The position numbers were made by a program, and so were the translations under genes. The notes under the pieces were generated by a model. The model was not told the DNA's origin. It made no database searches and saw nothing but the letters and a program-made list of their open reading frames with translations. Shown in pieces: positions 1-64,000 of a DNA stretch of 64,000 nucleotides (position 1 is the first letter of the stretch; each line of letters begins with the position of its first letter). Source of the stretch: Sphingomonadales bacterium (GTDB lineage Bacteria > Pseudomonadota > Alphaproteobacteria > Sphingomonadales > Sphingomonadaceae); contig CANIRZ010000001.1 of assembly GCA_947470185.1 (NCBI GenBank), forward strand, positions 1-64,000, read 5' to 3'.

Positions 1-761
1 AGATGATACCGCTCTTCTGCAAGCGCAGCGCTCGCTTTCTCGTTGGTCTTAGCTTGGTTGCTTGCCTGCTGAATGCGAAGGGACTTGCGCAATTTGAAAT
101 TGTTTTCGCGTGTCTGCCTGCCGATGATGAGCCCGATAAAGGCCATGTGAAAGAAGAATGCCAGCACCGCCACAATGATGACTGTATATGGGATAACGCC
201 GTCAACTGGTATGAATCGTGTTATACTTCCGATTGGATAAGCGGTAGACAAGGTAAAAATATAAATCACAAAATAAAAAAACAATACGGAAACACAATAT
301 TTTAGAGGACTCAGACCGATCCAATATTTGTTACGTATCAGGTAAAGCATGGCTGATATTGAAATAAAGATACCGGAAATTGAGATCAGCATTAGACGAA
401 AATTTGTTTCTCCTAAAACAAAACCTATTACTATCGGAGCAAGGCCAATTATCAGAAAAATAGTTGCGATCCGGTTAGATTTTCGGGTGAGGCCCCGGTC
501 TGCAAAACTCATTGCTTTAAGCGCTGAAGATAAGAATAATAATGCCTCACCTAATGGACTGGTAATGCCTTCAACAGCACCAATAACCTGCATTACAAAT
601 AAGTTACCCAAAAGTGCTACGGCGTTAGAAAATAGCCAAATATACACTGCACGCGTTCTAATCTGTATCACAAGGAGACAGATCGAGAAAATCACAAGCT
701 CTCCCATAAGGAAGTACTGAAACATTGAAGCTATAGTTACAAAATCAGTATTTGATGTCAT
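1..761 (-). CDS. Multi-TM membrane sensor, probable sensor histidine kinase N-terminus (partial, runs off left edge)
   Basis: Own reverse-strand translation from ATG at 761: MTSNTDFVTIASMFQYFLMGELVIFSICLLVIQIRTRAVYIWLF...FFFHMAFIGLIIGRQTRENNFKLRKSLRIQQASNQAKTNEKASAALAEERYHL. Open through to base 1, several hydrophobic helices then a coiled-coil linker. Absent from the supplied ORF track because it has no stop in the window. Confidence 0.75.
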   Translation of the reverse strand, partial: MTSNTDFVTIASMFQYFLMGELVIFSICLLVIQIRTRAVYIWLFSNAVALLGNLFVMQVIGAVEGITSPLGEALLFLSSALKAMSFADRGLTRKSNRIATIFLIIGLAPIVIGFVLGETNFRLMLISISGIFISISAMLYLIRNKYWIGLSPLKYCVSVLFFYFVIYIFTLSTAYPIGSITRFIPVDGVIPYTVIIVAVLAFFFHMAFIGLIIGRQTRENNFKLRKSLRIQQASNQAKTNEKASAALAEERYH

Positions 762-1142
762 CGTGAAGCGTTAGCTCCCAGCATAATTCCAACAGTTGTG
801 CGTAGTTTGTAACCTACGCCGCTTTGGGTGCAGATGTCGGAAGGCATAGGTTTCATAGATAAGGTTTGCTTACCATTTTGCGTTCATAAACAGACACTAA
901 TTTAAAAACAAGCCGATGATCGCGCATCGCCGCTGGCGGTGTCTCCCCCCCCCCAGTTCTGACTAAAATTCGGCTAAATCAATCGTCTGAAGCCCTAGGG
1001 ATTTCTGTTCCTGCCTTTGGCGGGCCATTGTTTTGCACGGCAGCTGGGTGGGGTAATCTTGCCGTTTGCGCTGACGCAGTTTCTTGCGCGGCATGATCTC
1101 GCGGAATAGGAACGTCGCGCCTATTCCGCATTTAGGCACATG

Positions 1143-1175
1143 AAAAAGCCCGCCGCTGCACGGGGCAGGGCGGGC
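1143..1175 (-). terminator. Rho-independent terminator downstream of the Ala-rich lipoprotein gene
   Basis: On the minus strand GCCCGCC...GGCGGGC followed by TTTTT. Confidence 0.65.
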
Positions 1176-1199
1176 CAATTTCGCTTAAGAAAGCGCCTA

Positions 1200-1496
1200 T
1201 TACTTGGCGGCTTCTTTCATGTCCTTACCAGCTGCTTCAACAGCAGCGCCTGTGGCTGCCGTGGCTTCTTTCGCTGCACCGGCAGTTGCGTCCGCTGCTT
1301 CATCGGCTGCTTCTGCGGTTGCGTCGGCGGCATCTTCAGCAGATGTCATGGCGTTCTCGGCGCCAGCTTCCATGGCGTTACCCGTTGCGTCTGCTGCTTC
1401 TGTGGTTTCTTCGGCTGCCTTTTCGCTAGCTTCGCCACATGCGGTGAGCGATGCAGCAAATGCGAGAGCAGCAACAGTTGCGACTAATTTCTTCAT
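1200..1496 (-). CDS. Small Ala/Glu-rich putative lipoprotein
   Basis: MKKLVATVAALAFAASLTACGEASEKAAEETTEAAD...; signal peptide with LTAC lipobox; GGAG RBS upstream; start trimmed from the track ORF 1200..1568. Confidence 0.75.
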   Translation of the reverse strand: MKKLVATVAALAFAASLTACGEASEKAAEETTEAADATGNAMEAGAENAMTSAEDAADATAEAADEAADATAGAAKEATAATGAAVEAAGKDMKEAAK

Positions 1497-1568
1497 TTTG
1501 TTTCTCCTGAGTCCCATATAAATCCTAGCGGGAGTACAGGCGTAAGGTATGAAGCCTGCCTTCCGCAA

Positions 1569-1982
1569 CTATTTTTCTGTACCCCGCGACTTACCCCATT
1601 GGCGGGCAGCGGTGTACCCCAGATACCCCGTGCCAAACAGCGCGTATAGCGGTTCGGGAAGGCCATTGAGATAGGCATTCATGCCCAAAGCAATGTTAGC
1701 GGCTTTGTCAGGCGCGACAGCGGCGATTAGCCCCATGGGTATGGACCATAACAGCATGATATATATCACATACAGGAAGCTTGGGCGTGCGCGGCTGGTC
1801 CACGGGTCCGCCGACTGCGCCTCGGCAAGAATGGCGGATAGTTGCGTGCGCAGGGCATCCATGTCCTGACTACCTTGCAGTTTGATGAGTTCAAGCTTGG
1901 CTGCATCGCGCGCCCTTGGATCAGGAATGATCTTATCGATCAGGTTTGCGATTGGCCCAATTATGCCTTCGAGGAGTGACAT
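1569..1982 (-). CDS. 3-TM holin, GTA_holin_3TM-like
   Basis: MSLLEGIIGPIANLIDKIIPDPRARDAAKLELIKLQ...DPWTSRARPSFLYVIYIMLLWSIPMGLIAAV...; matches the pattern of the GTA holin family (PF11351); directly follows an endolysin gene. Confidence 0.8.
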   Translation of the reverse strand: MSLLEGIIGPIANLIDKIIPDPRARDAAKLELIKLQGSQDMDALRTQLSAILAEAQSADPWTSRARPSFLYVIYIMLLWSIPMGLIAAVAPDKAANIALGMNAYLNGLPEPLYALFGTGYLGYTAARQWGKSRGTEK

Positions 1983-2006
1983 GATACATTCCTTCCTTAG
2001 ATGTTC

Positions 2007-2555
2007 TTAGCCAATTCGGTTTGCGAGCCAGCCGTATAAAAACGCTTCTTGCGCGGGGCGGGATTCTGCCAAGTGGACATAATGTGCGCCTTGCAAGGCA
2101 TCGATCGCCTTTGTCAGGACAGGTTCGGCAGAGGGGCCGCGACAACGGAAGAATGCTTGCACGGCGCGCAGCGTTTCGGAGCCGATTTTCCGGTCGACGG
2201 CGATGTCGGCATAGTCGCGGCCATTGCGGTTGAGGGCGTTCAGCGCGCGTTGCAAAAATCCGATGGCGGTTCCTGTACCCATGTTGACGCCGGTGTCGAA
2301 CATCTCCGCCGCAAGTTTCGGCGCAAGGCGTTCCAATTGATCAAAGGCTGGCGCCCGCCAATATAACCGTTTGTACATTGCGGCGGCGACGTTGCGCGGT
2401 AGCGTGCTCATGTCGCCCATATAGCCGTGACGGCGGGCAACTGCCTGCGTAATACCCCACCGGGTTGGGCCACCTTTGTCCGCCGGATGGTCCACAAAGT
2501 CGCCTTCGCGGGCAATCAGTTCGTCAATCAATTGGTCAATATGGTCTATCACCAA
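2007..2555 (-). CDS. GH108-type N-acetylmuramidase / endolysin
   Basis: IDELIAREGDFVDHPADKGGPTRWGITQAVARRHGYMGDM...; E-G-(x)-DKGGPT-WGIT signature of GH108/PG_binding_3 lysozymes. Start TTG 2555 or GTG 2552, GAGG upstream. Confidence 0.85.
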   Translation of the reverse strand: MVIDHIDQLIDELIAREGDFVDHPADKGGPTRWGITQAVARRHGYMGDMSTLPRNVAAAMYKRLYWRAPAFDQLERLAPKLAAEMFDTGVNMGTGTAIGFLQRALNALNRNGRDYADIAVDRKIGSETLRAVQAFFRCRGPSAEPVLTKAIDALQGAHYVHLAESRPAQEAFLYGWLANRIG

Positions 2556-2577
2556 AACACCCTCACTTTCGAATCAA

Positions 2578-2600
2578 CAAATAACCCATATGGTTATTTG
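2578..2600. promoter_or_regulatory. 9-bp perfect inverted repeat upstream of the endolysin
   Basis: CAAATAACC-CATAT-GGTTATTTG. Confidence 0.55.
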
Positions 2601-2608
2601 TAGGAAAG
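2598..2608 (-). promoter_or_regulatory. Shared motif CTTTCCTACAA upstream of the lysis cassette (copy 1)
   Basis: Gene-direction CTTTCCTACAA, 42 bp before the endolysin TTG; identical to 6581-6591 before the DUF6456 gene. Confidence 0.5.
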
Positions 2609-2677
2609 CAAAATCTGCACGGCGGTTGCTGGCGCGGTGGCTGCGGGTCCGAGATGTTATGATGTTAGGAATTTAAT

Positions 2678-2754
2678 TGGTCGGGACGACAGGATTCGAA
2701 CCTGCGACCCCCACACCCCCAGTGTGATGCGCTACCAGGCTGCGCTACGTCCCG
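2678..2754 (-). tRNA. tRNA-Pro (GGG)
   Basis: CGGGACGTAGCGCAGCCTGGTAGCGCATCACACTGGGGGTGTGGGGGTCGCAGGTTCGAATCCTGTCGTCCCGACCA; cloverleaf, encoded CCA. Confidence 0.95.
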
Positions 2755-2935
2755 ACCGCCGCTGTCCTCGCTGAGGTCAGTGGAAGCGCGCGTATATGGC
2801 GCTGGTTTTTGAAAAGCAAGCGCGCTCTCGACGCTTTGACGTTGCGTCAATGAGGTGCAGGTGATAATCGCGCCCGATTGCTTTAGGGCAACGCTTTTAT
2901 CGGGCGTCACATTATACAACTTGCGAGGGTTTTCC

Positions 2936-3262
2936 ATGGAGTCTCTAATCTTGAACGTCGCCGCTGGTGGGGCTGGTGGTTCTGCATTTTTTGTGCAGTT
3001 GTTTCCGCTCCTGCTGATCTTTGTCGTTTTTTACCTTTTCCTCATCCGCCCGCAACAAAAGCGCGCGAAAGAGCATGAAGCCAAAATCAACGCGGTGCAA
3101 AAGAATGACGAAGTCGTCACCGCTGGCGGCTTGATGGGCAAAGTGATCAAGGTCGCTGACGATTATGTTGAAGTCGAAATTGCACCAAATGTGCGGGTGA
3201 AGGCTGTGAAGTCGACCATCGCCAACGTGCAATCACGCGGAACCAAAGCTGCCAATGATTAA
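2936..3262 (+). CDS. yajC: Preprotein translocase subunit YajC
   Basis: FPLLLIFVVFYLFLIRPQQKRAKEHEAKINAVQKNDEVVTAGGLMGKV; upstream of secD. Confidence 0.95.
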   Translation: MESLILNVAAGGAGGSAFFVQLFPLLLIFVVFYLFLIRPQQKRAKEHEAKINAVQKNDEVVTAGGLMGKVIKVADDYVEVEIAPNVRVKAVKSTIANVQSRGTKAAND

Positions 3263-3330
3263 CCGCTGGGGTTGAATGGCTGACGGCCCAACCCCAATTT
3301 TTGCTTTTCCAGTTCGTTCGGACCCAGCCT

Positions 3331-4929
3331 ATGCTTGATTTTCCCCGTTGGCGCGTATGGATGCTCAACACGCTCATCATTTTCGGTGTGCTTTTTGCTA
3401 TCCCCAGCCTTCTTCCGGTGCACATGCGCGATCAACTTGCACAATTTGTGCCGGCGCCAGCGATTAATCTTGGGCTCGACCTAGCTGGTGGCAGTCACAT
3501 TCTGCTTGAAGCCGATACATCGCAGCTCGGCGAAACGCGGCTTGAGGCATTGGAAGATAGCGTGCGCACCGCAATGCGCCGCGCAGAACCGCAGATCACC
3601 ATTTCCGATGTGTCGCGGGCCGATGGGAAGCTTAGTTTTACGGTCACCGATGTGTCTAAGGTCGATGCAGCGCGCACGGCGCTCATCCCTTTAACGAGCA
3701 ACACATTGGGCAGCCGCGACTGGAATATCGCGGTCACCGATGGCAATCGTTTCATCGTCACGCCAGAGGGGACGGGTAACGAAAACGCCCTTGATCAGGC
3801 AATGGATACAGCCAAGGATGTTATTGATCGCCGTATTAATGCGCTTGGAACGCTTGAGCCAACGATCATTCGTCAAGGCGATAATCGGATTGTGGTCCAA
3901 GTGCCTGGCCTCGATGACCCAGCTGCCTTGAAAGCGCTCATCGGTAAAACCGCAAAACTTGAATTCAAGCTGGTTGATGAAATGGCCGACCCTGATCAAA
4001 CCGCAAAGGGTAAGGCCCGTGTCGGTAGTCAAGTTCTGCCCTATCCGAACAATCCTTCCGGTTTGCCGAATATCGCGGTGCGCCGTCTGGGTGGCATCTC
4101 TGGCGATAAGCTGGTTAAGGCTGATCCCACATTTGACTCACAGACCAACGAACCTGCGGTCACTATTCAGTTCGACTCCGAAGGCGGCCAAAGATTCGCC
4201 CGGATGACCCAGCAAAATGTGAACAAGCTGTTCGCCATCATATTGGATGGCCAAGTTATCTCCGCACCGCAAATTCGGGAGCCAATCTTCGGCGGGGTTT
4301 CCCAGATTTCGGGCAGCTTCACCACAGAAAGCGCCAATGCGCTCTCCATTTCGCTGCGCTCGGGTGCTTTGCCGGTCGACCTCAAAATTGTTGAGGAACG
4401 TTCGGTTGGTCCAGACCTTGGCGCTGACTCCATCCGCCGCGGCGTGTTGGCGGCGGTTATTGGTACGACCGCTATCCTCGTACTCATGTTCCTCGTCTAT
4501 GGCAGGTTCGGCATGTATGCCAATTTTGCTTTGGTCATTAACATTGCCATGATTTTGGGCGTGATGGCACTCGTGAATGCGACATTGACCTTGCCGGGCA
4601 TCGCAGGCTTCGTTCTGACGATTGGGGCAGCAGTGGACGCAAACGTTCTGATTAACGAGCGTATTCGCGAAGAATTGAAACGGGGCCGGCGCATCGTGCA
4701 AGCGATTGAGGTTGGTTACAAAGAAGCGAGCCGCGCGATTTTTGACGCGAACAGCACCAACGTAATCGCGGCCGTTCTGTTGTTTATCTTTGGCTCGGGC
4801 CCAATCCGTGGTTTTGCGGTGGTTCTGATGATCGGGATTGTGACGTCGGTGTTCACCGCCGTGACCATCACCCGCATGTGGGTATCGCGCTGGGTTAAGC
4901 GCACCCGTCCTACTGAACTGACGATTTGA
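3331..4929 (+). CDS. secD: Protein translocase subunit SecD
   Basis: LGLDLAGGSHILLE; GAAVDANVLINERIREELKRGR; start trimmed to MLDFPRW. Confidence 0.97.
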   Translation: MLDFPRWRVWMLNTLIIFGVLFAIPSLLPVHMRDQLAQFVPAPAINLGLDLAGGSHILLEADTSQLGETRLEALEDSVRTAMRRAEPQITISDVSRADGKLSFTVTDVSKVDAARTALIPLTSNTLGSRDWNIAVTDGNRFIVTPEGTGNENALDQAMDTAKDVIDRRINALGTLEPTIIRQGDNRIVVQVPGLDDPAALKALIGKTAKLEFKLVDEMADPDQTAKGKARVGSQVLPYPNNPSGLPNIAVRRLGGISGDKLVKADPTFDSQTNEPAVTIQFDSEGGQRFARMTQQNVNKLFAIILDGQVISAPQIREPIFGGVSQISGSFTTESANALSISLRSGALPVDLKIVEERSVGPDLGADSIRRGVLAAVIGTTAILVLMFLVYGRFGMYANFALVINIAMILGVMALVNATLTLPGIAGFVLTIGAAVDANVLINERIREELKRGRRIVQAIEVGYKEASRAIFDANSTNVIAAVLLFIFGSGPIRGFAVVLMIGIVTSVFTAVTITRMWVSRWVKRTRPTELTI

Positions 4930-4939
4930 GGATATTGAT

Positions 4940-5926
4940 ATGAAACTGCTCAAAGTCGTTCCTGACGATACCAACATCGACTTTCTCAAATGGCGGAACT
5001 TGGCCTTTGGCGTCAGTTTGTTGCTCATGATTGCATCGATTGGGTTGGTTGCCACCAAGGGTTTGAACTTTGGCGTCGATTTTATCGGTGGCCAGATGAT
5101 CCGTGCGACGTTCACGCAGACGGCCGCCGCACCTGTGGCCGAACTGCGCGAAACAGTTGGCAGTCTTGGTTTTGGCGACCCGACCATTCAGCGTTTTGGC
5201 GCCGAGAACCAGGTTTCAATCCGCATGAAGTTGCCCGCCGGCGCGGATAAGAATCCCGAGATCGCTAACGCAATGGCGGAAAAAATCACGAACAAGCTCA
5301 AGGCCGATCATCCCGATTTACGGATTGACGGCGTTGACTCTGTGTCTGGCAAGGTTTCGCAGGAATTGTTTAGCAAGGGCGTCCTTGCATTGCTGGCGGC
5401 GATGGCGGGTGTTTCGATCTATATCTGGTTCCGGTTTGAATGGCAGTTCGGGGTTGGGGCGATTTGGTCGCTGATGCACGATGTGACGCTGACCTTCGGA
5501 TTGTTTGCGCTTACAGGGTGGGAGTTTGACCTCAACATCATCGCGGCTTTGCTGACGATTATCGGCTATTCCTTGAACGATACGGTTGTTGTGTATGACC
5601 GTATTCGCGAGAATCTGATGAAATTCCGTAAAATGGAAATGGCGTCGCTTTTGAACCTGTCCGTCAACGAAACCTTGTCTCGTACGGTGATGACCAGCGT
5701 ATCGATTTCGCTGCCGTTGATCATATTGGTGCTCTTTGGACCGGATGTTATCTTCGGTTTCAGCGCTGCAATGGCATTTGGTATTGTCGTCGGAACTTAT
5801 TCCTCGATTTATCAGGCGGCCCCCATATTGATCTGGCTCAAAGTCGGCTCGCACAGCTTTGTGCCAACCGATGACGCCAGTTCAAAGGCGGAGCGGATCG
5901 GCGAAAACTTCGGCGCGAAGCCTTAA
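4940..5926 (+). CDS. secF: Protein translocase subunit SecF
   Basis: FGVDFIGGQMI; IGYSLNDTVVVYDRIREN; follows secD. Confidence 0.97.
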   Translation: MKLLKVVPDDTNIDFLKWRNLAFGVSLLLMIASIGLVATKGLNFGVDFIGGQMIRATFTQTAAAPVAELRETVGSLGFGDPTIQRFGAENQVSIRMKLPAGADKNPEIANAMAEKITNKLKADHPDLRIDGVDSVSGKVSQELFSKGVLALLAAMAGVSIYIWFRFEWQFGVGAIWSLMHDVTLTFGLFALTGWEFDLNIIAALLTIIGYSLNDTVVVYDRIRENLMKFRKMEMASLLNLSVNETLSRTVMTSVSISLPLIILVLFGPDVIFGFSAAMAFGIVVGTYSSIYQAAPILIWLKVGSHSFVPTDDASSKAERIGENFGAKP

Positions 5927-5987
5927 CGCTTCAGTACGGCCGGTGGTTCGCCGAAACGGAAGGCAATTGCGCGCGCATTTCCCTGTT

Positions 5988-6551
5988 TTATAATGTGCGC
6001 ACGAGCCGGACTGCCTTTGCAATCCAAGCCGGATCGGCGACAACTTGTTGTCGTGCTCCAGCTTCAAGTGGCAACAGATGCAACTTCCCTGCGTCACGGC
6101 CGAGCAAGCGGCCAAAGATGAAGCGACCACCAGGGCGCGGGACAAGGACGTCCAGATTGAGCGCAGAGGCAAAGTCGTCGGGCTGAAGCTGTTCAAGCCA
6201 TAATTCGTCCCCGCGCCGATATTCCCCCAATGCCGTCGCAATCCGAAGCCCGACCATCGTCGCGCCGACATTGGGAACCATTATACGTTCCTCCTTAGAC
6301 GGAGCGTGCGTGCCATCATCATGCAGTATAGCAGCGACGGGAAGATATTGCTGGTCAGGCAGAGCAACGAGGTCACTCGATTCCACACCCAAAGCGTCCG
6401 CGATACGGTTAATCCAGATCAGCGACAGCACCCGCATCCCTGTTTCAAGGCGACCGATGGTCTGCGCAGTCGTCGGCGGATTACAGCGCATAGCCACATC
6501 TGCAAGCGTGAGGCCTTTGGCCCTTCGTACATCGCGAATTCGACTTTGCAT
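5988..6551 (-). CDS. XRE-family regulator with S24-like C-terminal region
   Basis: MQSRIRDVRRAKGLTLADVAMRCNPPTTAQTIGRLETGMR (HTH) followed by GDELWLEQL...DVLVPRPGGRFIFGRLLGRDAGKLHLLPL; divergent from the DUF6456 gene. Confidence 0.8.
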   Translation of the reverse strand: MQSRIRDVRRAKGLTLADVAMRCNPPTTAQTIGRLETGMRVLSLIWINRIADALGVESSDLVALPDQQYLPVAAILHDDGTHAPSKEERIMVPNVGATMVGLRIATALGEYRRGDELWLEQLQPDDFASALNLDVLVPRPGGRFIFGRLLGRDAGKLHLLPLEAGARQQVVADPAWIAKAVRLVRTL

Positions 6552-6580
6552 GAATTACTCCTTCACCAAATAGGTTTTTT

Positions 6581-6591
6581 CTTTCCTACAA
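6581..6591 (+). promoter_or_regulatory. Shared motif CTTTCCTACAA upstream of the DUF6456 gene (copy 2)
   Basis: 42 bp before ATG 6634; identical in sequence and spacing to the lysis-cassette copy. Confidence 0.5.
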
Positions 6592-6633
6592 TATTTACCA
6601 CATGGCAAGGGTGATTCGCGTAGTCACAGGAGA

Positions 6634-7143
6634 ATGCCCATGCCAGCCAAGTCGCTTTCCAAACGTAAATTCCATGATCCGCGTATGTTGGTGGAGCATG
6701 CCGTGGCCGAAAATGGTGAAAGCATAGCCCACCGTACCATCACCATAAACCTGTCTGAATCGCCCTTGTCCTGGCTGCACGCGCGCGGCCATTTGTCCAA
6801 CCGGCAGATGTTGGCGGGCGAAACCTTGCGGGGGGATTATGAGTCAGCGGCGCTTGCGCCACATGTTACCATGTCGTGGGAGAATATTCCGCGCAGCCGG
6901 CAAAAACGCAGCGCACCATCAGGCTTAAACCGCACTGAAAGGATGATGAGTGCAAAGGCACGCTTCGATAACGCTTTGACCGCGCTTGGTCCCGACCTGT
7001 CAGATATTGCATGGCGCGTCATTTGTGTTGGCGAAAGCGTGCCGATTGCCGAACGCGAGATGTCATGGCCCGTGCGTTCAGGAAAACTAGTGTTAAAAAT
7101 CGCATTGGACCGGCTCGCGGTTTATTACCGTATTCCTGGTTAG
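6634..7143 (+). CDS. DUF6456-domain protein (GafA C-terminal / GafZ-like candidate)
   Basis: ALTALGPDLSDIAWRVICVGESVPIAEREMSWPVRSGKLVLKIALDRLAVYYRI, typical of DUF6456; N-terminal ESPLSWLHARG. Confidence 0.75.
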   Translation: MPMPAKSLSKRKFHDPRMLVEHAVAENGESIAHRTITINLSESPLSWLHARGHLSNRQMLAGETLRGDYESAALAPHVTMSWENIPRSRQKRSAPSGLNRTERMMSAKARFDNALTALGPDLSDIAWRVICVGESVPIAEREMSWPVRSGKLVLKIALDRLAVYYRIPG

Positions 7144-8948
7144 GAGGCCGATTCTTCAACGATCATGGCCAGTTCCAACCAGCGTTCCTCCGCCGCATCC
7201 TTTTCGGCACGCAGGCTTTCGGTTTTGGCGGTGAGTTCGGCAAAGCGGGCTGGCTTTTGCACGTATAAAGCCGGGTCGCTCATTTCCTTTTCGGCTGCGG
7301 CAACTTCGGCGTCGATTTCGGAAATGCGCTTCGGCAGCAAGTCATAATCGCGTTGGTCTTTGTAAGTTAGCTTGACCTTTTTGGGTGCAGAGGGGGCCGT
7401 AGCAGATGGTGAAACCGAAACGCCTTTATCCACTTTTTTGGCGGAGGGCTTGTCGCGTTTATCGCGTTTTTCTTCCCAATCGGCATATCCGCCCGCGATG
7501 ATATCGACATACCCCGAACCATCCAGCCCGAGCGTCAATGTCACTGTCCGGTCGAGAAAGTCGCGATCGTGGCTGACGATCAAAACCGTGCCGTCATAGT
7601 CGGCGATAACCTCTTGCAGCAGATCAAGCGTTTCCAGATCGAGATCATTGGTCGGCTCATCCAGCACCAGCAAATTGGCCTCACGCGCAAATTCGCGGGC
7701 AAGCAGGATGCGCGATTGCTCGCCGCCGGATAAGGACCCGATCCGCGCCTCGATAAGTGCGGGGTCGAACAAGAACTCCTTAAGATAGCCCTGCACATGC
7801 TTGCGCACCCCGCGCACATCGATCCAGTCGCTGCCCTCTGCCAACACATCGCGCACCCGCTTTTCAGGTGTGAGCAATTTGCGTTGTTGGTCGATGACGA
7901 TGCCCGTCAGCGTTGGCGAGAGTGTGATGCTGCCGGTATCTGGTTCCGCCTCGCCAGTTAACATGCGAATGAGCGTCGTCTTGCCGGTACCATTGGCGCC
8001 CACAATACCAATGCGGTCGCCGCGTTGAATGCGCAGCGTAAAATCCTTGATGATTGTTCGGTCGCCGAAGCTTTTGCCGACACTTTGCGCGCTGATGACG
8101 GTTTTTGTTTTGCTGTCATCGCTTGACGCAGCGAGCTTGGCTGTGCCTTGTGGGCCAATCATGGCTGCACGCGCGGCGCGCATTTCCCATAGCTTTGCCA
8201 ACCGGCCTTGGTTGCGCTTCCGCCGCGCAGTAACGCCACGTTCAAGCCAATGCGCCTCGATTTTTAGTTTTGCGTCAAGGCGGTCTGCGTTGCGCGCATC
8301 TTCGGCAAATACACGCTCGGTCCACGCATCATATCCGCCAAAGCCGATTTCGTTGCGGCGCAGCAGGCCGCGATCCAACCAGAATGTCTGCCGCGTCAAT
8401 CGCGTCAAAAACGTGCGGTCATGGCTGATGACCATGAATGCGCCGCGATAGCGTGTGAGCCATTCTTCCAGCCATTCAATCGCAGCCAAATCAAGATGGT
8501 TCGTCGGCTCATCCAGAAGCAACAGGTCAGGCTCACTCGCCAGCGCACGGCAAATCGCGGCGCGGCGTTTTTCGCCCCCGCTTGCGGTTTTGGCCTCACG
8601 GTCCAAATTGATACCCAATTGGTCGGCAATGGCGCGCACCGCATATTCGGGCGGGCCTTTTTCGCCATGAATTGCAAAATCAACGAGCCGTGCAAAGGAG
8701 CTGACATCGGGGTCCTGCTCCAACATCACGATGTTGGTGCCGGGCACAACAACACGGTTGCCCTTATCGGCCTCGACCGTGCCAGCCACCAGTTTCATCA
8801 ACGTCGTTTTGCCCGCGCCATTACGGCCAATAAGCGCTAGCCGGTCGCGTGCGCCGATGAATAAGTCGATATCCTGAAACAGCCAACCGCCACCTTGCTG
8901 TAGCGCGAGACTTTCAAATGCGAAAATGGGGGGTGCTGACATGGTCAC
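7140..8948 (-). CDS. ABC-F family ATP-binding protein (Uup-like)
   Basis: Two Walker A motifs (GRNGAGKTT, GANGTGKTT) and two ABC signatures (ASGGEKRR, LSGGEQSR), no TMs, C-terminal coiled coil. Confidence 0.9.
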   Translation of the reverse strand: MTMSAPPIFAFESLALQQGGGWLFQDIDLFIGARDRLALIGRNGAGKTTLMKLVAGTVEADKGNRVVVPGTNIVMLEQDPDVSSFARLVDFAIHGEKGPPEYAVRAIADQLGINLDREAKTASGGEKRRAAICRALASEPDLLLLDEPTNHLDLAAIEWLEEWLTRYRGAFMVISHDRTFLTRLTRQTFWLDRGLLRRNEIGFGGYDAWTERVFAEDARNADRLDAKLKIEAHWLERGVTARRKRNQGRLAKLWEMRAARAAMIGPQGTAKLAASSDDSKTKTVISAQSVGKSFGDRTIIKDFTLRIQRGDRIGIVGANGTGKTTLIRMLTGEAEPDTGSITLSPTLTGIVIDQQRKLLTPEKRVRDVLAEGSDWIDVRGVRKHVQGYLKEFLFDPALIEARIGSLSGGEQSRILLAREFAREANLLVLDEPTNDLDLETLDLLQEVIADYDGTVLIVSHDRDFLDRTVTLTLGLDGSGYVDIIAGGYADWEEKRDKRDKPSAKKVDKGVSVSPSATAPSAPKKVKLTYKDQRDYDLLPKRISEIDAEVAAAEKEMSDPALYVQKPARFAELTAKTESLRAEKDAAEERWLELAMIVEESAS

Positions 8949-9001
8949 GGGCGGTAGTGCGCAAGGGGCTGTAATGCAACCGTCACGGTGGAAATTCAGA
9001 C

Positions 9002-9087
9002 GCTAAAACAAGTTCAGGGTGACGGTGTGGTATTTGGACGGATCGATGTCACGAAATCCAGCTTGGTCATGCTGAACTTGTTTCAGT
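9002..9087. repeat. REP-like imperfect inverted repeat
   Basis: CTAAAACAAGTTCAGGGTGAC ... GTCATGCTGAACTTGTTTCAG; related element at 59982-60054. Confidence 0.7.
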
Positions 9088-9159
9088 ATCTTACTTCGTG
9101 CATTTGAGGCCAAGGGAAGCGCCTCAACGCAAATTGGCGCGCTCAGGCAAGGTAATCAC

Positions 9160-10011
9160 ATGACGCGCATAATTTATCTCAACGGGCAGTATATTCCGGA
9201 AACCGAAGGCAAAGTGTCCGTCTTTGACCGCGGCTTTTTGTTTTCGGATTCGGTTTATGAGGTTGTGTCGGTCCTAGACCGCAAACTTGTCGATTTTGAA
9301 GGCCATTTGCAACGCCTCGCCCGCTCGCTGAGCGAAATTGGAATTGAAGGCGCGCCGGACGCGCACGCTTGGCTGGGCATCTGCCGAGAACTGGTTTCGC
9401 GCAACGCCGTGGAAGAGGGCATGATTTATTGGCAGGTCACGCGCGGCACGCCCGACGACCGTGACTTTGTGTTCCCGCCCGCCGACACGCCCCCAACAGT
9501 TCTGGCCTTCACCCAATCGCGGACGCTTGTGGATAATCCAGTTGCAGAGCGCGGGTTAAGCGTAGTGACAGTACCAGACTTGCGCTGGGGCAGGGCGGAT
9601 ATCAAAACGACGCAGTTGTTGTACGCATCGCTCATGAAGAATGCGGCAATCGCGCAGGGCGCTGATGATGCGTGGATGGAACGCGACGGCTGGATTACCG
9701 AAGGCAGCGCGCAAAATGCGCATATCATTAAGCATGACGGCGTCTTGATTACCCATCCGCTCAATCGCGAGATTCTGCATGGTATAACCCGCGCGGCGGT
9801 GCTGCCTCTTGTAGCGCAACGTATAGAAGAACGGCCGTTTTCAGTCAGCGAGGCGGAACAAGCGGCGGAGGCATTTGTTTCATCGGCCTCAGGCTTTGTA
9901 ATGCCAGTGGTTCGGATTAACGGCCACGCGATTGGCAATGGCGTTCCCGGTTCGGCAACCGTTCAGCTTCGCCAAGCTTATATTGAATGGGCGCGCCGAA
10001 CAGCACTTTAA
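9160..10011 (+). CDS. D-amino-acid transaminase / class IV aminotransferase
   Basis: IIYLNGQYIPETEGKVSVFDRGFLFSDSVYEV; DDAWMERDGWITEGSAQNAHII. Confidence 0.9.
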   Translation: MTRIIYLNGQYIPETEGKVSVFDRGFLFSDSVYEVVSVLDRKLVDFEGHLQRLARSLSEIGIEGAPDAHAWLGICRELVSRNAVEEGMIYWQVTRGTPDDRDFVFPPADTPPTVLAFTQSRTLVDNPVAERGLSVVTVPDLRWGRADIKTTQLLYASLMKNAAIAQGADDAWMERDGWITEGSAQNAHIIKHDGVLITHPLNREILHGITRAAVLPLVAQRIEERPFSVSEAEQAAEAFVSSASGFVMPVVRINGHAIGNGVPGSATVQLRQAYIEWARRTAL

Positions 10012-10037
10012 GTTGTTGGCAAAAACGGGAGTTCCAT

Positions 10038-10751
10038 ATGCGTAAATTGATTATTGCGGTTTTGTTGGCAACAGGCGGTATGACCGCGAGCGGCGCGATG
10101 GCGACTCAGGTCAACATCACCACGGCAAATCCGGTCATTGACCTCAACATTTCCGAAACTGTTCAAGCCCGTCCAGATATTGCGACATTCACCACTGGTG
10201 TCCAAAATCTGGCACCCACTGCAACTGAGGCTGTGCGCGCCAACAATATTCAGATGGCGACGGTCGTTGCGCGGCTACAGAAGTTGGGCATTGCTGACAA
10301 AGACATCCAAACGACACAGATCAGCTTGAACCAGCAATTTGACTATCGCGACGGGCAGCAGATTTTCAAAGGCTATCAGGCGTCAAACATGGTGAATGCA
10401 AAACTGCGCGATTTGAAAAAGCTTGGCGCATTTCTTGATGCACTTGCCGTTGACGGCGCGACCAATTTCAATGGACCCACCTTTGGCATTGATGATGACA
10501 GCGTGTTTCAAGCGGCCGCCCGCGACAAGGTGTGGACCAAGGCTATAAGCCATGCGCGCGATCTGGCACAGAAGGCCGGATATCCCAACGTGCGTGTTTT
10601 GCGCATTGAAGAGAGCGATTACGGCCGTAATTATGCGTCAGGTCCAATGGTCATGCGTACTATGGACGCGTCGGAAAAATCGACGCCGATTTCGCCAGGC
10701 GAATTAAGCATCGGGGCAAATATGTCATTCACTTTCGAAATGGTGAAATAA
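10038..10751 (+). CDS. SIMPL (DUF541) domain periplasmic protein
   Basis: Signal peptide; ISETVQARPDIATFTTGVQN..A...N...M..V...L..LGIADKDIQTTQISLNQQFDY. Confidence 0.85.
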   Translation: MRKLIIAVLLATGGMTASGAMATQVNITTANPVIDLNISETVQARPDIATFTTGVQNLAPTATEAVRANNIQMATVVARLQKLGIADKDIQTTQISLNQQFDYRDGQQIFKGYQASNMVNAKLRDLKKLGAFLDALAVDGATNFNGPTFGIDDDSVFQAAARDKVWTKAISHARDLAQKAGYPNVRVLRIEESDYGRNYASGPMVMRTMDASEKSTPISPGELSIGANMSFTFEMVK

Positions 10752-10769
10752 GCGATATGGAGCATCATA

Positions 10770-11132
10770 TTGAACAAACGGGGTGATGCTCCATTCACTT
10801 TAGGTTCAATGCGATGGGGGTATCGCGTCGGCATGTTATTACGAAACTCAGTCTTTATTGCGTTGTCCGCAATCGCGTTACTCACGGCCATTCCATTGGA
10901 GGCGCGTCGCGGGGAACAGGATGATGCGCGGCAGGATATGGTTGCTGGGAAAATAAAACGTCTTCCCGAAATTGAGGCGATCATTGTGCCAAGGATGCGC
11001 GGAATGCAGTATCTCGGGCCTGAATATGATCCGGCCGCGCAGGTATATCGGTTGAAGTTTATCAACGGCAGCCGGGTCATCTTCGTCGACGTTGATGCTC
11101 GAACGGGGAACATAATACGCCAACGCGGATAG
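10770..11132 (+). CDS. PepSY-like secreted protein
   Basis: Hydrophobic N-terminus; YDPAAQVYRLKFINGSRVIFVDVDARTGNIIRQRG, typical C-terminal PepSY pattern; upstream of a two-component pair. Confidence 0.6.
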   Translation: MNKRGDAPFTLGSMRWGYRVGMLLRNSVFIALSAIALLTAIPLEARRGEQDDARQDMVAGKIKRLPEIEAIIVPRMRGMQYLGPEYDPAAQVYRLKFINGSRVIFVDVDARTGNIIRQRG

Positions 11133-11201
11133 GAATTTGTAGCAACGGGCTAATCTGCTAGCCGCGTTCCGAAAGACATTTTTACAAGGTAAGGGGACAG
11201 C

Positions 11202-11867
11202 ATGCGCATCTTGATCGTGGAAGACGAACCCACCTTGGGCAAGCAGCTCAAGTCAACACTTGAAGGGGCCGGCTATGCCGTTGACCTTTCGGTTGATGGT
11301 GAGGACGGCCACTATATGGGCTCGACCGAAAATTATGACGCCGTCATTCTTGACCTTGGTTTGCCGGAGATTGACGGACTGACTGTTCTCAACCGGTGGC
11401 GCAAGGAAGGACGGAAATTCCCGGTATTGGTCCTCACGGCGCGTGATAGCTGGTCAGATAAGGTCGCCGGCCTTGATGCAGGTGCCGATGATTATTTGGC
11501 AAAGCCGTTCCGGACAGAGGAGCTGATTGCTCGGTTGCGCGCGCTCATTCGCCGTGCATCGGGCAATGCGTCGAGCGAGCTCAGCGTCGGCGACGTTCGG
11601 CTAGATACGCGTTCAGGGCGCGTGACACTGAATGGGCAGCCCGTCAAGTTGACGGCGCAGGAATATAAATTGCTGTCGTACCTTATGCACCACAAGGGCA
11701 AGGTAGTGTCGCGTACCGAGTTGATTGAGCATATTTATGATCAGGATTTCGATCGAGATTCCAACACCATTGAGGTGTTCGTAACGCGCATCCGTAAAAA
11801 GCTGGGGCAGGAGGTTATTTCGACCATCAGGGGGCTTGGCTACAGCCTTGAGGAACCCGTAAGCTGA
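11202..11867 (+). CDS. OmpR/PhoB-type response regulator
   Basis: MRILIVEDEPTLGKQL; VILDLGLPEIDG; LTARD; C-terminal winged helix TAQEYKLLSYLM. Confidence 0.93.
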   Translation: MRILIVEDEPTLGKQLKSTLEGAGYAVDLSVDGEDGHYMGSTENYDAVILDLGLPEIDGLTVLNRWRKEGRKFPVLVLTARDSWSDKVAGLDAGADDYLAKPFRTEELIARLRALIRRASGNASSELSVGDVRLDTRSGRVTLNGQPVKLTAQEYKLLSYLMHHKGKVVSRTELIEHIYDQDFDRDSNTIEVFVTRIRKKLGQEVISTIRGLGYSLEEPVS

Positions 11868-11953
11868 ACTCTCAAGTCGTCATAGCCGCTGATCAAGCCG
11901 ACCCGCCAACATGGCGTAGCCAGTTTCAAAGCACGGGGTCGCTCACGCGCCGG

Positions 11954-13264
11954 ATGATCCTGACGGCGGCCGCGTGGATTACGATATTGCTGATTGGCGG
12001 TGGTGCAGCGCTTGACCGGGTATTGGTCAATTCAGTCGAACAAAATTTCGATAATCAACTCGAATATGTCCTGACCGCAATGATTGCTTCGGCCGAAATT
12101 GGTCCCGATGGCGAAATCCGCATGAACCGGCCACTGGGCGACCAGCGCTTCCTTGAGCCAAACAGCGGCCTTTATTGGCAAATCACGGGGAAGGGGGCTA
12201 TGCCATTCCCGTCCCGTTCTTTGTGGGACCGCGGGCTGAGGCCGCCCGTCGAACATAATGACCAGGCTGTGCATTTCCGCAACAGTCGTGAATTTCCTGA
12301 CGAACCACTGCGCATCGCAGAGCGCGCCATTAAGCTGCCGGACTCCAACGTCGCCTGGATATTCATGGTGGCCCAAAGCCGCGATAGCCTCGATGGCCAA
12401 ATTCGAGAATTGCGGTCGGTTCTAATCACAAGCTTTTTGCTGCTCGCCCTTGGTCTGATCATATTGGCGGCATTGCAGACATTTTATGGTCTTTGGCCGC
12501 TGCGCGCGGTGCGGATGGCAATTGCCCAGATGCGCAGCGGAAAAGAAAGCCGAGTCACCGACGCGTTGCCCGACGAAGTGATGCCGATGGTGAACGAGCT
12601 AAACGCCTTGCTCGACCATAATGAAAAACAGGCAGAAGAATCGCGTCGGCATGCTGGAAACCTTGCCCATGCACTGAAGACGCCGTTGACCGTTATCATG
12701 AACAGCGCCACGGCGCTGTCGCCTGATCTGTCGGAAACGGTCATCCGCGAGGCCACGACCATGCGGCGTCAGGTTGACCATCATCTTGCCCGCGCCCGTG
12801 CAGTGGGCCGCCGGGGGCATAGCCATAGCCGCGCGCAGGTCTGGGGCAGCCTTGAATCTGTAGAACGCGCCGTTGGCCGGCTCTACGCGCATATCCGCCT
12901 TGATATGGCCGGCGATCAGGAAATCTCGGCGCGCGTTGAGCGACAGGATCTTGATGAAATGCTTGGCAATCTAATCGAAAACGCAGCCAAATATGGCGGT
13001 GGCAGCGTGTTTGTCACGGTCGAAGAAGCGGGCGAATTTGTGGAAATCATCGTTGAGGATGACGGCACTGGCATTCCCGAAAGCGAACGCGAACGGTTGT
13101 TTGACCGCGGTGCGCGCCTGGACACTGGCAAGCCGGGAACTGGGCTTGGCCTTGCCATTGTCCGCGACGTTGTCGAAATTTATGGCGGGACCGTCGCGTT
13201 GGAGGAAAGCGAGGACCTTGGCGGGCTTTTGGTCAGGCTGCGCTTACCGAGAGCGCTGGGCTGA
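11954..13264 (+). CDS. Sensor histidine kinase (PhoQ-like)
   Basis: HAGNLAHALKTPLTVIMN H-box; NLIENAAKYG N-box; DDGTGIPESER; GTGLGLAIV. Start may be further upstream. Confidence 0.9.
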   Translation: MILTAAAWITILLIGGGAALDRVLVNSVEQNFDNQLEYVLTAMIASAEIGPDGEIRMNRPLGDQRFLEPNSGLYWQITGKGAMPFPSRSLWDRGLRPPVEHNDQAVHFRNSREFPDEPLRIAERAIKLPDSNVAWIFMVAQSRDSLDGQIRELRSVLITSFLLLALGLIILAALQTFYGLWPLRAVRMAIAQMRSGKESRVTDALPDEVMPMVNELNALLDHNEKQAEESRRHAGNLAHALKTPLTVIMNSATALSPDLSETVIREATTMRRQVDHHLARARAVGRRGHSHSRAQVWGSLESVERAVGRLYAHIRLDMAGDQEISARVERQDLDEMLGNLIENAAKYGGGSVFVTVEEAGEFVEIIVEDDGTGIPESERERLFDRGARLDTGKPGTGLGLAIVRDVVEIYGGTVALEESEDLGGLLVRLRLPRALG

Positions 13265-13573
13265 TTACTTGCCGTCGCGGATTTGCTGATGGTGGCGGAT
13301 CACTTCGTCAATAATGAAGCGCAAGAATTTCTCTGTAAAGTCAGGATCAAGCTTGGCATCGCGGGCCAATTGCCGCAGCCGTTCAATCTGCTTCTCCTCA
13401 CGCGCCGGATCAGCCGGTGGCAGCGACGACCTTGCCTTAAATTCGCCCACGGCCTGCGTTATCTTAAAACGCTCTGCGAGCATGAAAACCAGCGCAGCAT
13501 CAATGTTATCGATGCTGTCGCGAAAGTGGGACAAGGTATCTGCGTCGTTCATATTGTCATTCTGTGCCGACAT
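13265..13573 (-). CDS. Chorismate mutase
   Basis: LSHFRDSIDNIDAALVFMLAERFKITQAVGEFKA, AroQ-type pattern; start trimmed to MSAQNDN. Confidence 0.85.
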   Translation of the reverse strand: MSAQNDNMNDADTLSHFRDSIDNIDAALVFMLAERFKITQAVGEFKARSSLPPADPAREEKQIERLRQLARDAKLDPDFTEKFLRFIIDEVIRHHQQIRDGK

Positions 13574-13648
13574 TGACCGCAAGGGACAAGGGAAAATGCG
13601 CCATTTGCACTTGCCATGCGACGATGCTGACGTCAGAGCGGTGACGTT

Positions 13649-14662
13649 ATGACGGCAACCATCCATAAAATCGGCGGACATCAGGCCCCATCGCTTGACC
13701 CAATCCTTAAACTGGTCGCACCAGGAATGAACAAGGTTAACGCGGTGATTCTTGATCGCATGCAGTCGGAAATCCCGCTGATTCCGGAATTGGCTGGCCA
13801 TTTGATCGCAGGCGGCGGAAAACGTATGCGGCCTATGCTCACCTTGGCGTGCGCGCGGCTCTTAAATTATCCTGGCGACCGACATCACAAGCTGGCGGCG
13901 GCGGTGGAGTTTATCCACACTGCGACTTTGCTGCATGATGATGTTGTAGATGGAAGCGATATGCGGCGCGGCAAGACCGCGGCTAATTTGATATTCGGGA
14001 ATCCGGCCGCTGTACTTGTCGGCGACTTTCTATTCAGCCGGTCGTTTGAGCTCATGGTTGAGGACGGCTCGCTTAAGGTACTTAAAATTCTGTCCAATGC
14101 ATCGGCCGTTATTGCAGAAGGTGAAGTCCACCAATTGACCGCGCAACGGCAGATTTCGACGACTGAGGAAAAATACCTCGAAATCATCGGATCGAAAACG
14201 GCGGCTTTGTTTGCGGCGGCGTGCCGAATTGCTGCAGTCGTTGCCGAAAGCGGTGACGCGCAGGAACTGTCGCTTGACGCCTATGGCCGAAATCTTGGCA
14301 TTGCGTTCCAGCTTGTTGATGACGCGATCGACTATGTGTCGGACGGTGCAACAATGGGCAAGGACAGCGGCGACGATTTCCGCGATGGCAAGGTTACGCT
14401 TCCCGTCATTCTCGCACATTGCCGTGGCAACGCCGAAGAGCAGAAATTCTGGCGCGATGCGATGCTTGGTAACCGGATTAGTAATGCCGACTTGGCACAT
14501 GCGCGAAACTTGCTGCGAGAACACCGCGCCATCGATGACACCTTGGATCGCGCGCGGCATTATGGGCAGCGGGCGATTGATGCGATTGCGTATTTCCCGA
14601 CGGGCGAAGCAAAATCGGCGCTGACAGAGGCGGTCGAATTCGCAATAGCCCGCGCATATTGA
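13649..14662 (+). CDS. Polyprenyl diphosphate synthase (octaprenyl-type)
   Basis: HTATLLHDDVVDGSDMRRGK and FQLVDDAIDYVSD aspartate-rich motifs. Confidence 0.93.
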   Translation: MTATIHKIGGHQAPSLDPILKLVAPGMNKVNAVILDRMQSEIPLIPELAGHLIAGGGKRMRPMLTLACARLLNYPGDRHHKLAAAVEFIHTATLLHDDVVDGSDMRRGKTAANLIFGNPAAVLVGDFLFSRSFELMVEDGSLKVLKILSNASAVIAEGEVHQLTAQRQISTTEEKYLEIIGSKTAALFAAACRIAAVVAESGDAQELSLDAYGRNLGIAFQLVDDAIDYVSDGATMGKDSGDDFRDGKVTLPVILAHCRGNAEEQKFWRDAMLGNRISNADLAHARNLLREHRAIDDTLDRARHYGQRAIDAIAYFPTGEAKSALTEAVEFAIARAY

Positions 14663-17133
14663 CGGATAAGGCGGTGCCGTCCGCTGATATAGCAGACAAT
14701 GCATTTCCCGTCTTGGCGGTGCTGCAAGATCTGCTGGGGTCATTACGGACCGTTCCCAATGCCGTGCTTATCGCGCCGCCAGGAGCGGGCAAAACCACGA
14801 TGGTGGCTCCAGCCTTATTGGATGAGCCATATTGCGATGGTCAAATCCTGTTGCTGTCACCGCGCCGTTTGGCCGCGCGGATGGCGGCGGAACGCATATC
14901 CGAAAATTTAGGCGAAACGGTCGGCGGACGGGTTGGCTATGCGACGCGGCTGGACAGCAAGCACGGTCCCAAAACCCGTATATTGGTGATGACCGAGGGG
15001 ATATTCCGCAACCGGATCATTAGTGATCCAGAGCTTGTAGGCGTTTCCGCTGTGCTGTTTGACGAAGTCCATGAACGCAGCATCGACAGCGATTTTGGCC
15101 TCGCGCTCGCGCTTGAGGCCCAAGCTGCATTCCGGCCCGATCTGCGTTTGTTGGCGATGTCAGCCACCTTGGACGGTGCACGCTTTTCGCAGTTGATGGA
15201 CGATGCGCCCGTTTTGGAAAGCGAAGGCAAAAGATGGCCTCTGGAATATCTTTATATTGGTCGCCGGACCGAACAGACCATTGAAATCGATATCGTGCGC
15301 ACAGTGCGCCAAGCGCTGTTAGAGCAGCAGGGCGACCTACTGGTATTCCTGCCCGGCGTCCGCGAGATTGACCGCGCCTTTGACGCCTTAGGGGCCTGCG
15401 GCCCTGACATCGTTGTGCAAAAACTGCATGGGCAGATTGACCCGGCGGCGCAGCGGCTTGCCGTCCGGCGCGATGTTGCGGGGCGGCGCAAGGTCATATT
15501 CGCCACGAACATTGCCGAAACCAGCCTGACCATAGATGGTGTGCGCGTGGTCATTGACAGCGGCCTTGCGCGGCGCGCACGCTTTGACCAGGCGGCCGGT
15601 GTTACACGCCTTGTGACTGAGCGGGCGAGCCTTTCTGCGGCCACGCAGAGGGCCGGGCGCGCTGCGCGGCAACAGGCGGGGATTGCCTATCGGCTGTGGG
15701 AGGAAGCCGGAAATGGCGGCTTGCCTCCGTTCGACCCACCCGAAATTTTGGAAAGCGATCTTGCGCCATTATTGCTGGATTGCGCGCGCTGGGGCGAGAA
15801 TGACCCTGCAAAGCTGCGCTGGCTTGACCTTCCGCCCGCCGCCGCCGTGCAGCAAGCGCGCAAATTGTTGATGTCGGTTGATGCGCTTGATGCGCAAGGA
15901 CACATCACCCCGCATGGCACTATGTTGGCCAATTTACCCTTGCCGCCAAACTTGGCCCATATGGTTGCCGTAGCAGCGCAGAGCGGACAGGTGGAGGATG
16001 CGGCGATGTTGGCGGTTCTATTGCAAGAACGCGGTCTTGGCGGGCAGGGTGAGGATATTGAGACACGCTTTGAACGCTTCGTGCGTGAACGCGGAGCAAA
16101 GGCAGATGCCGCCCGCATGCTGGCGCAGCGGATTGCGCGCCTGTGTGGCGCTAGCGGGGATAAGCAAATGCTCAGCATCGGCGGGCTGATTGGCAGCGCA
16201 TTCCCTGATCGCATCGCCAAACGCCGTGATGCCAAGGGCGAAAAATGGATCAGCGCCATGGGCCGCGGTCTTCAGCTTGACGCAGCATCGCTTTTGGCGC
16301 GCGCGGAATGGCTGGCGGTAGCAGACGTTCAAGGCGCTGCATCGGGTGCGCGCATATTGTCTGCGGCCGCGTTGACCGAAGCCGAAATTATTGACCGATT
16401 TGGGCACCGTATCGAAAGCAAGCAAATCCTAACTTATGACAAAAGCACGGATCGCGTCGATGCGCGTGTCCAACGGCGGTTGGGCGCAATAGTATTGAGC
16501 GAAGGGCGGCTGGAAAAGCCCGACCCGCAGGCCGTTGCGAGCGCACTGATGGCCGCAGTGCAAGACATGGGTATAGACGCGCTGCCTTGGCCTTCGTCCG
16601 CGCGCGCGCTTCGGGAACGCGCACACTTTGCCGGAGTGACTTCGCTTTGTGACGATGCGTTGGCGGAGACCATGGAGCAATGGCTTCTGCCGTTGTTGGG
16701 CAAGGTCAACCGTCTGCGCGACGTCGCGCCATCGGGCTTGGCCAATGCACTCGACAATATGCTCGGTTGGGATACGCGCACCCGCATCGACCAAATTGCA
16801 CCCACTTCCTTCAAAAGCCCTGCTGGCACGGAACATCATATTGATTATGCCGCCGAAGCCGGTCCAACGGTTGAGTTGCGCGTTCAGGCATTGTTCGGTC
16901 TTGATAGCCATCCTTTGGTAGGTGCCAACCGCTTACCTTTGGTCTTAAGCCTTACATCACCTGCGGGCCGTCCCATCCAGACAACGCGCAATCTGCCCGA
17001 ATTCTGGCGTGGAAGCTGGCGTGACGTCGCCAAGGAAATGCGCGGCCGTTACCCCAAGCACAATTGGCCAGACGCGCCGTGGGAAAGCGTGGCGAGCCTT
17101 AAGACCAAAAAGGCACAAGCCCGCAACGCTTGA
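14659..17133 (+). CDS. hrpB: ATP-dependent helicase HrpB
   Basis: APPGAGKTTMV; DEVHERSIDSD; SATLDG; QRAGRAARQ; HrpB-type C-terminus. Confidence 0.93.
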   Translation: MTDKAVPSADIADNAFPVLAVLQDLLGSLRTVPNAVLIAPPGAGKTTMVAPALLDEPYCDGQILLLSPRRLAARMAAERISENLGETVGGRVGYATRLDSKHGPKTRILVMTEGIFRNRIISDPELVGVSAVLFDEVHERSIDSDFGLALALEAQAAFRPDLRLLAMSATLDGARFSQLMDDAPVLESEGKRWPLEYLYIGRRTEQTIEIDIVRTVRQALLEQQGDLLVFLPGVREIDRAFDALGACGPDIVVQKLHGQIDPAAQRLAVRRDVAGRRKVIFATNIAETSLTIDGVRVVIDSGLARRARFDQAAGVTRLVTERASLSAATQRAGRAARQQAGIAYRLWEEAGNGGLPPFDPPEILESDLAPLLLDCARWGENDPAKLRWLDLPPAAAVQQARKLLMSVDALDAQGHITPHGTMLANLPLPPNLAHMVAVAAQSGQVEDAAMLAVLLQERGLGGQGEDIETRFERFVRERGAKADAARMLAQRIARLCGASGDKQMLSIGGLIGSAFPDRIAKRRDAKGEKWISAMGRGLQLDAASLLARAEWLAVADVQGAASGARILSAAALTEAEIIDRFGHRIESKQILTYDKSTDRVDARVQRRLGAIVLSEGRLEKPDPQAVASALMAAVQDMGIDALPWPSSARALRERAHFAGVTSLCDDALAETMEQWLLPLLGKVNRLRDVAPSGLANALDNMLGWDTRTRIDQIAPTSFKSPAGTEHHIDYAAEAGPTVELRVQALFGLDSHPLVGANRLPLVLSLTSPAGRPIQTTRNLPEFWRGSWRDVAKEMRGRYPKHNWPDAPWESVASLKTKKAQARNA

Positions 17134-17190
17134 CGAATCTGGTGCCGTTCGGGCAAAGCGGCATCTAGTTTAACCGTCAGGAATTGCACC

Positions 17191-17469
17191 ATGTCCGCCC
17201 GTATCTTTCAGCGTCCCAAAAATGCCATGCAGTCTGGCCATGGGCGCAATGATGAATGGGTGCTTGAACATGTGCCAGCAGAGCCCCGCAAGGCTGACCC
17301 ATTGATGGGCTGGGCTGGATCAGGCGACACGCAGGCGCAGGTTCAATTGACCTTCCCAAGCCTGGATGCGGCACGCGCTTATGCGGAGAAAAAGGGGATA
17401 GTTGCCACCTATATGCCCACACCGCCCAAGACGCTTAAGTTGCAGGCCTATGCGGATAATTTCCGCTAA
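17191..17469 (+). CDS. ETC complex I subunit, NDUFS4-like
   Basis: ARIFQRPKNAMQSG...WVLEHVPAEPRKADPLMGWAGSGDTQAQVQLTFPSLDAARAYAEKKGI. Confidence 0.88.
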   Translation: MSARIFQRPKNAMQSGHGRNDEWVLEHVPAEPRKADPLMGWAGSGDTQAQVQLTFPSLDAARAYAEKKGIVATYMPTPPKTLKLQAYADNFR

Positions 17470-17984
17470 ACGATCATTCCGGGCAGCATCAAAAGTTTAA
17501 CGTCCACGACACAACCCTCCGCGCGCTTTTTCTGAACAAAATGGGGTAGGTCCCCCAAGGCAATGCGGTGGACAGTGATATTCTCGCCATCCACGCCGCC
17601 GCCTTCGCTGACTTTCGTCAAGCCACGGGCGCGCACAAGCGAGAAGCTTTCGCTGACCATGCCGGGCGACGAGAAAAACTCGCCGACAATCTCCAGACGG
17701 TCTGCGCGATAGCCGGTTTCTTCCTCAAGCTCCCGCGCAGCGGACGCCAGTGTGTCTTCGCCTTCGTCATGGTCGCCAATGAGCCCAGCGGGCAGTTCAA
17801 TACAATTTGCGCCCAGCGGCACGCGATATTGTTCGACGAGCAGGACATGATCCGCTTCCATTGCAAGGATAACCGCCGCCTTGATGCCGCGCGCGCGGCT
17901 GACATATTCCCATTTTCCGCGCGTCTTCGCCGTGATGAAGCGACCTTGCCACATCACGGTTTCGGCGTCGTCTTGTTCCATCAT
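17466..17984 (-). CDS. NUDIX hydrolase (ADP-ribose pyrophosphatase-like)
   Basis: Nudix box variant DTLASAARELEEETGYRADRLEIV; VEQYRVPLGANCIELPAGLIGD. Confidence 0.93.
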   Translation of the reverse strand: MMEQDDAETVMWQGRFITAKTRGKWEYVSRARGIKAAVILAMEADHVLLVEQYRVPLGANCIELPAGLIGDHDEGEDTLASAARELEEETGYRADRLEIVGEFFSSPGMVSESFSLVRARGLTKVSEGGGVDGENITVHRIALGDLPHFVQKKRAEGCVVDVKLLMLPGMIV

Positions 17985-18676
17985 AGCTGGATTAGCCTGT
18001 CGGGGAGTTCGTTGGGGTTGTCGGCACCCCTAGGAAAATGTTCAGCCAGCACAATGCCCATTTGCGTCACTGCTGCGGCTACGCCAGCGCCGGGGTTTCC
18101 AGCCTTTACTTGATCAAGCAAGGCGACCATCGCGTCACCCCATATTTCGGGTGCAACCTTGGAAGCAATGGCCGCGTCAGCCACGATTTCGGCGCGATGC
18201 TCCTTCATCGACAAATACAATAGCACACCCGTCCGACCCACCGTTTTGGATTCGGTACCTACTTTGAATAGGCTAATGGCGCGGCTGCGGACACGCGCTA
18301 GCTTTTTGGCCTTCGGCGTAAGGGCGAGGCGCAATGGCATCCATTTGAGGATAAACCATGTCCCGATCCATTTGAGCGCAACTGCCGCCAACAAAAATGC
18401 TGCATATTCCGCCGTCGTATATTCGTGGCGCCACCCGCCCGAAAAGCTATCGATTAGGCCCATGTAAAATTCAGGAAAAGTCGCATAGCTGACCAAGGCA
18501 ATGAACGCGATCGCACTTGCCCAAGCCATAGCGATATCGTCATAATGGTCCGACAGGTCAGTCACGATCGTGACGATTTCGCCGGTTGTTAGCCGTTCTG
18601 CATCCGCGACTGCGGCAACCACTATCGCATGGTCGGCTTCGGTGAATTGACTGATTTTACGTAAGCCCATGTTCAA
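17981..18676 (-). CDS. TPM-domain membrane protein
   Basis: TTGEIVTIVTDLSDHYDD; VLLYLSMKEHRAEIVADAAI; operon with the next TPM gene and lemA. Confidence 0.85.
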   Translation of the reverse strand: MNMGLRKISQFTEADHAIVVAAVADAERLTTGEIVTIVTDLSDHYDDIAMAWASAIAFIALVSYATFPEFYMGLIDSFSGGWRHEYTTAEYAAFLLAAVALKWIGTWFILKWMPLRLALTPKAKKLARVRSRAISLFKVGTESKTVGRTGVLLYLSMKEHRAEIVADAAIASKVAPEIWGDAMVALLDQVKAGNPGAGVAAAVTQMGIVLAEHFPRGADNPNELPDRLIQL

Positions 18677-18681
18677 TATTC

Positions 18682-19479
18682 CTACCAGCCACCCGATGCG
18701 CCGCCGCCGCCAAAGCTGCCGCCACCGCCGCCAAAGCCTCCGCCGCCAAATCCGCCGCCGCCAAAACCTCCGCCACCAAAGCCTCCGCCGCCCCAGATGA
18801 TCACTGGCCCCATGCCGGCGCGCCGATGCTTACGCCCGCCGCCATTTGTGGAACGGATCATTGGTAGGAACACAAAGAAGATCATGAACAAGATGAAGAT
18901 AATCGCGCCAAAGGGTATGCCTTTGTCACGTTTGTTACCTTGCTGTGCCGCGCTTGCTATCTTGGCCGCTTCGTCCGCAGGCAGCTCAAGCTGTGTCACG
19001 ATGCGGTCAACGCCTGCACTGATGCCACCGGCAAAATCACCTTCCTTAAAGCGCGGGGTGATGTCGTTGCGGATGATTGTGGAAGACAAGCCATCGGTTA
19101 GCACGGGCTCAAGGCCGTAACCGACCTCAATTCGCATTTTGCGTTCGTTCGGCGCAACGATCAGGATTGCGCCATTGTCTTTTTCGGTTTCGCCCTTGCC
19201 ATCCTGCCCGATTGCCCATGCGCGACCCAATCGATAGCCGTAATCGGAGATCTCATAGCCTTCGAGGCTGGCCAGCGTTGTCACAACCAACTGGCGTTTA
19301 GTGCGGGCTTCCAGCCCCTCCAGTTTGGCGCTGAGCGCGGCTTCTTGCTGCGGATCAAGCAAATTGGCCTGATCAACCACACGGCCGGTCAGTTTTGGAA
19401 AATTCTGCGCAACTGCTGCTTGACCGGTGAGGGCCAGCAGCAACGCAATAAGCAGGCCAAGGGCCTTATTCATGTTCAA
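18682..19479 (-). CDS. TPM-domain protein with Gly-rich C-terminus
   Basis: LTGRVVDQANLLDPQQEAALSAKLEGLEARTKRQLVVTTLASLEG; GFGGGGFGGGGFGGGG tail. Confidence 0.9.
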   Translation of the reverse strand: MNMNKALGLLIALLLALTGQAAVAQNFPKLTGRVVDQANLLDPQQEAALSAKLEGLEARTKRQLVVTTLASLEGYEISDYGYRLGRAWAIGQDGKGETEKDNGAILIVAPNERKMRIEVGYGLEPVLTDGLSSTIIRNDITPRFKEGDFAGGISAGVDRIVTQLELPADEAAKIASAAQQGNKRDKGIPFGAIIFILFMIFFVFLPMIRSTNGGGRKHRRAGMGPVIIWGGGGFGGGGFGGGGFGGGGFGGGGGSFGGGGASGGW

Positions 19480-19492
19480 TTCCCGGACAGGA

Positions 19493-20101
19493 TTAGGTCG
19501 CTGGCGCCATATCTAGCTTCGGTGCGGATTCTGCACCGGGCGTTGTTGCCTGATAAGGGATCATGGGCTTGGCACCGTGGATGATCTTGGCACCGATGAT
19601 GTCCGGGAAAGTGCGAATGGTGGTGTTATAGCCACGCACCGCTTCGTTATAATCACGCAAAGTGATGCGCACGCGGTTTTCCTGACCCTCCAATTGATCC
19701 TGCAGCTTCAGATAACCTTCCTGGCTTTTGAGCTGCGGATATTGCTCAACCGAAACCAGCAAGCGCGAAAGGCTTCCCGACAACTGGTTCTGCACGCGCT
19801 GAAACGCCGCCATTTTTGCAGGATCGTTTAGGTCGTTAGGGTTCACTTGAATGTTCGGCGATGTGGCACGTGCGCGTGCTTCAATGACCTCAGTAAGCGT
19901 TTTGTTTTCTTGCGCTGCTGCGCCTTTCACAACATTGGCAAGGTTGGGGATCAGGTTCGCGCGCTCTTGGAACGCGGCTTGGACATCAGCCCATTTCGCC
20001 TTGGCATTTTCTTCGGCCGTGGGAACACTGTTGATTCCGCATCCGGCCAACGAAGCCGCAGCAACGGGTACCAGAAGAAATTTCAAAAAGTTCTTATGCA
20101 T
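19493..20101 (-). CDS. lemA: LemA family protein
   Basis: Lipoprotein signal; VQAAFQERANLIPNLANVVKG; YNEAVRGYNTTIRTFPDIIGAK. Confidence 0.93.
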   Translation of the reverse strand: MHKNFLKFLLVPVAAASLAGCGINSVPTAEENAKAKWADVQAAFQERANLIPNLANVVKGAAAQENKTLTEVIEARARATSPNIQVNPNDLNDPAKMAAFQRVQNQLSGSLSRLLVSVEQYPQLKSQEGYLKLQDQLEGQENRVRITLRDYNEAVRGYNTTIRTFPDIIGAKIIHGAKPMIPYQATTPGAESAPKLDMAPAT

Positions 20102-20249
20102 CTAACGCGCTCCTCCACTTGGCAAACTGCCTATCAATCCAGCCATTTACATGGCGTGTGTTAGGTACATAAGGCGCGCTAAGGCCTTTCGCAATGACTA
20201 CAGTTGTTTGCGCAATGAATTTTACCAACCGGCTTTGGCGATAAATTCA

Positions 20250-20285
20250 CTTCGCTTTGGCGCTGTTATCTGATGTAAAGCGAAG
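20250..20285. promoter_or_regulatory. 9-bp perfect inverted repeat upstream of the serine hydrolase gene
   Basis: CTTCGCTTT-N18-AAAGCGAAG. Confidence 0.4.
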
Positions 20286-20357
20286 GCGGGTTCAGCAGCG
20301 GCGGCATTAATGTCGCTCAGGAGACTTTGGTTAAAAGATGATCTTTGGGGAAGTAGG

Positions 20358-21560
20358 ATGAAAAAATGGATATTAGGGGCGTTACTTTTCGTTGCAGCGG
20401 CAGCGGGCGGTTTTTGGGTGAGTGCAGACAAGGATATGAAGGCACTCATATCCCATTTGCCAACGGACTCTAACGTGCTGTTCTGGAGCGTAGAGCAACG
20501 CGACGCCGGTTTCCGAACAATGGACCGCATTCCGATTCTTGCAAAGGCCAACGTCATTGCAAAAGGCGATACGGTTTATCCTTTGCCTGCCGGCGAGCCG
20601 CTGAAAATCGGCATGGACGTCGATGCCTATATGAAAGCGCAACGCACGGCCGGTCTTGTCATTTTGCAGGACGGCAAAGTGCGGATGGAGAAATACGGTC
20701 TCGATTTCACGGCGCAGGGCAAATGGACCAGTTTTTCGGTCGCTAAATCCTTTACGTCGACCATGGTCGGCGCGGCCATCAAGGATGGCTATATCAAGAG
20801 CATCGATGATAAGGTTTCCGCATATATCCCGGACCTTAAGGGCTCGGCGTATGACGATGTGACTATCAAGCAACTGCTGACCATGACCTCGGGCGTAAAA
20901 TGGAATGAGGATTATACCGATCCTAAATCCGATGTTGCTTTGTTCAATTTGCACATGGCCGAAAAAGGCATGGATGTGACGGTCAGTTACATGCGCAAAT
21001 TGCCGCGTGAGGCACCAGCTGGAACCAAATGGGTCTACAAAACCGGCGAAACCAATTTGATTGGCGTATTGGTCAGTTCGGCCACGAAAAAGACGCTTTC
21101 CAGCTATTTGTCGGAGAAGGTTTGGGCACCATTTGGTATGGAGCAGGACGCAACCTGGCTTTTGGGTTCAACTGGGCATGAAATTAGCGGCTGCTGCATT
21201 CAGGCATCGACCCGTGATTACGCGCGTTTTGGCGCCTTCATAATGGGCGGTGCAAAAATCAACGGCGTTGGCATTTTGCCTGACGATTGGCTTGCCCCTG
21301 CAACAAGCAAGCAGGCGGACATTGGCATGGCCGGCAAAGGCTATGGCTTCCAATGGTGGACCTATGACGACGGTAGCTTTGCGGCGCAGGGCATATTTGG
21401 GCAGGGCATCTTCATTGACCCCAAGCGCAACCTCGTGATCGCATCGAACAGCAATTGGCCAAAGGCGACTGACCCAGACACCGTTGGCGTTCAACGCGAA
21501 GCATTTTATAAAGCGGTTCAGGCTGCTGTCGATGCGGAAGCAAAGCCAGTACTGAAGTAA
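20358..21560 (+). CDS. Serine hydrolase (class C beta-lactamase family)
   Basis: SFSVAKSFTSTMVG (SxxK); YKTGETN; C-terminal YGFQWWTYDDGSFAAQGIFGQGIFIDP. Confidence 0.9.
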   Translation: MKKWILGALLFVAAAAGGFWVSADKDMKALISHLPTDSNVLFWSVEQRDAGFRTMDRIPILAKANVIAKGDTVYPLPAGEPLKIGMDVDAYMKAQRTAGLVILQDGKVRMEKYGLDFTAQGKWTSFSVAKSFTSTMVGAAIKDGYIKSIDDKVSAYIPDLKGSAYDDVTIKQLLTMTSGVKWNEDYTDPKSDVALFNLHMAEKGMDVTVSYMRKLPREAPAGTKWVYKTGETNLIGVLVSSATKKTLSSYLSEKVWAPFGMEQDATWLLGSTGHEISGCCIQASTRDYARFGAFIMGGAKINGVGILPDDWLAPATSKQADIGMAGKGYGFQWWTYDDGSFAAQGIFGQGIFIDPKRNLVIASNSNWPKATDPDTVGVQREAFYKAVQAAVDAEAKPVLK

Positions 21561-21567
21561 ACATGCT

Positions 21568-21611
21568 GCGGCGCAGAATAATTACGCATATTCGTAATTA
21601 GATTGCGCCGC
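21568..21611. promoter_or_regulatory. 44-bp two-tier palindrome between the serine hydrolase and polyamine operon
   Basis: GCGGCGCA-gaa-TAATTACG-catatt-CGTAATTA-gat-TGCGCCGC; both 8-bp arm pairs perfect. Confidence 0.7.
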
Positions 21612-21698
21612 AAAGTGCGGAAAAAAGGGGCTTTTCTAAGGCTTCATATTAGTCCAGCATGGCATCTTCATGTTTCGTAGTTCAGCGGGAGATTTGTC

Positions 21699-22808
21699 AT
21701 GGATTTTAAAACGTTTTTGCACGCAGGTAGCAATCGGCGCGCTATGCTTAAGGGCATGGGTGTTGCCGCCGTTGGATTTTCACTGACGGGCGCGCTGGCT
21801 GGTTGCGGAGAGAAAGAAGCGGCAAAGCTCGCCAATGGCGAAGAGGCCAAGCTGAACTTCTACAATTGGGACACCTATATCGGTGAGACCACGTTGGAAG
21901 ATTATAAGGACAGCGCCGGCGTTGACGTGAGCATGACCTTGTTCGCCAGCAATGACGAATTGTTTGCCAAGCTGCGTGCCGGCAATCAGGGTTATGACGT
22001 CATCGTGCCGTCGAACGATTTTGTCGAGCGCATGGCCGCAGCGGACATGCTGATTGAAATCGACAAGACCCAAATTCCCAATTTCAAAAATGTCGCCCCT
22101 GAGTATCAGGACGTCCCTTATGATCCCGCGCGGAAATATTCGATGCCGTACACATGGCTGGCGCTTGGCATTGGGTACCGCAAGTCGAAGGTAAATTCGG
22201 CACCTGATAGCTGGAAAGTCCTGTTTGACAGCGACGAATATAAGGGCCGCATCGCTGTGCTTTCCGAGGCTGGCGACATGTTCCGGCTCTACGGCAAATA
22301 TCTAGGCAAATCGGTCAATGGGCTGACGGATGCCGATTTGAAAACAATCGAAGCCATGATGATCAAGCAAAAGCCAAACATCAAATCTTTCCACGAAGAC
22401 AATGGTCAGGACCTTTTGCTTAAAGGTGAAGTGGACCTTGTCCTCGAATATAATGGCGACATTGCCCAGATCACGACGGAAGACCCCGACATCGGCTTTG
22501 TCATTCCCAAGGAAGGCAGCCAGCTGAATTCGGACAATCTGTGCATTCCAAAGGGCGCGCCGCACCCGAAAAATGCCCATGCGTTCATCAACTATCTGCT
22601 GGATGCCGAGGTAGGCAAAAAAATCACCGAGACGATTAAATATCCAACGCCTAATGCTGCGGTGAAGGCGCTGATGCCAGATGATTATAAGAATAATCAG
22701 GTCATTTTCCCGCCCGCGGATATCTTGGCGAAGTGCGAATACGCGAAATTCAATCCCGAGCTTCAGCCGAAATATGAGGAGGCGTTTACCCGCGTTCGGG
22801 CGGCTTAA
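21699..22808 (+). CDS. Polyamine ABC transporter substrate-binding protein (PotD/PotF-like)
   Basis: LNFYNWDTYIGETTLEDYKDSAGVDV; GYDVIVPSNDFVERM; first gene of an ABC operon. Confidence 0.92.
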   Translation: MDFKTFLHAGSNRRAMLKGMGVAAVGFSLTGALAGCGEKEAAKLANGEEAKLNFYNWDTYIGETTLEDYKDSAGVDVSMTLFASNDELFAKLRAGNQGYDVIVPSNDFVERMAAADMLIEIDKTQIPNFKNVAPEYQDVPYDPARKYSMPYTWLALGIGYRKSKVNSAPDSWKVLFDSDEYKGRIAVLSEAGDMFRLYGKYLGKSVNGLTDADLKTIEAMMIKQKPNIKSFHEDNGQDLLLKGEVDLVLEYNGDIAQITTEDPDIGFVIPKEGSQLNSDNLCIPKGAPHPKNAHAFINYLLDAEVGKKITETIKYPTPNAAVKALMPDDYKNNQVIFPPADILAKCEYAKFNPELQPKYEEAFTRVRAA

Positions 22809-23726
22809 TTGATGTCAGGCGCGTTGCAAGACTGGAAAAGCCAGAAGAAACCCTTTGCCGCAGTTGCAACGGCACCGGTGTTCTGGCTTGGCCTGTTCTT
22901 CATCGCGCCTATGACCATCGTCTGGCTCTACAGCTTCGGTCAAAATGCCGGACCTGCGGATATCGATATTTCGGGCACGCTCGACAATTACAAACGCGCG
23001 ACCGAGTGGTTGTATCTTTCCATTTTCCTCAAAAGCTTTGCAGTCGCCGCACTCACCACGTTGATTTGCTTGATTATCGGCTTTCCGGTCGCGATGGCGA
23101 TAACCTTCGCCGCGCCGAAGTGGCGCCCTTGGTTGCTGCTGGGAATCATGCTGCCCTTTTGGACCAACCTCCTGATCCGCACCTACGCGCTGATGGCATT
23201 GATGGGCAGCAATGGGTATATGAACAAAGGGCTTGGCGGCTTGTGGGACGGTGCCAGCTGGTTGCGCACCTTAGTGGGCATGCAGCCGCTTGAGGCATGG
23301 ACGCCCGTGCAGTTGTTGTACAATAATTTCGCGGTCGTTTTGGGGCTTGTCTACGTCCATCTGCCCTTCATGGTTTTGCCTTTATATTCGGCGCTCGACC
23401 GGCTGGACAAAAGCTTGATTGAGGCCAGCCTTGACCTTGGCGCGGGACATTTCAAAACCTTTATGAAAATCGTCGTGCCGCTGGCTGCGCCGGGGATTTT
23501 CGCGGGTGTTATGATTACTTTGGTTCCCGCATTGGGTGCGTATCTTACCCCCGACCTCATGGGCGGCACAGATAGCCAGATGATCGCGAATGTGATTGAG
23601 CGGCAGTTCAAGCGCGCAAACGACTGGCCCTTCGGCGCCGCTTTGTCCTTCTTGCTCATCTACGCGATGTTCATTTTGATTGCGCTGCAATCCATGCGCG
23701 CGAACAAAGTGAAGGAGGCGGGGTAA
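22809..23726 (+). CDS. Polyamine ABC transporter permease (PotH/PotB-like)
   Basis: Multi-TM; EASLDLGAGHFKTFMKIVVPLAAPGI permease EAA loop. Confidence 0.9.
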   Translation: MMSGALQDWKSQKKPFAAVATAPVFWLGLFFIAPMTIVWLYSFGQNAGPADIDISGTLDNYKRATEWLYLSIFLKSFAVAALTTLICLIIGFPVAMAITFAAPKWRPWLLLGIMLPFWTNLLIRTYALMALMGSNGYMNKGLGGLWDGASWLRTLVGMQPLEAWTPVQLLYNNFAVVLGLVYVHLPFMVLPLYSALDRLDKSLIEASLDLGAGHFKTFMKIVVPLAAPGIFAGVMITLVPALGAYLTPDLMGGTDSQMIANVIERQFKRANDWPFGAALSFLLIYAMFILIALQSMRANKVKEAG

Positions 23727-24562
23727 TGTTTAACCGCACCGCCATCGCGCCGCTAGAATATACACGCAAATTATGGATGCGCAGTTGGGTCGGGTTGACG
23801 ATGCTATTCCTCTATGCGCCGTTGGTTGTGTTAATGATCTTCAGCTTCAACGACAGCAAGCGCAACGTGGTGTGGAAGGGATTTACCCTCAAATATTACG
23901 AGAAGGCGCTGAACAACGACAGTCTGGTCGAGGCGATGGTCAATTCGCTAACCATCGCATTTTTGGCGACGATTATCAGCTTGGTTATTGGCGCCTTGGC
24001 TGCGGTCATGCTCTGGCGCTTTCGCTTCCCGTTCAAGGGACTGGTCGAGGGCACGATGTCACTGCCGATTATCGTGCCCGAAATCTGCTTGGGTGTCGCG
24101 TTTTTGATCTTTTTTGCCAAACTCGACTGGCCCACTGACTTGGCTTGGCCGCTGAACCTGTCTGCGATCACGATTGCCCATATCACCTTCTGCTTTCCCT
24201 TTGTCGCGATGGTTGTCCGCGCGCGGCTGGCCAGTTTTAACAGGGAAGAGGAAGAGGCCGCCAAGGACCTTGGCGCGACCGAATGGCAGGCATTTCGCGA
24301 TGTCCTACTGCCGCATATAAAACCATCCTTGGTCGCCGGCGCCTTGCTTGCCTTCACGCTTAGCCTTGATGATTTCGTCATCACCTTTTTCACCAGCGGC
24401 CCGGATACGATCACCTTCCCGGTGAAGGTATATTCAATGGTGCGCTTCTCGGTCACGCCAGAGGTTAACGCCGCGTCCACAATCTTGATCATACTTACCG
24501 TCGCCCTGACCTTCATCGCGCTGAAATATCAGGGCGTGAAGGGCATCGCTGAAACCCATTAG
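23726..24562 (+). CDS. Polyamine ABC transporter permease (PotI/PotC-like)
   Basis: Multi-TM; EEAAKDLGATEWQAFRDVLLPHIKPSL EAA loop. Confidence 0.9.
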   Translation: MFNRTAIAPLEYTRKLWMRSWVGLTMLFLYAPLVVLMIFSFNDSKRNVVWKGFTLKYYEKALNNDSLVEAMVNSLTIAFLATIISLVIGALAAVMLWRFRFPFKGLVEGTMSLPIIVPEICLGVAFLIFFAKLDWPTDLAWPLNLSAITIAHITFCFPFVAMVVRARLASFNREEEEAAKDLGATEWQAFRDVLLPHIKPSLVAGALLAFTLSLDDFVITFFTSGPDTITFPVKVYSMVRFSVTPEVNAASTILIILTVALTFIALKYQGVKGIAETH

Positions 24563-24577
24563 AAGCGGCAGATCCTT

Positions 24578-25708
24578 ATGACCGAAGGCAAACAACCCAT
24601 CATTGAAATCCGCAACGTGTCCAAACGTTTCGGCAAAGTGACGGCGGTAGACAATATCAGTCTCGATATTCGCGCTGGGGAATTTTTTGTTCTGCTTGGG
24701 CCATCTGGCTGTGGCAAAACCACGTTGCTGCGGATGATTGCCGGGTTCGAAATGCCAACCGAAGGGCAGATCATCATCGACGGACAGGATATGAGCCTTG
24801 TCCCGCCGAACAAGCGGCCCGTGAACATGGTGTTCCAAAGCTACGCCGTGTTTCCGCATATGAACGTTACCGACAATGTGGGTTATGGCTTGCGGATATC
24901 GGGCATATCGAAGGCGGAGACCCGCGACCGCGTTGCCGAAGCGCTTGAACTCGTAAAGCTTGGCGGGTTTGAAGACCGGATGCCCGATCAAATGTCGGGT
25001 GGTCAGCGTCAACGCGTAGCACTTGCGCGCAGCTTGGTCATGCGGCCCAAGGTGTTGCTGCTGGATGAGCCGCTCTCCGCGCTCGACGCAAAACTGCGTG
25101 CGCAAATGCAGTTCGAATTGGCGGATTTACAGGACAAGGTAGGCATTACCTTCGTCACCGTGACCCATGACCAGGATGAGGCATTGTCGATGGCCAGCCG
25201 CGTTGCGGTGATCAACAAAGGCGAAGTCGCGCAACTCGCGCCGCCATCTGACCTGTACGAATATCCCGCCAACCGCTTTGTCGCGGACTTTGTGGGCTCG
25301 GTGAACATATTCGAAGGCAGGCTAACGCTGGACGAACCAGATAAAGCTGCGGTTAATTGTCCCGGGCTTGGCAAGATTTACCTCAACCATGGCGTAACCG
25401 GTCCGCACGGAGCCAATGTGTGGATCGCGTTGCGCCCTGAAAAGATTTACCTCCACGTCCCCGGCGAAGGCAAGGCGGTGCGCGCCGCGGCGCAAGATGC
25501 CCCTGATGGCCATAATCTTGCGCGTGGCACGATTAAGGGCATGAGCTATCTTGGCGATGTGACGCTATATGACATCCAGCTTGAGGGTGGTCACATCATC
25601 CGCGTCAGCCGCCCAAATCTGTCCCGCCATGACCAAGAAGACTTCACGTGGGATGACAAGGTCAGCATGCACTGGCGCGCAGACAGCCCCGTAGTTTTGT
25701 TAAGCTAA
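24578..25708 (+). CDS. Polyamine ABC transporter ATP-binding protein (PotA/PotG-like)
   Basis: LLGPSGCGKTTLLRMIAG; MSGGQRQRVALARSL; LLLDEPLSALD; C-terminal TOBE-like region. Confidence 0.93.
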   Translation: MTEGKQPIIEIRNVSKRFGKVTAVDNISLDIRAGEFFVLLGPSGCGKTTLLRMIAGFEMPTEGQIIIDGQDMSLVPPNKRPVNMVFQSYAVFPHMNVTDNVGYGLRISGISKAETRDRVAEALELVKLGGFEDRMPDQMSGGQRQRVALARSLVMRPKVLLLDEPLSALDAKLRAQMQFELADLQDKVGITFVTVTHDQDEALSMASRVAVINKGEVAQLAPPSDLYEYPANRFVADFVGSVNIFEGRLTLDEPDKAAVNCPGLGKIYLNHGVTGPHGANVWIALRPEKIYLHVPGEGKAVRAAAQDAPDGHNLARGTIKGMSYLGDVTLYDIQLEGGHIIRVSRPNLSRHDQEDFTWDDKVSMHWRADSPVVLLS

Positions 25709-25725
25709 ACGCCGAACCAGCCGAA

Positions 25726-26529
25726 TCAGTTATCCGCAGAGGCTGCGGGGCGCAGGTCAATCAAAGTAACGATGATGTTGCTTACAGAATCTGAATTCGC
25801 GGCCTTGGGCATGCAAAAACGATAGGTTGACCCCGTTTGCATCATTTTCAGGCTCTCGCTGAAAAAGGGTGACGTTTGGCGCAGTGGAATTTTCTCCCAT
25901 TCGCTCTTTTGCTGCACCACGCCGGATGTCGCGTCGAACACTGTAAAATCGACAAGCACCAAGCCGCCATCGGTCGGATTTTTGCCGGTGCCAGCCTTGA
26001 GGATATCAAATCCAAGGCCCGATGACGTGAACTGCGTACAATTGCGCTCAGCAACCGGAATAACCGGCTTTGGCGGCGGGCTGGTGAAGGAGAGCAGGTC
26101 AACCTCAAACACCAAATCGGCATTTGCGGGAATGGGCCCCGTTCCGGCTTCGCCATAGCCAAGCTTGGATGGGATGCAGAGGCGATAGCTTCCGCCTGCC
26201 TGCATCAGTTGTAGTCCCTGTGCAAAGCCCGGGATAACGCCGCCAACGGGAAATTCCGACGCTTGCCCTGAGTCAAATTGCGTGCCGTCTGCGGTCAGCA
26301 TGCCTTTGTAATTCACCACGACCTTGGACTCGGCATTTGGGCGATTACCATTGCCCGGCTTGATGACAGTGTAGGACAGACCTTCAGCGGTTGTTGTCGT
26401 GCACGAAAGCACTGGCGGCTTGGGCTTAGCCGCCACGGGCGCGGCGGCCTGTGCTGCGGCAAATTGCAGGAGCAGGGCGGGGGTGAGGGCGGCTGTCGTC
26501 AAGGCGCGCTGTAGTGTTGGTGATGTCAT
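25726..26529 (-). CDS. FKBP-type peptidyl-prolyl isomerase
   Basis: VVVNYKGMLTADGTQFDSGQ; GGVIPGFAQGLQLMQAGGSYRLCIPSKLGYGEAG. Confidence 0.9.
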   Translation of the reverse strand: MTSPTLQRALTTAALTPALLLQFAAAQAAAPVAAKPKPPVLSCTTTTAEGLSYTVIKPGNGNRPNAESKVVVNYKGMLTADGTQFDSGQASEFPVGGVIPGFAQGLQLMQAGGSYRLCIPSKLGYGEAGTGPIPANADLVFEVDLLSFTSPPPKPVIPVAERNCTQFTSSGLGFDILKAGTGKNPTDGGLVLVDFTVFDATSGVVQQKSEWEKIPLRQTSPFFSESLKMMQTGSTYRFCMPKAANSDSVSNIIVTLIDLRPAASADN

Positions 26530-26583
26530 GATTGTCCTCGGTAATGGATGAACGGGCTCAGCACTATGGTTTCTTATTCGCCT

Positions 26584-27975
26584 TCACCCAATCGCCCGCA
26601 ATTTCGGCTCCGCTTCATCGAGCGACTTGAGGATAATCCCCACCAAATCGTCGATTTGCGTCGGCGTGATGATCAGCGGCGGGCACATGACGATGGTGTC
26701 GCGGATGCCCCGCACCATCAGCCCGTTGCGGATACAGATGTCGCGGACCATTGGGCCTGCCGTCCCTTCGGCACCACCAAAGCGGGCGCCTGTGGCTTTG
26801 TTGGCAACAACCTCCACTGCGCCCAGCAACCCGATTGAGCGGGCTTCGCCGACCAGCGGATGGTCACTTAAAGTCGCCAGCTTTTTGGCCAAATAAGGGC
26901 CGGTTTCGTCGCGGACTTTCTCGAACAGACCTTCGCGCTCCATGATTTCGATATTGCGCAAGGCTACCGCTGACGCCACGGGATGCCCTGAATAGGTGTA
27001 GCCATGGACGAAATCGCCGCCCGTTTTAATGACCTTTACGATCTCCGCACTGACGGCGACGGCGGAAATCGGCAGGTAACCCGACGACAGCCCTTTGGCC
27101 ATCGCGATGATGTCCGGCTGGATGCCCATGGTTTCGTGGCCCCATATATTGCCCGTCCGGCCAAAGCCGCAGATAACCTCGTCACAGACCAACAATATGC
27201 CATATTTCCGACAAATCGCTTCAACCTGTGGCCAGTAATTTGCCGGCGGAATGATAACGCCACCCGCGCCTTGTACCGGCTCACCAATGAAGGCAGCGAC
27301 ATTTTCAGGACCGACTTCTAATATCTTGTCCTCAATGGCTTGCGCGCATGCGGTGCCGAAATCTTCCGGCGTCATGTCGCGGCCTTCATTATACCAATAT
27401 GGTTGGCGGACATGTTCAATGCCGGGCATCGGCAAAACTCCAGGCGCTGGGAAGCCTTGTTCATGCATGGATTTCATGCCCCCCATGCTGACGCCAGCCA
27501 CCGTGGAGCCATGATAGGCGTTGTGCCGGCTGATGATGATGGTGCGGCTATGTTCGCCCTTCACTTGCCAATAATGGCGCACCATCCTTAGAATCGTGTC
27601 ATTGGCTTCGGAGCCGGAGCTGTTGAAAAACACATGCGGCAAGCGGCCACCGGTGAGGCTGGAAATCTTGTCCGCGAGCATGATCGCTGGCGCATTCGCA
27701 GTTTTGAAGAAGCTGTTATAATAAGGCAACTCAAGCATTTGCTCGCGCGCGACCTCAGCCAATTCATCACGGCCATAGCCAACGGTCACACACCACAGAC
27801 CGGCCATGCCGTCCAAGATGCGATTGCCATCGCCATCATGGATGTAGCAACCTTCGGCATGGGTGATGATCCGGCTTCCGCCCAAATCCTCGATTTCTTG
27901 CCAGTCGGCTTGCGCGGGCAAATGGTGGGCGATGTCCATGCGGCGAAGTTCGGCGATATCGTAATTGCGTGGCAT
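26584..27975 (-). CDS. Class III aminotransferase (putrescine / omega-amino acid-pyruvate type)
   Basis: FFNSSGSEANDTILRMVRHYW; LLVCDEVICGFGRTG; IAMAKGLSSGYLPISAV; start trimmed to MPRNYDIAEL. Confidence 0.92.
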   Translation of the reverse strand: MPRNYDIAELRRMDIAHHLPAQADWQEIEDLGGSRIITHAEGCYIHDGDGNRILDGMAGLWCVTVGYGRDELAEVAREQMLELPYYNSFFKTANAPAIMLADKISSLTGGRLPHVFFNSSGSEANDTILRMVRHYWQVKGEHSRTIIISRHNAYHGSTVAGVSMGGMKSMHEQGFPAPGVLPMPGIEHVRQPYWYNEGRDMTPEDFGTACAQAIEDKILEVGPENVAAFIGEPVQGAGGVIIPPANYWPQVEAICRKYGILLVCDEVICGFGRTGNIWGHETMGIQPDIIAMAKGLSSGYLPISAVAVSAEIVKVIKTGGDFVHGYTYSGHPVASAVALRNIEIMEREGLFEKVRDETGPYLAKKLATLSDHPLVGEARSIGLLGAVEVVANKATGARFGGAEGTAGPMVRDICIRNGLMVRGIRDTIVMCPPLIITPTQIDDLVGIILKSLDEAEPKLRAIG

Positions 27976-28179
27976 AAATTGGTTCCTTGAATGTCTGGAT
28001 TCCCTTCCTGAATGTCGGAAGGACTGGGGGAGGGCGCCCGCCAAGTGCGCGGCACACCGTTTCAGGCCTTTTTCTTACCCTTGCTTTTATCAGAAGGGGT
28101 GAAGGGAAAAGGCACGCCAGAATTTAAGGCGAAAAGCCAATCCGTGCTTGGTAGCGGTTAAAGCGGGTAACGGTTCTAT

Positions 28180-28914
28180 TCACAGATTGCCTCTTAACGC
28201 CTTTCCCAAAAGGTGGAAATAGGTTTGCGAATCTGGATCATTTTCGGTTCCCCATTCGGGATGCCATTGCACCGCAAGCAAGGGCGCGCCATTTGGCCGG
28301 GCGCTATAGGCTTCGACAAGGCCATCGGGCGCGCGTGCTTCAACATTCAGGCCATCTGCGAGCTCACCAATGCCTTGATAATGGACGGAGTTCACGTCCA
28401 GCGCGCTCTTGGCATAGGCGCTGGCCAATATGCCGCCATCGGTAAGGTCTACGGCATGGCGGTGGCCAAACATCGCATCGAAGGAAACGTCGTCCGGCGC
28501 ATGGTGACGGATGAGGTCATCACTGGCGCTGGTGTCGCGGCGCAGTGTACCGCCCAAAGCGACGTTGATTTCCTGAAAGCCGCGGCAAATACCAAACACA
28601 GGCTTTTGCGCATCGATCATGCGGTTCACCATCGATATTGCTATTTCGTCGCGGCCATCGTCGAATGGGCCATCGCCACCATCTTCGCCATAGAGGCGCG
28701 TAGCGACATTCGACGGGCTACCCGTGAGCAAAATGCCGTCGATGCGCGGGGCGACATCTGAGGCGGTCATCAGGTCGGGAAGCGAAGGGATGATTAACGC
28801 CGCTACGTCGGCATAGGTCATCGCGGCGCGGATATATCGGTTCATCACCGCTTGCGCGCCTTCACTCCCGACCATGCGATTGCAAGCTATGACACCCAAT
28901 ACCGGACGGCTCAT
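28180..28914 (-). CDS. Class I glutamine amidotransferase, gamma-glutamyl-GABA hydrolase-like (PuuD-like)
   Basis: KPVFGICRGFQEINVALGGTLRRD; VQWHPEW. Confidence 0.9.
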   Translation of the reverse strand: MSRPVLGVIACNRMVGSEGAQAVMNRYIRAAMTYADVAALIIPSLPDLMTASDVAPRIDGILLTGSPSNVATRLYGEDGGDGPFDDGRDEIAISMVNRMIDAQKPVFGICRGFQEINVALGGTLRRDTSASDDLIRHHAPDDVSFDAMFGHRHAVDLTDGGILASAYAKSALDVNSVHYQGIGELADGLNVEARAPDGLVEAYSARPNGAPLLAVQWHPEWGTENDPDSQTYFHLLGKALRGNL

Positions 28915-28953
28915 TCTGCTGGCTCCCGCGCTACTTCCTGTTCACCGGATGGT

Positions 28954-30117
28954 TCATGCCGCTCCGATCAGCTCCCGACCAATCAACATCCGGCGGATTT
29001 CATTTGTGCCCGCGCCAATGTCGAGCAGCTTGGCATCGCGCCAATAACGTTCAACTGGCCAATCCTTGGTATAACCAGCGCCGCCCAATGCCTGAATCGC
29101 TTCGCCAGCAACCTTCACCGCGCTTTCGCTGGCGAGCAGGATTGCGCCTGCGGCATCAAAGCGGGTGGTCTGTCCAGCATCGCACGCACGCGCGACATTG
29201 TAGACATAGCTGCGCGCCGAATTCAGCGCGACATACATGTCGGCAACTTTGGCTTGCATCAATTGGAAGCTGCCAATGGGTTTGCCGAACTGCTTGCGTT
29301 CGCGGACATAAGGCAGGACGACATCAAGGCAGGCCTGCATCACGCCAAGCTGAAGCCCGGCGAGAACGACGCGTTCATAGTCCAGCCCAGACATCAATAC
29401 GCCAACGCCGCCATGCAACGGGCCCATCATTTGTTCTTCGGACACAAAGCAGTCATTAAACACGAGCTCCGCTGTTGGCGATCCGCGCATCCCGACCTTG
29501 TCGATTTTCTGGCCAATGGAGAAACCCTCCATGCCTTTTTCGATTAAAAATGCGGTTATTCCGCGCGATTCAGCTTCGGGTGCGGTTTTTGCATAGACGA
29601 CCAAAGTGTCTGCATAAGGCGCGTTGGTGATCCAATATTTGGTGCCGTTGAGGATATAGCCGCCCTGAACCGCTTCGGCCTTTAGCTTCATCGATACGAC
29701 GTCCGAACCTGCGCCCGCTTCAGACATGGCAAGGCTGCCGACATGTTCACCCGAAATTAGCTTGGGCAAATATTTCGCCTTTTGCTCTGGCGTTGCCCAG
29801 CGCGCGATTTGGTTGACGCATAGATTTGAGTGCGCGCCATAGGATAGGCCGATGGAGGCAGAGGCACGGCTGACTTCTTCTACCGCGACAACATGCTCCA
29901 GATAGCCAAGGCCCAGACCGCCGTCCGCTTCATCCACAGTGATGCCGTGCAAGCCAAGTTCGCCAATGGCTGGCCACAGCTCTTCACGCGGAAACCAGTC
30001 ATCCGCGTCAATTTTGGTCGCGAGCGGTGCAATTTTGTCCGTTGCGAACCGCTTGGTCGTGGCACGGATCATGTCGGCGTTTTCGCCAAGAGCGAAGTCT
30101 AAGGTCATGCTTGTCAT
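28954..30117 (-). CDS. Acyl-CoA dehydrogenase (isovaleryl-CoA dehydrogenase-like)
   Basis: LAMSEAGAGSDVVSMKLKAE; YERVVLAGLQLGVMQACLDVVLPYVRERKQFG; WRDAKLLDIGAGTNEIRRMLIGREL. Confidence 0.9.
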   Translation of the reverse strand: MTSMTLDFALGENADMIRATTKRFATDKIAPLATKIDADDWFPREELWPAIGELGLHGITVDEADGGLGLGYLEHVVAVEEVSRASASIGLSYGAHSNLCVNQIARWATPEQKAKYLPKLISGEHVGSLAMSEAGAGSDVVSMKLKAEAVQGGYILNGTKYWITNAPYADTLVVYAKTAPEAESRGITAFLIEKGMEGFSIGQKIDKVGMRGSPTAELVFNDCFVSEEQMMGPLHGGVGVLMSGLDYERVVLAGLQLGVMQACLDVVLPYVRERKQFGKPIGSFQLMQAKVADMYVALNSARSYVYNVARACDAGQTTRFDAAGAILLASESAVKVAGEAIQALGGAGYTKDWPVERYWRDAKLLDIGAGTNEIRRMLIGRELIGAA

Positions 30118-30226
30118 CCCATCGCTCTGCCATTTATTTGGATATGCTGCAAGCATGGGGCTAGCCAGTCAGTTACCTTTTGCCTACCGCTTGTAACATG
30201 ATTTCCAAGCGAGCGAATCTTCACTG

Positions 30227-31462
30227 ATGCATTATGATATTCTCATCGTCGGCGGCGGCCATGGCGGCGCGCAAGCGGCAATTGCACTTCGGCAGGTCAA
30301 ATATGAAGGCAGCATTGGCATAGTGAATGCCGAGCCTGAATATCCTTATGAGCGCCCGCCATTGTCCAAAGACTATTTTGCTGGTGACAAGGCGTTTGAA
30401 CGCATCATGATCCGACCCGCAGCCTTTTGGGCCGAGCGTGCCATCGACATTATGCTGGGACAGCGCGTCGATAGCGTTGACCCCGCTGCTCATCAGGTGA
30501 CCGTTTTTGACGGTACAATTATCTCATATGGCAGCATGATTTGGGCAACGGGCGGCAGTCCGCGGCAATTGCCCGTTGAGGGGGGCAATCTGTCCGGTAT
30601 GCATGTCGTGCGCACCCGTGCAGATGTCGACCGGATGCTTGATGGCCTTGATGATGTCGCGGAGGTTGCGATTGTTGGCGGCGGCTATATCGGGCTTGAG
30701 GCGGCGGCCGTGCTGCGCAAAATGGGTAAGAAAGTGACTGTGCTGGAGGCCATGGACCGCGTGCTGGCGCGGGTCGCTGGCGAACCGCTGTCACGCTTTT
30801 ACGAATCCGAGCATCGCGCGCATGGCGTCGACGTTCGGTTGGGCATTGAAATCACCGCTGTTGAAGGCGAGGGCTTTGTCACTGGCGTTCGCTTGGCGGA
30901 TGGTGAGGTGATCCCCGCGCAGATGGTCATTGTCGGAATTGGGATCATTCCCGCCGTCGCGCCATTGCTCAATGCGGGCGCAGCCGGCGGGACAGGGGTT
31001 GATGTCGATGCCTATTGCCGGACGTCGCTGCCAGATATCTTTGCCATCGGTGATTGCGCGGCGCACGCCAACGCCTTTGCCGGCGGCAACATCATGCGCG
31101 TTGAATCTGTGCAAAACGCCAATGACATGGCGAATGCTGTGGCCAAAAGCCTGACGGGCGAGCTTACGCAATATCACGCTGTGCCATGGTTTTGGTCCAA
31201 CCAATATGACCTGCGATTGCAAACCGTCGGGATCAGTGCGGGTTACGATACGACCATATTGCGCGGTGACCCCAACACACGCAGCTTTTCACTGATTTAC
31301 CTAAAAGCGGGCAAAGTCATCGCGCTCGACTGTGTCAATGCCACCAAGGATTATGTGCAAGGCCGTTTGTTCGTGACCGATGGCCTTTCGCCCACGGGTG
31401 ATCAATTGGCTGACACAGCTGTTACCTTGAAGGAACTCGCCGCAGAATTGGCGGCCACCTAA
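30227..31462 (+). CDS. FAD-dependent ferredoxin reductase (rhodocoxin/putidaredoxin reductase-like)
   Basis: [58 protein letters not shown]. Confidence 0.9.
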
Positions 31463-31466
31463 ACAT

Positions 31467-34253
31467 TTGCCTCCGGTACGTTCCGCCCTCACGGCCATAT
31501 TAGGCCCTACCAACACAGGTAAGACACATCTTGCCGTCGAGCGGATGTGTGCGCACTCCAGCGGTATGATCGGCTTTCCCCTGCGCTTGCTGGCGCGGGA
31601 AATTTACGACCGCGTTGTGGCCATGAAAGGCGTGCAGAATGTCGCGTTGATCACAGGCGAAGAACGCATCGAGCCGCCGCAAGCGCGCTGGTATTGCTGC
31701 ACCGTTGAAAGCATGCCCATCCAGAAAGAATTTGCCTTTGTCGCGATTGACGAAGCGCAATTGGGTGCCGATCCCGAACGCGGGCATATCTTTACCGACC
31801 GCATATTGCATGCGCGCGGACGCGAGGAAACGATGATCTTGGGGTCGGAAAGCCTGCGCCCGATCATTCGGTCGCTGCTGCCCGATGCAGAGATAATCTC
31901 CCGCCCGCGCTTCTCGACGTTGAGCTACGCTGGTGCCAAGAAACTGTCGCGCTTGCCAAAGCGGTCCGCCATCGTCGCCTTTTCTATTGAACAAGTATAT
32001 GCCGTGGCCGAAACCCTGCGCCGGATGCGTGGCGGTGCGGCGGTCGTGATGGGCGCGTTGTCGCCGCGTACACGAAATGCGCAAGTGGCGATGTTTCAAT
32101 CGGGCGAGGTGGATTATCTCGTCGCCACCGACGCGATCGGCATGGGGCTGAACCTTGACGTTGCCCATGTTGCCTTTGTCAGCCTCTCCAAATTTGACGG
32201 CTCGCGCCGCCGCCGATTGACGGTTGCAGAAATGGCGCAAATTGCAGGCCGCGCTGGCCGGCACCAACGTGACGGCAGTTTTGGGACGCTGGCTGGCGAA
32301 GGCAGCGAATTCACACCCGAAGAAGTTCTGGCGATTGAAGGGCACAGCTTCCCACGTCTGGATTGGCTCTTTTGGCGGGAGGCAAAGCCGCGTTTCAACG
32401 ATATTGCCACATTGATCGCCGATCTGGAGAAAAAGCCACATCGTCCGGGGCTTTTGCCCGCGCCAAAGGTTATCGACCTGTTGGTGTTGAAACGCTTGGC
32501 TGAATTGCCCGATGTGAAAGCGCTCATTCGCCACCCCGTCGACGTTGCGCGCCTGTGGGAAGTCGCATGTCTGCCCGACTTCCGGCAAATGGGTGAGGAG
32601 CATCACAGCCGTTTCGTCGCGTCTTTGTGGCAGTATCTAGGCCAGAATGAACGCGTCATTCCACAGGGCGTCTATGCCAGCGAACTTGCACGGCTGGATA
32701 ACATCCAAGGTGATGTGGATACGTTGTCGGCGCGAATCGCGGCGGTGCGGACTTGGACCTATATTGCCCACCGAAGCGATTGGCTGACCAATCCGCCTGC
32801 GATGGCCGAACGTGCTCGAGCGTTGGAAGAAAAATTATCTGATGCGCTGCACGATGCGCTGCGTCAGCGGTTTGTCGATAAACGCACATCAATGTTGCTT
32901 CGGAAAGGCGCGAAAGATGTCGGTTTGCTGCCCGTCGAGATTCAGGCGGACAACCGTGTTCTGGTAGATGGCGAGGACATTGGCACTTTACAGGGCTTCG
33001 CCTTTCGGGTTGACCCAGCGGCCAAAGCGGGTGACCGTAAATTGTTATTGGCTGCCGCCGAACGGCATTTGGCAGCCATTTTGAGACAAAAGGCAAAGGA
33101 CGTAAGTATGGCAGAGGACAGCGAATTCTCGCTCGCAGCCGATGGAGAGGGCAAGCCCGCGATTTTCTGGAAGGGCGAACTTCTTGGCGCGTTGACTAAG
33201 GGTCGGACACTGCTTCAACCCGCATTTACCCCAGTGAAGGCCGTTTCCGGACTTGAAGGCGACGCTTTGCGGGACATCACCACCCGCGCCGAAGGCTGGA
33301 TAGAAGCGCAATTGGCCAAGGCAATGGGCGGCATCGTCGGGCTTTTGGACCTTGCCCAGCAAGCCGATGTCGACGGCAATGTGCGTGCACTTGCGGTGCG
33401 CTTAGCCGACGAGGGCGGTATCGCTGGCCGGCACTATCTAGCCGATGCGATTGCGGCATTGCCAAAGGAAGCACGCGGCGCAGCGCGCAAGGGCGGCATC
33501 GTGTTTGGCGCGCTTGATATTTATCACCACGCCGCGTTGAAACCTGCGGCGGCCAAATGGCGCGCAGCATTATTTGCGGCGCGTGACAGCCTTGCGATGC
33601 CCGAACTTCCGCCTGAAAGCGCGGTGCATTTGAAGGCGTGGAACTTTGCTAATGCATCCGAAGCACGCAACGCTGGCTACAGGCGCATTGGCGACGAGTA
33701 TGTCCGCATTGATTTGGCCGAACGCGTCATTAAAAAAGCGCATGAAGCCCGTGGGCAGGGCAATTTGGTCAGCATGGACATGGCCTTCGCAACGTCGCTG
33801 GGCATTAGTGAGGCTGGGTTAAAGGCATTGATGCGCGATGCAGGCTTCCGCCCTGCGGAAAAGGCACAAGAGCCGCAGGCTGAACCTGAGCCTGCATCTG
33901 ACGCGGTGGCAGACGCAGCGCAGGGTGTTGCGAGCGACGTTGCGCCAGCATCCGAAACTGAAAATGTTCAACCCGACGTCGCTGGCGAACAAGAGGCGAT
34001 CGCCACCGAACCTACCGTTGCCCCTGCACCCGAACCGCAAGCTGTCACGCTCACACACTGGCGCTGGGTCGGCCTGCCAAAGCCGCGTCCGCCCGAGCAG
34101 CGTCAACAGCGTGCCAAGCCACAACATCACAAAACACACGCTGCAGGTAAGCCGCAGGCCAAGCCAGATCGCATGCCTGTTGCGCCAAAGCAAAATGCCC
34201 AGCCATCATCCTTGGCGCTGCAGTTGGCGGCGCTTAAGGGCCTCAAGCTTTAG
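31467..34253 (+). CDS. SUV3-like DExH RNA helicase with disordered C-terminus
   Basis: AILGPTNTGKTHLAVERM; VAIDEAQLGADPERG; TDAIGMGLNLDV; QIAGRAGRH; Pro/Ala/Glu-rich C-term; TTG start. Confidence 0.88.
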   Translation: MPPVRSALTAILGPTNTGKTHLAVERMCAHSSGMIGFPLRLLAREIYDRVVAMKGVQNVALITGEERIEPPQARWYCCTVESMPIQKEFAFVAIDEAQLGADPERGHIFTDRILHARGREETMILGSESLRPIIRSLLPDAEIISRPRFSTLSYAGAKKLSRLPKRSAIVAFSIEQVYAVAETLRRMRGGAAVVMGALSPRTRNAQVAMFQSGEVDYLVATDAIGMGLNLDVAHVAFVSLSKFDGSRRRRLTVAEMAQIAGRAGRHQRDGSFGTLAGEGSEFTPEEVLAIEGHSFPRLDWLFWREAKPRFNDIATLIADLEKKPHRPGLLPAPKVIDLLVLKRLAELPDVKALIRHPVDVARLWEVACLPDFRQMGEEHHSRFVASLWQYLGQNERVIPQGVYASELARLDNIQGDVDTLSARIAAVRTWTYIAHRSDWLTNPPAMAERARALEEKLSDALHDALRQRFVDKRTSMLLRKGAKDVGLLPVEIQADNRVLVDGEDIGTLQGFAFRVDPAAKAGDRKLLLAAAERHLAAILRQKAKDVSMAEDSEFSLAADGEGKPAIFWKGELLGALTKGRTLLQPAFTPVKAVSGLEGDALRDITTRAEGWIEAQLAKAMGGIVGLLDLAQQADVDGNVRALAVRLADEGGIAGRHYLADAIAALPKEARGAARKGGIVFGALDIYHHAALKPAAAKWRAALFAARDSLAMPELPPESAVHLKAWNFANASEARNAGYRRIGDEYVRIDLAERVIKKAHEARGQGNLVSMDMAFATSLGISEAGLKALMRDAGFRPAEKAQEPQAEPEPASDAVADAAQGVASDVAPASETENVQPDVAGEQEAIATEPTVAPAPEPQAVTLTHWRWVGLPKPRPPEQRQQRAKPQHHKTHAAGKPQAKPDRMPVAPKQNAQPSSLALQLAALKGLKL

Positions 34254-34268
34254 ACGGTCGGGGCGACT

Positions 34269-34517
34269 TTGCGGATCGACAAGCTCCTTTTCTTTCTGCG
34301 CTTCGCCAAGAGCCGAACGCTTGCCCAAGGCTGGGCCGAGGCGGGGCATATCCGCGTCAATGGCCGCCGAGTTGAAAAGGCAAGCCTGCCGATCGTCACG
34401 GGGGACGTCATTACCATGCCAATTGGTGAAACCGTTGTGACCCTAAAGCTTCTTTCGATGCCCTTTCGGCGGGGTCCAGCGTCTGAGGCACAGCTTTGCT
34501 ATCAACTGATAGACTAA
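34269..34517 (+). CDS. S4-domain RNA-binding protein (Hsp15-like)
   Basis: MRIDKLLFFLRFAKSRTLAQGWAEAGHIRVNGRRVEKAS; TTG start. Confidence 0.85.
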   Translation: MRIDKLLFFLRFAKSRTLAQGWAEAGHIRVNGRRVEKASLPIVTGDVITMPIGETVVTLKLLSMPFRRGPASEAQLCYQLID

Positions 34518-34623
34518 AAATTGGCAGGCATTTGCATTCGGCCGTTGACTTCCCCCCGCGCCTCGCAATAGGCACTCGGAGTGAAGTGGCTTACGTACCG
34601 CCACCTATAGGAGAGTTCCGCAA

Positions 34624-34962
34624 GTGACTTATGTTGTTACCGATGCCTGCATCCGCTGCAAATATATGGACTGCGTTGAAGTATGTCCGGTGGATTGCTT
34701 TTACGAAGGCGACAACATGCTCGTCATTAACCCCAATGAATGCATCGATTGCGGCGTTTGTGAACCAGAATGCCCCGCAGAAGCCATTTTGCCAGATACC
34801 GAAAGCGGTCTTGAGCAATGGCTTGAATTGAACGCCACCTACAGCGCCGAATGGCCGAATATCACCACTAGCCGTGAACCACCTGCCGATGCAGATGAGT
34901 TTAAGGGCGAAGAAGGCAAATTCGACAAATATTTCAGCGCTGATCCCGGCGAGGGCGACTAA
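34624..34962 (+). CDS. fdxA: 7Fe/8Fe ferredoxin FdxA
   Basis: [55 protein letters not shown]. Confidence 0.95.
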
Positions 34963-36251
34963 GCCTTTTCGGTGCGGTGCGCCTTCAACCAGCTTTTTTG
35001 ATAGCTTTCGACTTCACGAAGCGCGGCAAACACCGTGAGGTCGGATTGTACCCTGCCAGTGCGGCCAAGCGCATAAATCTGGCTGTAGAACCAATATTGG
35101 GTCGCAAAACCTTCTATGCCGCGTATCATCTTGAGCTTGCGCAAGGACGAAAGCCATTCGGGCAGCAGCTTCAACTGGTTTTCGACCCTAGGAAGCATAG
35201 CCATGCCGCCCAGCAGCCGCTTGGGCGCCTCGGGCATTACACATAATGGCCTGGCAAGGCCGATGACGTCGGCGGCACCGTTACGCAGCGCTTGCTCCAT
35301 GGCGGATGCACTGCGGAAACCGCCAGTCACCATCAGTGGTATTGTTAATTCGGCCTTCATTGCTTGCGCAAAATCAACAAAATAGGCCTCACGCGCGAGC
35401 GTGGTGTCCGCCACATTTTGCGTTTCTTCGACTTCCATGCCTTCGAGGCCCAGAAGTTTTGGCTGTTCATAGGTACCGCCGGAGATCTCGATGAGGTCAA
35501 CGCCAGCTTCCTGCAACCAGCGTGCAACCTGAAGGCTGTCTTCAAAGGCGAAACCGCCGCGCTGGAAATCGGCACTGTTCAATTTGACTGAAATGGGGAA
35601 GTCACGCCCAACCAAAGTACGCACTGTATTCAGCGTGAACATCAGAAAACGTGCGCGATTGACAAGGCTTCCGCCCCAACGGTCCGTGCGCTGGTTGGAC
35701 CGTGGGCTCAAAAACTGCGAAATAAGATAGCCATGTGCGGCATGGATTTGGACGCCGGTGAAACCGCCATTTTTGCAGTGCAAAGCCGCCTGACCAAAAC
35801 GGCCAATCAAGTTCAAAATTTCGTCTTCGGTGAGCGCGACCGGTATGCCAAATTGTCCACCCGGTAGCCCCAATTTGACAGCGGAAGGCGCCTTGGGGTG
35901 CGGATTGACCGCGCGCATGGTTTGCCGTCCGGCGTGGCTAATTTGCGCCCAAAAATGGTTGCCATTGCGTGTTGCTGCTTTAGTCCACGCCTGAAGCGCA
36001 TCCATCATCTCTTCGTCCGGCTGTCCGTTAAAAAAGACGTTACCGGGACGTTCCAGATGATTGGCATCAATATGGATATTGCCCGAGATATGCAGGCCAG
36101 CCCCGCCATCTGACCAAATGCCATATAATCGCTGCAGTTCGGGCGTCGGACGACCCATTGGATCAGCCAACCCCTCGGTCATCGCGGCCTTTGCGATACG
36201 ATTATTCAAAACCGCCCCGCATGGCATTGTCAAAGTGCTATTTAGTCTCAC
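34959..36251 (-). CDS. NADH:flavin oxidoreductase (Old Yellow Enzyme family)
   Basis: [37 protein letters not shown]. Confidence 0.93.
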
Positions 36252-36553
36252 TTTGGTTCGCTTGCTGTATCGGGTTTTGTGGTGCCAGCGGGTTCCGTTT
36301 CCATCGGTGGCGCTTTGGCGGCATCCGTCTTTGGTGCTTCGACGTTGGCTGGTTTTGAAGCCGCAGGCGCGGCATCAAGCGTTGCTTCGTCGGTCGATTC
36401 ATCGGTATTAATCATGTCGTCGCTGATCGTACCTTTCAGACTTTCGAGATTATCCATACGTGTTTCTGTGACTTGATTGTCTTCCTTGGAACTGCCGCAG
36501 GCAGACACCAGAAGCAGTAGGGCAAGGGCCGGCATTAGTCGGGAAAAGCGCAT
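36248..36553 (-). CDS. Putative lipoprotein
   Basis: MRFSRLMPALALLLLVSACGSSKEDN lipobox; acidic Ala/Pro-rich remainder. Confidence 0.65.
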   Translation of the reverse strand: MRFSRLMPALALLLLVSACGSSKEDNQVTETRMDNLESLKGTISDDMINTDESTDEATLDAAPAASKPANVEAPKTDAAKAPPMETEPAGTTKPDTASEPK

Positions 36554-36568
36554 GATATCCTCGTTCAT

Positions 36569-37246
36569 CTATTTCGGCGCGACCGTACAATTTCCGGTCG
36601 TTTTCGCAAGACTATTGAGAAAGCTGACAAAAGTGGCGCGCAATGCGGCGTCAAAATCTGCGAGCGTTGCCTCAATACCCAAAGCGGCAAGGCTCGTGAC
36701 CGGATATTCGGATATACCGCATGGTACGATGCCCGAAAAATGGTTCAGATCGGGTGCGATATTAACCGCAAAGCCGTGCATCGTGACCCATTTGCGGATC
36801 CGCACGCCAATGGCGCCAATCTTTGCCTCTTGGCCGTTTTTTGTGTCGCACCAGATACCCACGCGGCCCTCTGCGCGGCGCGCTTCGACCCCAAAATGTC
36901 CAAGGGCTTCGATTACCCAGCCTTCCAACGCATGGACGTAGCAGCGCACATCTTTACCCCTATGCGCAAGGTCAAGCATGACATATCCCACGCGCTGGCC
37001 AGGGCCATGGTAGGTGTACCGCCCACCGCGTCCGGTGTCATAAACCGGAAACTGTTGGCTCAGCAGCTCGGCAGGGTCTGCACTCGTTCCGCTGGTGTAC
37101 AAAGGCGGGTGTTCAAGCAGCCATACAAGCTCGCGCGCGCCGGTATCGCGTATTGCAGCCTGCAACGCTCCCATACGCGCGACCGCGTCGGGGTAAGGGG
37201 TCAGGCCTTCGGAAACGTCCCAGTCGATATTGCCATCCAAAATCAT
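36569..37246 (-). CDS. lipB: Octanoyltransferase LipB
   Basis: [61 protein letters not shown]. Confidence 0.94.
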
Positions 37247-37328
37247 GTAGCAGCCTTTAGCATGGCGCAAGCGCCTTGCCACCGCATATGTCTATCTCTA
37301 CGCCCCAGCTATGCAGACGAACAAAATG

Positions 37329-38069
37329 CCAAAGAAGCTTGATTACCGGACCGTGTGGTCTGATGCGCGCAATATGTTTGCGGCGGACAAAGACGCGATT
37401 GTTGCAATCGCCGGCTTCTTCATCTTTTTGACAGCTTGGATTTCTGGTTTTCTGGTGCCGCCATTGATGATCGACACTTTGGAAAATGCGGACACGGCAG
37501 TTGCAACGCTCAGCAGCTATTTTGAGGTCAATTGGCCTATATTGCTGCCAAGCATGATGGTGACGATGTATGGGAGTTTGTCGCTCTATGTCCTGCTGTC
37601 GGGGCGTACTTTGACCAAAGTAGGGGACGCCCTTGGCGTCGCGGCGGCATTGTTTGTGCCCTATCTGGTGGCAAGTTTGTTGGTGGGATGGGCCACATTG
37701 GCTGGATTTTTCCTCCTCGTGATACCCGGGCTTTATCTGTCAGGGCGGTTTGCATTGCTGCCTGCGGTGATCGCGGGGGATAGTCGCCGCGGCATGCATG
37801 CATCGGTCCTTCGCACTTGGAACGTCACGCGTAACTATGGTTGGGCGATTTTGATATTGATGCTGTTCGTTGCGCTCGCAGTGCGCCTAGCATCCGGGAT
37901 CGCGGGCGGCGCAGTTGATGCCGTTTCCCAATCCATCGCAGGCGAGGCGGGGATTCCGATCCTTCAGTCAGGCGTTAGCGCGCTCTTCGTCACTGTCGAG
38001 GCCGTGGCTTTCATCTTGATGCTCGCTGCCGTCAACCGTCAACTTTCGGCGCAAACCCCTCATCAATAA
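37329..38069 (+). CDS. Integral membrane protein (GDPD membrane-domain / DUF7847-like)
   Basis: Several TMs; GRFALLPAVIAGDSRRGMHASVLRTWNVTRNYGWAI. Confidence 0.6.
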   Translation, partial: PKKLDYRTVWSDARNMFAADKDAIVAIAGFFIFLTAWISGFLVPPLMIDTLENADTAVATLSSYFEVNWPILLPSMMVTMYGSLSLYVLLSGRTLTKVGDALGVAAALFVPYLVASLLVGWATLAGFFLLVIPGLYLSGRFALLPAVIAGDSRRGMHASVLRTWNVTRNYGWAILILMLFVALAVRLASGIAGGAVDAVSQSIAGEAGIPILQSGVSALFVTVEAVAFILMLAAVNRQLSAQTPHQ

Positions 38070-38646
38070 GCGGGATGTGCGGTGCTGCATCGCGGGGGAT
38101 GAGGCCAGTGATGCGCGGGTCGGGGAAAGTTTCCAACTGTCGTTGGTAGGCGACGAAGCCCGATCTCTGATAAAAAGTGAGCGCATGCGGGCCGTCTAGC
38201 GTGCAGGTATGTACCCACAACCGTTGCATGTCAGCCTCTGCCCAAGCCATTTGCAGCGCCATCGCCATCAGCCATTTGCCATGCCCCTTGCCGGTGAGTT
38301 CTGGCACCAGGCCGAAAAAGGCAATTTCACATTGCTCAGGCAGCCGAAAGTCGAGTTCCAAAATGCCGACCTCAATTCCCCGCCGGTCAAGAACGGCCCA
38401 AATGCGCACCATTGGGTCATGAATGATCTGCAACAGATCGGCATCGCTCAGCTCAAGCCGTGAGAACCAAAGCCACGGCTCACCAATGCGACGATAAAGC
38501 GTGCGATATCGCTCGGCCGTTGGTGCCAGCCACCGGTCCAGTTGCAATTCCGACGCCGGCATAGCCCGCAGGGGCGGGCGGCTGGTCATTTCCAGCGATG
38601 TAACAATTGCCCCAAGGTCGCCAATGGCAATCGGACTATACACCAT
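38032..38646 (-). CDS. GNAT family N-acetyltransferase
   Basis: IAFFGLVPELTGKGHGKWLMAMALQMAW; VHTCTLDGPHALTFYQRSGFVAY. Confidence 0.9.
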   Translation of the reverse strand: MVYSPIAIGDLGAIVTSLEMTSRPPLRAMPASELQLDRWLAPTAERYRTLYRRIGEPWLWFSRLELSDADLLQIIHDPMVRIWAVLDRRGIEVGILELDFRLPEQCEIAFFGLVPELTGKGHGKWLMAMALQMAWAEADMQRLWVHTCTLDGPHALTFYQRSGFVAYQRQLETFPDPRITGLIPRDAAPHIPLIDEGFAPKVDG

Positions 38647-38652
38647 TGGGGA

Positions 38653-39510
38653 TCAGTCCCACGCAACTTGCGGCGGAAGGCTCATCAATATGGCGTCCAC
38701 ATTACCGCCGGTCTTTAGACCAAAGGTCGTGCCGCGGTCATATACCAGATTAAACTCGGCATAGAGGCCGCGCCAGCGCAATTGCGCCTGCTTTTCTTCC
38801 GCTGTGAACGGCTGGTTCATCCGGCGGCGAACAAGCTTTGGGAAGATGTCCAGAAAGGCATTGCCGACATCGCGGGTCAAAGCGAAATTTTGTTCAAACA
38901 AGGCATCGCTGCTATTTTCGAGATGATCGTAAAATATGCCGCCCACGCCGCGATGGATATTGCGATGCGGAATCCAGAAATAATCCTCTGCCCATTTGCG
39001 ATAGCGTTCATACACATCGGGGCCATAAGGCGCGCAAGCAGCACGCAGCCGCGCATGGAAATCGGCAGTATCCTCTTCATAGGGGATCGGAGGGTTCAGG
39101 TCAGCGCCGCCGCCAAACCAGCTTTTCGTCGTAACAAGATAGCGGGTATTCATGTGGACGGCTGGCACATGCGGGTTCGCCATATGCGCAACCAAGCTGA
39201 TACCGGTAGCAAAGAAATTAGGGTCTTCCGCCGCGCCATGAATGGTTTTGGCAAATTCGGGGTTAAAACTGCCGCCTACGGTGGAGACGTTTACGCCGAC
39301 TTTTTCGAAGACCTTGCCCTTCATCACGCCGCGTACGCCGCCGCCGCCGGGGGAGCCGTCATGATCATTGCGATCCCATGGCATATATTCAAACGAGGCG
39401 TCCGAGCCTGCTTCGCGCTCAATGGCTTCAAACGCGGCGCAGATGTTGTCGCGCAGCGATTCGAAAGAGGTTCGTGCGGCCTGTTGGCGATCATCAAGGA
39501 TCAGGGTCAC
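38653..39510 (-). CDS. hemF: Coproporphyrinogen III oxidase, aerobic
   Basis: WFGGGADLNPPIPYEEDTADFHARLRAAC; RGVGGIFYDHL; YAEFNLVYDRGTTFGLKTGGNVDAILMSLPP. Confidence 0.96.
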   Translation of the reverse strand: MTLILDDRQQAARTSFESLRDNICAAFEAIEREAGSDASFEYMPWDRNDHDGSPGGGGVRGVMKGKVFEKVGVNVSTVGGSFNPEFAKTIHGAAEDPNFFATGISLVAHMANPHVPAVHMNTRYLVTTKSWFGGGADLNPPIPYEEDTADFHARLRAACAPYGPDVYERYRKWAEDYFWIPHRNIHRGVGGIFYDHLENSSDALFEQNFALTRDVGNAFLDIFPKLVRRRMNQPFTAEEKQAQLRWRGLYAEFNLVYDRGTTFGLKTGGNVDAILMSLPPQVAWD

Positions 39511-39968
39511 AAATTACCTCCTGGAAATGAATGAGTTTGTCGCAGACCTTCGGCAAGAGCGATGCCAGCCGACACAGAAATGTTCAAGGACCGAAATCCT
39601 GCGGCCATGGGGATATATACCCGCGCATCGGCTCGTGCATGGACTTCGGGAGGCGCACCGCTGCTTTCGGACCCCATCAAAATAACGTCGTCAGGTTGAA
39701 ACGCGAACTGGGGCAGGGGCGTAGACGCTTTACTCGACATCAAAACGATCCGTGCGCCCTCCAATGAACCCAGAAACGCGGTCCAATCGGGATGCCGCTG
39801 AATTTTCACATGGTCGATATAATCCATAGCGGAACGTTTCAGCGTGCGTTCGGAAAACGCAAAACCACATGGTTCGATAATGTCGCATGTCACGCCAAAA
39901 CAAGCAGATGTGCGCAAAACCGCACCGACATTCCCGGCCATGTCCGGCTGATACAGCGCGATGCGCAT
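39507..39968 (-). CDS. trmL: tRNA (cytidine(34)-2'-O)-methyltransferase
   Basis: MRIALYQPDMAGNVGAVLRTSACFGV; VILMGSESSGAPPEV; RSLNISVSAGIALAEGLRQ. Confidence 0.93.
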   Translation of the reverse strand: MRIALYQPDMAGNVGAVLRTSACFGVTCDIIEPCGFAFSERTLKRSAMDYIDHVKIQRHPDWTAFLGSLEGARIVLMSSKASTPLPQFAFQPDDVILMGSESSGAPPEVHARADARVYIPMAAGFRSLNISVSAGIALAEGLRQTHSFPGGNL

Positions 39969-40173
39969 GCGACACTCCTCACTAAAAACCTATCGTGCGG
40001 CAATTAGCGTGTATCGCGGCCGACCTACAAACGGTTATTGCGTTAAAAATGGAGCGCGCTGACAAGATGCAGTCGCGCGCCACAGGGATAGATCGGAATA
40101 CCAAAATAGCGGCACATAAAAAAATTAACCACGTCTCTAAGTTTGTCGGATTAACTGCCGTATAATTGAATTA

Positions 40174-40327
40174 GGCCATAAGGTCATGATTTCGTCAACT
40201 TCAATGTTGTGACACTGGACCGTCAGAAATCATGGCCTCATTTGGCCGATTAAGCTGCGCTGCTTGGCAGCCATGCTTGAACATATCGGCTTCCGGATGC
40301 CGCCCACCCACACAGCACCGGAAGCCG
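40174..40327. other. Structured intergenic region with two strong inverted repeats (possible ncRNA)
   Basis: GGCCATAAGGTCATGATTTC ... GAAATCATGGCCTCATTTGGCC (40174-40247) and CGGCTTCCGG-N21-CCGGAAGCCG (40287-40327). Confidence 0.4.
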
Positions 40328-40381
40328 GTACATCTCAATATGGGCACGAAACCATAAGCGCGCGGGGGTTGCGCTCTAAAC

Positions 40382-40921
40382 TTAGCGCATCTTGCGCGCG
40401 GCCTGACGTTCTTCAATTGAAATGCTGTCGTCTTGATTGGCATCTACATTACTAAAGCGTGCGTCAATCGCAGCGCGAAATTCTGATTGTGACACAGCCT
40501 TGTCCCCATTGATATCGGCGCGTGCCATCATGACCATGGCGCCCAAACGGCGAGGTTGGCGGCCTTCACGCATGCCCGCCCCGATGCGTTCCATTCGCTT
40601 TTTGCGTCGGTCTGCACGTCGCTCTGCGCCTGCTTCATGTATGGCCATAAACTCACTTTGACTAATCGAGCCGTCACCATTGCTATCCATCTTCGCGAAA
40701 TGCTTTGCCATCATGGCGGTCCGGTCGGCTGCGTTTAATGTGCCGTCGCCATTTAGATCCATCTTGGCAAAGCGCGCATCTGCTGCTGCTATGGCTTCGG
40801 CCTTGGTGACAATGCGATTTCCGTCTGCATCGGCTTTAACTGGTGCCGCATGCAGCACCCCTGCGGAAGAAACAGAGAGGATCATTAGGCCAGTATAGAT
40901 TGAGAGTTTATTCACCGTCAT
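40382..40921 (-). CDS. Secreted EF-hand protein with about five EF-hand-like loops
   Basis: Signal peptide; DADGNRIVTKAE, DLNGDGTLNAAD, DSNGDGSISQSE, DINGDKAVSQSE, DANQDDSISIEE. Confidence 0.88.
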   Translation of the reverse strand: MTVNKLSIYTGLMILSVSSAGVLHAAPVKADADGNRIVTKAEAIAAADARFAKMDLNGDGTLNAADRTAMMAKHFAKMDSNGDGSISQSEFMAIHEAGAERRADRRKKRMERIGAGMREGRQPRRLGAMVMMARADINGDKAVSQSEFRAAIDARFSNVDANQDDSISIEERQAARKMR

Positions 40922-41062
40922 AGCTCCTTGTTATCATCTGCATATTTGAAGATCGCATTTTATAGGATGTATCATTCACACCTGCCTGTCGAGACAATGG
41001 CTGCTTTGTCGCAAGCTGTATTAGTTTAGCGGTGCAAATAATGAGATGAAATCAAGAAAAGT

Positions 41063-41136
41063 TGGAGCGGGTAAGGGGAATCGAACCCCTCTAGCTAGCT
41101 TGGAAGGCTAGTGCATTACCACTATGCTATACCCGC
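41063..41136 (-). tRNA. tRNA-Gly (TCC)
   Basis: GCGGGTATAGCATAGTGGTAATGCACTAGCCTTCCAAGCTAGCTAGAGGGGTTCGATTCCCCTTACCCGCTCCA. Confidence 0.95.
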
Positions 41137-41207
41137 GACGGACCAAGTGGCCGTTGGAAGCGCAGCTATTGCCATTATCCGGCGCAAGCGTCAACGCCCT
41201 CATTTGC

Positions 41208-41233
41208 AAAAGAAAGGGCCGCAAAAGCGGCCC
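41208..41233 (-). terminator. Rho-independent terminator of the bc1 operon
   Basis: Minus strand GGGCCGC-TTTT-GCGGCCC-TTTCTTTT. Confidence 0.8.
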
Positions 41234-41256
41234 TGTCCATTATCTGTTATATGGCA

Positions 41257-42120
41257 TCAATGCTTCTTATCTGCCCAGATGGTCCGATATGACATGAACG
41301 CCAATATGGTGAAGATTAAGAGGAAGCCGAGCGCAGCCCAACCCGCGCTCTTGCGGTTTTCCATCTTCGGTTCAGCGGTCCAAGTTAGGAAAGCCGAGAC
41401 GTCTTTCGCCATCTGCGCTCTGGTTGCCTTGGTACCATCATCATAGGTGACCAAATCGTCAGATGCGATTGGGTTAGCCATTGCGATGTTCAAATTGGCA
41501 AACCACGGGTTGAAGTGAAGGCCAGGAGGTGTGGCAGCGTCAGGAAATTCCTTCAGCAGCTCTTTGCCTTCTTCATTCTTATAGCCAGCTTGATCACGGT
41601 AACCGAGCAGCAACGAATACACATAAGCAGGACCGCCTTCACGCGCTTTTGTGATCAAGGAGAGATCAGGTGGAAGCGCATTGTTGTTGGCCGCACGTGC
41701 CGCAGTTTCGTTCGCAAATGGCGAAGGAATTTTATCGGCGGGGATGCCGGGACGTGTTGCGGGCTCGCCCGTTTCAGGGTTAATGCTTGGCACTTCGGTT
41801 TTCCAACCCTTGGCCAACGCCTTCACCTGATCTTCGGAATAACCCAAAGCGGCAAAGTCGCGGAACGCAACCAGCTTCATACTGTGGCACGCCGCACAAA
41901 CTTCGGAATACACCTTCAACCCGCGCTGCAGTTGACCGCGGTCAAATTTGCCAAGCGGACCGTCATGCGCGAATGTGACCGGCAAGGTCTCCTCGTGGAA
42001 CCCAGCTTCAACCGTAGGTAAAGCAGGCTCCTTAATCGCCGAAACGACCGTGTCCCCAAGACCAAGTAACAGCATGCCGCTGAAAAACAGGCCTACTAAA
42101 AAAGCAATTAAACGAACCAT
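41257..42120 (-). CDS. petC: Cytochrome c1
   Basis: EVCAACHSMKLVAFRD heme motif; C-terminal TM; follows cytochrome b. Confidence 0.95.
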   Translation of the reverse strand: MVRLIAFLVGLFFSGMLLLGLGDTVVSAIKEPALPTVEAGFHEETLPVTFAHDGPLGKFDRGQLQRGLKVYSEVCAACHSMKLVAFRDFAALGYSEDQVKALAKGWKTEVPSINPETGEPATRPGIPADKIPSPFANETAARAANNNALPPDLSLITKAREGGPAYVYSLLLGYRDQAGYKNEEGKELLKEFPDAATPPGLHFNPWFANLNIAMANPIASDDLVTYDDGTKATRAQMAKDVSAFLTWTAEPKMENRKSAGWAALGFLLIFTILAFMSYRTIWADKKH

Positions 42121-42138
42121 GATTATGCTTTCCCTGTT

Positions 42139-43431
42139 TTACGCAGCCGCTGGAAGCGGTTTGCCAGTGACGGCTTCGGTGATTGAATTAGGCAACGCAA
42201 GCGGGCGTTCAATGCGCGAAACAATCGGCAGAATGATCAAGAAGTGGGCGAAATAATACGCCGCTGCAATCTGGCTGAGCACGACCCACTGTGTGTACGG
42301 CGGCTTGCCACCGCAATAGGTCAGGACGACCAAGCTTGGGATCAGGCCGTACCAGAAAAACTTGCGGAACAACGGACGATAGTGACCCGAACGTACTGGT
42401 GATGTGTCGAGCCAAGGCAGGAAGAACAACAGCAGGATCGAACCAAACATCGCAAGTACGCCCATAAGCTTTGCTGGGATAATGATAATACCAGTGAACG
42501 GAATGCCGAAGTCGACGGTGAATGCCTTCAAAATCGCGTAGAATGGCAAGAAATACCATTCAGGTACAATATGCGCTGGCGTCGAAAGCGGGTTCGCCGG
42601 AATATAGTTATCTGGATGACCCAACATATTTGGTGCAAAGAATGTCACTGCAACAAAGAGGATCAAGAAGATGCCAAGGCCGAAGCCGTCCTTCGCGGTG
42701 TAATAGGGGTGGAACGGAACTGTGTCCTGTTCGCCCTTTACGCTGACGCCGGTTGGGTTCGAAGATCCAGGAATGTGCAATGCCCAAACGTGCAGGATGA
42801 TGACGCCTGCAATAACGAACGGCATCAGATAGTGCAGCGAGAAGAAACGGTTCAGAGCCGCTTGGTCTGGCGCAAAGCCGCCAAGCAACAACTGACGCAG
42901 TGGTTCGCCTACCAGAGGAATCGCGGAGAAGAAGCCAGTGATAACCTGCGCACCCCAGAAGCTCATTTGGCCCCATGGAAGCACATAGCCCATGAACGCG
43001 GTCGCCATCATCAAAAGGAAGATAGTAACACCAAGCAACCAGATCATTTCACGCGGCGCTTTGTATGAGCCGTAGAACAGACCGCGGAAGATATGGATAT
43101 ACACCACGATAAAGAAGAAGCTTGCGCCGTTCATATGCGCATACCGCAAGAACCAGCCAGCATTCACGTCACGCATGATATGCTCAACGCTGTTGAATGC
43201 GCCGTCGACGCTTGCATAATAATGCATGGCAAGGACAATGCCGGTAACAATCTGTATAACCAAAGCGACGCCCGCAAGGACGCCGAAATTCCAGAAATAG
43301 TTGAGATTGCGCGGAACCGGATAACCGGCACCAACTGCGTTATAAACGAGGCGCGGCAAGGGGAGGCGTTCATCCACCCACTTAGATACCGTGCCCTGCG
43401 GCTTATACTCTTGTGCCCAAGGGAAGCTCAT
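42139..43431 (-). CDS. petB: Cytochrome b of bc1 complex
   Basis: NYFWNFGVLAGVALVIQIVTGIVLAMHY; GYVLPWGQMSFWGAQVIT; PEWYFLPFYAIL. Confidence 0.97.
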   Translation of the reverse strand: MSFPWAQEYKPQGTVSKWVDERLPLPRLVYNAVGAGYPVPRNLNYFWNFGVLAGVALVIQIVTGIVLAMHYYASVDGAFNSVEHIMRDVNAGWFLRYAHMNGASFFFIVVYIHIFRGLFYGSYKAPREMIWLLGVTIFLLMMATAFMGYVLPWGQMSFWGAQVITGFFSAIPLVGEPLRQLLLGGFAPDQAALNRFFSLHYLMPFVIAGVIILHVWALHIPGSSNPTGVSVKGEQDTVPFHPYYTAKDGFGLGIFLILFVAVTFFAPNMLGHPDNYIPANPLSTPAHIVPEWYFLPFYAILKAFTVDFGIPFTGIIIIPAKLMGVLAMFGSILLLFFLPWLDTSPVRSGHYRPLFRKFFWYGLIPSLVVLTYCGGKPPYTQWVVLSQIAAAYYFAHFLIILPIVSRIERPLALPNSITEAVTGKPLPAAA

Positions 43432-43445
43432 TAGATTCTAGCTCC

Positions 43446-44078
43446 TCAACCGATTTTTACGACTGTGTCAGAAAGGAATGCATATTCCGGAACGTTAAGG
43501 TTCAGCGGCGCTGGACCCTTCCGAATACGCGCGGCGGTATCATAATGCGAGCCATGGCATGGGCAGAAATAGCCACCAAATTCGCCCTTAACTTCGCCAG
43601 AGGCGGCGCCCAGCGGCACACAACCCAAATGGGTGCAGACGCCAAGTGTGATCAACCAATTTTCTTTGCCAGGCTTGGTACGCTCGGCAAGTGTTTGCGG
43701 GTCACGTAGTGAACCCACATCAACCTTGTTTGCCGCTTCGATTTCAGCAGGCGTGAGGTTGCGAATAAATACGGGCTGCTTGCGCCAGCTGGTCTTGATA
43801 GCTTGACCAGGCTCGATAGCCGCAATGTCAAACTCGACAGAGGCTTGCGCGAGCACGTCGGCGCTAGCGCTCATTTGCGAGACCAACGGCATGGCGACCG
43901 CTGCGGCGCCAACGCCGGCAAAACTTACGGTTGCGATATGGATGAAATCGCGGCGACGCACGCCTTCACCCTCGGTTGTATCCTGAGCCGCGCTTACAAC
44001 AGGGGCTGCGGGCTTTACCTTGCTGGCTGCCTTCGCAGGCTTTTTTCCTGCGCCATTCGTCTTTTTGACTGTCGACAT
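43446..44078 (-). CDS. petA: Rieske iron-sulfur subunit of bc1 complex
   Basis: [10 protein letters not shown] and CPCHGSHYD cluster ligands. Confidence 0.97.
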
Positions 44079-44363
44079 AATCTGCCCTTTTTGCGTCGCG
44101 GAACGGGCCCGCGCAATATCTTCAAAATCCTATCGCTTTCGCCATGCGTGCTCATTTCGGCGCATGGCTAAGGCGATTCAGCGGCCTGATAGACGGCTTT
44201 CAAGCAATTTGCCAACAAGGAATTTAGCCGCCAATGTGACAAATGACGCCAGCTTAGTTGCATTTTACAAAACCAACGCAAATTGGCCGCAAAAGCTTGC
44301 TTATGGCAACATAATGGGCCTAAAGGGCGCAAATTTTAAACGATTATTGTTGGAGTATACGCC

Positions 44364-45734
44364 ATGGCGACGTGGACGCCGGACAGCTGGAGAGACGCAA
44401 CGGGCATTCATATGCCTGTGTACAAAGACGCTGCTGCGTTGGCTGCAACAGAACATACGCTGCGCAATTACCCGCCGCTGGTGTTTGCAGGTGAAGCACG
44501 CAACCTGACGGCGGACCTCGCCAAGGTTGCGGATGGCAAGGCGTTCCTGCTGCAGGGCGGCGACTGTGCCGAGAGCTTTGCCGAGTTTCACCCCGACAAT
44601 ATCCGCGATACCTTCCGCGTTATCTTGCAAATGGCAGTCGTGCTAACCTTTGCTGGCAAGCTTCCCGTTGTGAAGCTTGGCCGGATGGCAGGTCAATTCG
44701 CCAAGCCGCGCTCCACGCCGACTGAAACGATCAATGGCGTTGAGCTGCCAAGCTATTTTGGCGACATTATCAACGATATTGAATTCGTTGCCGAAGGTCG
44801 GGAGCCCGACCCAGCGCGTATGGTCCGCGCCTACAGTCAGGCGGCGTCGACGCTTAATCTACTGCGCGCCTTTTCCAACGGCGGCTATGCCAATCTGCAG
44901 CAGGTCAATGCCTGGACGCATGATTATATGGGCCGGTCTCCATGGGCGCAGAAATACAAAGAAACGGCTGATCGTATCAGCGAGGCTTTGGCCTTTATGG
45001 AGGCGTGTGGCATCACGCCAGAGACCGTGCCGCAAATTAAGGGCACCAGTTTCTATACCAGCCATGAAGCTTTGTTGCTGCCTTATGAGCAGGCGATGAC
45101 GCGGCAGGACAGCCTGACCGGTGGATGGTATGACACTTCAGCGCATTTCCTATGGATTGGCGATCGTACGCGGTTCGAAGGGTCGGCGCATGTCGAATTC
45201 CTGCGCGGTATCGGTAACCCGATTGGTATTAAGTGCGGGCCAAGTCTTGAGCCCGATGCCTTGCTGCGCATGCTGGACACCGTGAACCCCACCCGTGCGG
45301 CAGGTCGCGTGACACTTATCTCGCGTTATGGCTATGACAAGGTTGAGAGCGGGTTGCCGACGTTGGTGCGCGCTGTGCAGCGTGAAGGGCATCCCGTCAT
45401 TTGGTCTTGCGACCCGATGCACGGCAATGTCGTAAAATCCGCCAGCGGTTACAAGACGCGGCCGTTTGAACGCATCTTGGCGGAGGTTCGCGGGTTCTTC
45501 GCGGTGCACCGTGCCGAAGGTACTTTCGGTGGCGGCATCCATATCGAAATGACGGGCCAGAATGTTACCGAGTGTACGGGCGGCGCGGTCGATGTGACCG
45601 ACGAAGGTCTGGCTGACCGGTACCACACGCACTGCGATCCACGGCTGAACGCAGCACAGTCACTTGAACTGGCATTCCTGCTGGCTGAAATGCTGAACCA
45701 GGAAATGACTGAGCGCGCCAAAAAGGCAACCTAG
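44364..45734 (+). CDS. Class II DAHP synthase
   Basis: [63 protein letters not shown]. Confidence 0.96.
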
Positions 45735-45765
45735 GCTGGGCCCGCCTTTTAGCACCTGCCGCTCC

Positions 45766-46455
45766 TTATGTTTTTAGAGACTCAAGCCGGTATCCATAGC
45801 CGAAAACCGTAACAATCCGAAAACCGTTCTGAAGCTGTAAGTCCAGCTTCGAACGGACGCGCGACACGTGCATGTCCAGCGTGCGTGATGCCATACTTTC
45901 CGGAGTTCTCCAGATGGTTTTGATGATATTATTGCGGGATAATGTGCGATTGGCGTTTTTGAAGAACATCTCGGCAAGCTCAAATTCTTTAGCGGTCAGG
46001 AGAATGGTCTTTCCATGCAAGGTAACGCTCTGATCGAGCCTGTTCATCAGGTAGAGCCCGTAGCTTACCTCGGTATCAAAGGCGCCAGTTGGGGCACTTT
46101 TGTGTAACAAGGCACTAACCCGCGCTGCAATAACGGAGCGGACTTCAGGCTTCGTAATATATTCATCCGCGCCCGCTGTTAACGCTTCTGTGATATCGCG
46201 CTTTGCCGCCCGGTTGGTCATGATAATGACAGGAGGTCTTTTCGGTAGCGCCTTGCACATCCAATTGAAAAGGGGGGTGCCATTTTTGCTCCGAATATTC
46301 CAATCCAGAATAACAAGATCAAATATTTCGCGTGATATTGAATCGGAAAAAGCTTCGCCGTCAGTGAAACCGACTGCGTCATGCCCTAGTTCTTCAATGA
46401 TCTCTTTCAGGTGCACCACGACATCCGGCTGGTCGTCGGCAATAACTACTCTCAT
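45766..46455 (-). CDS. OmpR-family response regulator (orphan)
   Basis: VVIADDQPDVVVHLKEII; LVILDWNIRSKNG; ITKPE; C-terminal winged helix; no adjacent kinase gene. Confidence 0.9.
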   Translation of the reverse strand: MRVVIADDQPDVVVHLKEIIEELGHDAVGFTDGEAFSDSISREIFDLVILDWNIRSKNGTPLFNWMCKALPKRPPVIIMTNRAAKRDITEALTAGADEYITKPEVRSVIAARVSALLHKSAPTGAFDTEVSYGLYLMNRLDQSVTLHGKTILLTAKEFELAEMFFKNANRTLSRNNIIKTIWRTPESMASRTLDMHVSRVRSKLDLQLQNGFRIVTVFGYGYRLESLKT

Positions 46456-46516
46456 GACTTAATCCACCCTTCACCAAGTGCCAACCCTTTGAACTAAAAA
46501 GGGTAAATAAGTCATG
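46453..46516 (-). promoter_or_regulatory. Nested dyad over the start codon of the orphan response regulator
   Basis: Outer CATGACTTA/TAAGTCATG (9 bp perfect, includes the ATG); nested ACCCTTT/AAAGGGT. Confidence 0.6.
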
Positions 46517-46599
46517 AATCATCCGGCAACCCGAAAAAGTTGAAACTTTTGCTTTGATTTACAGGGTCTTACGAAATTCATTAGAATTTCTTTAAAGAA

Positions 46600-46674
46600 T
46601 GGCTGGGGCGGCAGGGATCGAACCTGCGAATGGCGGCATCAAAAGCCGCTGCCTTACCGCTTGGCGACGCCCCA
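46600..46674 (-). tRNA. tRNA-Gln (TTG)
   Basis: TGGGGCGTCGCCAAGCGGTAAGGCAGCGGCTTTTGATGCCGCCATTCGCAGGTTCGATCCCTGCCGCCCCAGCCA. Confidence 0.95.
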
Positions 46675-46736
46675 GCAAGCCAGTAATCTGGCCGTTGCGG
46701 GCGGCTTATATCGTGGTAATCCTATTGCGCAACAGC

Positions 46737-47825
46737 TTAATCGACGCGCTGCACCCAGCCATGGGTATCTGCGGCAATTCCGCGCTGAATATCCACAAGT
46801 TTTGCCCGGATTTGCTGAGTCATCTGCCCCGCACCGCCCGCGCCTATGGTAAAGCTGCCCTGTGCGGACTGCACCTTTCCGACAGGCGTGACGACAGCGG
46901 CGGTGCCGCAGGCGAATGCCTCTAATAATCGGCCTGATTCCGCATCCGCACGCCATTGGTCAATCGCATAGCGTTCCTCGCGCACATTCAACCCCTGTTC
47001 CCGCGCTAGGGTCAGTACAGAATCGCGCGTGATGCCCTCCAATATCGTCCCATCGGCTGGCGGGGTGATGATGGACCCATCATCGAACAAGAAAAACAGG
47101 TTCATGCCGCCCAGTTCTTCGACCCAGCGGTGTTCGGCTGCATCAAGAAACACAACTTGGTCGCAGCCTTGCTTAATGGCTTCCGATTGCGCCACGAGGC
47201 TTGCAGCATAATTGCCGCCGCATTTCGCCGCGCCAGTGCCGCCCGGTGCAGCGCGGGTATACTGCTCGGAGACCCAGATGGATATCGCGGGCGCGCCGCT
47301 TTTGAAATAATTGCCAGCGGCCGACGCGATCACCATGAACAGATATTCGGCGGATGGCTTCACCCCCAGAAACACCTCGCTCGCGATCATGAAGGGCCGC
47401 AGATAGATTGAGCCTCCATCCACCGGTGGGAACCATTCCTTGTCGACCGCAATCAATTGTTTGCAGGCCTGCAGGAACATATCTTCAGGCAATTCTGGCA
47501 TCGCTAGCCGCTTGGCCGACCGTTGGAAACGACGGGCATTTTGCTCTGGGCGGAACAGCGCCATTCCGCCGTCCGCGAGGCGATAGGCTTTCAGTCCTTC
47601 AAAAATCTCTTGAGCGTAATGCAACACGGCAGTCGCAGGATCGAGCGTCAATGGTCCGCGTGGCCCGACTTTCGCATCATGCCAGCCCTTGGCGTCCGAA
47701 TAGCGGATTGTGACCATATGGTCTGTAAACACCCGACCAAAACCAGGGTCGGTTAACCGCGCGGCGCGCTCGGCTGGATCAACCCGATTCGGGTTGGCTT
47801 CAAAAGGAAAGGCGCCAGCGGTCAT
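46737..47825 (-). CDS. ilvE: Branched-chain amino acid aminotransferase
   Basis: LHYAQEIFEGLKAYR; KCGGNYAASL; EELGGMNLFFLFDDG. Confidence 0.95.
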   Translation of the reverse strand: MTAGAFPFEANPNRVDPAERAARLTDPGFGRVFTDHMVTIRYSDAKGWHDAKVGPRGPLTLDPATAVLHYAQEIFEGLKAYRLADGGMALFRPEQNARRFQRSAKRLAMPELPEDMFLQACKQLIAVDKEWFPPVDGGSIYLRPFMIASEVFLGVKPSAEYLFMVIASAAGNYFKSGAPAISIWVSEQYTRAAPGGTGAAKCGGNYAASLVAQSEAIKQGCDQVVFLDAAEHRWVEELGGMNLFFLFDDGSIITPPADGTILEGITRDSVLTLAREQGLNVREERYAIDQWRADAESGRLLEAFACGTAAVVTPVGKVQSAQGSFTIGAGGAGQMTQQIRAKLVDIQRGIAADTHGWVQRVD

Positions 47826-47885
47826 GAATGTTCTCGTCTATTAGGGTCTTGCACTGTTCTATGGGCTAGGCCAAGATACGTCAAT

Positions 47886-48395
47886 ATGGCTGTCCCATCT
47901 TCTGTTTCTGTCCCGCCGACTGCGTCGCCTCTGTTCCTGCGTGAACATGAAGTGCGGCGTGGGGTCGAGCTTTTGTTTTTTGGCTACACGCGGCTTACGC
48001 GTGCGATTGATGATGGCTTGGCTGAACATGGCCTTGGCCGCGCGCATCATCGCGCACTCTACTTCATCGCACGTCAGCCTGATCTGCCAATTAGCGCATT
48101 GCTAAAGATTCTGGCCATTACCAAACAATCGCTTGGTCGCGTGCTGAATGATTTGGCGGACAAGGGCTTGGTGGAAACGCGCACAGGCACCATCGACCGC
48201 CGGCAAAAACTGCTGCGCCTGACGCCGGAGGGCGTTAAATTTGAAGCGCAGTTGTTTGAAGCCCTGCGGAGTAGCCTTGCGTCGGCTTATGCTGCGGCAG
48301 GGCAGGAGTCCGTTACCGGCTTTTGGCGTGTCCTCGAAGGGTTGATCCCCGCCGAGGACAAGGCCATGGTCATAGCCCTGCAAAAGGATATTTGA
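47886..48395 (+). CDS. MarR-family transcriptional regulator
   Basis: GRAHHRALYFIARQPDLPISALLKILAITKQSLGRVLNDLADKGLVETRTGTIDRRQKLLRLTPEG. Confidence 0.92.
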   Translation: MAVPSSVSVPPTASPLFLREHEVRRGVELLFFGYTRLTRAIDDGLAEHGLGRAHHRALYFIARQPDLPISALLKILAITKQSLGRVLNDLADKGLVETRTGTIDRRQKLLRLTPEGVKFEAQLFEALRSSLASAYAAAGQESVTGFWRVLEGLIPAEDKAMVIALQKDI

Positions 48396-48721
48396 TGCCC
48401 GACACACTCAAACGGCTCGAACACACCATCGCGCAGCGTTCTGGCGCCGCGCCGGACAGCAGCTATGTCGCATCTTTGTTCGCCAAAGGTCGTGGCAAAA
48501 TTGCCCAGAAGGTTGGTGAAGAAGCCACGGAAACTATTATCGCTGCGCTGTCAGGGGACGCGCAGCAGGTAACGGCAGAGTCCGCTGATCTGATATTTCA
48601 CCTTCTGATATTGCTGCGCGAATGCGATGTGTCATGGGATGACGTGCTGGCCGAGCTGGATCGCCGGGAAGGCGTGTCCGGCCTCGTCGAAAAGGCGGCG
48701 CGCAGCAATATTGGGGAGTGA
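48395..48721 (+). CDS. hisE: Phosphoribosyl-ATP pyrophosphatase
   Basis: YVASLFAKGRGKIAQKVGEEATETIIAAL; ESADLIFHLLILL; start trimmed to MPDTLKRL. Confidence 0.95.
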   Translation: MPDTLKRLEHTIAQRSGAAPDSSYVASLFAKGRGKIAQKVGEEATETIIAALSGDAQQVTAESADLIFHLLILLRECDVSWDDVLAELDRREGVSGLVEKAARSNIGE

Positions 48722-48724
48722 GAC

Positions 48725-49102
48725 ATGCCGATTGACCCGACTTTGGAATATGATGACCAAAATATCTTCGCCAAAATCCTGCGCAAAGAAATACCATGCC
48801 GCCAAGTTTTTGAGGATGAATGGGCACTCGCCTTTCACGACATAAACCCGCAAGCGCCTGAGCATGTCCTTGTCATTCCCAAGGGCGCCTATGTCAGCTG
48901 GGATGATTTCAGCACCACAGCCACCGACGCCGAAATAGCCGGATTTGTGAGGGCCGTGGGCCATGTTGCGTGCGAAATGGGGCTGGTTGAGACCGGATAT
49001 CGCCTGCTCGCCAACATCGGAATTGATGCCCATCAAGAAGTTCCGCACCTTCATGTCCATATTTTTGGTGGAAAACCGCTCGGACCGATGCTTGTTCGGT
49101 GA
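48725..49102 (+). CDS. HIT family protein
   Basis: IFAKILRKEIPCRQVFEDEWALAFHDINPQAPEHVLVIPK; HLHVHIFGGKPLGPM. Confidence 0.94.
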   Translation: MPIDPTLEYDDQNIFAKILRKEIPCRQVFEDEWALAFHDINPQAPEHVLVIPKGAYVSWDDFSTTATDAEIAGFVRAVGHVACEMGLVETGYRLLANIGIDAHQEVPHLHVHIFGGKPLGPMLVR

Positions 49103-49167
49103 AATTAAGTTGCGCGGAGACAATTTGAGGCTAGGTTCCGCGCGATAAGAAATCCATCGGGGAGAAT

Positions 49168-50727
49168 ATGATGGCCGTTGAGCAGCAATCCGTGATGCAG
49201 CGCATGTTCGCGCGCAAGACGATCGCACAAGTACAAAGAGAGTCAGCGAATAGCGAACTGAAGCGCTCGTTGGGCAAATGGAACCTTCTGCTGTTGGGCG
49301 TTGGTTGCATCATTGGTGCGGGTATCTTCGTCCGTACCGGCAGTGCAGCAGCTTTGCATGCTGGCCCAGCGGTTATGTTGTCCTTCGTTGTAGCAGGTAT
49401 CGTCTGCGCTTTTGCAGGTTTATGCTACGCAGAACTCTCCTCGACACTGCCTGTGTCGGGTTCGGCTTATACATACAGCTACACCACGCTGGGCGAATTT
49501 GTCGCCTGGATCATGGGGGCACTTCTCCTCCTTGAATATGGCTTGGCGGCTTCCGTAGTTGCCGTTGGCTGGGGCGGCTATGTCGTCAGCCTGCTGGCGG
49601 ACTTCGGCCTTGTCATTCCCCCGCAATTCACCGGACCCACCGGACATGCCGTGATGCGAGACGGTGTTCCGATGGTGGTTGATGGCGCAGCTGTTACAGC
49701 AATCTTCAATCTACCCGCCTTCCTCATCTGCATGGTGCTCGCGGTTTTGCTGATGGTTGGAGTGTCGGAATCGGCCAAGGTAAACAATGTCATTGTGGCG
49801 ATTAAAGTCAGCGTGCTCGCTGCGTTCATTCTGGTGGGCGGATATATCGTATTGAATAATCTGCCTGAATTGATGGCGAAGAATTGGACGCCTTTCATTC
49901 CCGAAAACACAGGCGATGGCCAATTCGGTGTCGACGGAATTATGCGTGCAGCCTCCATCGTGTTCTTTGCATATATCGGCTTCGAAGCGGTTTCGACCGC
50001 TGGTCAGGAAGCGAAAGACCCGAAGCGTGATATGCCATTTGGTATCATCGGTTCGTTGGTTGTCTGCACCGTCATCTATATGCTGGTTGCAGCAATTATG
50101 ACTTTGCTCGTGCCTTATGCATCGCTCAACGTTCCAGACCCTGTAGCCGTCGTTGTCGATAGCTTTGGCCCACAATGGTCTTGGCTGGCAAAGACGATCA
50201 AGGTTGGTGCAATCATCGGTCTGACATCTGTTGTGCTTGTTTTGATGTACGCGCAAACCCGTATCTTCTACACCATGGCCCGCGATGGCCTGTTGCCGAA
50301 GATATTCTCAAAGGTGCATCCAAAGTTCCACACGCCTTATATCAATACGATGTTGGTTGGCACGATCACCGCGGTTGCTGCTGGCTTTTTTGACATCAAC
50401 GTTCTGGGTGACATGACTTCGGTCGGGACATTGGCTGCATTTGCCATCGTCTGCCTATCGGTGATTTACCTGCGCCGTGCAGCACCAGAATTGCCACGTG
50501 GTTTCTCTGTGCCTCTGTATCCTGTCGTTCCGATCCTTGGCATCCTGTCATGCTTGTATCTGATCACGTCGGTGCCTTACAATGTTCTGCTGTTCTTCGT
50601 ATATTTCCTCGTCGGGGCAATCATATTGTATTTCATCTATGGCATGCGCAACTCAAACTTGCAGCATGACCAAAGCATGGATGATGCGGCGGATATGGGT
50701 GAGTTTCCTGGTCCAGTTGTGGACTAA
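49168..50727 (+). CDS. APC-family amino acid permease
   Basis: LLLGVGCIIGAGIFVRTGSAAAL; FFAYIGFEAVSTAGQEAKDPKRDMPFGI; about 12 TMs. Confidence 0.93.
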   Translation: MMAVEQQSVMQRMFARKTIAQVQRESANSELKRSLGKWNLLLLGVGCIIGAGIFVRTGSAAALHAGPAVMLSFVVAGIVCAFAGLCYAELSSTLPVSGSAYTYSYTTLGEFVAWIMGALLLLEYGLAASVVAVGWGGYVVSLLADFGLVIPPQFTGPTGHAVMRDGVPMVVDGAAVTAIFNLPAFLICMVLAVLLMVGVSESAKVNNVIVAIKVSVLAAFILVGGYIVLNNLPELMAKNWTPFIPENTGDGQFGVDGIMRAASIVFFAYIGFEAVSTAGQEAKDPKRDMPFGIIGSLVVCTVIYMLVAAIMTLLVPYASLNVPDPVAVVVDSFGPQWSWLAKTIKVGAIIGLTSVVLVLMYAQTRIFYTMARDGLLPKIFSKVHPKFHTPYINTMLVGTITAVAAGFFDINVLGDMTSVGTLAAFAIVCLSVIYLRRAAPELPRGFSVPLYPVVPILGILSCLYLITSVPYNVLLFFVYFLVGAIILYFIYGMRNSNLQHDQSMDDAADMGEFPGPVVD

Positions 50728-50753
50728 GGTTGTCGCCAAATAACAATAGGACA

Positions 50754-50779
50754 GGGGCGCTTCGGTGCCCCTTTTCTTT
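50754..50779 (+). terminator. Rho-independent terminator with TTCG tetraloop
   Basis: GGGGCGC-TTCG-GTGCCCC-TTTTCTTT. Confidence 0.8.
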
Positions 50780-50782
50780 GCG

Positions 50783-52033
50783 TTAATTATGAGGGTTGGC
50801 GGGAATAGGTTGCGTGGTGCCGGGCCGCGTGAACAGCTTGCCCCTCTCGCACCATAGGACAAGGCCAAGCGCCACAAGCCCGCAATAGAAAAAACCAAGC
50901 GCTACGGGAAAGACCGTGCCGTCAAACTGTTGCCCGATCAAGGCGCCCAGCGATGCGGCCAGAACCGTGCGGACAAAAGTCTGGAACGATGATGCCGCGC
51001 CTGCAACATGGCCAAAGGGCGTCATTGCAATCGACGAGAAGTTCGAACCGATAAATCCGATCATCGCCATATTACCCGTGAGCAGTACCAAGAAGATCGG
51101 AAGCGAGGTTGGCACAAAAGTGGCCGCAAGCAATTGCAAACCACCCAGCGCGATAAAGGTCAGCAGCGCAGTTTGCGACACACGGCGCGCGCCAAAACGT
51201 TCGACGATGCGCGAATTGGTGAAGTTCGATGCGGCAATGCCAATGGCGATTATGGCAAAGCCAATGGTGAAGAAATCCGCGGCATGGAAGACTCGATCAA
51301 ACATCTGCTGCGAGCTGTTGAGATAGCCAAACAGGGCACCCTGCGTGACGCCGGCCCCAATCATATAGCCAGCCGAATTGCGGTTCAGGACAACTATCTT
51401 CCATGCTTTGGCCAGCGCGTGTGGCTGAATGGGAATGACATTTTCTGGCGCCAAGGTTTCGGGCAACCGCACATAGACCCAGATCGACGCGGCGACGGCC
51501 ATGAAGGCCATGATGTCGAAAATCGTGCGCCAGCCTGCAAATAGCAACACCATCTGACCAATCGTTGGCGCGACGATGGGCACGATCATGAATATGAGAA
51601 AGATTGTCGACATCCGCCGCGCCATGGCATCGCCTTCAAACTGATCGCGAATGACCGAGATGACGAGAACCCCCATCGCTGCCGCCAACAGCCCATGTGC
51701 AAACCGCATCATAAGCATGATTTCAAACGTTGGCGCTATCGAGCAGGCCAATGAAAAAATCGCAGCGCCAAGTGTTGCGATCAGCAATATCGGCTTTCGG
51801 CCATAACGATCAGACAGTGGACCGTAGATCAGCGCACCAATCCCGGTGCCTGCCAAAAATGTCGAAATTATGTATTGAATCTGGTTCGGGTCAGCGATGC
51901 CAAGGCCGCGGACCATCGCGGGGAATGCGGGTAACATGGCATCAATCGCAAGCGCGTTGAGCGCCATGAGAGATGACATCATGACCGTGAGTTCGCGTGG
52001 ACCGATAGTTTTCTTAGCTGGATTCTGTGATGC
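50783..52033 (-). CDS. MFS transporter, Bcr/CflA family
   Basis: IDAMLPAFPAMVRGLGI; YGPLSDRYGRKPILL; about 12 TMs. Confidence 0.9.
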   Translation of the reverse strand, partial: ASQNPAKKTIGPRELTVMMSSLMALNALAIDAMLPAFPAMVRGLGIADPNQIQYIISTFLAGTGIGALIYGPLSDRYGRKPILLIATLGAAIFSLACSIAPTFEIMLMMRFAHGLLAAAMGVLVISVIRDQFEGDAMARRMSTIFLIFMIVPIVAPTIGQMVLLFAGWRTIFDIMAFMAVAASIWVYVRLPETLAPENVIPIQPHALAKAWKIVVLNRNSAGYMIGAGVTQGALFGYLNSSQQMFDRVFHAADFFTIGFAIIAIGIAASNFTNSRIVERFGARRVSQTALLTFIALGGLQLLAATFVPTSLPIFLVLLTGNMAMIGFIGSNFSSIAMTPFGHVAGAASSFQTFVRTVLAASLGALIGQQFDGTVFPVALGFFYCGLVALGLVLWCERGKLFTRPGTTQPIPANPHN

Positions 52034-52083
52034 CATGTCGGGCCTATGCGGGAGCATTGGTTATTTTGCCACCCGCTAAATCG

Positions 52084-52782
52084 TTACAGTAGCCCGGAGC
52101 TGCGCATACTGTTGAAACCGTTTTTGCCGATAATGATATGGTCGTGCACTGCAATTCCGAACTTTTTCCCCGCGTCGGCAATGTTGCGGGTCATCGTAAT
52201 GTCCTGCCGGCTTGGGGCGCTATCCCCGCTTGGATGATTGTGGACAAGGATGATCGCAGCGGCGCCCAGATCCATCGCGCGCCGGATGACTTCGCGGGTA
52301 TAAATCGCGGCTTCGTCGATTGACCCTTCGCTTGCAACCTCATCACGGATCAGCATGTTTTTGCTGTTGAGATACAAGGTGCGCACACGCTCAATCGTAA
52401 GATGCGCCATGTCGGCGCGCAGATAATCGAGCAAAGATTGCCATGAGGACAAGATCGGCAGTTCACGCACTGGTTCGCTCAACAGGCGAAGCGCCGCAAC
52501 CTGAACGATTTTTAAAGCAGCAACGCTCGTTTCGCCCATCCATTTTTCTTGCAAGATACTGTCGGCGTCGGCGGTCAGCAAGGCGGCGAGACTGCCATAT
52601 CGGCGAATTAAGTCTTTCGCAATTTGCTTGGTATCGCGGCGCGGAATGGCGAGCGCGAGCAAATATTCGATCAGTTCATGGTCGTGGAGGCTGTCGCCAT
52701 TTTTCTCCAGCAAACGTTTGCGCAAACGTGCGCGGTGGCCAACACCATGGTGCTCTGTCTTGTCCGCGCTATCCGTCATCAC
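52084..52782 (-). CDS. radC: RadC family JAB-domain protein
   Basis: HDHELIEYLLALAIPRRDTKQIAKDLIRRYGSLAALL; HNHPSGDSAPSRQDI. Confidence 0.93.
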   Translation of the reverse strand: MMTDSADKTEHHGVGHRARLRKRLLEKNGDSLHDHELIEYLLALAIPRRDTKQIAKDLIRRYGSLAALLTADADSILQEKWMGETSVAALKIVQVAALRLLSEPVRELPILSSWQSLLDYLRADMAHLTIERVRTLYLNSKNMLIRDEVASEGSIDEAAIYTREVIRRAMDLGAAAIILVHNHPSGDSAPSRQDITMTRNIADAGKKFGIAVHDHIIIGKNGFNSMRSSGLL

Positions 52783-52848
52783 TGCTATCCTGTTGTGATA
52801 GAAGCCTTTTCTGTGAATTTTGCATCGAGCGCAAGCGGCTTAAAGCGA

Positions 52849-53118
52849 ATGGCGTTGCAACCAGACGGTTATCTTGGCTTTGCAACCACGCCGTCCCCCG
52901 CAACCCGCGCGTTGGTTGAGGACATCAATATCAAGCGTAGGGCGGCATATTCGAAAGAAGCGCTCACCAATGGCGCAACGGTTGAGGAAATGGCGCTGCG
53001 TAGCGGCTGTTGCTTGATTGCAGAACGCACGGTTGCGGGCGAAAAATACCAAACACCTTCGGGCCAATGGAAAACCCGCGATGGCAGTGCGCCGGAATTG
53101 GACCCGCGCTGCCCCTAA
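52849..53118 (+). CDS. DUF1318/YdbL-like protein, N-terminally truncated or degraded
   Basis: QPDGYLGFATTPSPATRALVEDINIKRRAAYSKEALTNGATVEEMALRSG...GQWKTR; no signal peptide in frame. Start uncertain. Confidence 0.6.
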   Translation: MALQPDGYLGFATTPSPATRALVEDINIKRRAAYSKEALTNGATVEEMALRSGCCLIAERTVAGEKYQTPSGQWKTRDGSAPELDPRCP

Positions 53119-53333
53119 AGCTGAAATAAGCGTCAGGCGCGTGTTCCCGAATAAGGGATGATACCGTCTTAAAACCCCGCTGGGGCACGGATGCCCGGCG
53201 CCGGCCTGTTGCATTGCAACATTCTTGCGTGCGCGCTGTTGACTTGGCGCAGACGCTCTCCTAAAGCGCCGATGCCTAGGCGGGGTTGCCCCGATTTCGT
53301 GGTGGTTCCCTTTGTTAAAGAGGATGGAATCAC

Positions 53334-53651
53334 ATGATGTCGGACAATTCCGGGCAGGATGGCAAAGGCAAAAGTGACGCTCGGCTCGATTCGTTAGACA
53401 TGCAGCTGAAAGCGGCGCGGAAGGCCGAAGCAGAACGCGCAGGTAAAGATCAGGTTCCAGCCAAAGGAATGCGGCAAGGGAACAGGGTTTTAACTGAGCT
53501 GATCGCTGGTCCTGCTGGTGGTGCACTGGTTGGGTGGTTGTTTGACCGCTTGCTGGGTACTTCGCCTGCGCTTCTGTTGGTCTGCATGTTTTTGGGCATC
53601 GCAGTCGCCTTCAGGAACATTATAAAGATCTCAGGGGAGCGTCCGGAATAG
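53334..53651 (+). CDS. atpI: ATP synthase protein I
   Basis: ELIAGPAGGALVGWLFDRLLGTSPALLLVCMFLGIAVAFRNI; upstream of the F0 genes. Confidence 0.9.
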   Translation: MMSDNSGQDGKGKSDARLDSLDMQLKAARKAEAERAGKDQVPAKGMRQGNRVLTELIAGPAGGALVGWLFDRLLGTSPALLLVCMFLGIAVAFRNIIKISGERPE

Positions 53652-53715
53652 TCTGGGCGCTTAAGTCGTATAATATGCCCACGCGAAATCGCTTGGGTGT
53701 GGAAAAAACAGGGTA

Positions 53716-54507
53716 GTGAACGTGGCAGGCGAAAGCGGCAAAATCGATCCGATGCACCAGTTCCAGATTGAGCCGCTCGCGCAGCTCAATATTGCTGGAT
53801 ACGACGTCTCCTTCACAAACTCTTCGTTGTTCATGATCCTCGTATTGGGCGCCTTGTGGCTGTTCATGTGGGGCGGAATGAAACGTGACCTGGTTCCCGG
53901 TCGCTGGCAGATGGCGGTCGAAGGCGTAACCGGCTTCGTCAACAATATGCTGACCTCAAGCGTTGGTCCCGAAGGCAAAAAATATGTGCCTTTGGTGTTC
54001 TCGCTGTTCATGTTCATCCTCATGGCAAACTTCATGGGCATGATGCCATTTGGTATCGTCCCCGGCGTGCACCCATTCACGGTCACCAGCCACCTGACAA
54101 TCACCGCCGTGCTTGCGGTCATCAGCTTTGGTACGGTTTTGATCGTTGGCTTTTGGAAGCATGGCCTGCACTTTTTCAGCCTGTTTGTTCCACATGGCAC
54201 ACCTTGGTGGTTGCTGTGGCTCATCCCGCTGATTGAGCTGTTTTCGTTCCTTATCCGCCCATTCAGCCTCGCACTTCGTCTTTTTGTCGCCATGACAGCT
54301 GGGCACGTGTTGATGAAGGTGTTGGCGGGCTTCGTCATCAACGGCCTGAACGCAGAAGCTGCGTGGGTGCCATTGGTGGTCAGCATCCCTTCTTTCATCC
54401 TGATGATTGGTATCACGCTGCTTGAGCTGCTGGTATGCGCCATTCAGGCCTATGTATTTGCACTTTTGACTTCGTTGTACATCAACGACGCGGTTAATTT
54501 GCACTGA
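53716..54507 (+). CDS. atpB: F0F1 ATP synthase subunit a
   Basis: NFMGMMPFGIVPGVHPFT; RPFSLALRLFVAMTAGHVLMKVL; GTG start. Confidence 0.96.
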   Translation: MNVAGESGKIDPMHQFQIEPLAQLNIAGYDVSFTNSSLFMILVLGALWLFMWGGMKRDLVPGRWQMAVEGVTGFVNNMLTSSVGPEGKKYVPLVFSLFMFILMANFMGMMPFGIVPGVHPFTVTSHLTITAVLAVISFGTVLIVGFWKHGLHFFSLFVPHGTPWWLLWLIPLIELFSFLIRPFSLALRLFVAMTAGHVLMKVLAGFVINGLNAEAAWVPLVVSIPSFILMIGITLLELLVCAIQAYVFALLTSLYINDAVNLH

Positions 54508-54551
54508 GTTTTTTCTACTACCCATATGTATTTTTGACAGGAGTTATTATC

Positions 54552-54779
54552 ATGGACGCAGAAGCAGCAAAATTGATCGGTGCAGGTCTTGCAGCAATTG
54601 GTGCCGGCCTCGCCGCTGGTGGTGTTGGTAACGTTTTCGGTTCGTTTCTTCAGGGCGCTTTGCGCAATCCTGCAGCAGCTGACGGTCAGCAGGGTCGTTT
54701 GTTCATCGGCTTCGCAGCTGCCGAACTTCTCGGTCTGCTTGCGTTCGTTGTTGCGATGATCCTGATCTTCGTTGCCTAA
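54552..54779 (+). CDS. atpE: F0F1 ATP synthase subunit c
   Basis: AKLIGAGLAAIGAGLAAGGVGNVFGSFLQGALRNPAAADGQQGRLFIGFAAAELLGLLAFVVAMIL. Confidence 0.97.
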   Translation: MDAEAAKLIGAGLAAIGAGLAAGGVGNVFGSFLQGALRNPAAADGQQGRLFIGFAAAELLGLLAFVVAMILIFVA

Positions 54780-54790
54780 TTGACGGTTTC

Positions 54791-54811
54791 GCCCCGGCAC
54801 AATGCCGGGGC
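54791..54811 (+). terminator. Intercistronic GC hairpin after atpE
   Basis: GCCCCGGCA-CAA-TGCCGGGGC followed by ATTCTTT. Confidence 0.6.
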
Positions 54812-54838
54812 ATTCTTTCATAAGGACAAGCGCGTAAT

Positions 54839-55333
54839 ATGCCCCAGATTAGTCAGATCCTTGAAACCTATGCATCGCAGTTTTTTTGGCTGCTTATTGT
54901 CTTTGGCCTGATCTATTTTACGATCGGTCATGGCATGTTGCCAAAAATTGAAGCGAGCATGGACGCGCGTGATCGCAAGATTGCGGACGACCTTGCTGCG
55001 GCTGAGCGTGCGCGGGCAGAGGCAGACAATCTGGGCGACAGCGGTGCTGCCGACCTCACGGCGGCACGGACCGAGGCGCAAGCCAAATCCTCCGCTGCCA
55101 AGGCGAAGGCCGCAAAGGACGCCGATGCGCGTCTGGCGAAGGCCGATGCCGAAATCAGCATTAAGGTCGCTGCGTCTGAAGCCGAACTGGCGAAGGCGAC
55201 AGCCAAGGCATTGGCAGGCATTGAAGCCGTTGCGGCAGACGCTGCGGCGGATATCGTTGCCAAGGTTTCCGGTGCTAAGGTGACATCTGCGCAAGCCGCA
55301 ACAGCAGTGAAGGCGGTAATGTCGCATGGCTAA
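54839..55333 (+). CDS. F0F1 ATP synthase subunit b/b'
   Basis: FFWLLIVFGLIYFTIGHGMLPKIEASMDARDRKIADDLAAAERARAEAD. Confidence 0.92.
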   Translation: MPQISQILETYASQFFWLLIVFGLIYFTIGHGMLPKIEASMDARDRKIADDLAAAERARAEADNLGDSGAADLTAARTEAQAKSSAAKAKAAKDADARLAKADAEISIKVAASEAELAKATAKALAGIEAVAADAAADIVAKVSGAKVTSAQAATAVKAVMSHG

Positions 55334-55985
55334 TCCCACTATTGCAACCCAAGCGGCCACCGCCGCGGCACCTGCAAGTAATATGGCAGCACCCGCAGCC
55401 AAAATGCAGGAAGCCGAAAAGACGCTTGATATGTTGGAGGACGACGCCGTCCCTGTGACCCATTCGGGTACAGAGGCAGCACCGGCCGGCGAACATGCCA
55501 CGCCATCGGCGCTAGGCTTTGACGCCACGATGCTCGTCGCGTTGGCGATGTTGGTGGTGCTTGCGCTGGCCATCTGGAAAAAGGTTCCTGCCATGATCGC
55601 AGGTGCGTTGGACAAACAGATTGCAGGCATCAAGCAGCAGTTGGACCAAGCAACAGCGCTGCGCGCCGAAGCTGAAGCCATCAAGGCCGAATATGAAGCC
55701 AAGGCAAAGCAGGCGGCAATTGACGCCGAAGCGATGAAGGCTGCGGCGGAAGAAGAGGCCAAGTTGATTGTTGCCCGAGCCAAATCCGATGCAACGGCAT
55801 TGATTGGCCGTCGTGCACAGGCAGCCGAGGAAAAAATCGCCGCCGCTGAACGCGCCGCGATTGCCGATGTGCGTAAGACTGCGGCCATGGCTGCTGCTGC
55901 TGCTGCTACGCAACTTATCGCTGCGCATCATGACGCAAAGGCCGACGCCGCGCTTATCGACGAATCGATCGCGCAGCTAAACTAA
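55326..55985 (+). CDS. F0F1 ATP synthase subunit b (second paralogue)
   Basis: ATMLVALAMLVVLALAIWKKVPAMIAGALDKQIAGIKQQLDQATALRAEAEAIKAEYEAKAKQA. Confidence 0.92.
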   Translation: MANPTIATQAATAAAPASNMAAPAAKMQEAEKTLDMLEDDAVPVTHSGTEAAPAGEHATPSALGFDATMLVALAMLVVLALAIWKKVPAMIAGALDKQIAGIKQQLDQATALRAEAEAIKAEYEAKAKQAAIDAEAMKAAAEEEAKLIVARAKSDATALIGRRAQAAEEKIAAAERAAIADVRKTAAMAAAAAATQLIAAHHDAKADAALIDESIAQLN

Positions 55986-55991
55986 GCTTAC

Positions 55992-56011
55992 ATCCCGCAC
56001 ATTCGCGGGAT
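55992..56011 (+). terminator. Hairpin downstream of the F0 operon
   Basis: ATCCCGC-ACATTC-GCGGGAT; no strong T run, so possibly an mRNA 3'-end stabiliser. Confidence 0.4.
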
Positions 56012-56042
56012 TGAGATTGAGTCTGCCAATGGCTCCGCCTAC

Positions 56043-57998
56043 ATGGCAGGCATCATGTCCAAAGCCGAACGTCCCGACCAGCCAAACGCGGCCTCCCGCT
56101 TTAACGAGGAAAAGGCGACCTATGCGGTTCGCGGCGCCGACACGCCTGATCTCGACACCGGCATTGCCGCGATCCGCAATGTCCTCAAGACCCTGCCGCT
56201 AAAGCCCGGCGTCTATCGCATGCATGATGCACGCGGCGATGTGCTCTATGTGGGCAAGGCCAGGGCGTTAAAGAACCGGGTCGGCAACTATGTGCAGATC
56301 GACCGGATGCCCAACCGCCTGCGCAGGATGGTGGCGCTGACGCGTTCCATGACTATCGTCACCACCAACAGCGAGGCAGAGGCCCTGTTGCTTGAGGCGC
56401 AGTTGATCAAGCGTTACCGCCCCGCCTACAATGTTCTGTTGCGCGATGATAAAAGCTTTCCCTTCATATTGTTGCGTGCGGACCATAAATTTCCACGCAT
56501 TCAAAAACATCGCGGTGCACGGCGGCATAAGGGCCAATATTATGGGCCGTTCGCCAGCGCCGGCTCCGTCAACCAGACGCTGAACGCGCTGGAGAAACTG
56601 TTCCTGTTGCGCAGTTGCTCCGACAGCTTCTTCAACAACCGCGACCGGCCTTGCTTATTGTATCAAATCAAACGGTGTTCGGCGCCGTGCGTCGGGCGTA
56701 TCGATGACAGCGCGTACGAAAGCCTTGTCGCCGACGCCAAATCCTTTCTCGACGGCAAATCCTCCGTTGTGCAGGCAAAGCTGGCGCAGGAAATGGAGAC
56801 CGCCGCCGAAGCGCTTGATTTCGAACGCGCCGCTATGGTCCGTGACCGGTTAAAGGCGCTGACCTTCATTCAAGGGTCGCAGGCGATTAACGCCCAAGGT
56901 GTTGGCGATGCAGACATATTCGCGCTGGCGCACCGCAATGGCGTAATGGGTATTCAGGCGTTTTTTATCCGTGGTGGGCAGAATTGGGGGCATCGGTCCT
57001 TCTTCCCCGCCCATGTCGCCGAAATAAGCGAGGATGAAGTGTTCACCAGTTTCCTTGCGCAATTTTATGAAGATGTCCCGCCCGCAAAATGCATTTTTCT
57101 GGACAGGCAACTGACGGAGGCGGATTTGTTGGCGCAGGCGTTGTCCGAACGGGCCGAGCGCAAGATTGAGATTAGCGTGCCGCAACGCGGTGACCGGGTG
57201 CGCCTTGTAAAACAAGCCACGCGCAACGCCGAAGAAGCGCTCGATCGCAAGCTGGCCGAAAGCACGACGCAGGGCAAATTGCTGCAAGAGGTTGCTGACC
57301 TGTTCGAGCTTCCGGAACCGCCGCGTCGTATCGAAGTATATGACAACAGCCATATTCAAGGGACCAACGCCCTTGGCGCGATGATCGTCGCGGGGCCGGA
57401 AGGCTTCATTAAGGGCCAGTATCGCAAGTTTAACATCAAAAACCCCGACACTGCGCCGGGTGATGACTTCGCCATGATGCGCGAAGTGATGGCGCGGCGC
57501 TTTGGCCGGTTGATGGCAGACGATGCCGATCAGGAACGCGACGAAAACTGGCCCGACCTCGTCCTGATCGACGGCGGCAAAGGGCAAATGAGTTCCGTTA
57601 TGCAAATCGTACGCGAATTGGGGGTCGAGGATGTTGCCTTTATCGGCATATCCAAGGGCCCCGACCGTCATGCCGGTCGCGAGACATTCCACTTTCCCGA
57701 TGGCCGCGAGTTTACGCTGCCCGTCAACGCACCTGTCATGTTCTATTTGCAGCGATTGCGCGATGAGGCGCACCGCTTTGCCATTGGCGCGCACCGTGCC
57801 AAGCGCAGCAAGGCCATTACCGTCAGCCCGCTTGATGAAGTGCCGGGCATTGGCCCGTCACGCAAAAAGGCGTTGCTGATGCATTTTGGCACGGCCCGCG
57901 CGGTGCGCAACGCCAGCCTTGAAGACCTGCAAAAAACGCCGGGTGTGTCCGCCGCCGTCGCGCAAACGGTATATGATTACTATCATAGCAACGGATGA
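56043..57998 (+). CDS. uvrC: Excinuclease ABC subunit C
   Basis: KPGVYRMHDARGDVLYVGKARALKNRV; IEVYDNSHIQGTNALGAMIV; C-terminal HhH. Confidence 0.97.
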   Translation: MAGIMSKAERPDQPNAASRFNEEKATYAVRGADTPDLDTGIAAIRNVLKTLPLKPGVYRMHDARGDVLYVGKARALKNRVGNYVQIDRMPNRLRRMVALTRSMTIVTTNSEAEALLLEAQLIKRYRPAYNVLLRDDKSFPFILLRADHKFPRIQKHRGARRHKGQYYGPFASAGSVNQTLNALEKLFLLRSCSDSFFNNRDRPCLLYQIKRCSAPCVGRIDDSAYESLVADAKSFLDGKSSVVQAKLAQEMETAAEALDFERAAMVRDRLKALTFIQGSQAINAQGVGDADIFALAHRNGVMGIQAFFIRGGQNWGHRSFFPAHVAEISEDEVFTSFLAQFYEDVPPAKCIFLDRQLTEADLLAQALSERAERKIEISVPQRGDRVRLVKQATRNAEEALDRKLAESTTQGKLLQEVADLFELPEPPRRIEVYDNSHIQGTNALGAMIVAGPEGFIKGQYRKFNIKNPDTAPGDDFAMMREVMARRFGRLMADDADQERDENWPDLVLIDGGKGQMSSVMQIVRELGVEDVAFIGISKGPDRHAGRETFHFPDGREFTLPVNAPVMFYLQRLRDEAHRFAIGAHRAKRSKAITVSPLDEVPGIGPSRKKALLMHFGTARAVRNASLEDLQKTPGVSAAVAQTVYDYYHSNG

Positions 57999-58053
57999 CT
58001 ATCGCTTGCAGTTGTGAATTGGCTGAGTACAAAAGCGCGACAGGGAGAGACAT

Positions 58054-58941
58054 ATGCCAACCGTCCGCGCGAACAATATCGATATCTATTATGAAGAAAG
58101 CGGACCTGCCGATGCGCCAGTGATCCTGCTCGTCATGGGACTTGGGACGCAGATGATTGCGTGGCCCGAGGATATGATTCAAGGGCTGGTGGCGCAGGGC
58201 TTTCGCGTTATCCATTATGACAATCGCGATGTTGGCCTGTCGCAACGCATGGATGGAGCGCCCGCACCCAATCTGATCTGGACGATGGTCAAGGCGCGCG
58301 TTGGCTTGCCGACGCGGGCAGCGTACACGCTGACGGACATGATGCAGGACGGTATTGCCTTGCTGGACGCGCTTGGCATAGAAAAGGCGCATATTGCTGG
58401 CGCATCAATGGGTGGCATGATTGTGCAATTGATGGCCGCACATCATCCGGACCGGATATTGACGATGACGTCCATCATGTCCACCAGCGGAAGGGCGGGG
58501 CTTCCGGGGCCGCGCGCCGATATACGCAAGCGGCTGATGGCGCCGCGCCCGTCCAATCCGACGCGCGAACAGGCAGTGCGCTTGGGCGCTGAGTCTCTCG
58601 AAACGATTTCCTACGCCGATAAGAAACGGCCCAATAGTGCGTTTGCGGATATGGCTGCACGCGCGTTTGACCGGAGTTATTATCCCATCGGTATGAAGCG
58701 GCAGCTGCTGGCGATTATGGCCGACGGTAGCCGCGTAAGCCGCCTGAAAACCATCAATGTGCCGACCTTAGTGGTACATGGCGGCGCTGACCCGCTTGTC
58801 CCCAAAGAGGGAAGCGAAGACATTGCGCGGCTCGTGCCCAATGCGCGTTTGGAGATTATCCCGGAAATGGCCCATGATTTGCCGCCGTCGCAAGTGGGGC
58901 GCATGGTTGATCTGATCGCGGGGCATGCCAAAGCACAATAA
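58054..58941 (+). CDS. Alpha/beta hydrolase
   Basis: ILLVMGLGTQMIAWPE; DNRDVGLSQRMDG; AHIAGASMGGMIVQLMA nucleophile elbow. Confidence 0.92.
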   Translation: MPTVRANNIDIYYEESGPADAPVILLVMGLGTQMIAWPEDMIQGLVAQGFRVIHYDNRDVGLSQRMDGAPAPNLIWTMVKARVGLPTRAAYTLTDMMQDGIALLDALGIEKAHIAGASMGGMIVQLMAAHHPDRILTMTSIMSTSGRAGLPGPRADIRKRLMAPRPSNPTREQAVRLGAESLETISYADKKRPNSAFADMAARAFDRSYYPIGMKRQLLAIMADGSRVSRLKTINVPTLVVHGGADPLVPKEGSEDIARLVPNARLEIIPEMAHDLPPSQVGRMVDLIAGHAKAQ

Positions 58942-59003
58942 ATATATGGCGCGCCGCACAGTATATTGATTGCGCCGCACTGCGGGTTCGATACAGACAG
59001 CGC

Positions 59004-59315
59004 ATGACAAACAATCAGCTATTGCTTGAAGCTATCGCGCTCAAAAAATGTGTCACTGCGGTGTACAATAATGTGGCGATGAAGCTGGCCCCGCATGTCC
59101 TCTATTCCAAGCACAGCGCCTTGTTCGTGGATGCCGTGATACTGGAAAAAAATGGTGAGCTTCGCCGTGAGAAGAAGTTGGGTGCGTTTCATTTGTCGGG
59201 GCTGAACGACCTCCAGTTGACAGACCAGCCGTTTGCAATCGACGCCTTGTTCGATCCGGCTGCCGAAAAATATCAGGACGCGATGTTATTCGTGGTCGAC
59301 GCGGACGCAGGATAG
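59004..59315 (+). CDS. Small WYL-like standalone protein (hypothetical)
   Basis: LEAIALKKCVTAVYNNVAMKLAPHVLYSKHSALFVDAVILEKNGELRREKKLGAFHLSGLNDLQLTDQPF resembles the WYL-domain strand pattern. Confidence 0.65.
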   Translation: MTNNQLLLEAIALKKCVTAVYNNVAMKLAPHVLYSKHSALFVDAVILEKNGELRREKKLGAFHLSGLNDLQLTDQPFAIDALFDPAAEKYQDAMLFVVDADAG

Positions 59316-59352
59316 CACTTCCCCTCACGCCGCAGTCTTGGCATGATGGCGC

Positions 59353-59943
59353 ATGGATATTTCGGCATCTGCCATCATCTGCGCTGTCCGTAACCATGGT
59401 GAAACGGGTGCGATCGTGCGGGCATTTACGGCGGAGCACGGCATGCTCGCTGGCTATGTGCAAGGCGCGCGCGGGCGGCAGTTGCGGCCGGTCCTTATCC
59501 CCGGCAATGTCATTAAGGGTGAATGGCGCACCCGCATAGCGGGTCAATTGGCGCGCCTTACGCCCGAACCATTACACAGCCGCGCGCATTTATTGGGCGA
59601 GCCGCTGGCGATTGCGGCAATTGACTGGGTCACGGCGCTGACGGCGGCTACATTGGCGGAAGGCGTGCCATATCCGCGGGTACACAGCGCTGTTGATGGG
59701 TTGCTCTCAGCAATTGAGCTTGCCCCTGCGGCACGGGTGTGGGCGGGGGCTGTTGCCCAATATGAGACGCTGTTGCTCGCCGAGCTTGGCTATGCCGAGG
59801 ACCATGATACCGACAGCGCGCCCGTGGCGATGATGGCGCAGACGCGCAAACGTCTGGTGGCGCATGTCCTAGGCGACCGCCGCGCCGACGTGATGGCCGC
59901 GCGCGAACGCTTGGTGGAACGCTTGAAAAGGGCGGTTGCATAA
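59353..59943 (+). CDS. recO: DNA repair protein RecO
   Basis: [46 protein letters not shown]. Confidence 0.9.
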
Positions 59944-59981
59944 GCCCGCTGCTATTGGCAGGGGAGGGATAAAGTTTGGCC

Positions 59982-60054
59982 TGTCACCCTGAACTCGTTT
60001 CAGGGTCTTAATCCAGCTTTGAAAGTAAGATGCTGAAACGAGTTCAGCATGACA
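59982..60054. repeat. REP-like inverted repeat
   Basis: TGTCACCCTGAACTCGTTTCAGGGTCT...AGATGCTGAAACGAGTTCAGCATGACA; minus-strand pseudo-translation gives HAELVSAS...LKRVQGD. Confidence 0.85.
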
Positions 60055-60070
60055 AGAAAGTTTTATACGG

Positions 60071-61123
60071 ATGTCTATGCTTATTGCCTTGTTACCCGGG
60101 GACGGAATCGGCCCCGAAGTCATTACCGAAGCTCGGCGCGTGCTGGATGCGTTGCGCATAGATGGACTGACGTTTGAAGAAGCGCTCGTGGGTGGTGCGG
60201 CCTATAAGGCGACGGGCCATCCTTTGCCTGCGGATACGCTGGCCCTCGCCAAGCGCGCCGACGCGATTTTGTTTGGCGCCGTGGGCGACCCCGATTGCGA
60301 CGCGCTGGAACGCCATCTGCGCCCTGAACAGGCTATCTTGGGCTTGCGCAAGGAACTGTCCTTGTTCGCCAACTTGCGCCCAGCCACTTTGTTTCCCGAG
60401 CTTGCCGACGCAAGTGCGCTTCGGCCGGAGGTGGCCACGCAAATCGATATGATCATCATCCGCGAATTGAACGGCGACGTCTATTTTGGGGAAAAAGGCA
60501 TGCGCAAAACTGCCGATGGCAAGCGGGAAGGCTATGACATCATGTCCTATAATGAGGATGAGGTGCGCCGCATCGCCCGCGTCGGTTTTGAAACCGCCAT
60601 GGCGCGCGGCAAGAAACTCTGCTCGGTGGACAAGGCTAATGTGCTTGAGACGTCGCAATTGTGGCGCGATGTTGTGATCGAAACCCATGTCGAATATCCC
60701 GAAGTTGCGTTGAGCCATATGTATGTCGACAATTGCGCGATGCAGCTGGTGCGCAACCCTGGCCAGTTTGATGTCATCGTCACGGGCAATTTGTTCGGCG
60801 ACATCTTGTCCGATCAGGCAAGCATGTGCGCGGGTTCCATTGGTATGTTGCCCAGCGCGTCCTTGGATGCCGCGCAAAAGGGTCTGTATGAGCCTATTCA
60901 CGGCAGTGCGCCCGATATCGCGGGGCAGGGCAAGGCCAACCCACTCGCCACCATATTATCCGCTGCGATGATGCTGCGATACTCGCTTGGCCTGGCGGAG
61001 CATGCCGACCGTATCGAAGCCGCTGTGGCCAAGGCACTTGCCGCAGGTGCACGTTCGCCTGACCTTGGCGGCAGCCACTCAACCCGCGAAATGGGTGATG
61101 CGGTTCTTGCTGCCTTGACCTGA
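60071..61123 (+). CDS. leuB: 3-isopropylmalate dehydrogenase
   Basis: [76 protein letters not shown]. Confidence 0.97.
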
Positions 61124-61150
61124 GCCCCCCACTCCACGAAAAGCGAACAC

Positions 61151-62359
61151 ATGAAGAAAACTACAGGCCAGAATCGCGAAATTACGAAGCATTGGCGACC
61201 CGCCACCCAAGCGGTGCGTGGCGGCACATGGCGCAGCGAGCATGGCGAGACGTCTGAAGCGTTGTTCCTGTCGTCGGGCTTTACCTATGACGATGCGGAA
61301 ACCGTTGCGGCCCGCTTTGCTGGTGAACAAGACGGCATGACCTATTCGCGGTTGCAAAACCCGACTGTCCAGATGCTCGAAGAACGCATTGCGCTGATGG
61401 AAGGGGCCGAAGCCTGCCGCGCGCAAGCCACGGGCATGGCCGCCATGACAACGGCGTTATTGTGCCAGTTACAAATGGGTGACCATGTTGTCGCCGCGCG
61501 CGCGGCCTTTGGCTCATGCCGTTGGCTGACCGACAATTTGCTTCCCAAATGGGGCATCAGCACGACCACGATAGACAGCCGCGACAATGATGCGTGGAAG
61601 GCGGCGATTCAGCCGAATACGAAAGTGTTCTTCTTTGAAACGCCTGCCAACCCGACGATGGACATTGTCGACATGGCCTATGTCTGCGGGCTGGCGAAGG
61701 AACACGGGATCACCACGGTGGTCGACAATGCCTTTGCGACTAGCGTGCTGCAGCGCCCGATGGACTTTGGCGCCGACGTTGTTGCCTATAGCGCGACGAA
61801 GTTGATGGACGGGCAGGGCCGCGTTCTGGCCGGCGCAGTGTGCGGCTCGCAACAATGGATCGATGACGTGCTTTTGCCATTTCAACGCAACACGGGACCC
61901 AATTTGTCACCCTTCAACGCTTGGGTGGTGCATAAAGGGCTTGAGACGTTGGAACTGCGCGCCATGCGGCAGTCGGAGAATGCGCTTAAGGTTGGTAGAT
62001 TCCTTGAGGCGCGGGTGCCGCACATCATGCACCCCGGGCTTGAAAGCCATCCGCAACATACACTCGCGATGCAGCAGATGAAGGCATGCGGCCCGATCTT
62101 TGCGTTTTCCGTAGATGGAGGCCGCAAGCAAGCGCATGCCTTGCTCAATGGGCTGCAGTTGATCGACATCTCGAACAACATTGGCGATGCGCGCAGCCTG
62201 ATGTGCCACCCCGCGTCATCGACGCACCATGGCATGGGCCCCGAAGCCCGCGAAGCCATGGGCGTGGGCGAAGGCTTGATCCGGATCAACGTTGGTTTGG
62301 AAGACCCTGCAGATTTAATCGAAGACCTTGATCAGGCTTTGAAGGCAGCGGGTTTATGA
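61151..62359 (+). CDS. metZ: O-succinylhomoserine sulfhydrylase
   Basis: GGTWRSEHGETSEALFLSSGFTYDDAETVAARFAGEQDGMTYSRLQNPT; VVAYSATKLMDGQGRVLAGAVCG PLP lysine region. Confidence 0.93.
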   Translation: MKKTTGQNREITKHWRPATQAVRGGTWRSEHGETSEALFLSSGFTYDDAETVAARFAGEQDGMTYSRLQNPTVQMLEERIALMEGAEACRAQATGMAAMTTALLCQLQMGDHVVAARAAFGSCRWLTDNLLPKWGISTTTIDSRDNDAWKAAIQPNTKVFFFETPANPTMDIVDMAYVCGLAKEHGITTVVDNAFATSVLQRPMDFGADVVAYSATKLMDGQGRVLAGAVCGSQQWIDDVLLPFQRNTGPNLSPFNAWVVHKGLETLELRAMRQSENALKVGRFLEARVPHIMHPGLESHPQHTLAMQQMKACGPIFAFSVDGGRKQAHALLNGLQLIDISNNIGDARSLMCHPASSTHHGMGPEAREAMGVGEGLIRINVGLEDPADLIEDLDQALKAAGL

Positions 62360-62766
62360 CCAGCATCCTGGATGCATTCTTTGCGATCAGCGCCACCACC
62401 GATGGCATTACCGTGCGCGTATCGCCGAATTTTTTAGAGGAGCAATCCACGCCAGCCCAAGGGCGTTGGTTCTGGTCCTACCATATCCGCATCGAAAATG
62501 GCGGTGCAGAATCGGTGCAGTTGATGACACGGCACTGGCGGATTACCGATGGCCGCGGCACGATAAGCCATGTTGATGGTGACGGCGTTGTTGGTGAACA
62601 GCCACTTCTTCTCCCTGGTGAAAGCCATGATTATGTCTCCGGCTGCCCGCTGCCGACCCCCAGCGGCATGATGGAAGGGCAATATCGCTTCGTACGCGAA
62701 GACGGCACGACATTCCTTGCGGAGATTCCGCGGTTCACACTGGTGGCACCGGCCACGGCACGATGA
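62356..62766 (+). CDS. apaG: ApaG (Co2+/Mg2+ efflux-associated) protein
   Basis: VRVSPNFLEEQSTPAQGRWFWSYHIRIENGGAESVQLMTRHWRITDGRG; GQVVGEQP-like VVGEQPLLLPGE. Confidence 0.95.
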   Translation: MTSILDAFFAISATTDGITVRVSPNFLEEQSTPAQGRWFWSYHIRIENGGAESVQLMTRHWRITDGRGTISHVDGDGVVGEQPLLLPGESHDYVSGCPLPTPSGMMEGQYRFVREDGTTFLAEIPRFTLVAPATAR

Positions 62767-62776
62767 GCATGCAGCG

Positions 62777-63568
62777 ATGAAGCGCACGCATCTCCCCTTG
62801 AACGGTTTGCGCGTGCTGGACGCAGCGGCCCGCCATTTAAGCTTTACGAAGGCTGCGGACGAGCTTGCCGTGACGCCAGCAGCCGTAGGGCAACAGATAC
62901 GCGCGCTTGAAGATATGTTGGGCGTTGTCCTGTTCCGCCGTACCCCCAAAGGGCTTGAGCTCACAGACGAGGCCGCAAATGGCCTTGATGCCTTGCGCGC
63001 AGGGTTTCTTCAGTTCGAAGAATCGGTTCGCGCGATGCAGGCGGGGCAATCGTCCAATGCGCTTACCATCGCCGCGCCGCGTGATTTTACCGCCAAATGG
63101 CTGGCCGGCCGGCTGGCGATCTTTAGCAAGGCGAACCCCGACACGCGATTCACGTTGGTCGCTGCGGACGAAGATGTGGATTTTACCGAGGCCAATCTCG
63201 ACCTCGCCATCCGCCTGACAACGGGCCCCGGCGAACATGAGGGCGTTCGGCTTGCAGCGGGAGCGTATGTCACCGTTGCCGCGCCAGAGGGCGGGGCAGA
63301 AACACCAATCAGCTGGCCCAATTGTCCTGTAGTCGATGGGGTTGCGGCCTTGCGCCTCGCCGATGCTGGCCTGGCCATTGAGGCTGCCGCGATCGGGTTG
63401 GGCAAGGCAACCGTTCCGCTTCTGCTTGCCGAGGCCGATTTGGCGAGCGGCAAAGTCCGCGCTACGGACAATGCGCGGGAAAGCGATGAAGCTTACTGGC
63501 TACTCGCCCCCTTGCCACAATGGCGCCAGAAAAAGGTGAAGGCGTTGGTTGAGGCATTGACGGGGTAA
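62777..63568 (+). CDS. LysR-family regulator (GcvA-like)
   Basis: LPLNGLRVLDAAARHLSFTKAADELAVTPAAVGQQIRALEDMLGVVLFRRTPKGLELT. Confidence 0.93.
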   Translation: MKRTHLPLNGLRVLDAAARHLSFTKAADELAVTPAAVGQQIRALEDMLGVVLFRRTPKGLELTDEAANGLDALRAGFLQFEESVRAMQAGQSSNALTIAAPRDFTAKWLAGRLAIFSKANPDTRFTLVAADEDVDFTEANLDLAIRLTTGPGEHEGVRLAAGAYVTVAAPEGGAETPISWPNCPVVDGVAALRLADAGLAIEAAAIGLGKATVPLLLAEADLASGKVRATDNARESDEAYWLLAPLPQWRQKKVKALVEALTG

Positions 63569-63583
63569 GAAACTACCTCCGTC

Positions 63584-64000
63584 TTAAGCGTCAATCGTGT
63601 CTTCATCTAGCTGCGCGGCGTTTTCTTGGATGAAGTTGAACCGGTGCTCCGGATTTTTGCCCATCAGGCGGTCGACCAAATCGTTCACCATGGCGCGGCG
63701 TTCATATTCATGCGGCAAAGTGATGCGGATCAGCGATCGGGTCGCTGGATCCATCGTCGTTTCTTTCAACTGGTTGGGGTTCATTTCGCCCAATCCCTTG
63801 AAGCGGCCAACATCGACCTTTTTGCCCTTGAACACGGTCGCTTCCAATTCGGCGCGATGGGCGTCGTCGGCGGCGTAAACGCTTTGGCTGCCATGCGTCA
63901 GGCGGTATAGCGGTGGGCGGGCGAGGAACAGATGTCCAGCCTTCACAATTTCCGCCATCTCCTGAAAGAAGAATGTCATCAGCAAGGTTGCGATATGCGC
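63584..64000 (-). CDS. parE: DNA topoisomerase IV subunit B, C-terminal part (runs off right edge)
   Basis: HIATLLMTFFFQEMAEIVKAGHLFLARPPLYRLTHG...VGRFKGLGEMNPNQLKETTMDPATRSL; open to base 64000. Confidence 0.9.
   Translation of the reverse strand, partial: AHIATLLMTFFFQEMAEIVKAGHLFLARPPLYRLTHGSQSVYAADDAHRAELEATVFKGKKVDVGRFKGLGEMNPNQLKETTMDPATRSLIRITLPHEYERRAMVNDLVDRLMGKNPEHRFNFIQENAAQLDEDTIDA

Follow-up and report, generated by a model that had tools for sequence, protein, structure and literature searches.

We identify TTTCCTACA as very probably a promoter element of the GTA regulon in the Sphingomonadaceae (GTAs, or gene transfer agents, being virus-like particles that carry DNA from one bacterium to another): it is conserved family-wide ahead of both the regulator gene gafZ and the lysis genes and recurs at other GTA genes, in keeping with an earlier proposal, from a first-pass annotation, of a shared regulatory site joining lysis to the regulator. 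On balance, we lean towards a reading of the whole promoter in which GafZ acts on TTTCCTACA as activator and an XRE protein acts on a nearby palindrome as repressor. From the conservation, position, regulon content, predicted folds and presence/absence patterns observed here, we infer how the proteins pair with the elements and in which direction each regulates, with putative binding by GafZ and XRE.

The stretch analysed, the window, is 64,000 nt long and comes from the genus Sphingorhabdus (Sphingomonadaceae). Both motif-bearing genes within it belong to the GTA, one encoding a GH108 endolysin that is accompanied by a GTA_holin_3TM holin and the other, a DUF6456 gene, being gafZ (Table 1). 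Ahead of each lies an exact copy of the 11-mer CTTTCCTACAA, as first described; the 1.48-Mb assembly holds three exact copies. With two mismatches allowed the window yields 9 matches where 10 are expected; the bare 11-mer is weak evidence by itself, and its significance comes from context and conservation. Recent duplication, already thought unlikely, is ruled out as its origin by the unrelated genes, the unrelated flanks and the retention of the motif across genera, and chance by conservation in the family together with a reversed-pattern control (given below).

Table 1. Features of the lysis and xre–gafZ regions of the window
Feature	Position	Strand	Basis
GTA holin (GTA_holin_3TM)	1569..1982	-	PF11351 2e-29
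GTA endolysin (GH108 + PG_binding_3), probable start 2552	2007..2555	-	PF05838 6e-24, PF09374 5e-18
TGATTCG block, presumed lysis leader	2570..2576	-	sequence; lineage-limited
AACC-ATATG-GGTT palindrome directly 3' of TTTCCTACA, lysis promoter; proposed XRE operator	2583..2595	.	TCCTACA-N2/N3-AACC-N5-GG, 49 lysis promoters
CTTTCCTACAA, proposed -35-position activator element, endolysin/holin promoter	2598..2608	-	core TCCTACA 2605-2599; exact match, 67/82 lysis promoters
xre, HTH + S24/LexA-like C-terminal domain, 187 aa; RogA-like repressor candidate	5988..6551	-	Pfam HTH_31/HTH_3; fold like LexA, lambda CI
ACC-AAATA-GGTT palindrome between xre and TTTCCTACA; proposed XRE operator O1	6565..6576	.	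conserved in xre-gafZ intergenic region
CTTTCCTACAA, proposed -35-position activator element, gafZ promoter	6581..6591	+	core TCCTACA 6584-6590; exact match, 81/91 family gafZ promoters, TTGACA register
CC-ACAT-GGCAAG, degenerate second palindrome copy in -35/-10 spacer; proposed operator O2	6598..6609	.	TCCTACA-N13-GGCA 61/61
TGATTCG block, presumed gafZ leader	6612..6618	+	GATTCG enriched after gafZ motifs
gafZ (DUF6456), 169 aa, probable start 6640	6634..7143	+	PF20057 5e-39; C-terminal sigma-region-4-like fold (AlphaFold model, Foldseek)

Two further sequence blocks, ACCA(T/C)ATGG and TGATTCG, had been said to follow both copies in the same order. An ACC(A)-type block and then TGATTCG do lie downstream of each, but the former belongs to a distinct element (AACC-N5-GGTT or CC-N5-GGCA) that is placed differently relative to TTTCCTACA in the two promoters, and the latter is enriched in some lineages only: GATTCG follows 18/74 gafZ motifs (0.9 expected) and 5/61 lysis motifs (0.7 expected), and is present in the leader consensus of the main GTA clusters too. 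The reported spacing of exactly 42 bp to both start codons relied on TTG 2555 and ATG 6634, which are not conserved. Relatives carry CCG or ACG at the position of the TTG and start at least one codon downstream, which corresponds to GTG 2552 in the window. For the DUF6456 protein, alignments with many close relatives begin at residue 3 (ATG 6640). Judged from these alignments, the distances are likely 45 bp (endolysin) and 48 bp (gafZ), so equal spacing is unsupported and the reported equality is probably coincidence.

Within the family, [TG]TCCTACA precedes gafZ in 81 of 91 cases (0.7 expected from shuffles) and the lysis genes in 67 of 82 (0.42 expected), rising to 88/91 and 75/82 when one- or two-base variants are admitted. 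In a second set of named GTDB loci, whose genomes may partly overlap the first, it was present at 51/53 gafZ and 16/18 lysis genes. A search of 121 genomes for the fuller pattern TCCTACA-N1-4-AACC-N5-GGTT gave 82 sites, against one for the reversed pattern, and the genes behind these sites are lysis genes (50), small-terminase-like genes (16; two tested, both phrog_4044), tail-fibre genes (9; one tested, phrog_12296) and a structured ncRNA of about 340 nt (3), with 4 sites lacking an assignment. A family-wide search for this ncRNA, made with one DNA pattern that diverged copies would escape, returned the two genera already known and chance-like matches. Thus the regulator and the lysis and accessory GTA genes have a control site in common, as in circuits of the GafA/GafYZ type. 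Since the motif is conserved and GTA-associated, with sites before GTA genes and hardly elsewhere, neither outcome that the first-pass annotation had set against its own claim (a sequence common across the genome with no GTA link, or one not conserved upstream of orthologues) applies. The motif was absent from the gaf loci examined in other families, a set that does not include Rhodobacter capsulatus.

These distributions bear on two alternatives. CtrA sites are TTAA-type repeats (TTAA-N7-TTAA). We give next to no probability to a CtrA site, or to an alternative-sigma promoter unrelated to GTA regulators, as the identity of the element: the repeat here is inverted (consensus TAACC-N5-GGTTA), the -10 regions differ among gafZ (GGCAAG), lysis (GGTTAT) and the main cluster (different again), unlike promoters of a single alternative sigma, and 78 of the 82 composite sites precede GTA-type genes or the ncRNA, even though TTTCCTACA does differ from a sigma-70 -35 and gafA of R. 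capsulatus is a CtrA-controlled gene (PMC6363796). It is also highly improbable that DnaA, or a protein with a DnaA domain IV, recognizes TTTCCTACA as a variant DnaA box. TTTCCTACA agrees at 6/9 letters with the DnaA box TTATCCACA, but the CCACA end needed by DnaA is not kept, and those gafYZ loci of other families that encode a DnaA-like GafY are without the motif; such an idea draws on the resemblance of GafY and GafA N-termini to DnaA domain IV (PMC9632790, PMC9638019).

We have located TTTCCTACA in the register of the -35 hexamer TTGACA of the GTA main-cluster promoter, as read in a genome of the same genus as the window (G066, locus L080); the window's own assembly (63% complete) gave no PF04860 match, and the main cluster was not readable there. 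No sigma-70 promoter-like match was found in 2400-6800. Apparently TTTCCTACA would stand in place of a sigma-70 -35 hexamer as the recognition core of a family-wide GTA-regulon promoter, and such promoters would therefore need an activator. Sigma region 4 is the part of a sigma factor that reads -35 elements, and the best activator candidate is GafZ, the C-terminal domain of which is predicted to fold like it. GafZ (PF20057) is encoded in 104/121 genomes and is here essentially the DUF6456 domain alone (169 aa). The top Foldseek matches of its AlphaFold model are all sigma -35-binding (sigma-4) domains, with TM-scores of 0.75-0.86 to the targets (3vfz_A: 0.86, rmsd 1.2 over 58 columns), although the E-values are weak (about 1) and the match relies on TM-score and on the uniform kind of the top matches. 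By reading TTTCCTACA, GafZ would activate not only its own gene, in positive feedback, but also the lysis, small-terminase-like and tail-fibre genes.

Presence/absence contrasts, which involve few genomes and were sought after the fact with relatedness uncorrected, cut both ways. Where gafZ is lost and xre kept, exact TTTCCTACA is mostly lost before xre (2/10 keep it), which favours GafZ as its reader. Lysis promoters carry TTGACA or TTGACT instead of TTTCCTACA in G048 and G054 (both without gafZ) and in G070 (gafZ present), that is, in 2/2 gafZ-less genomes versus 1/80 (p = 0.001, from few genomes, post hoc and with kinship ignored). Against GafZ, G070 has TTGACA at lysis despite its gafZ, and G048 keeps TTTTCCTACA before a small-terminase-like gene without one. 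Main-cluster promoters of the family carry TTGACA and not TTTCCTACA, which counts against this reading. Q-type antiterminator loading calls for a protein-binding element between -35 and -10 and for a terminator close behind the promoter; the main-cluster promoters share a conserved spacer (TcGTcACGCT), and in about half of 24 main clusters the leader has hairpins followed by T-rich tails, so that such loading may occur there.

The main competitor, which we consider unlikely, is that another activator in the role of GafY binds TTTCCTACA and that GafZ is solely an antiterminator at the main cluster. In other Alphaproteobacteria gafY lies between xre and gafZ; in the sphingomonad loci read, xre directly abuts gafZ, with no DnaA-domain-IV GafY fused or adjacent to it. 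A GafY orthologue elsewhere in the family was also considered and rejected, since a PF08299 search of 61 genomes gave DnaA alone in most and a few extra copies, two of which lay close to a phage portal gene; the window's assembly, which is incomplete, yielded nothing significant besides DnaA. The missing gafY and the shortness of sphingomonad GafZ speak for another activator, but in the loci read no second regulator accompanies gafZ or lysis, exact TTTCCTACA tends to go with gafZ, and its position is precisely that expected for binding by a sigma-4-like domain. In Caulobacter, GafZ was found at the main cluster only, and about 18 accessory promoters are bound and driven by GafY and not by GafZ (PMC9632790, PMC11150451), whereas R. 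capsulatus GafA occupies both its own promoter and that of the lysis genes (PMC6363796). A GafA lacking the N-terminal DnaA-like part remained able to activate the gafA promoter, although endolysin activation required the full-length protein (PMC9638019). Returning to GafZ as activator, we tentatively suggest, as a possibility we rate below even, that the sphingomonad protein is a reduced, stand-alone sigma-region-4-like factor giving housekeeping RNA polymerase its -35 recognition (of TTTCCTACA) at all accessory GTA promoters, so that a domain that is an antiterminator elsewhere would be a promoter-switching factor here, the same promoters driving the undescribed 340-nt RNA.

The promoter is bipartite, its second part being the palindrome AACC-N5-GGTT, which lies upstream of TTTCCTACA at gafZ (beside divergent xre) and just downstream at lysis, mostly at 6-9 nt and 2-3 nt, respectively. 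The arrangement TCCTACA-N13-GGCA is seen in 61/61 matching gafZ promoters and TCCTACA-N2/N3-AACC-N5-GG in 49 lysis promoters, and main-cluster promoters have the palindrome without TTTCCTACA. The palindrome most probably serves as operator for the XRE protein, a repressor that would hold gafZ, lysis and the main GTA cluster silent and also control the expression of xre itself. The latter autoregulation had been proposed for one shared site; it is plausible, as the palindrome beside xre is kept in 5/10 genomes that retain xre but have lost gafZ, but two elements are involved, not one. The xre gene is present in 115/121 genomes and, in the gafZ loci read, adjoins gafZ divergently. Like LexA and lambda CI-type repressors, its product joins an HTH to an S24-like C-terminal fold (matches: lambda-186 hybrid repressor 4e-5, LexA 2e-4) and has a palindrome beside its own gene; unlike them, it has, by our reading of the alignment consensus, not kept the catalytic Ser and Lys positions; we therefore expect no RecA-triggered self-cleavage, and the protein is probably a non-cleavable LexA/CI-like repressor. 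Given this gene neighbourhood and the usual pairing of TTTCCTACA with the palindrome, XRE might be the sole shared regulator, binding the whole composite site; we hold this to be improbable and reject a single XRE operator, for the elements change order and spacing between promoters, the main cluster has one without the other, and they occur apart in G024, G011, G048 and G107 (in G024, which has gafZ and lacks xre, TGTCCTACA is kept and the palindrome is gone).

The preferred scheme of GafZ on TTTCCTACA and XRE on the palindrome resembles the GafYZ–RogA control of CcGTA in Caulobacter crescentus in its gafZ homologue, in a LexA-like XRE candidate repressor near the gaf genes, in jointly controlled accessory genes distant from the main cluster and in a (here proposed) self-activation of the gaf operon. 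It differs in lacking gafY; in having TTTCCTACA at -35 of accessory promoters instead of a far-upstream GafY site with IHF; in a proposed operator AACC-N5-GGTT instead of the RogA type, GGAA-N4-TTCC; and in the wider spread of the palindrome, which extends to lysis, small-terminase-like, fibre and main-cluster promoters, RogA having been found at gafYZ and CCNA_02002 only; no GafY motif had been found in Caulobacter (PMC9632790, PMC11150451). With R. capsulatus GafA it shares one regulator for its own and the lysis-cassette promoter (binding being proposed in sphingomonads) and a C-terminal sigma-like domain, but GafA carries a fused DnaA-like domain at its N-terminus and is controlled by CtrA and quorum sensing, and its binding elements were not mapped at base resolution (PMC6363796, PMC9638019).

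Finally, the absence of GafY suggests that a GTA circuit can function without it, and with the motif in hand the role of GafZ at promoters can be addressed by a simple binding and reporter test. We know of no earlier base-level recognition code for GTA activators, none having been derivable in Caulobacter. The motif is a candidate for such a code in a large bacterial family; it allows GTA accessory genes (lysis, small-terminase-like, tail-fibre and one RNA) to be found by sequence alone, and it marks the switch region of the genes for making and releasing GTAs.

The endolysin–holin pair and the DUF6456 gene of the window are the lysis module and the regulator, gafZ, of an alphaproteobacterial gene transfer agent (GTA). 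Both are preceded, as the first-pass annotation had claimed, by CTTTCCTACAA, an 11-mer that is exact at the two sites. Two further blocks that it had described as shared are present, and we find that they form part of a second element, the palindrome AACC-N5-GGTT, which is separate from TTTCCTACA, the element with core TCCTACA. The equal distance of 42 bp to the two start codons is not robust: judged by relatives, the endolysin starts at least one codon downstream, and GafZ probably starts at ATG 6640. The 11-mer alone is not improbable (the window holds as many matches at 2 mismatches as shuffled sequence does), and the 1.48-Mb assembly contains three exact copies. Motif sites in that assembly precede lysis, gafZ and a small-terminase-like gene (C3:2702, locus L009), with another at C1:90801 (L003), where there is no ORF.

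Features at the two sites and at related promoters
Feature	Position	Strand	Remarks
Endolysin (GH108 + PG_binding_3)	window 2555-2007	-	GTA_holin_3TM gene next
tRNA-Pro(GGG)	window 2678-2754	-	immediately upstream of lysis promoter, same strand
secD/secF	window 3301-5926		between lysis module and xre-gafZ in the window
XRE-type HTH protein gene (xre)			divergent to gafZ
DUF6456 gene (GafZ family)	window 6634-7143	+	
Candidate structured ncRNA	L393:1553-1901 = G000:C1 ~90830-91180	+	behind TTTCCTACA + AACC-N5-GGTT promoter
ATTTCCTACAA	G000:C1:91203-91213	-	opposite strand to ncRNA; palindrome absent
ncRNA copies in G016	L324; L325	-; +	
Small-terminase-like HTH genes with pattern	L009, L161, L178-L180, L183, L188, L189, L191-L195, L323, L326, L327		

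Since Sphingorhabdus genomes carry near-identical GafZ genes (98% identity), the window was assigned to that genus of the Sphingomonadaceae. In the gafZ loci compared, xre directly adjoins gafZ; several other families have the order xre, gafY, gafZ, and gafY is missing here (a PF08299 profile search of 61 family genomes found DnaA alone in most). The lysis–gafZ linkage is conserved, given that a spacing of roughly 5-10 kb is kept in many genera (loci L100-L119 besides the window). A tRNA-like sequence also lies upstream of the endolysin in four other genomes (G120, G096, G082 and G005).

Among gafZ and lysis loci taken from 121 Sphingomonadaceae genomes, [TG]TCCTACA occurs in 81/91 gafZ upstream regions (0.7 in shuffled regions) and 67/82 lysis upstream regions (0.42 in shuffled regions), or in 88 and 75 with close variants allowed; at named GTDB loci the counts are 51/53 and 16/18. 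One genome (G064) has an identical variant, CTTTCCTATTCGAACC, at both promoters. Because the gafZ upstream stretch was fixed at 330 bases, a longer N-terminus put the promoter outside it in some leftover cases (e.g. G005).

The two elements are arranged differently at each promoter class. In gafZ promoters the palindrome lies upstream of TTTCCTACA, on the xre side, at a spacing that varies but is mostly 6-9 nt. Downstream of TTTCCTACA comes CC-N5-GGCA, a degenerate copy, at an invariant distance (TCCTACA-N13-GGCA in 61/61 matching promoters). In lysis promoters the palindrome follows TTTCCTACA by 2 nt (37 cases) or 3 nt (12). The main-cluster promoter (consensus TAACCtaTtTGGcacTTTtnt-TTGACATcGTcACGCTntTtGGTTAgAgAAacGGAACATCGCGATagaccGAtTCG, 24 clusters) keeps the palindrome as AACC-N5-GGCA/GGTT and has TTGACA instead of TTTCCTACA. 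Since TTGACAT and TCCTACA share one register measured from the gafZ palindrome (a hand count; the gafZ gap varies by a few nt), we place TTTCCTACA at the -35 position. The main-cluster leader carries a conserved GGAACATCGCGATAnnnCGATTCG (L080-L099, L298-L316), followed in about half of the 24 clusters by a G+C-rich hairpin and T-rich tail before the first gene; this hairpin may terminate transcription early, which would fit a role of GafZ as antiterminator.

The lysis-type pattern, TCCTACA-N{1,4}-AACC-N5-GGTT, has 82 matches in 59/121 genomes (reversed pattern, 1), 50 being lysis promoters by position. The other 32 comprise 16 sites before small-terminase-like genes that resemble each other (two match phrog_4044, terminase small subunit), nine before tail-fibre-type genes (one matches phrog_12296), three before ORF-less conserved sequence and four unassigned. 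In many sphingomonads the small-terminase-like HTH family (GWTPERQRAFIEALADTGCV...) is encoded outside the main cluster, behind the same promoter.

The ORF-less site L003 begins a ~340-nt stretch with a terminal hairpin and T-run, a candidate new structured non-coding RNA that is conserved from the promoter onwards. Sequence identity within Sphingorhabdus is 84-99%, and several genomes appear to carry the element twice. It folds better than 100/100 shuffles (z = -3.0), shows four pairs changed on both sides with 8/930 cells broken (RNAalifold), and matched no Rfam family. In G016, which belongs to a different genus, two copies that are 72% alike lie behind the same promoter and have a short common core. 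ATTTCCTACAA closes the element 400 bases from the promoter, and most relatives keep TTTGTAGGAAAT at this place.

Natural losses bear on both elements. Ten genomes have xre without gafZ: the exact palindrome precedes xre in five (G008, G010, G011, G048, G107) and TTTCCTACA in two (G010, G044). G024, with gafZ and without xre, keeps TGTCCTACA and has lost the palindrome. In G048 and G054, where no gafZ was found, the lysis promoter has TTGACT or TTGACA for TTTCCTACA and keeps the palindrome; G048 retains one TTTTCCTACA before a small-terminase-like gene. The same type of replacement occurs in G070, which has gafZ. Two gafZ-less genomes against 1/80 gafZ-bearing ones gives p = 0.001, on few cases, post hoc and uncorrected for descent.

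The XRE protein combines an HTH at its N-terminus with an all-beta domain at its C-terminus, and its structural matches are a lambda-186 hybrid repressor and LexA; its alignment consensus, as read, lacks both catalytic Ser and Lys, a loss also reported for Caulobacter RogA. The GafZ model (pLDDT >90 across the helical C-terminal part) best matches -35-binding sigma-4 domains (3vfz, 3vep, 3hug, 2h27; TM-score to target up to 0.86, E ~1), and a sigma-like HTH in GafZ and GafA is published too (PMC11150451, PMC9638019).

The chief rival is that some GafY substitute, rather than GafZ, is the activator: in Caulobacter, GafY serves the accessory promoters and GafZ was detected only at the main cluster (PMC9632790, PMC11150451), which counts against a GafZ role at such promoters here. 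Precedent for GafZ comes from Rhodobacter capsulatus, where GafA binds both its own promoter and that of the lysis genes (PMC6363796), and where a GafA lacking the DnaA-like domain remains able to activate the gafA promoter (PMC9638019). We suggest that most likely GafZ reads TTTCCTACA in place of a normal -35 contact and would thereby activate its own gene and accessory GTA genes, with AACC-N5-GGTT as the site from which the XRE protein represses.
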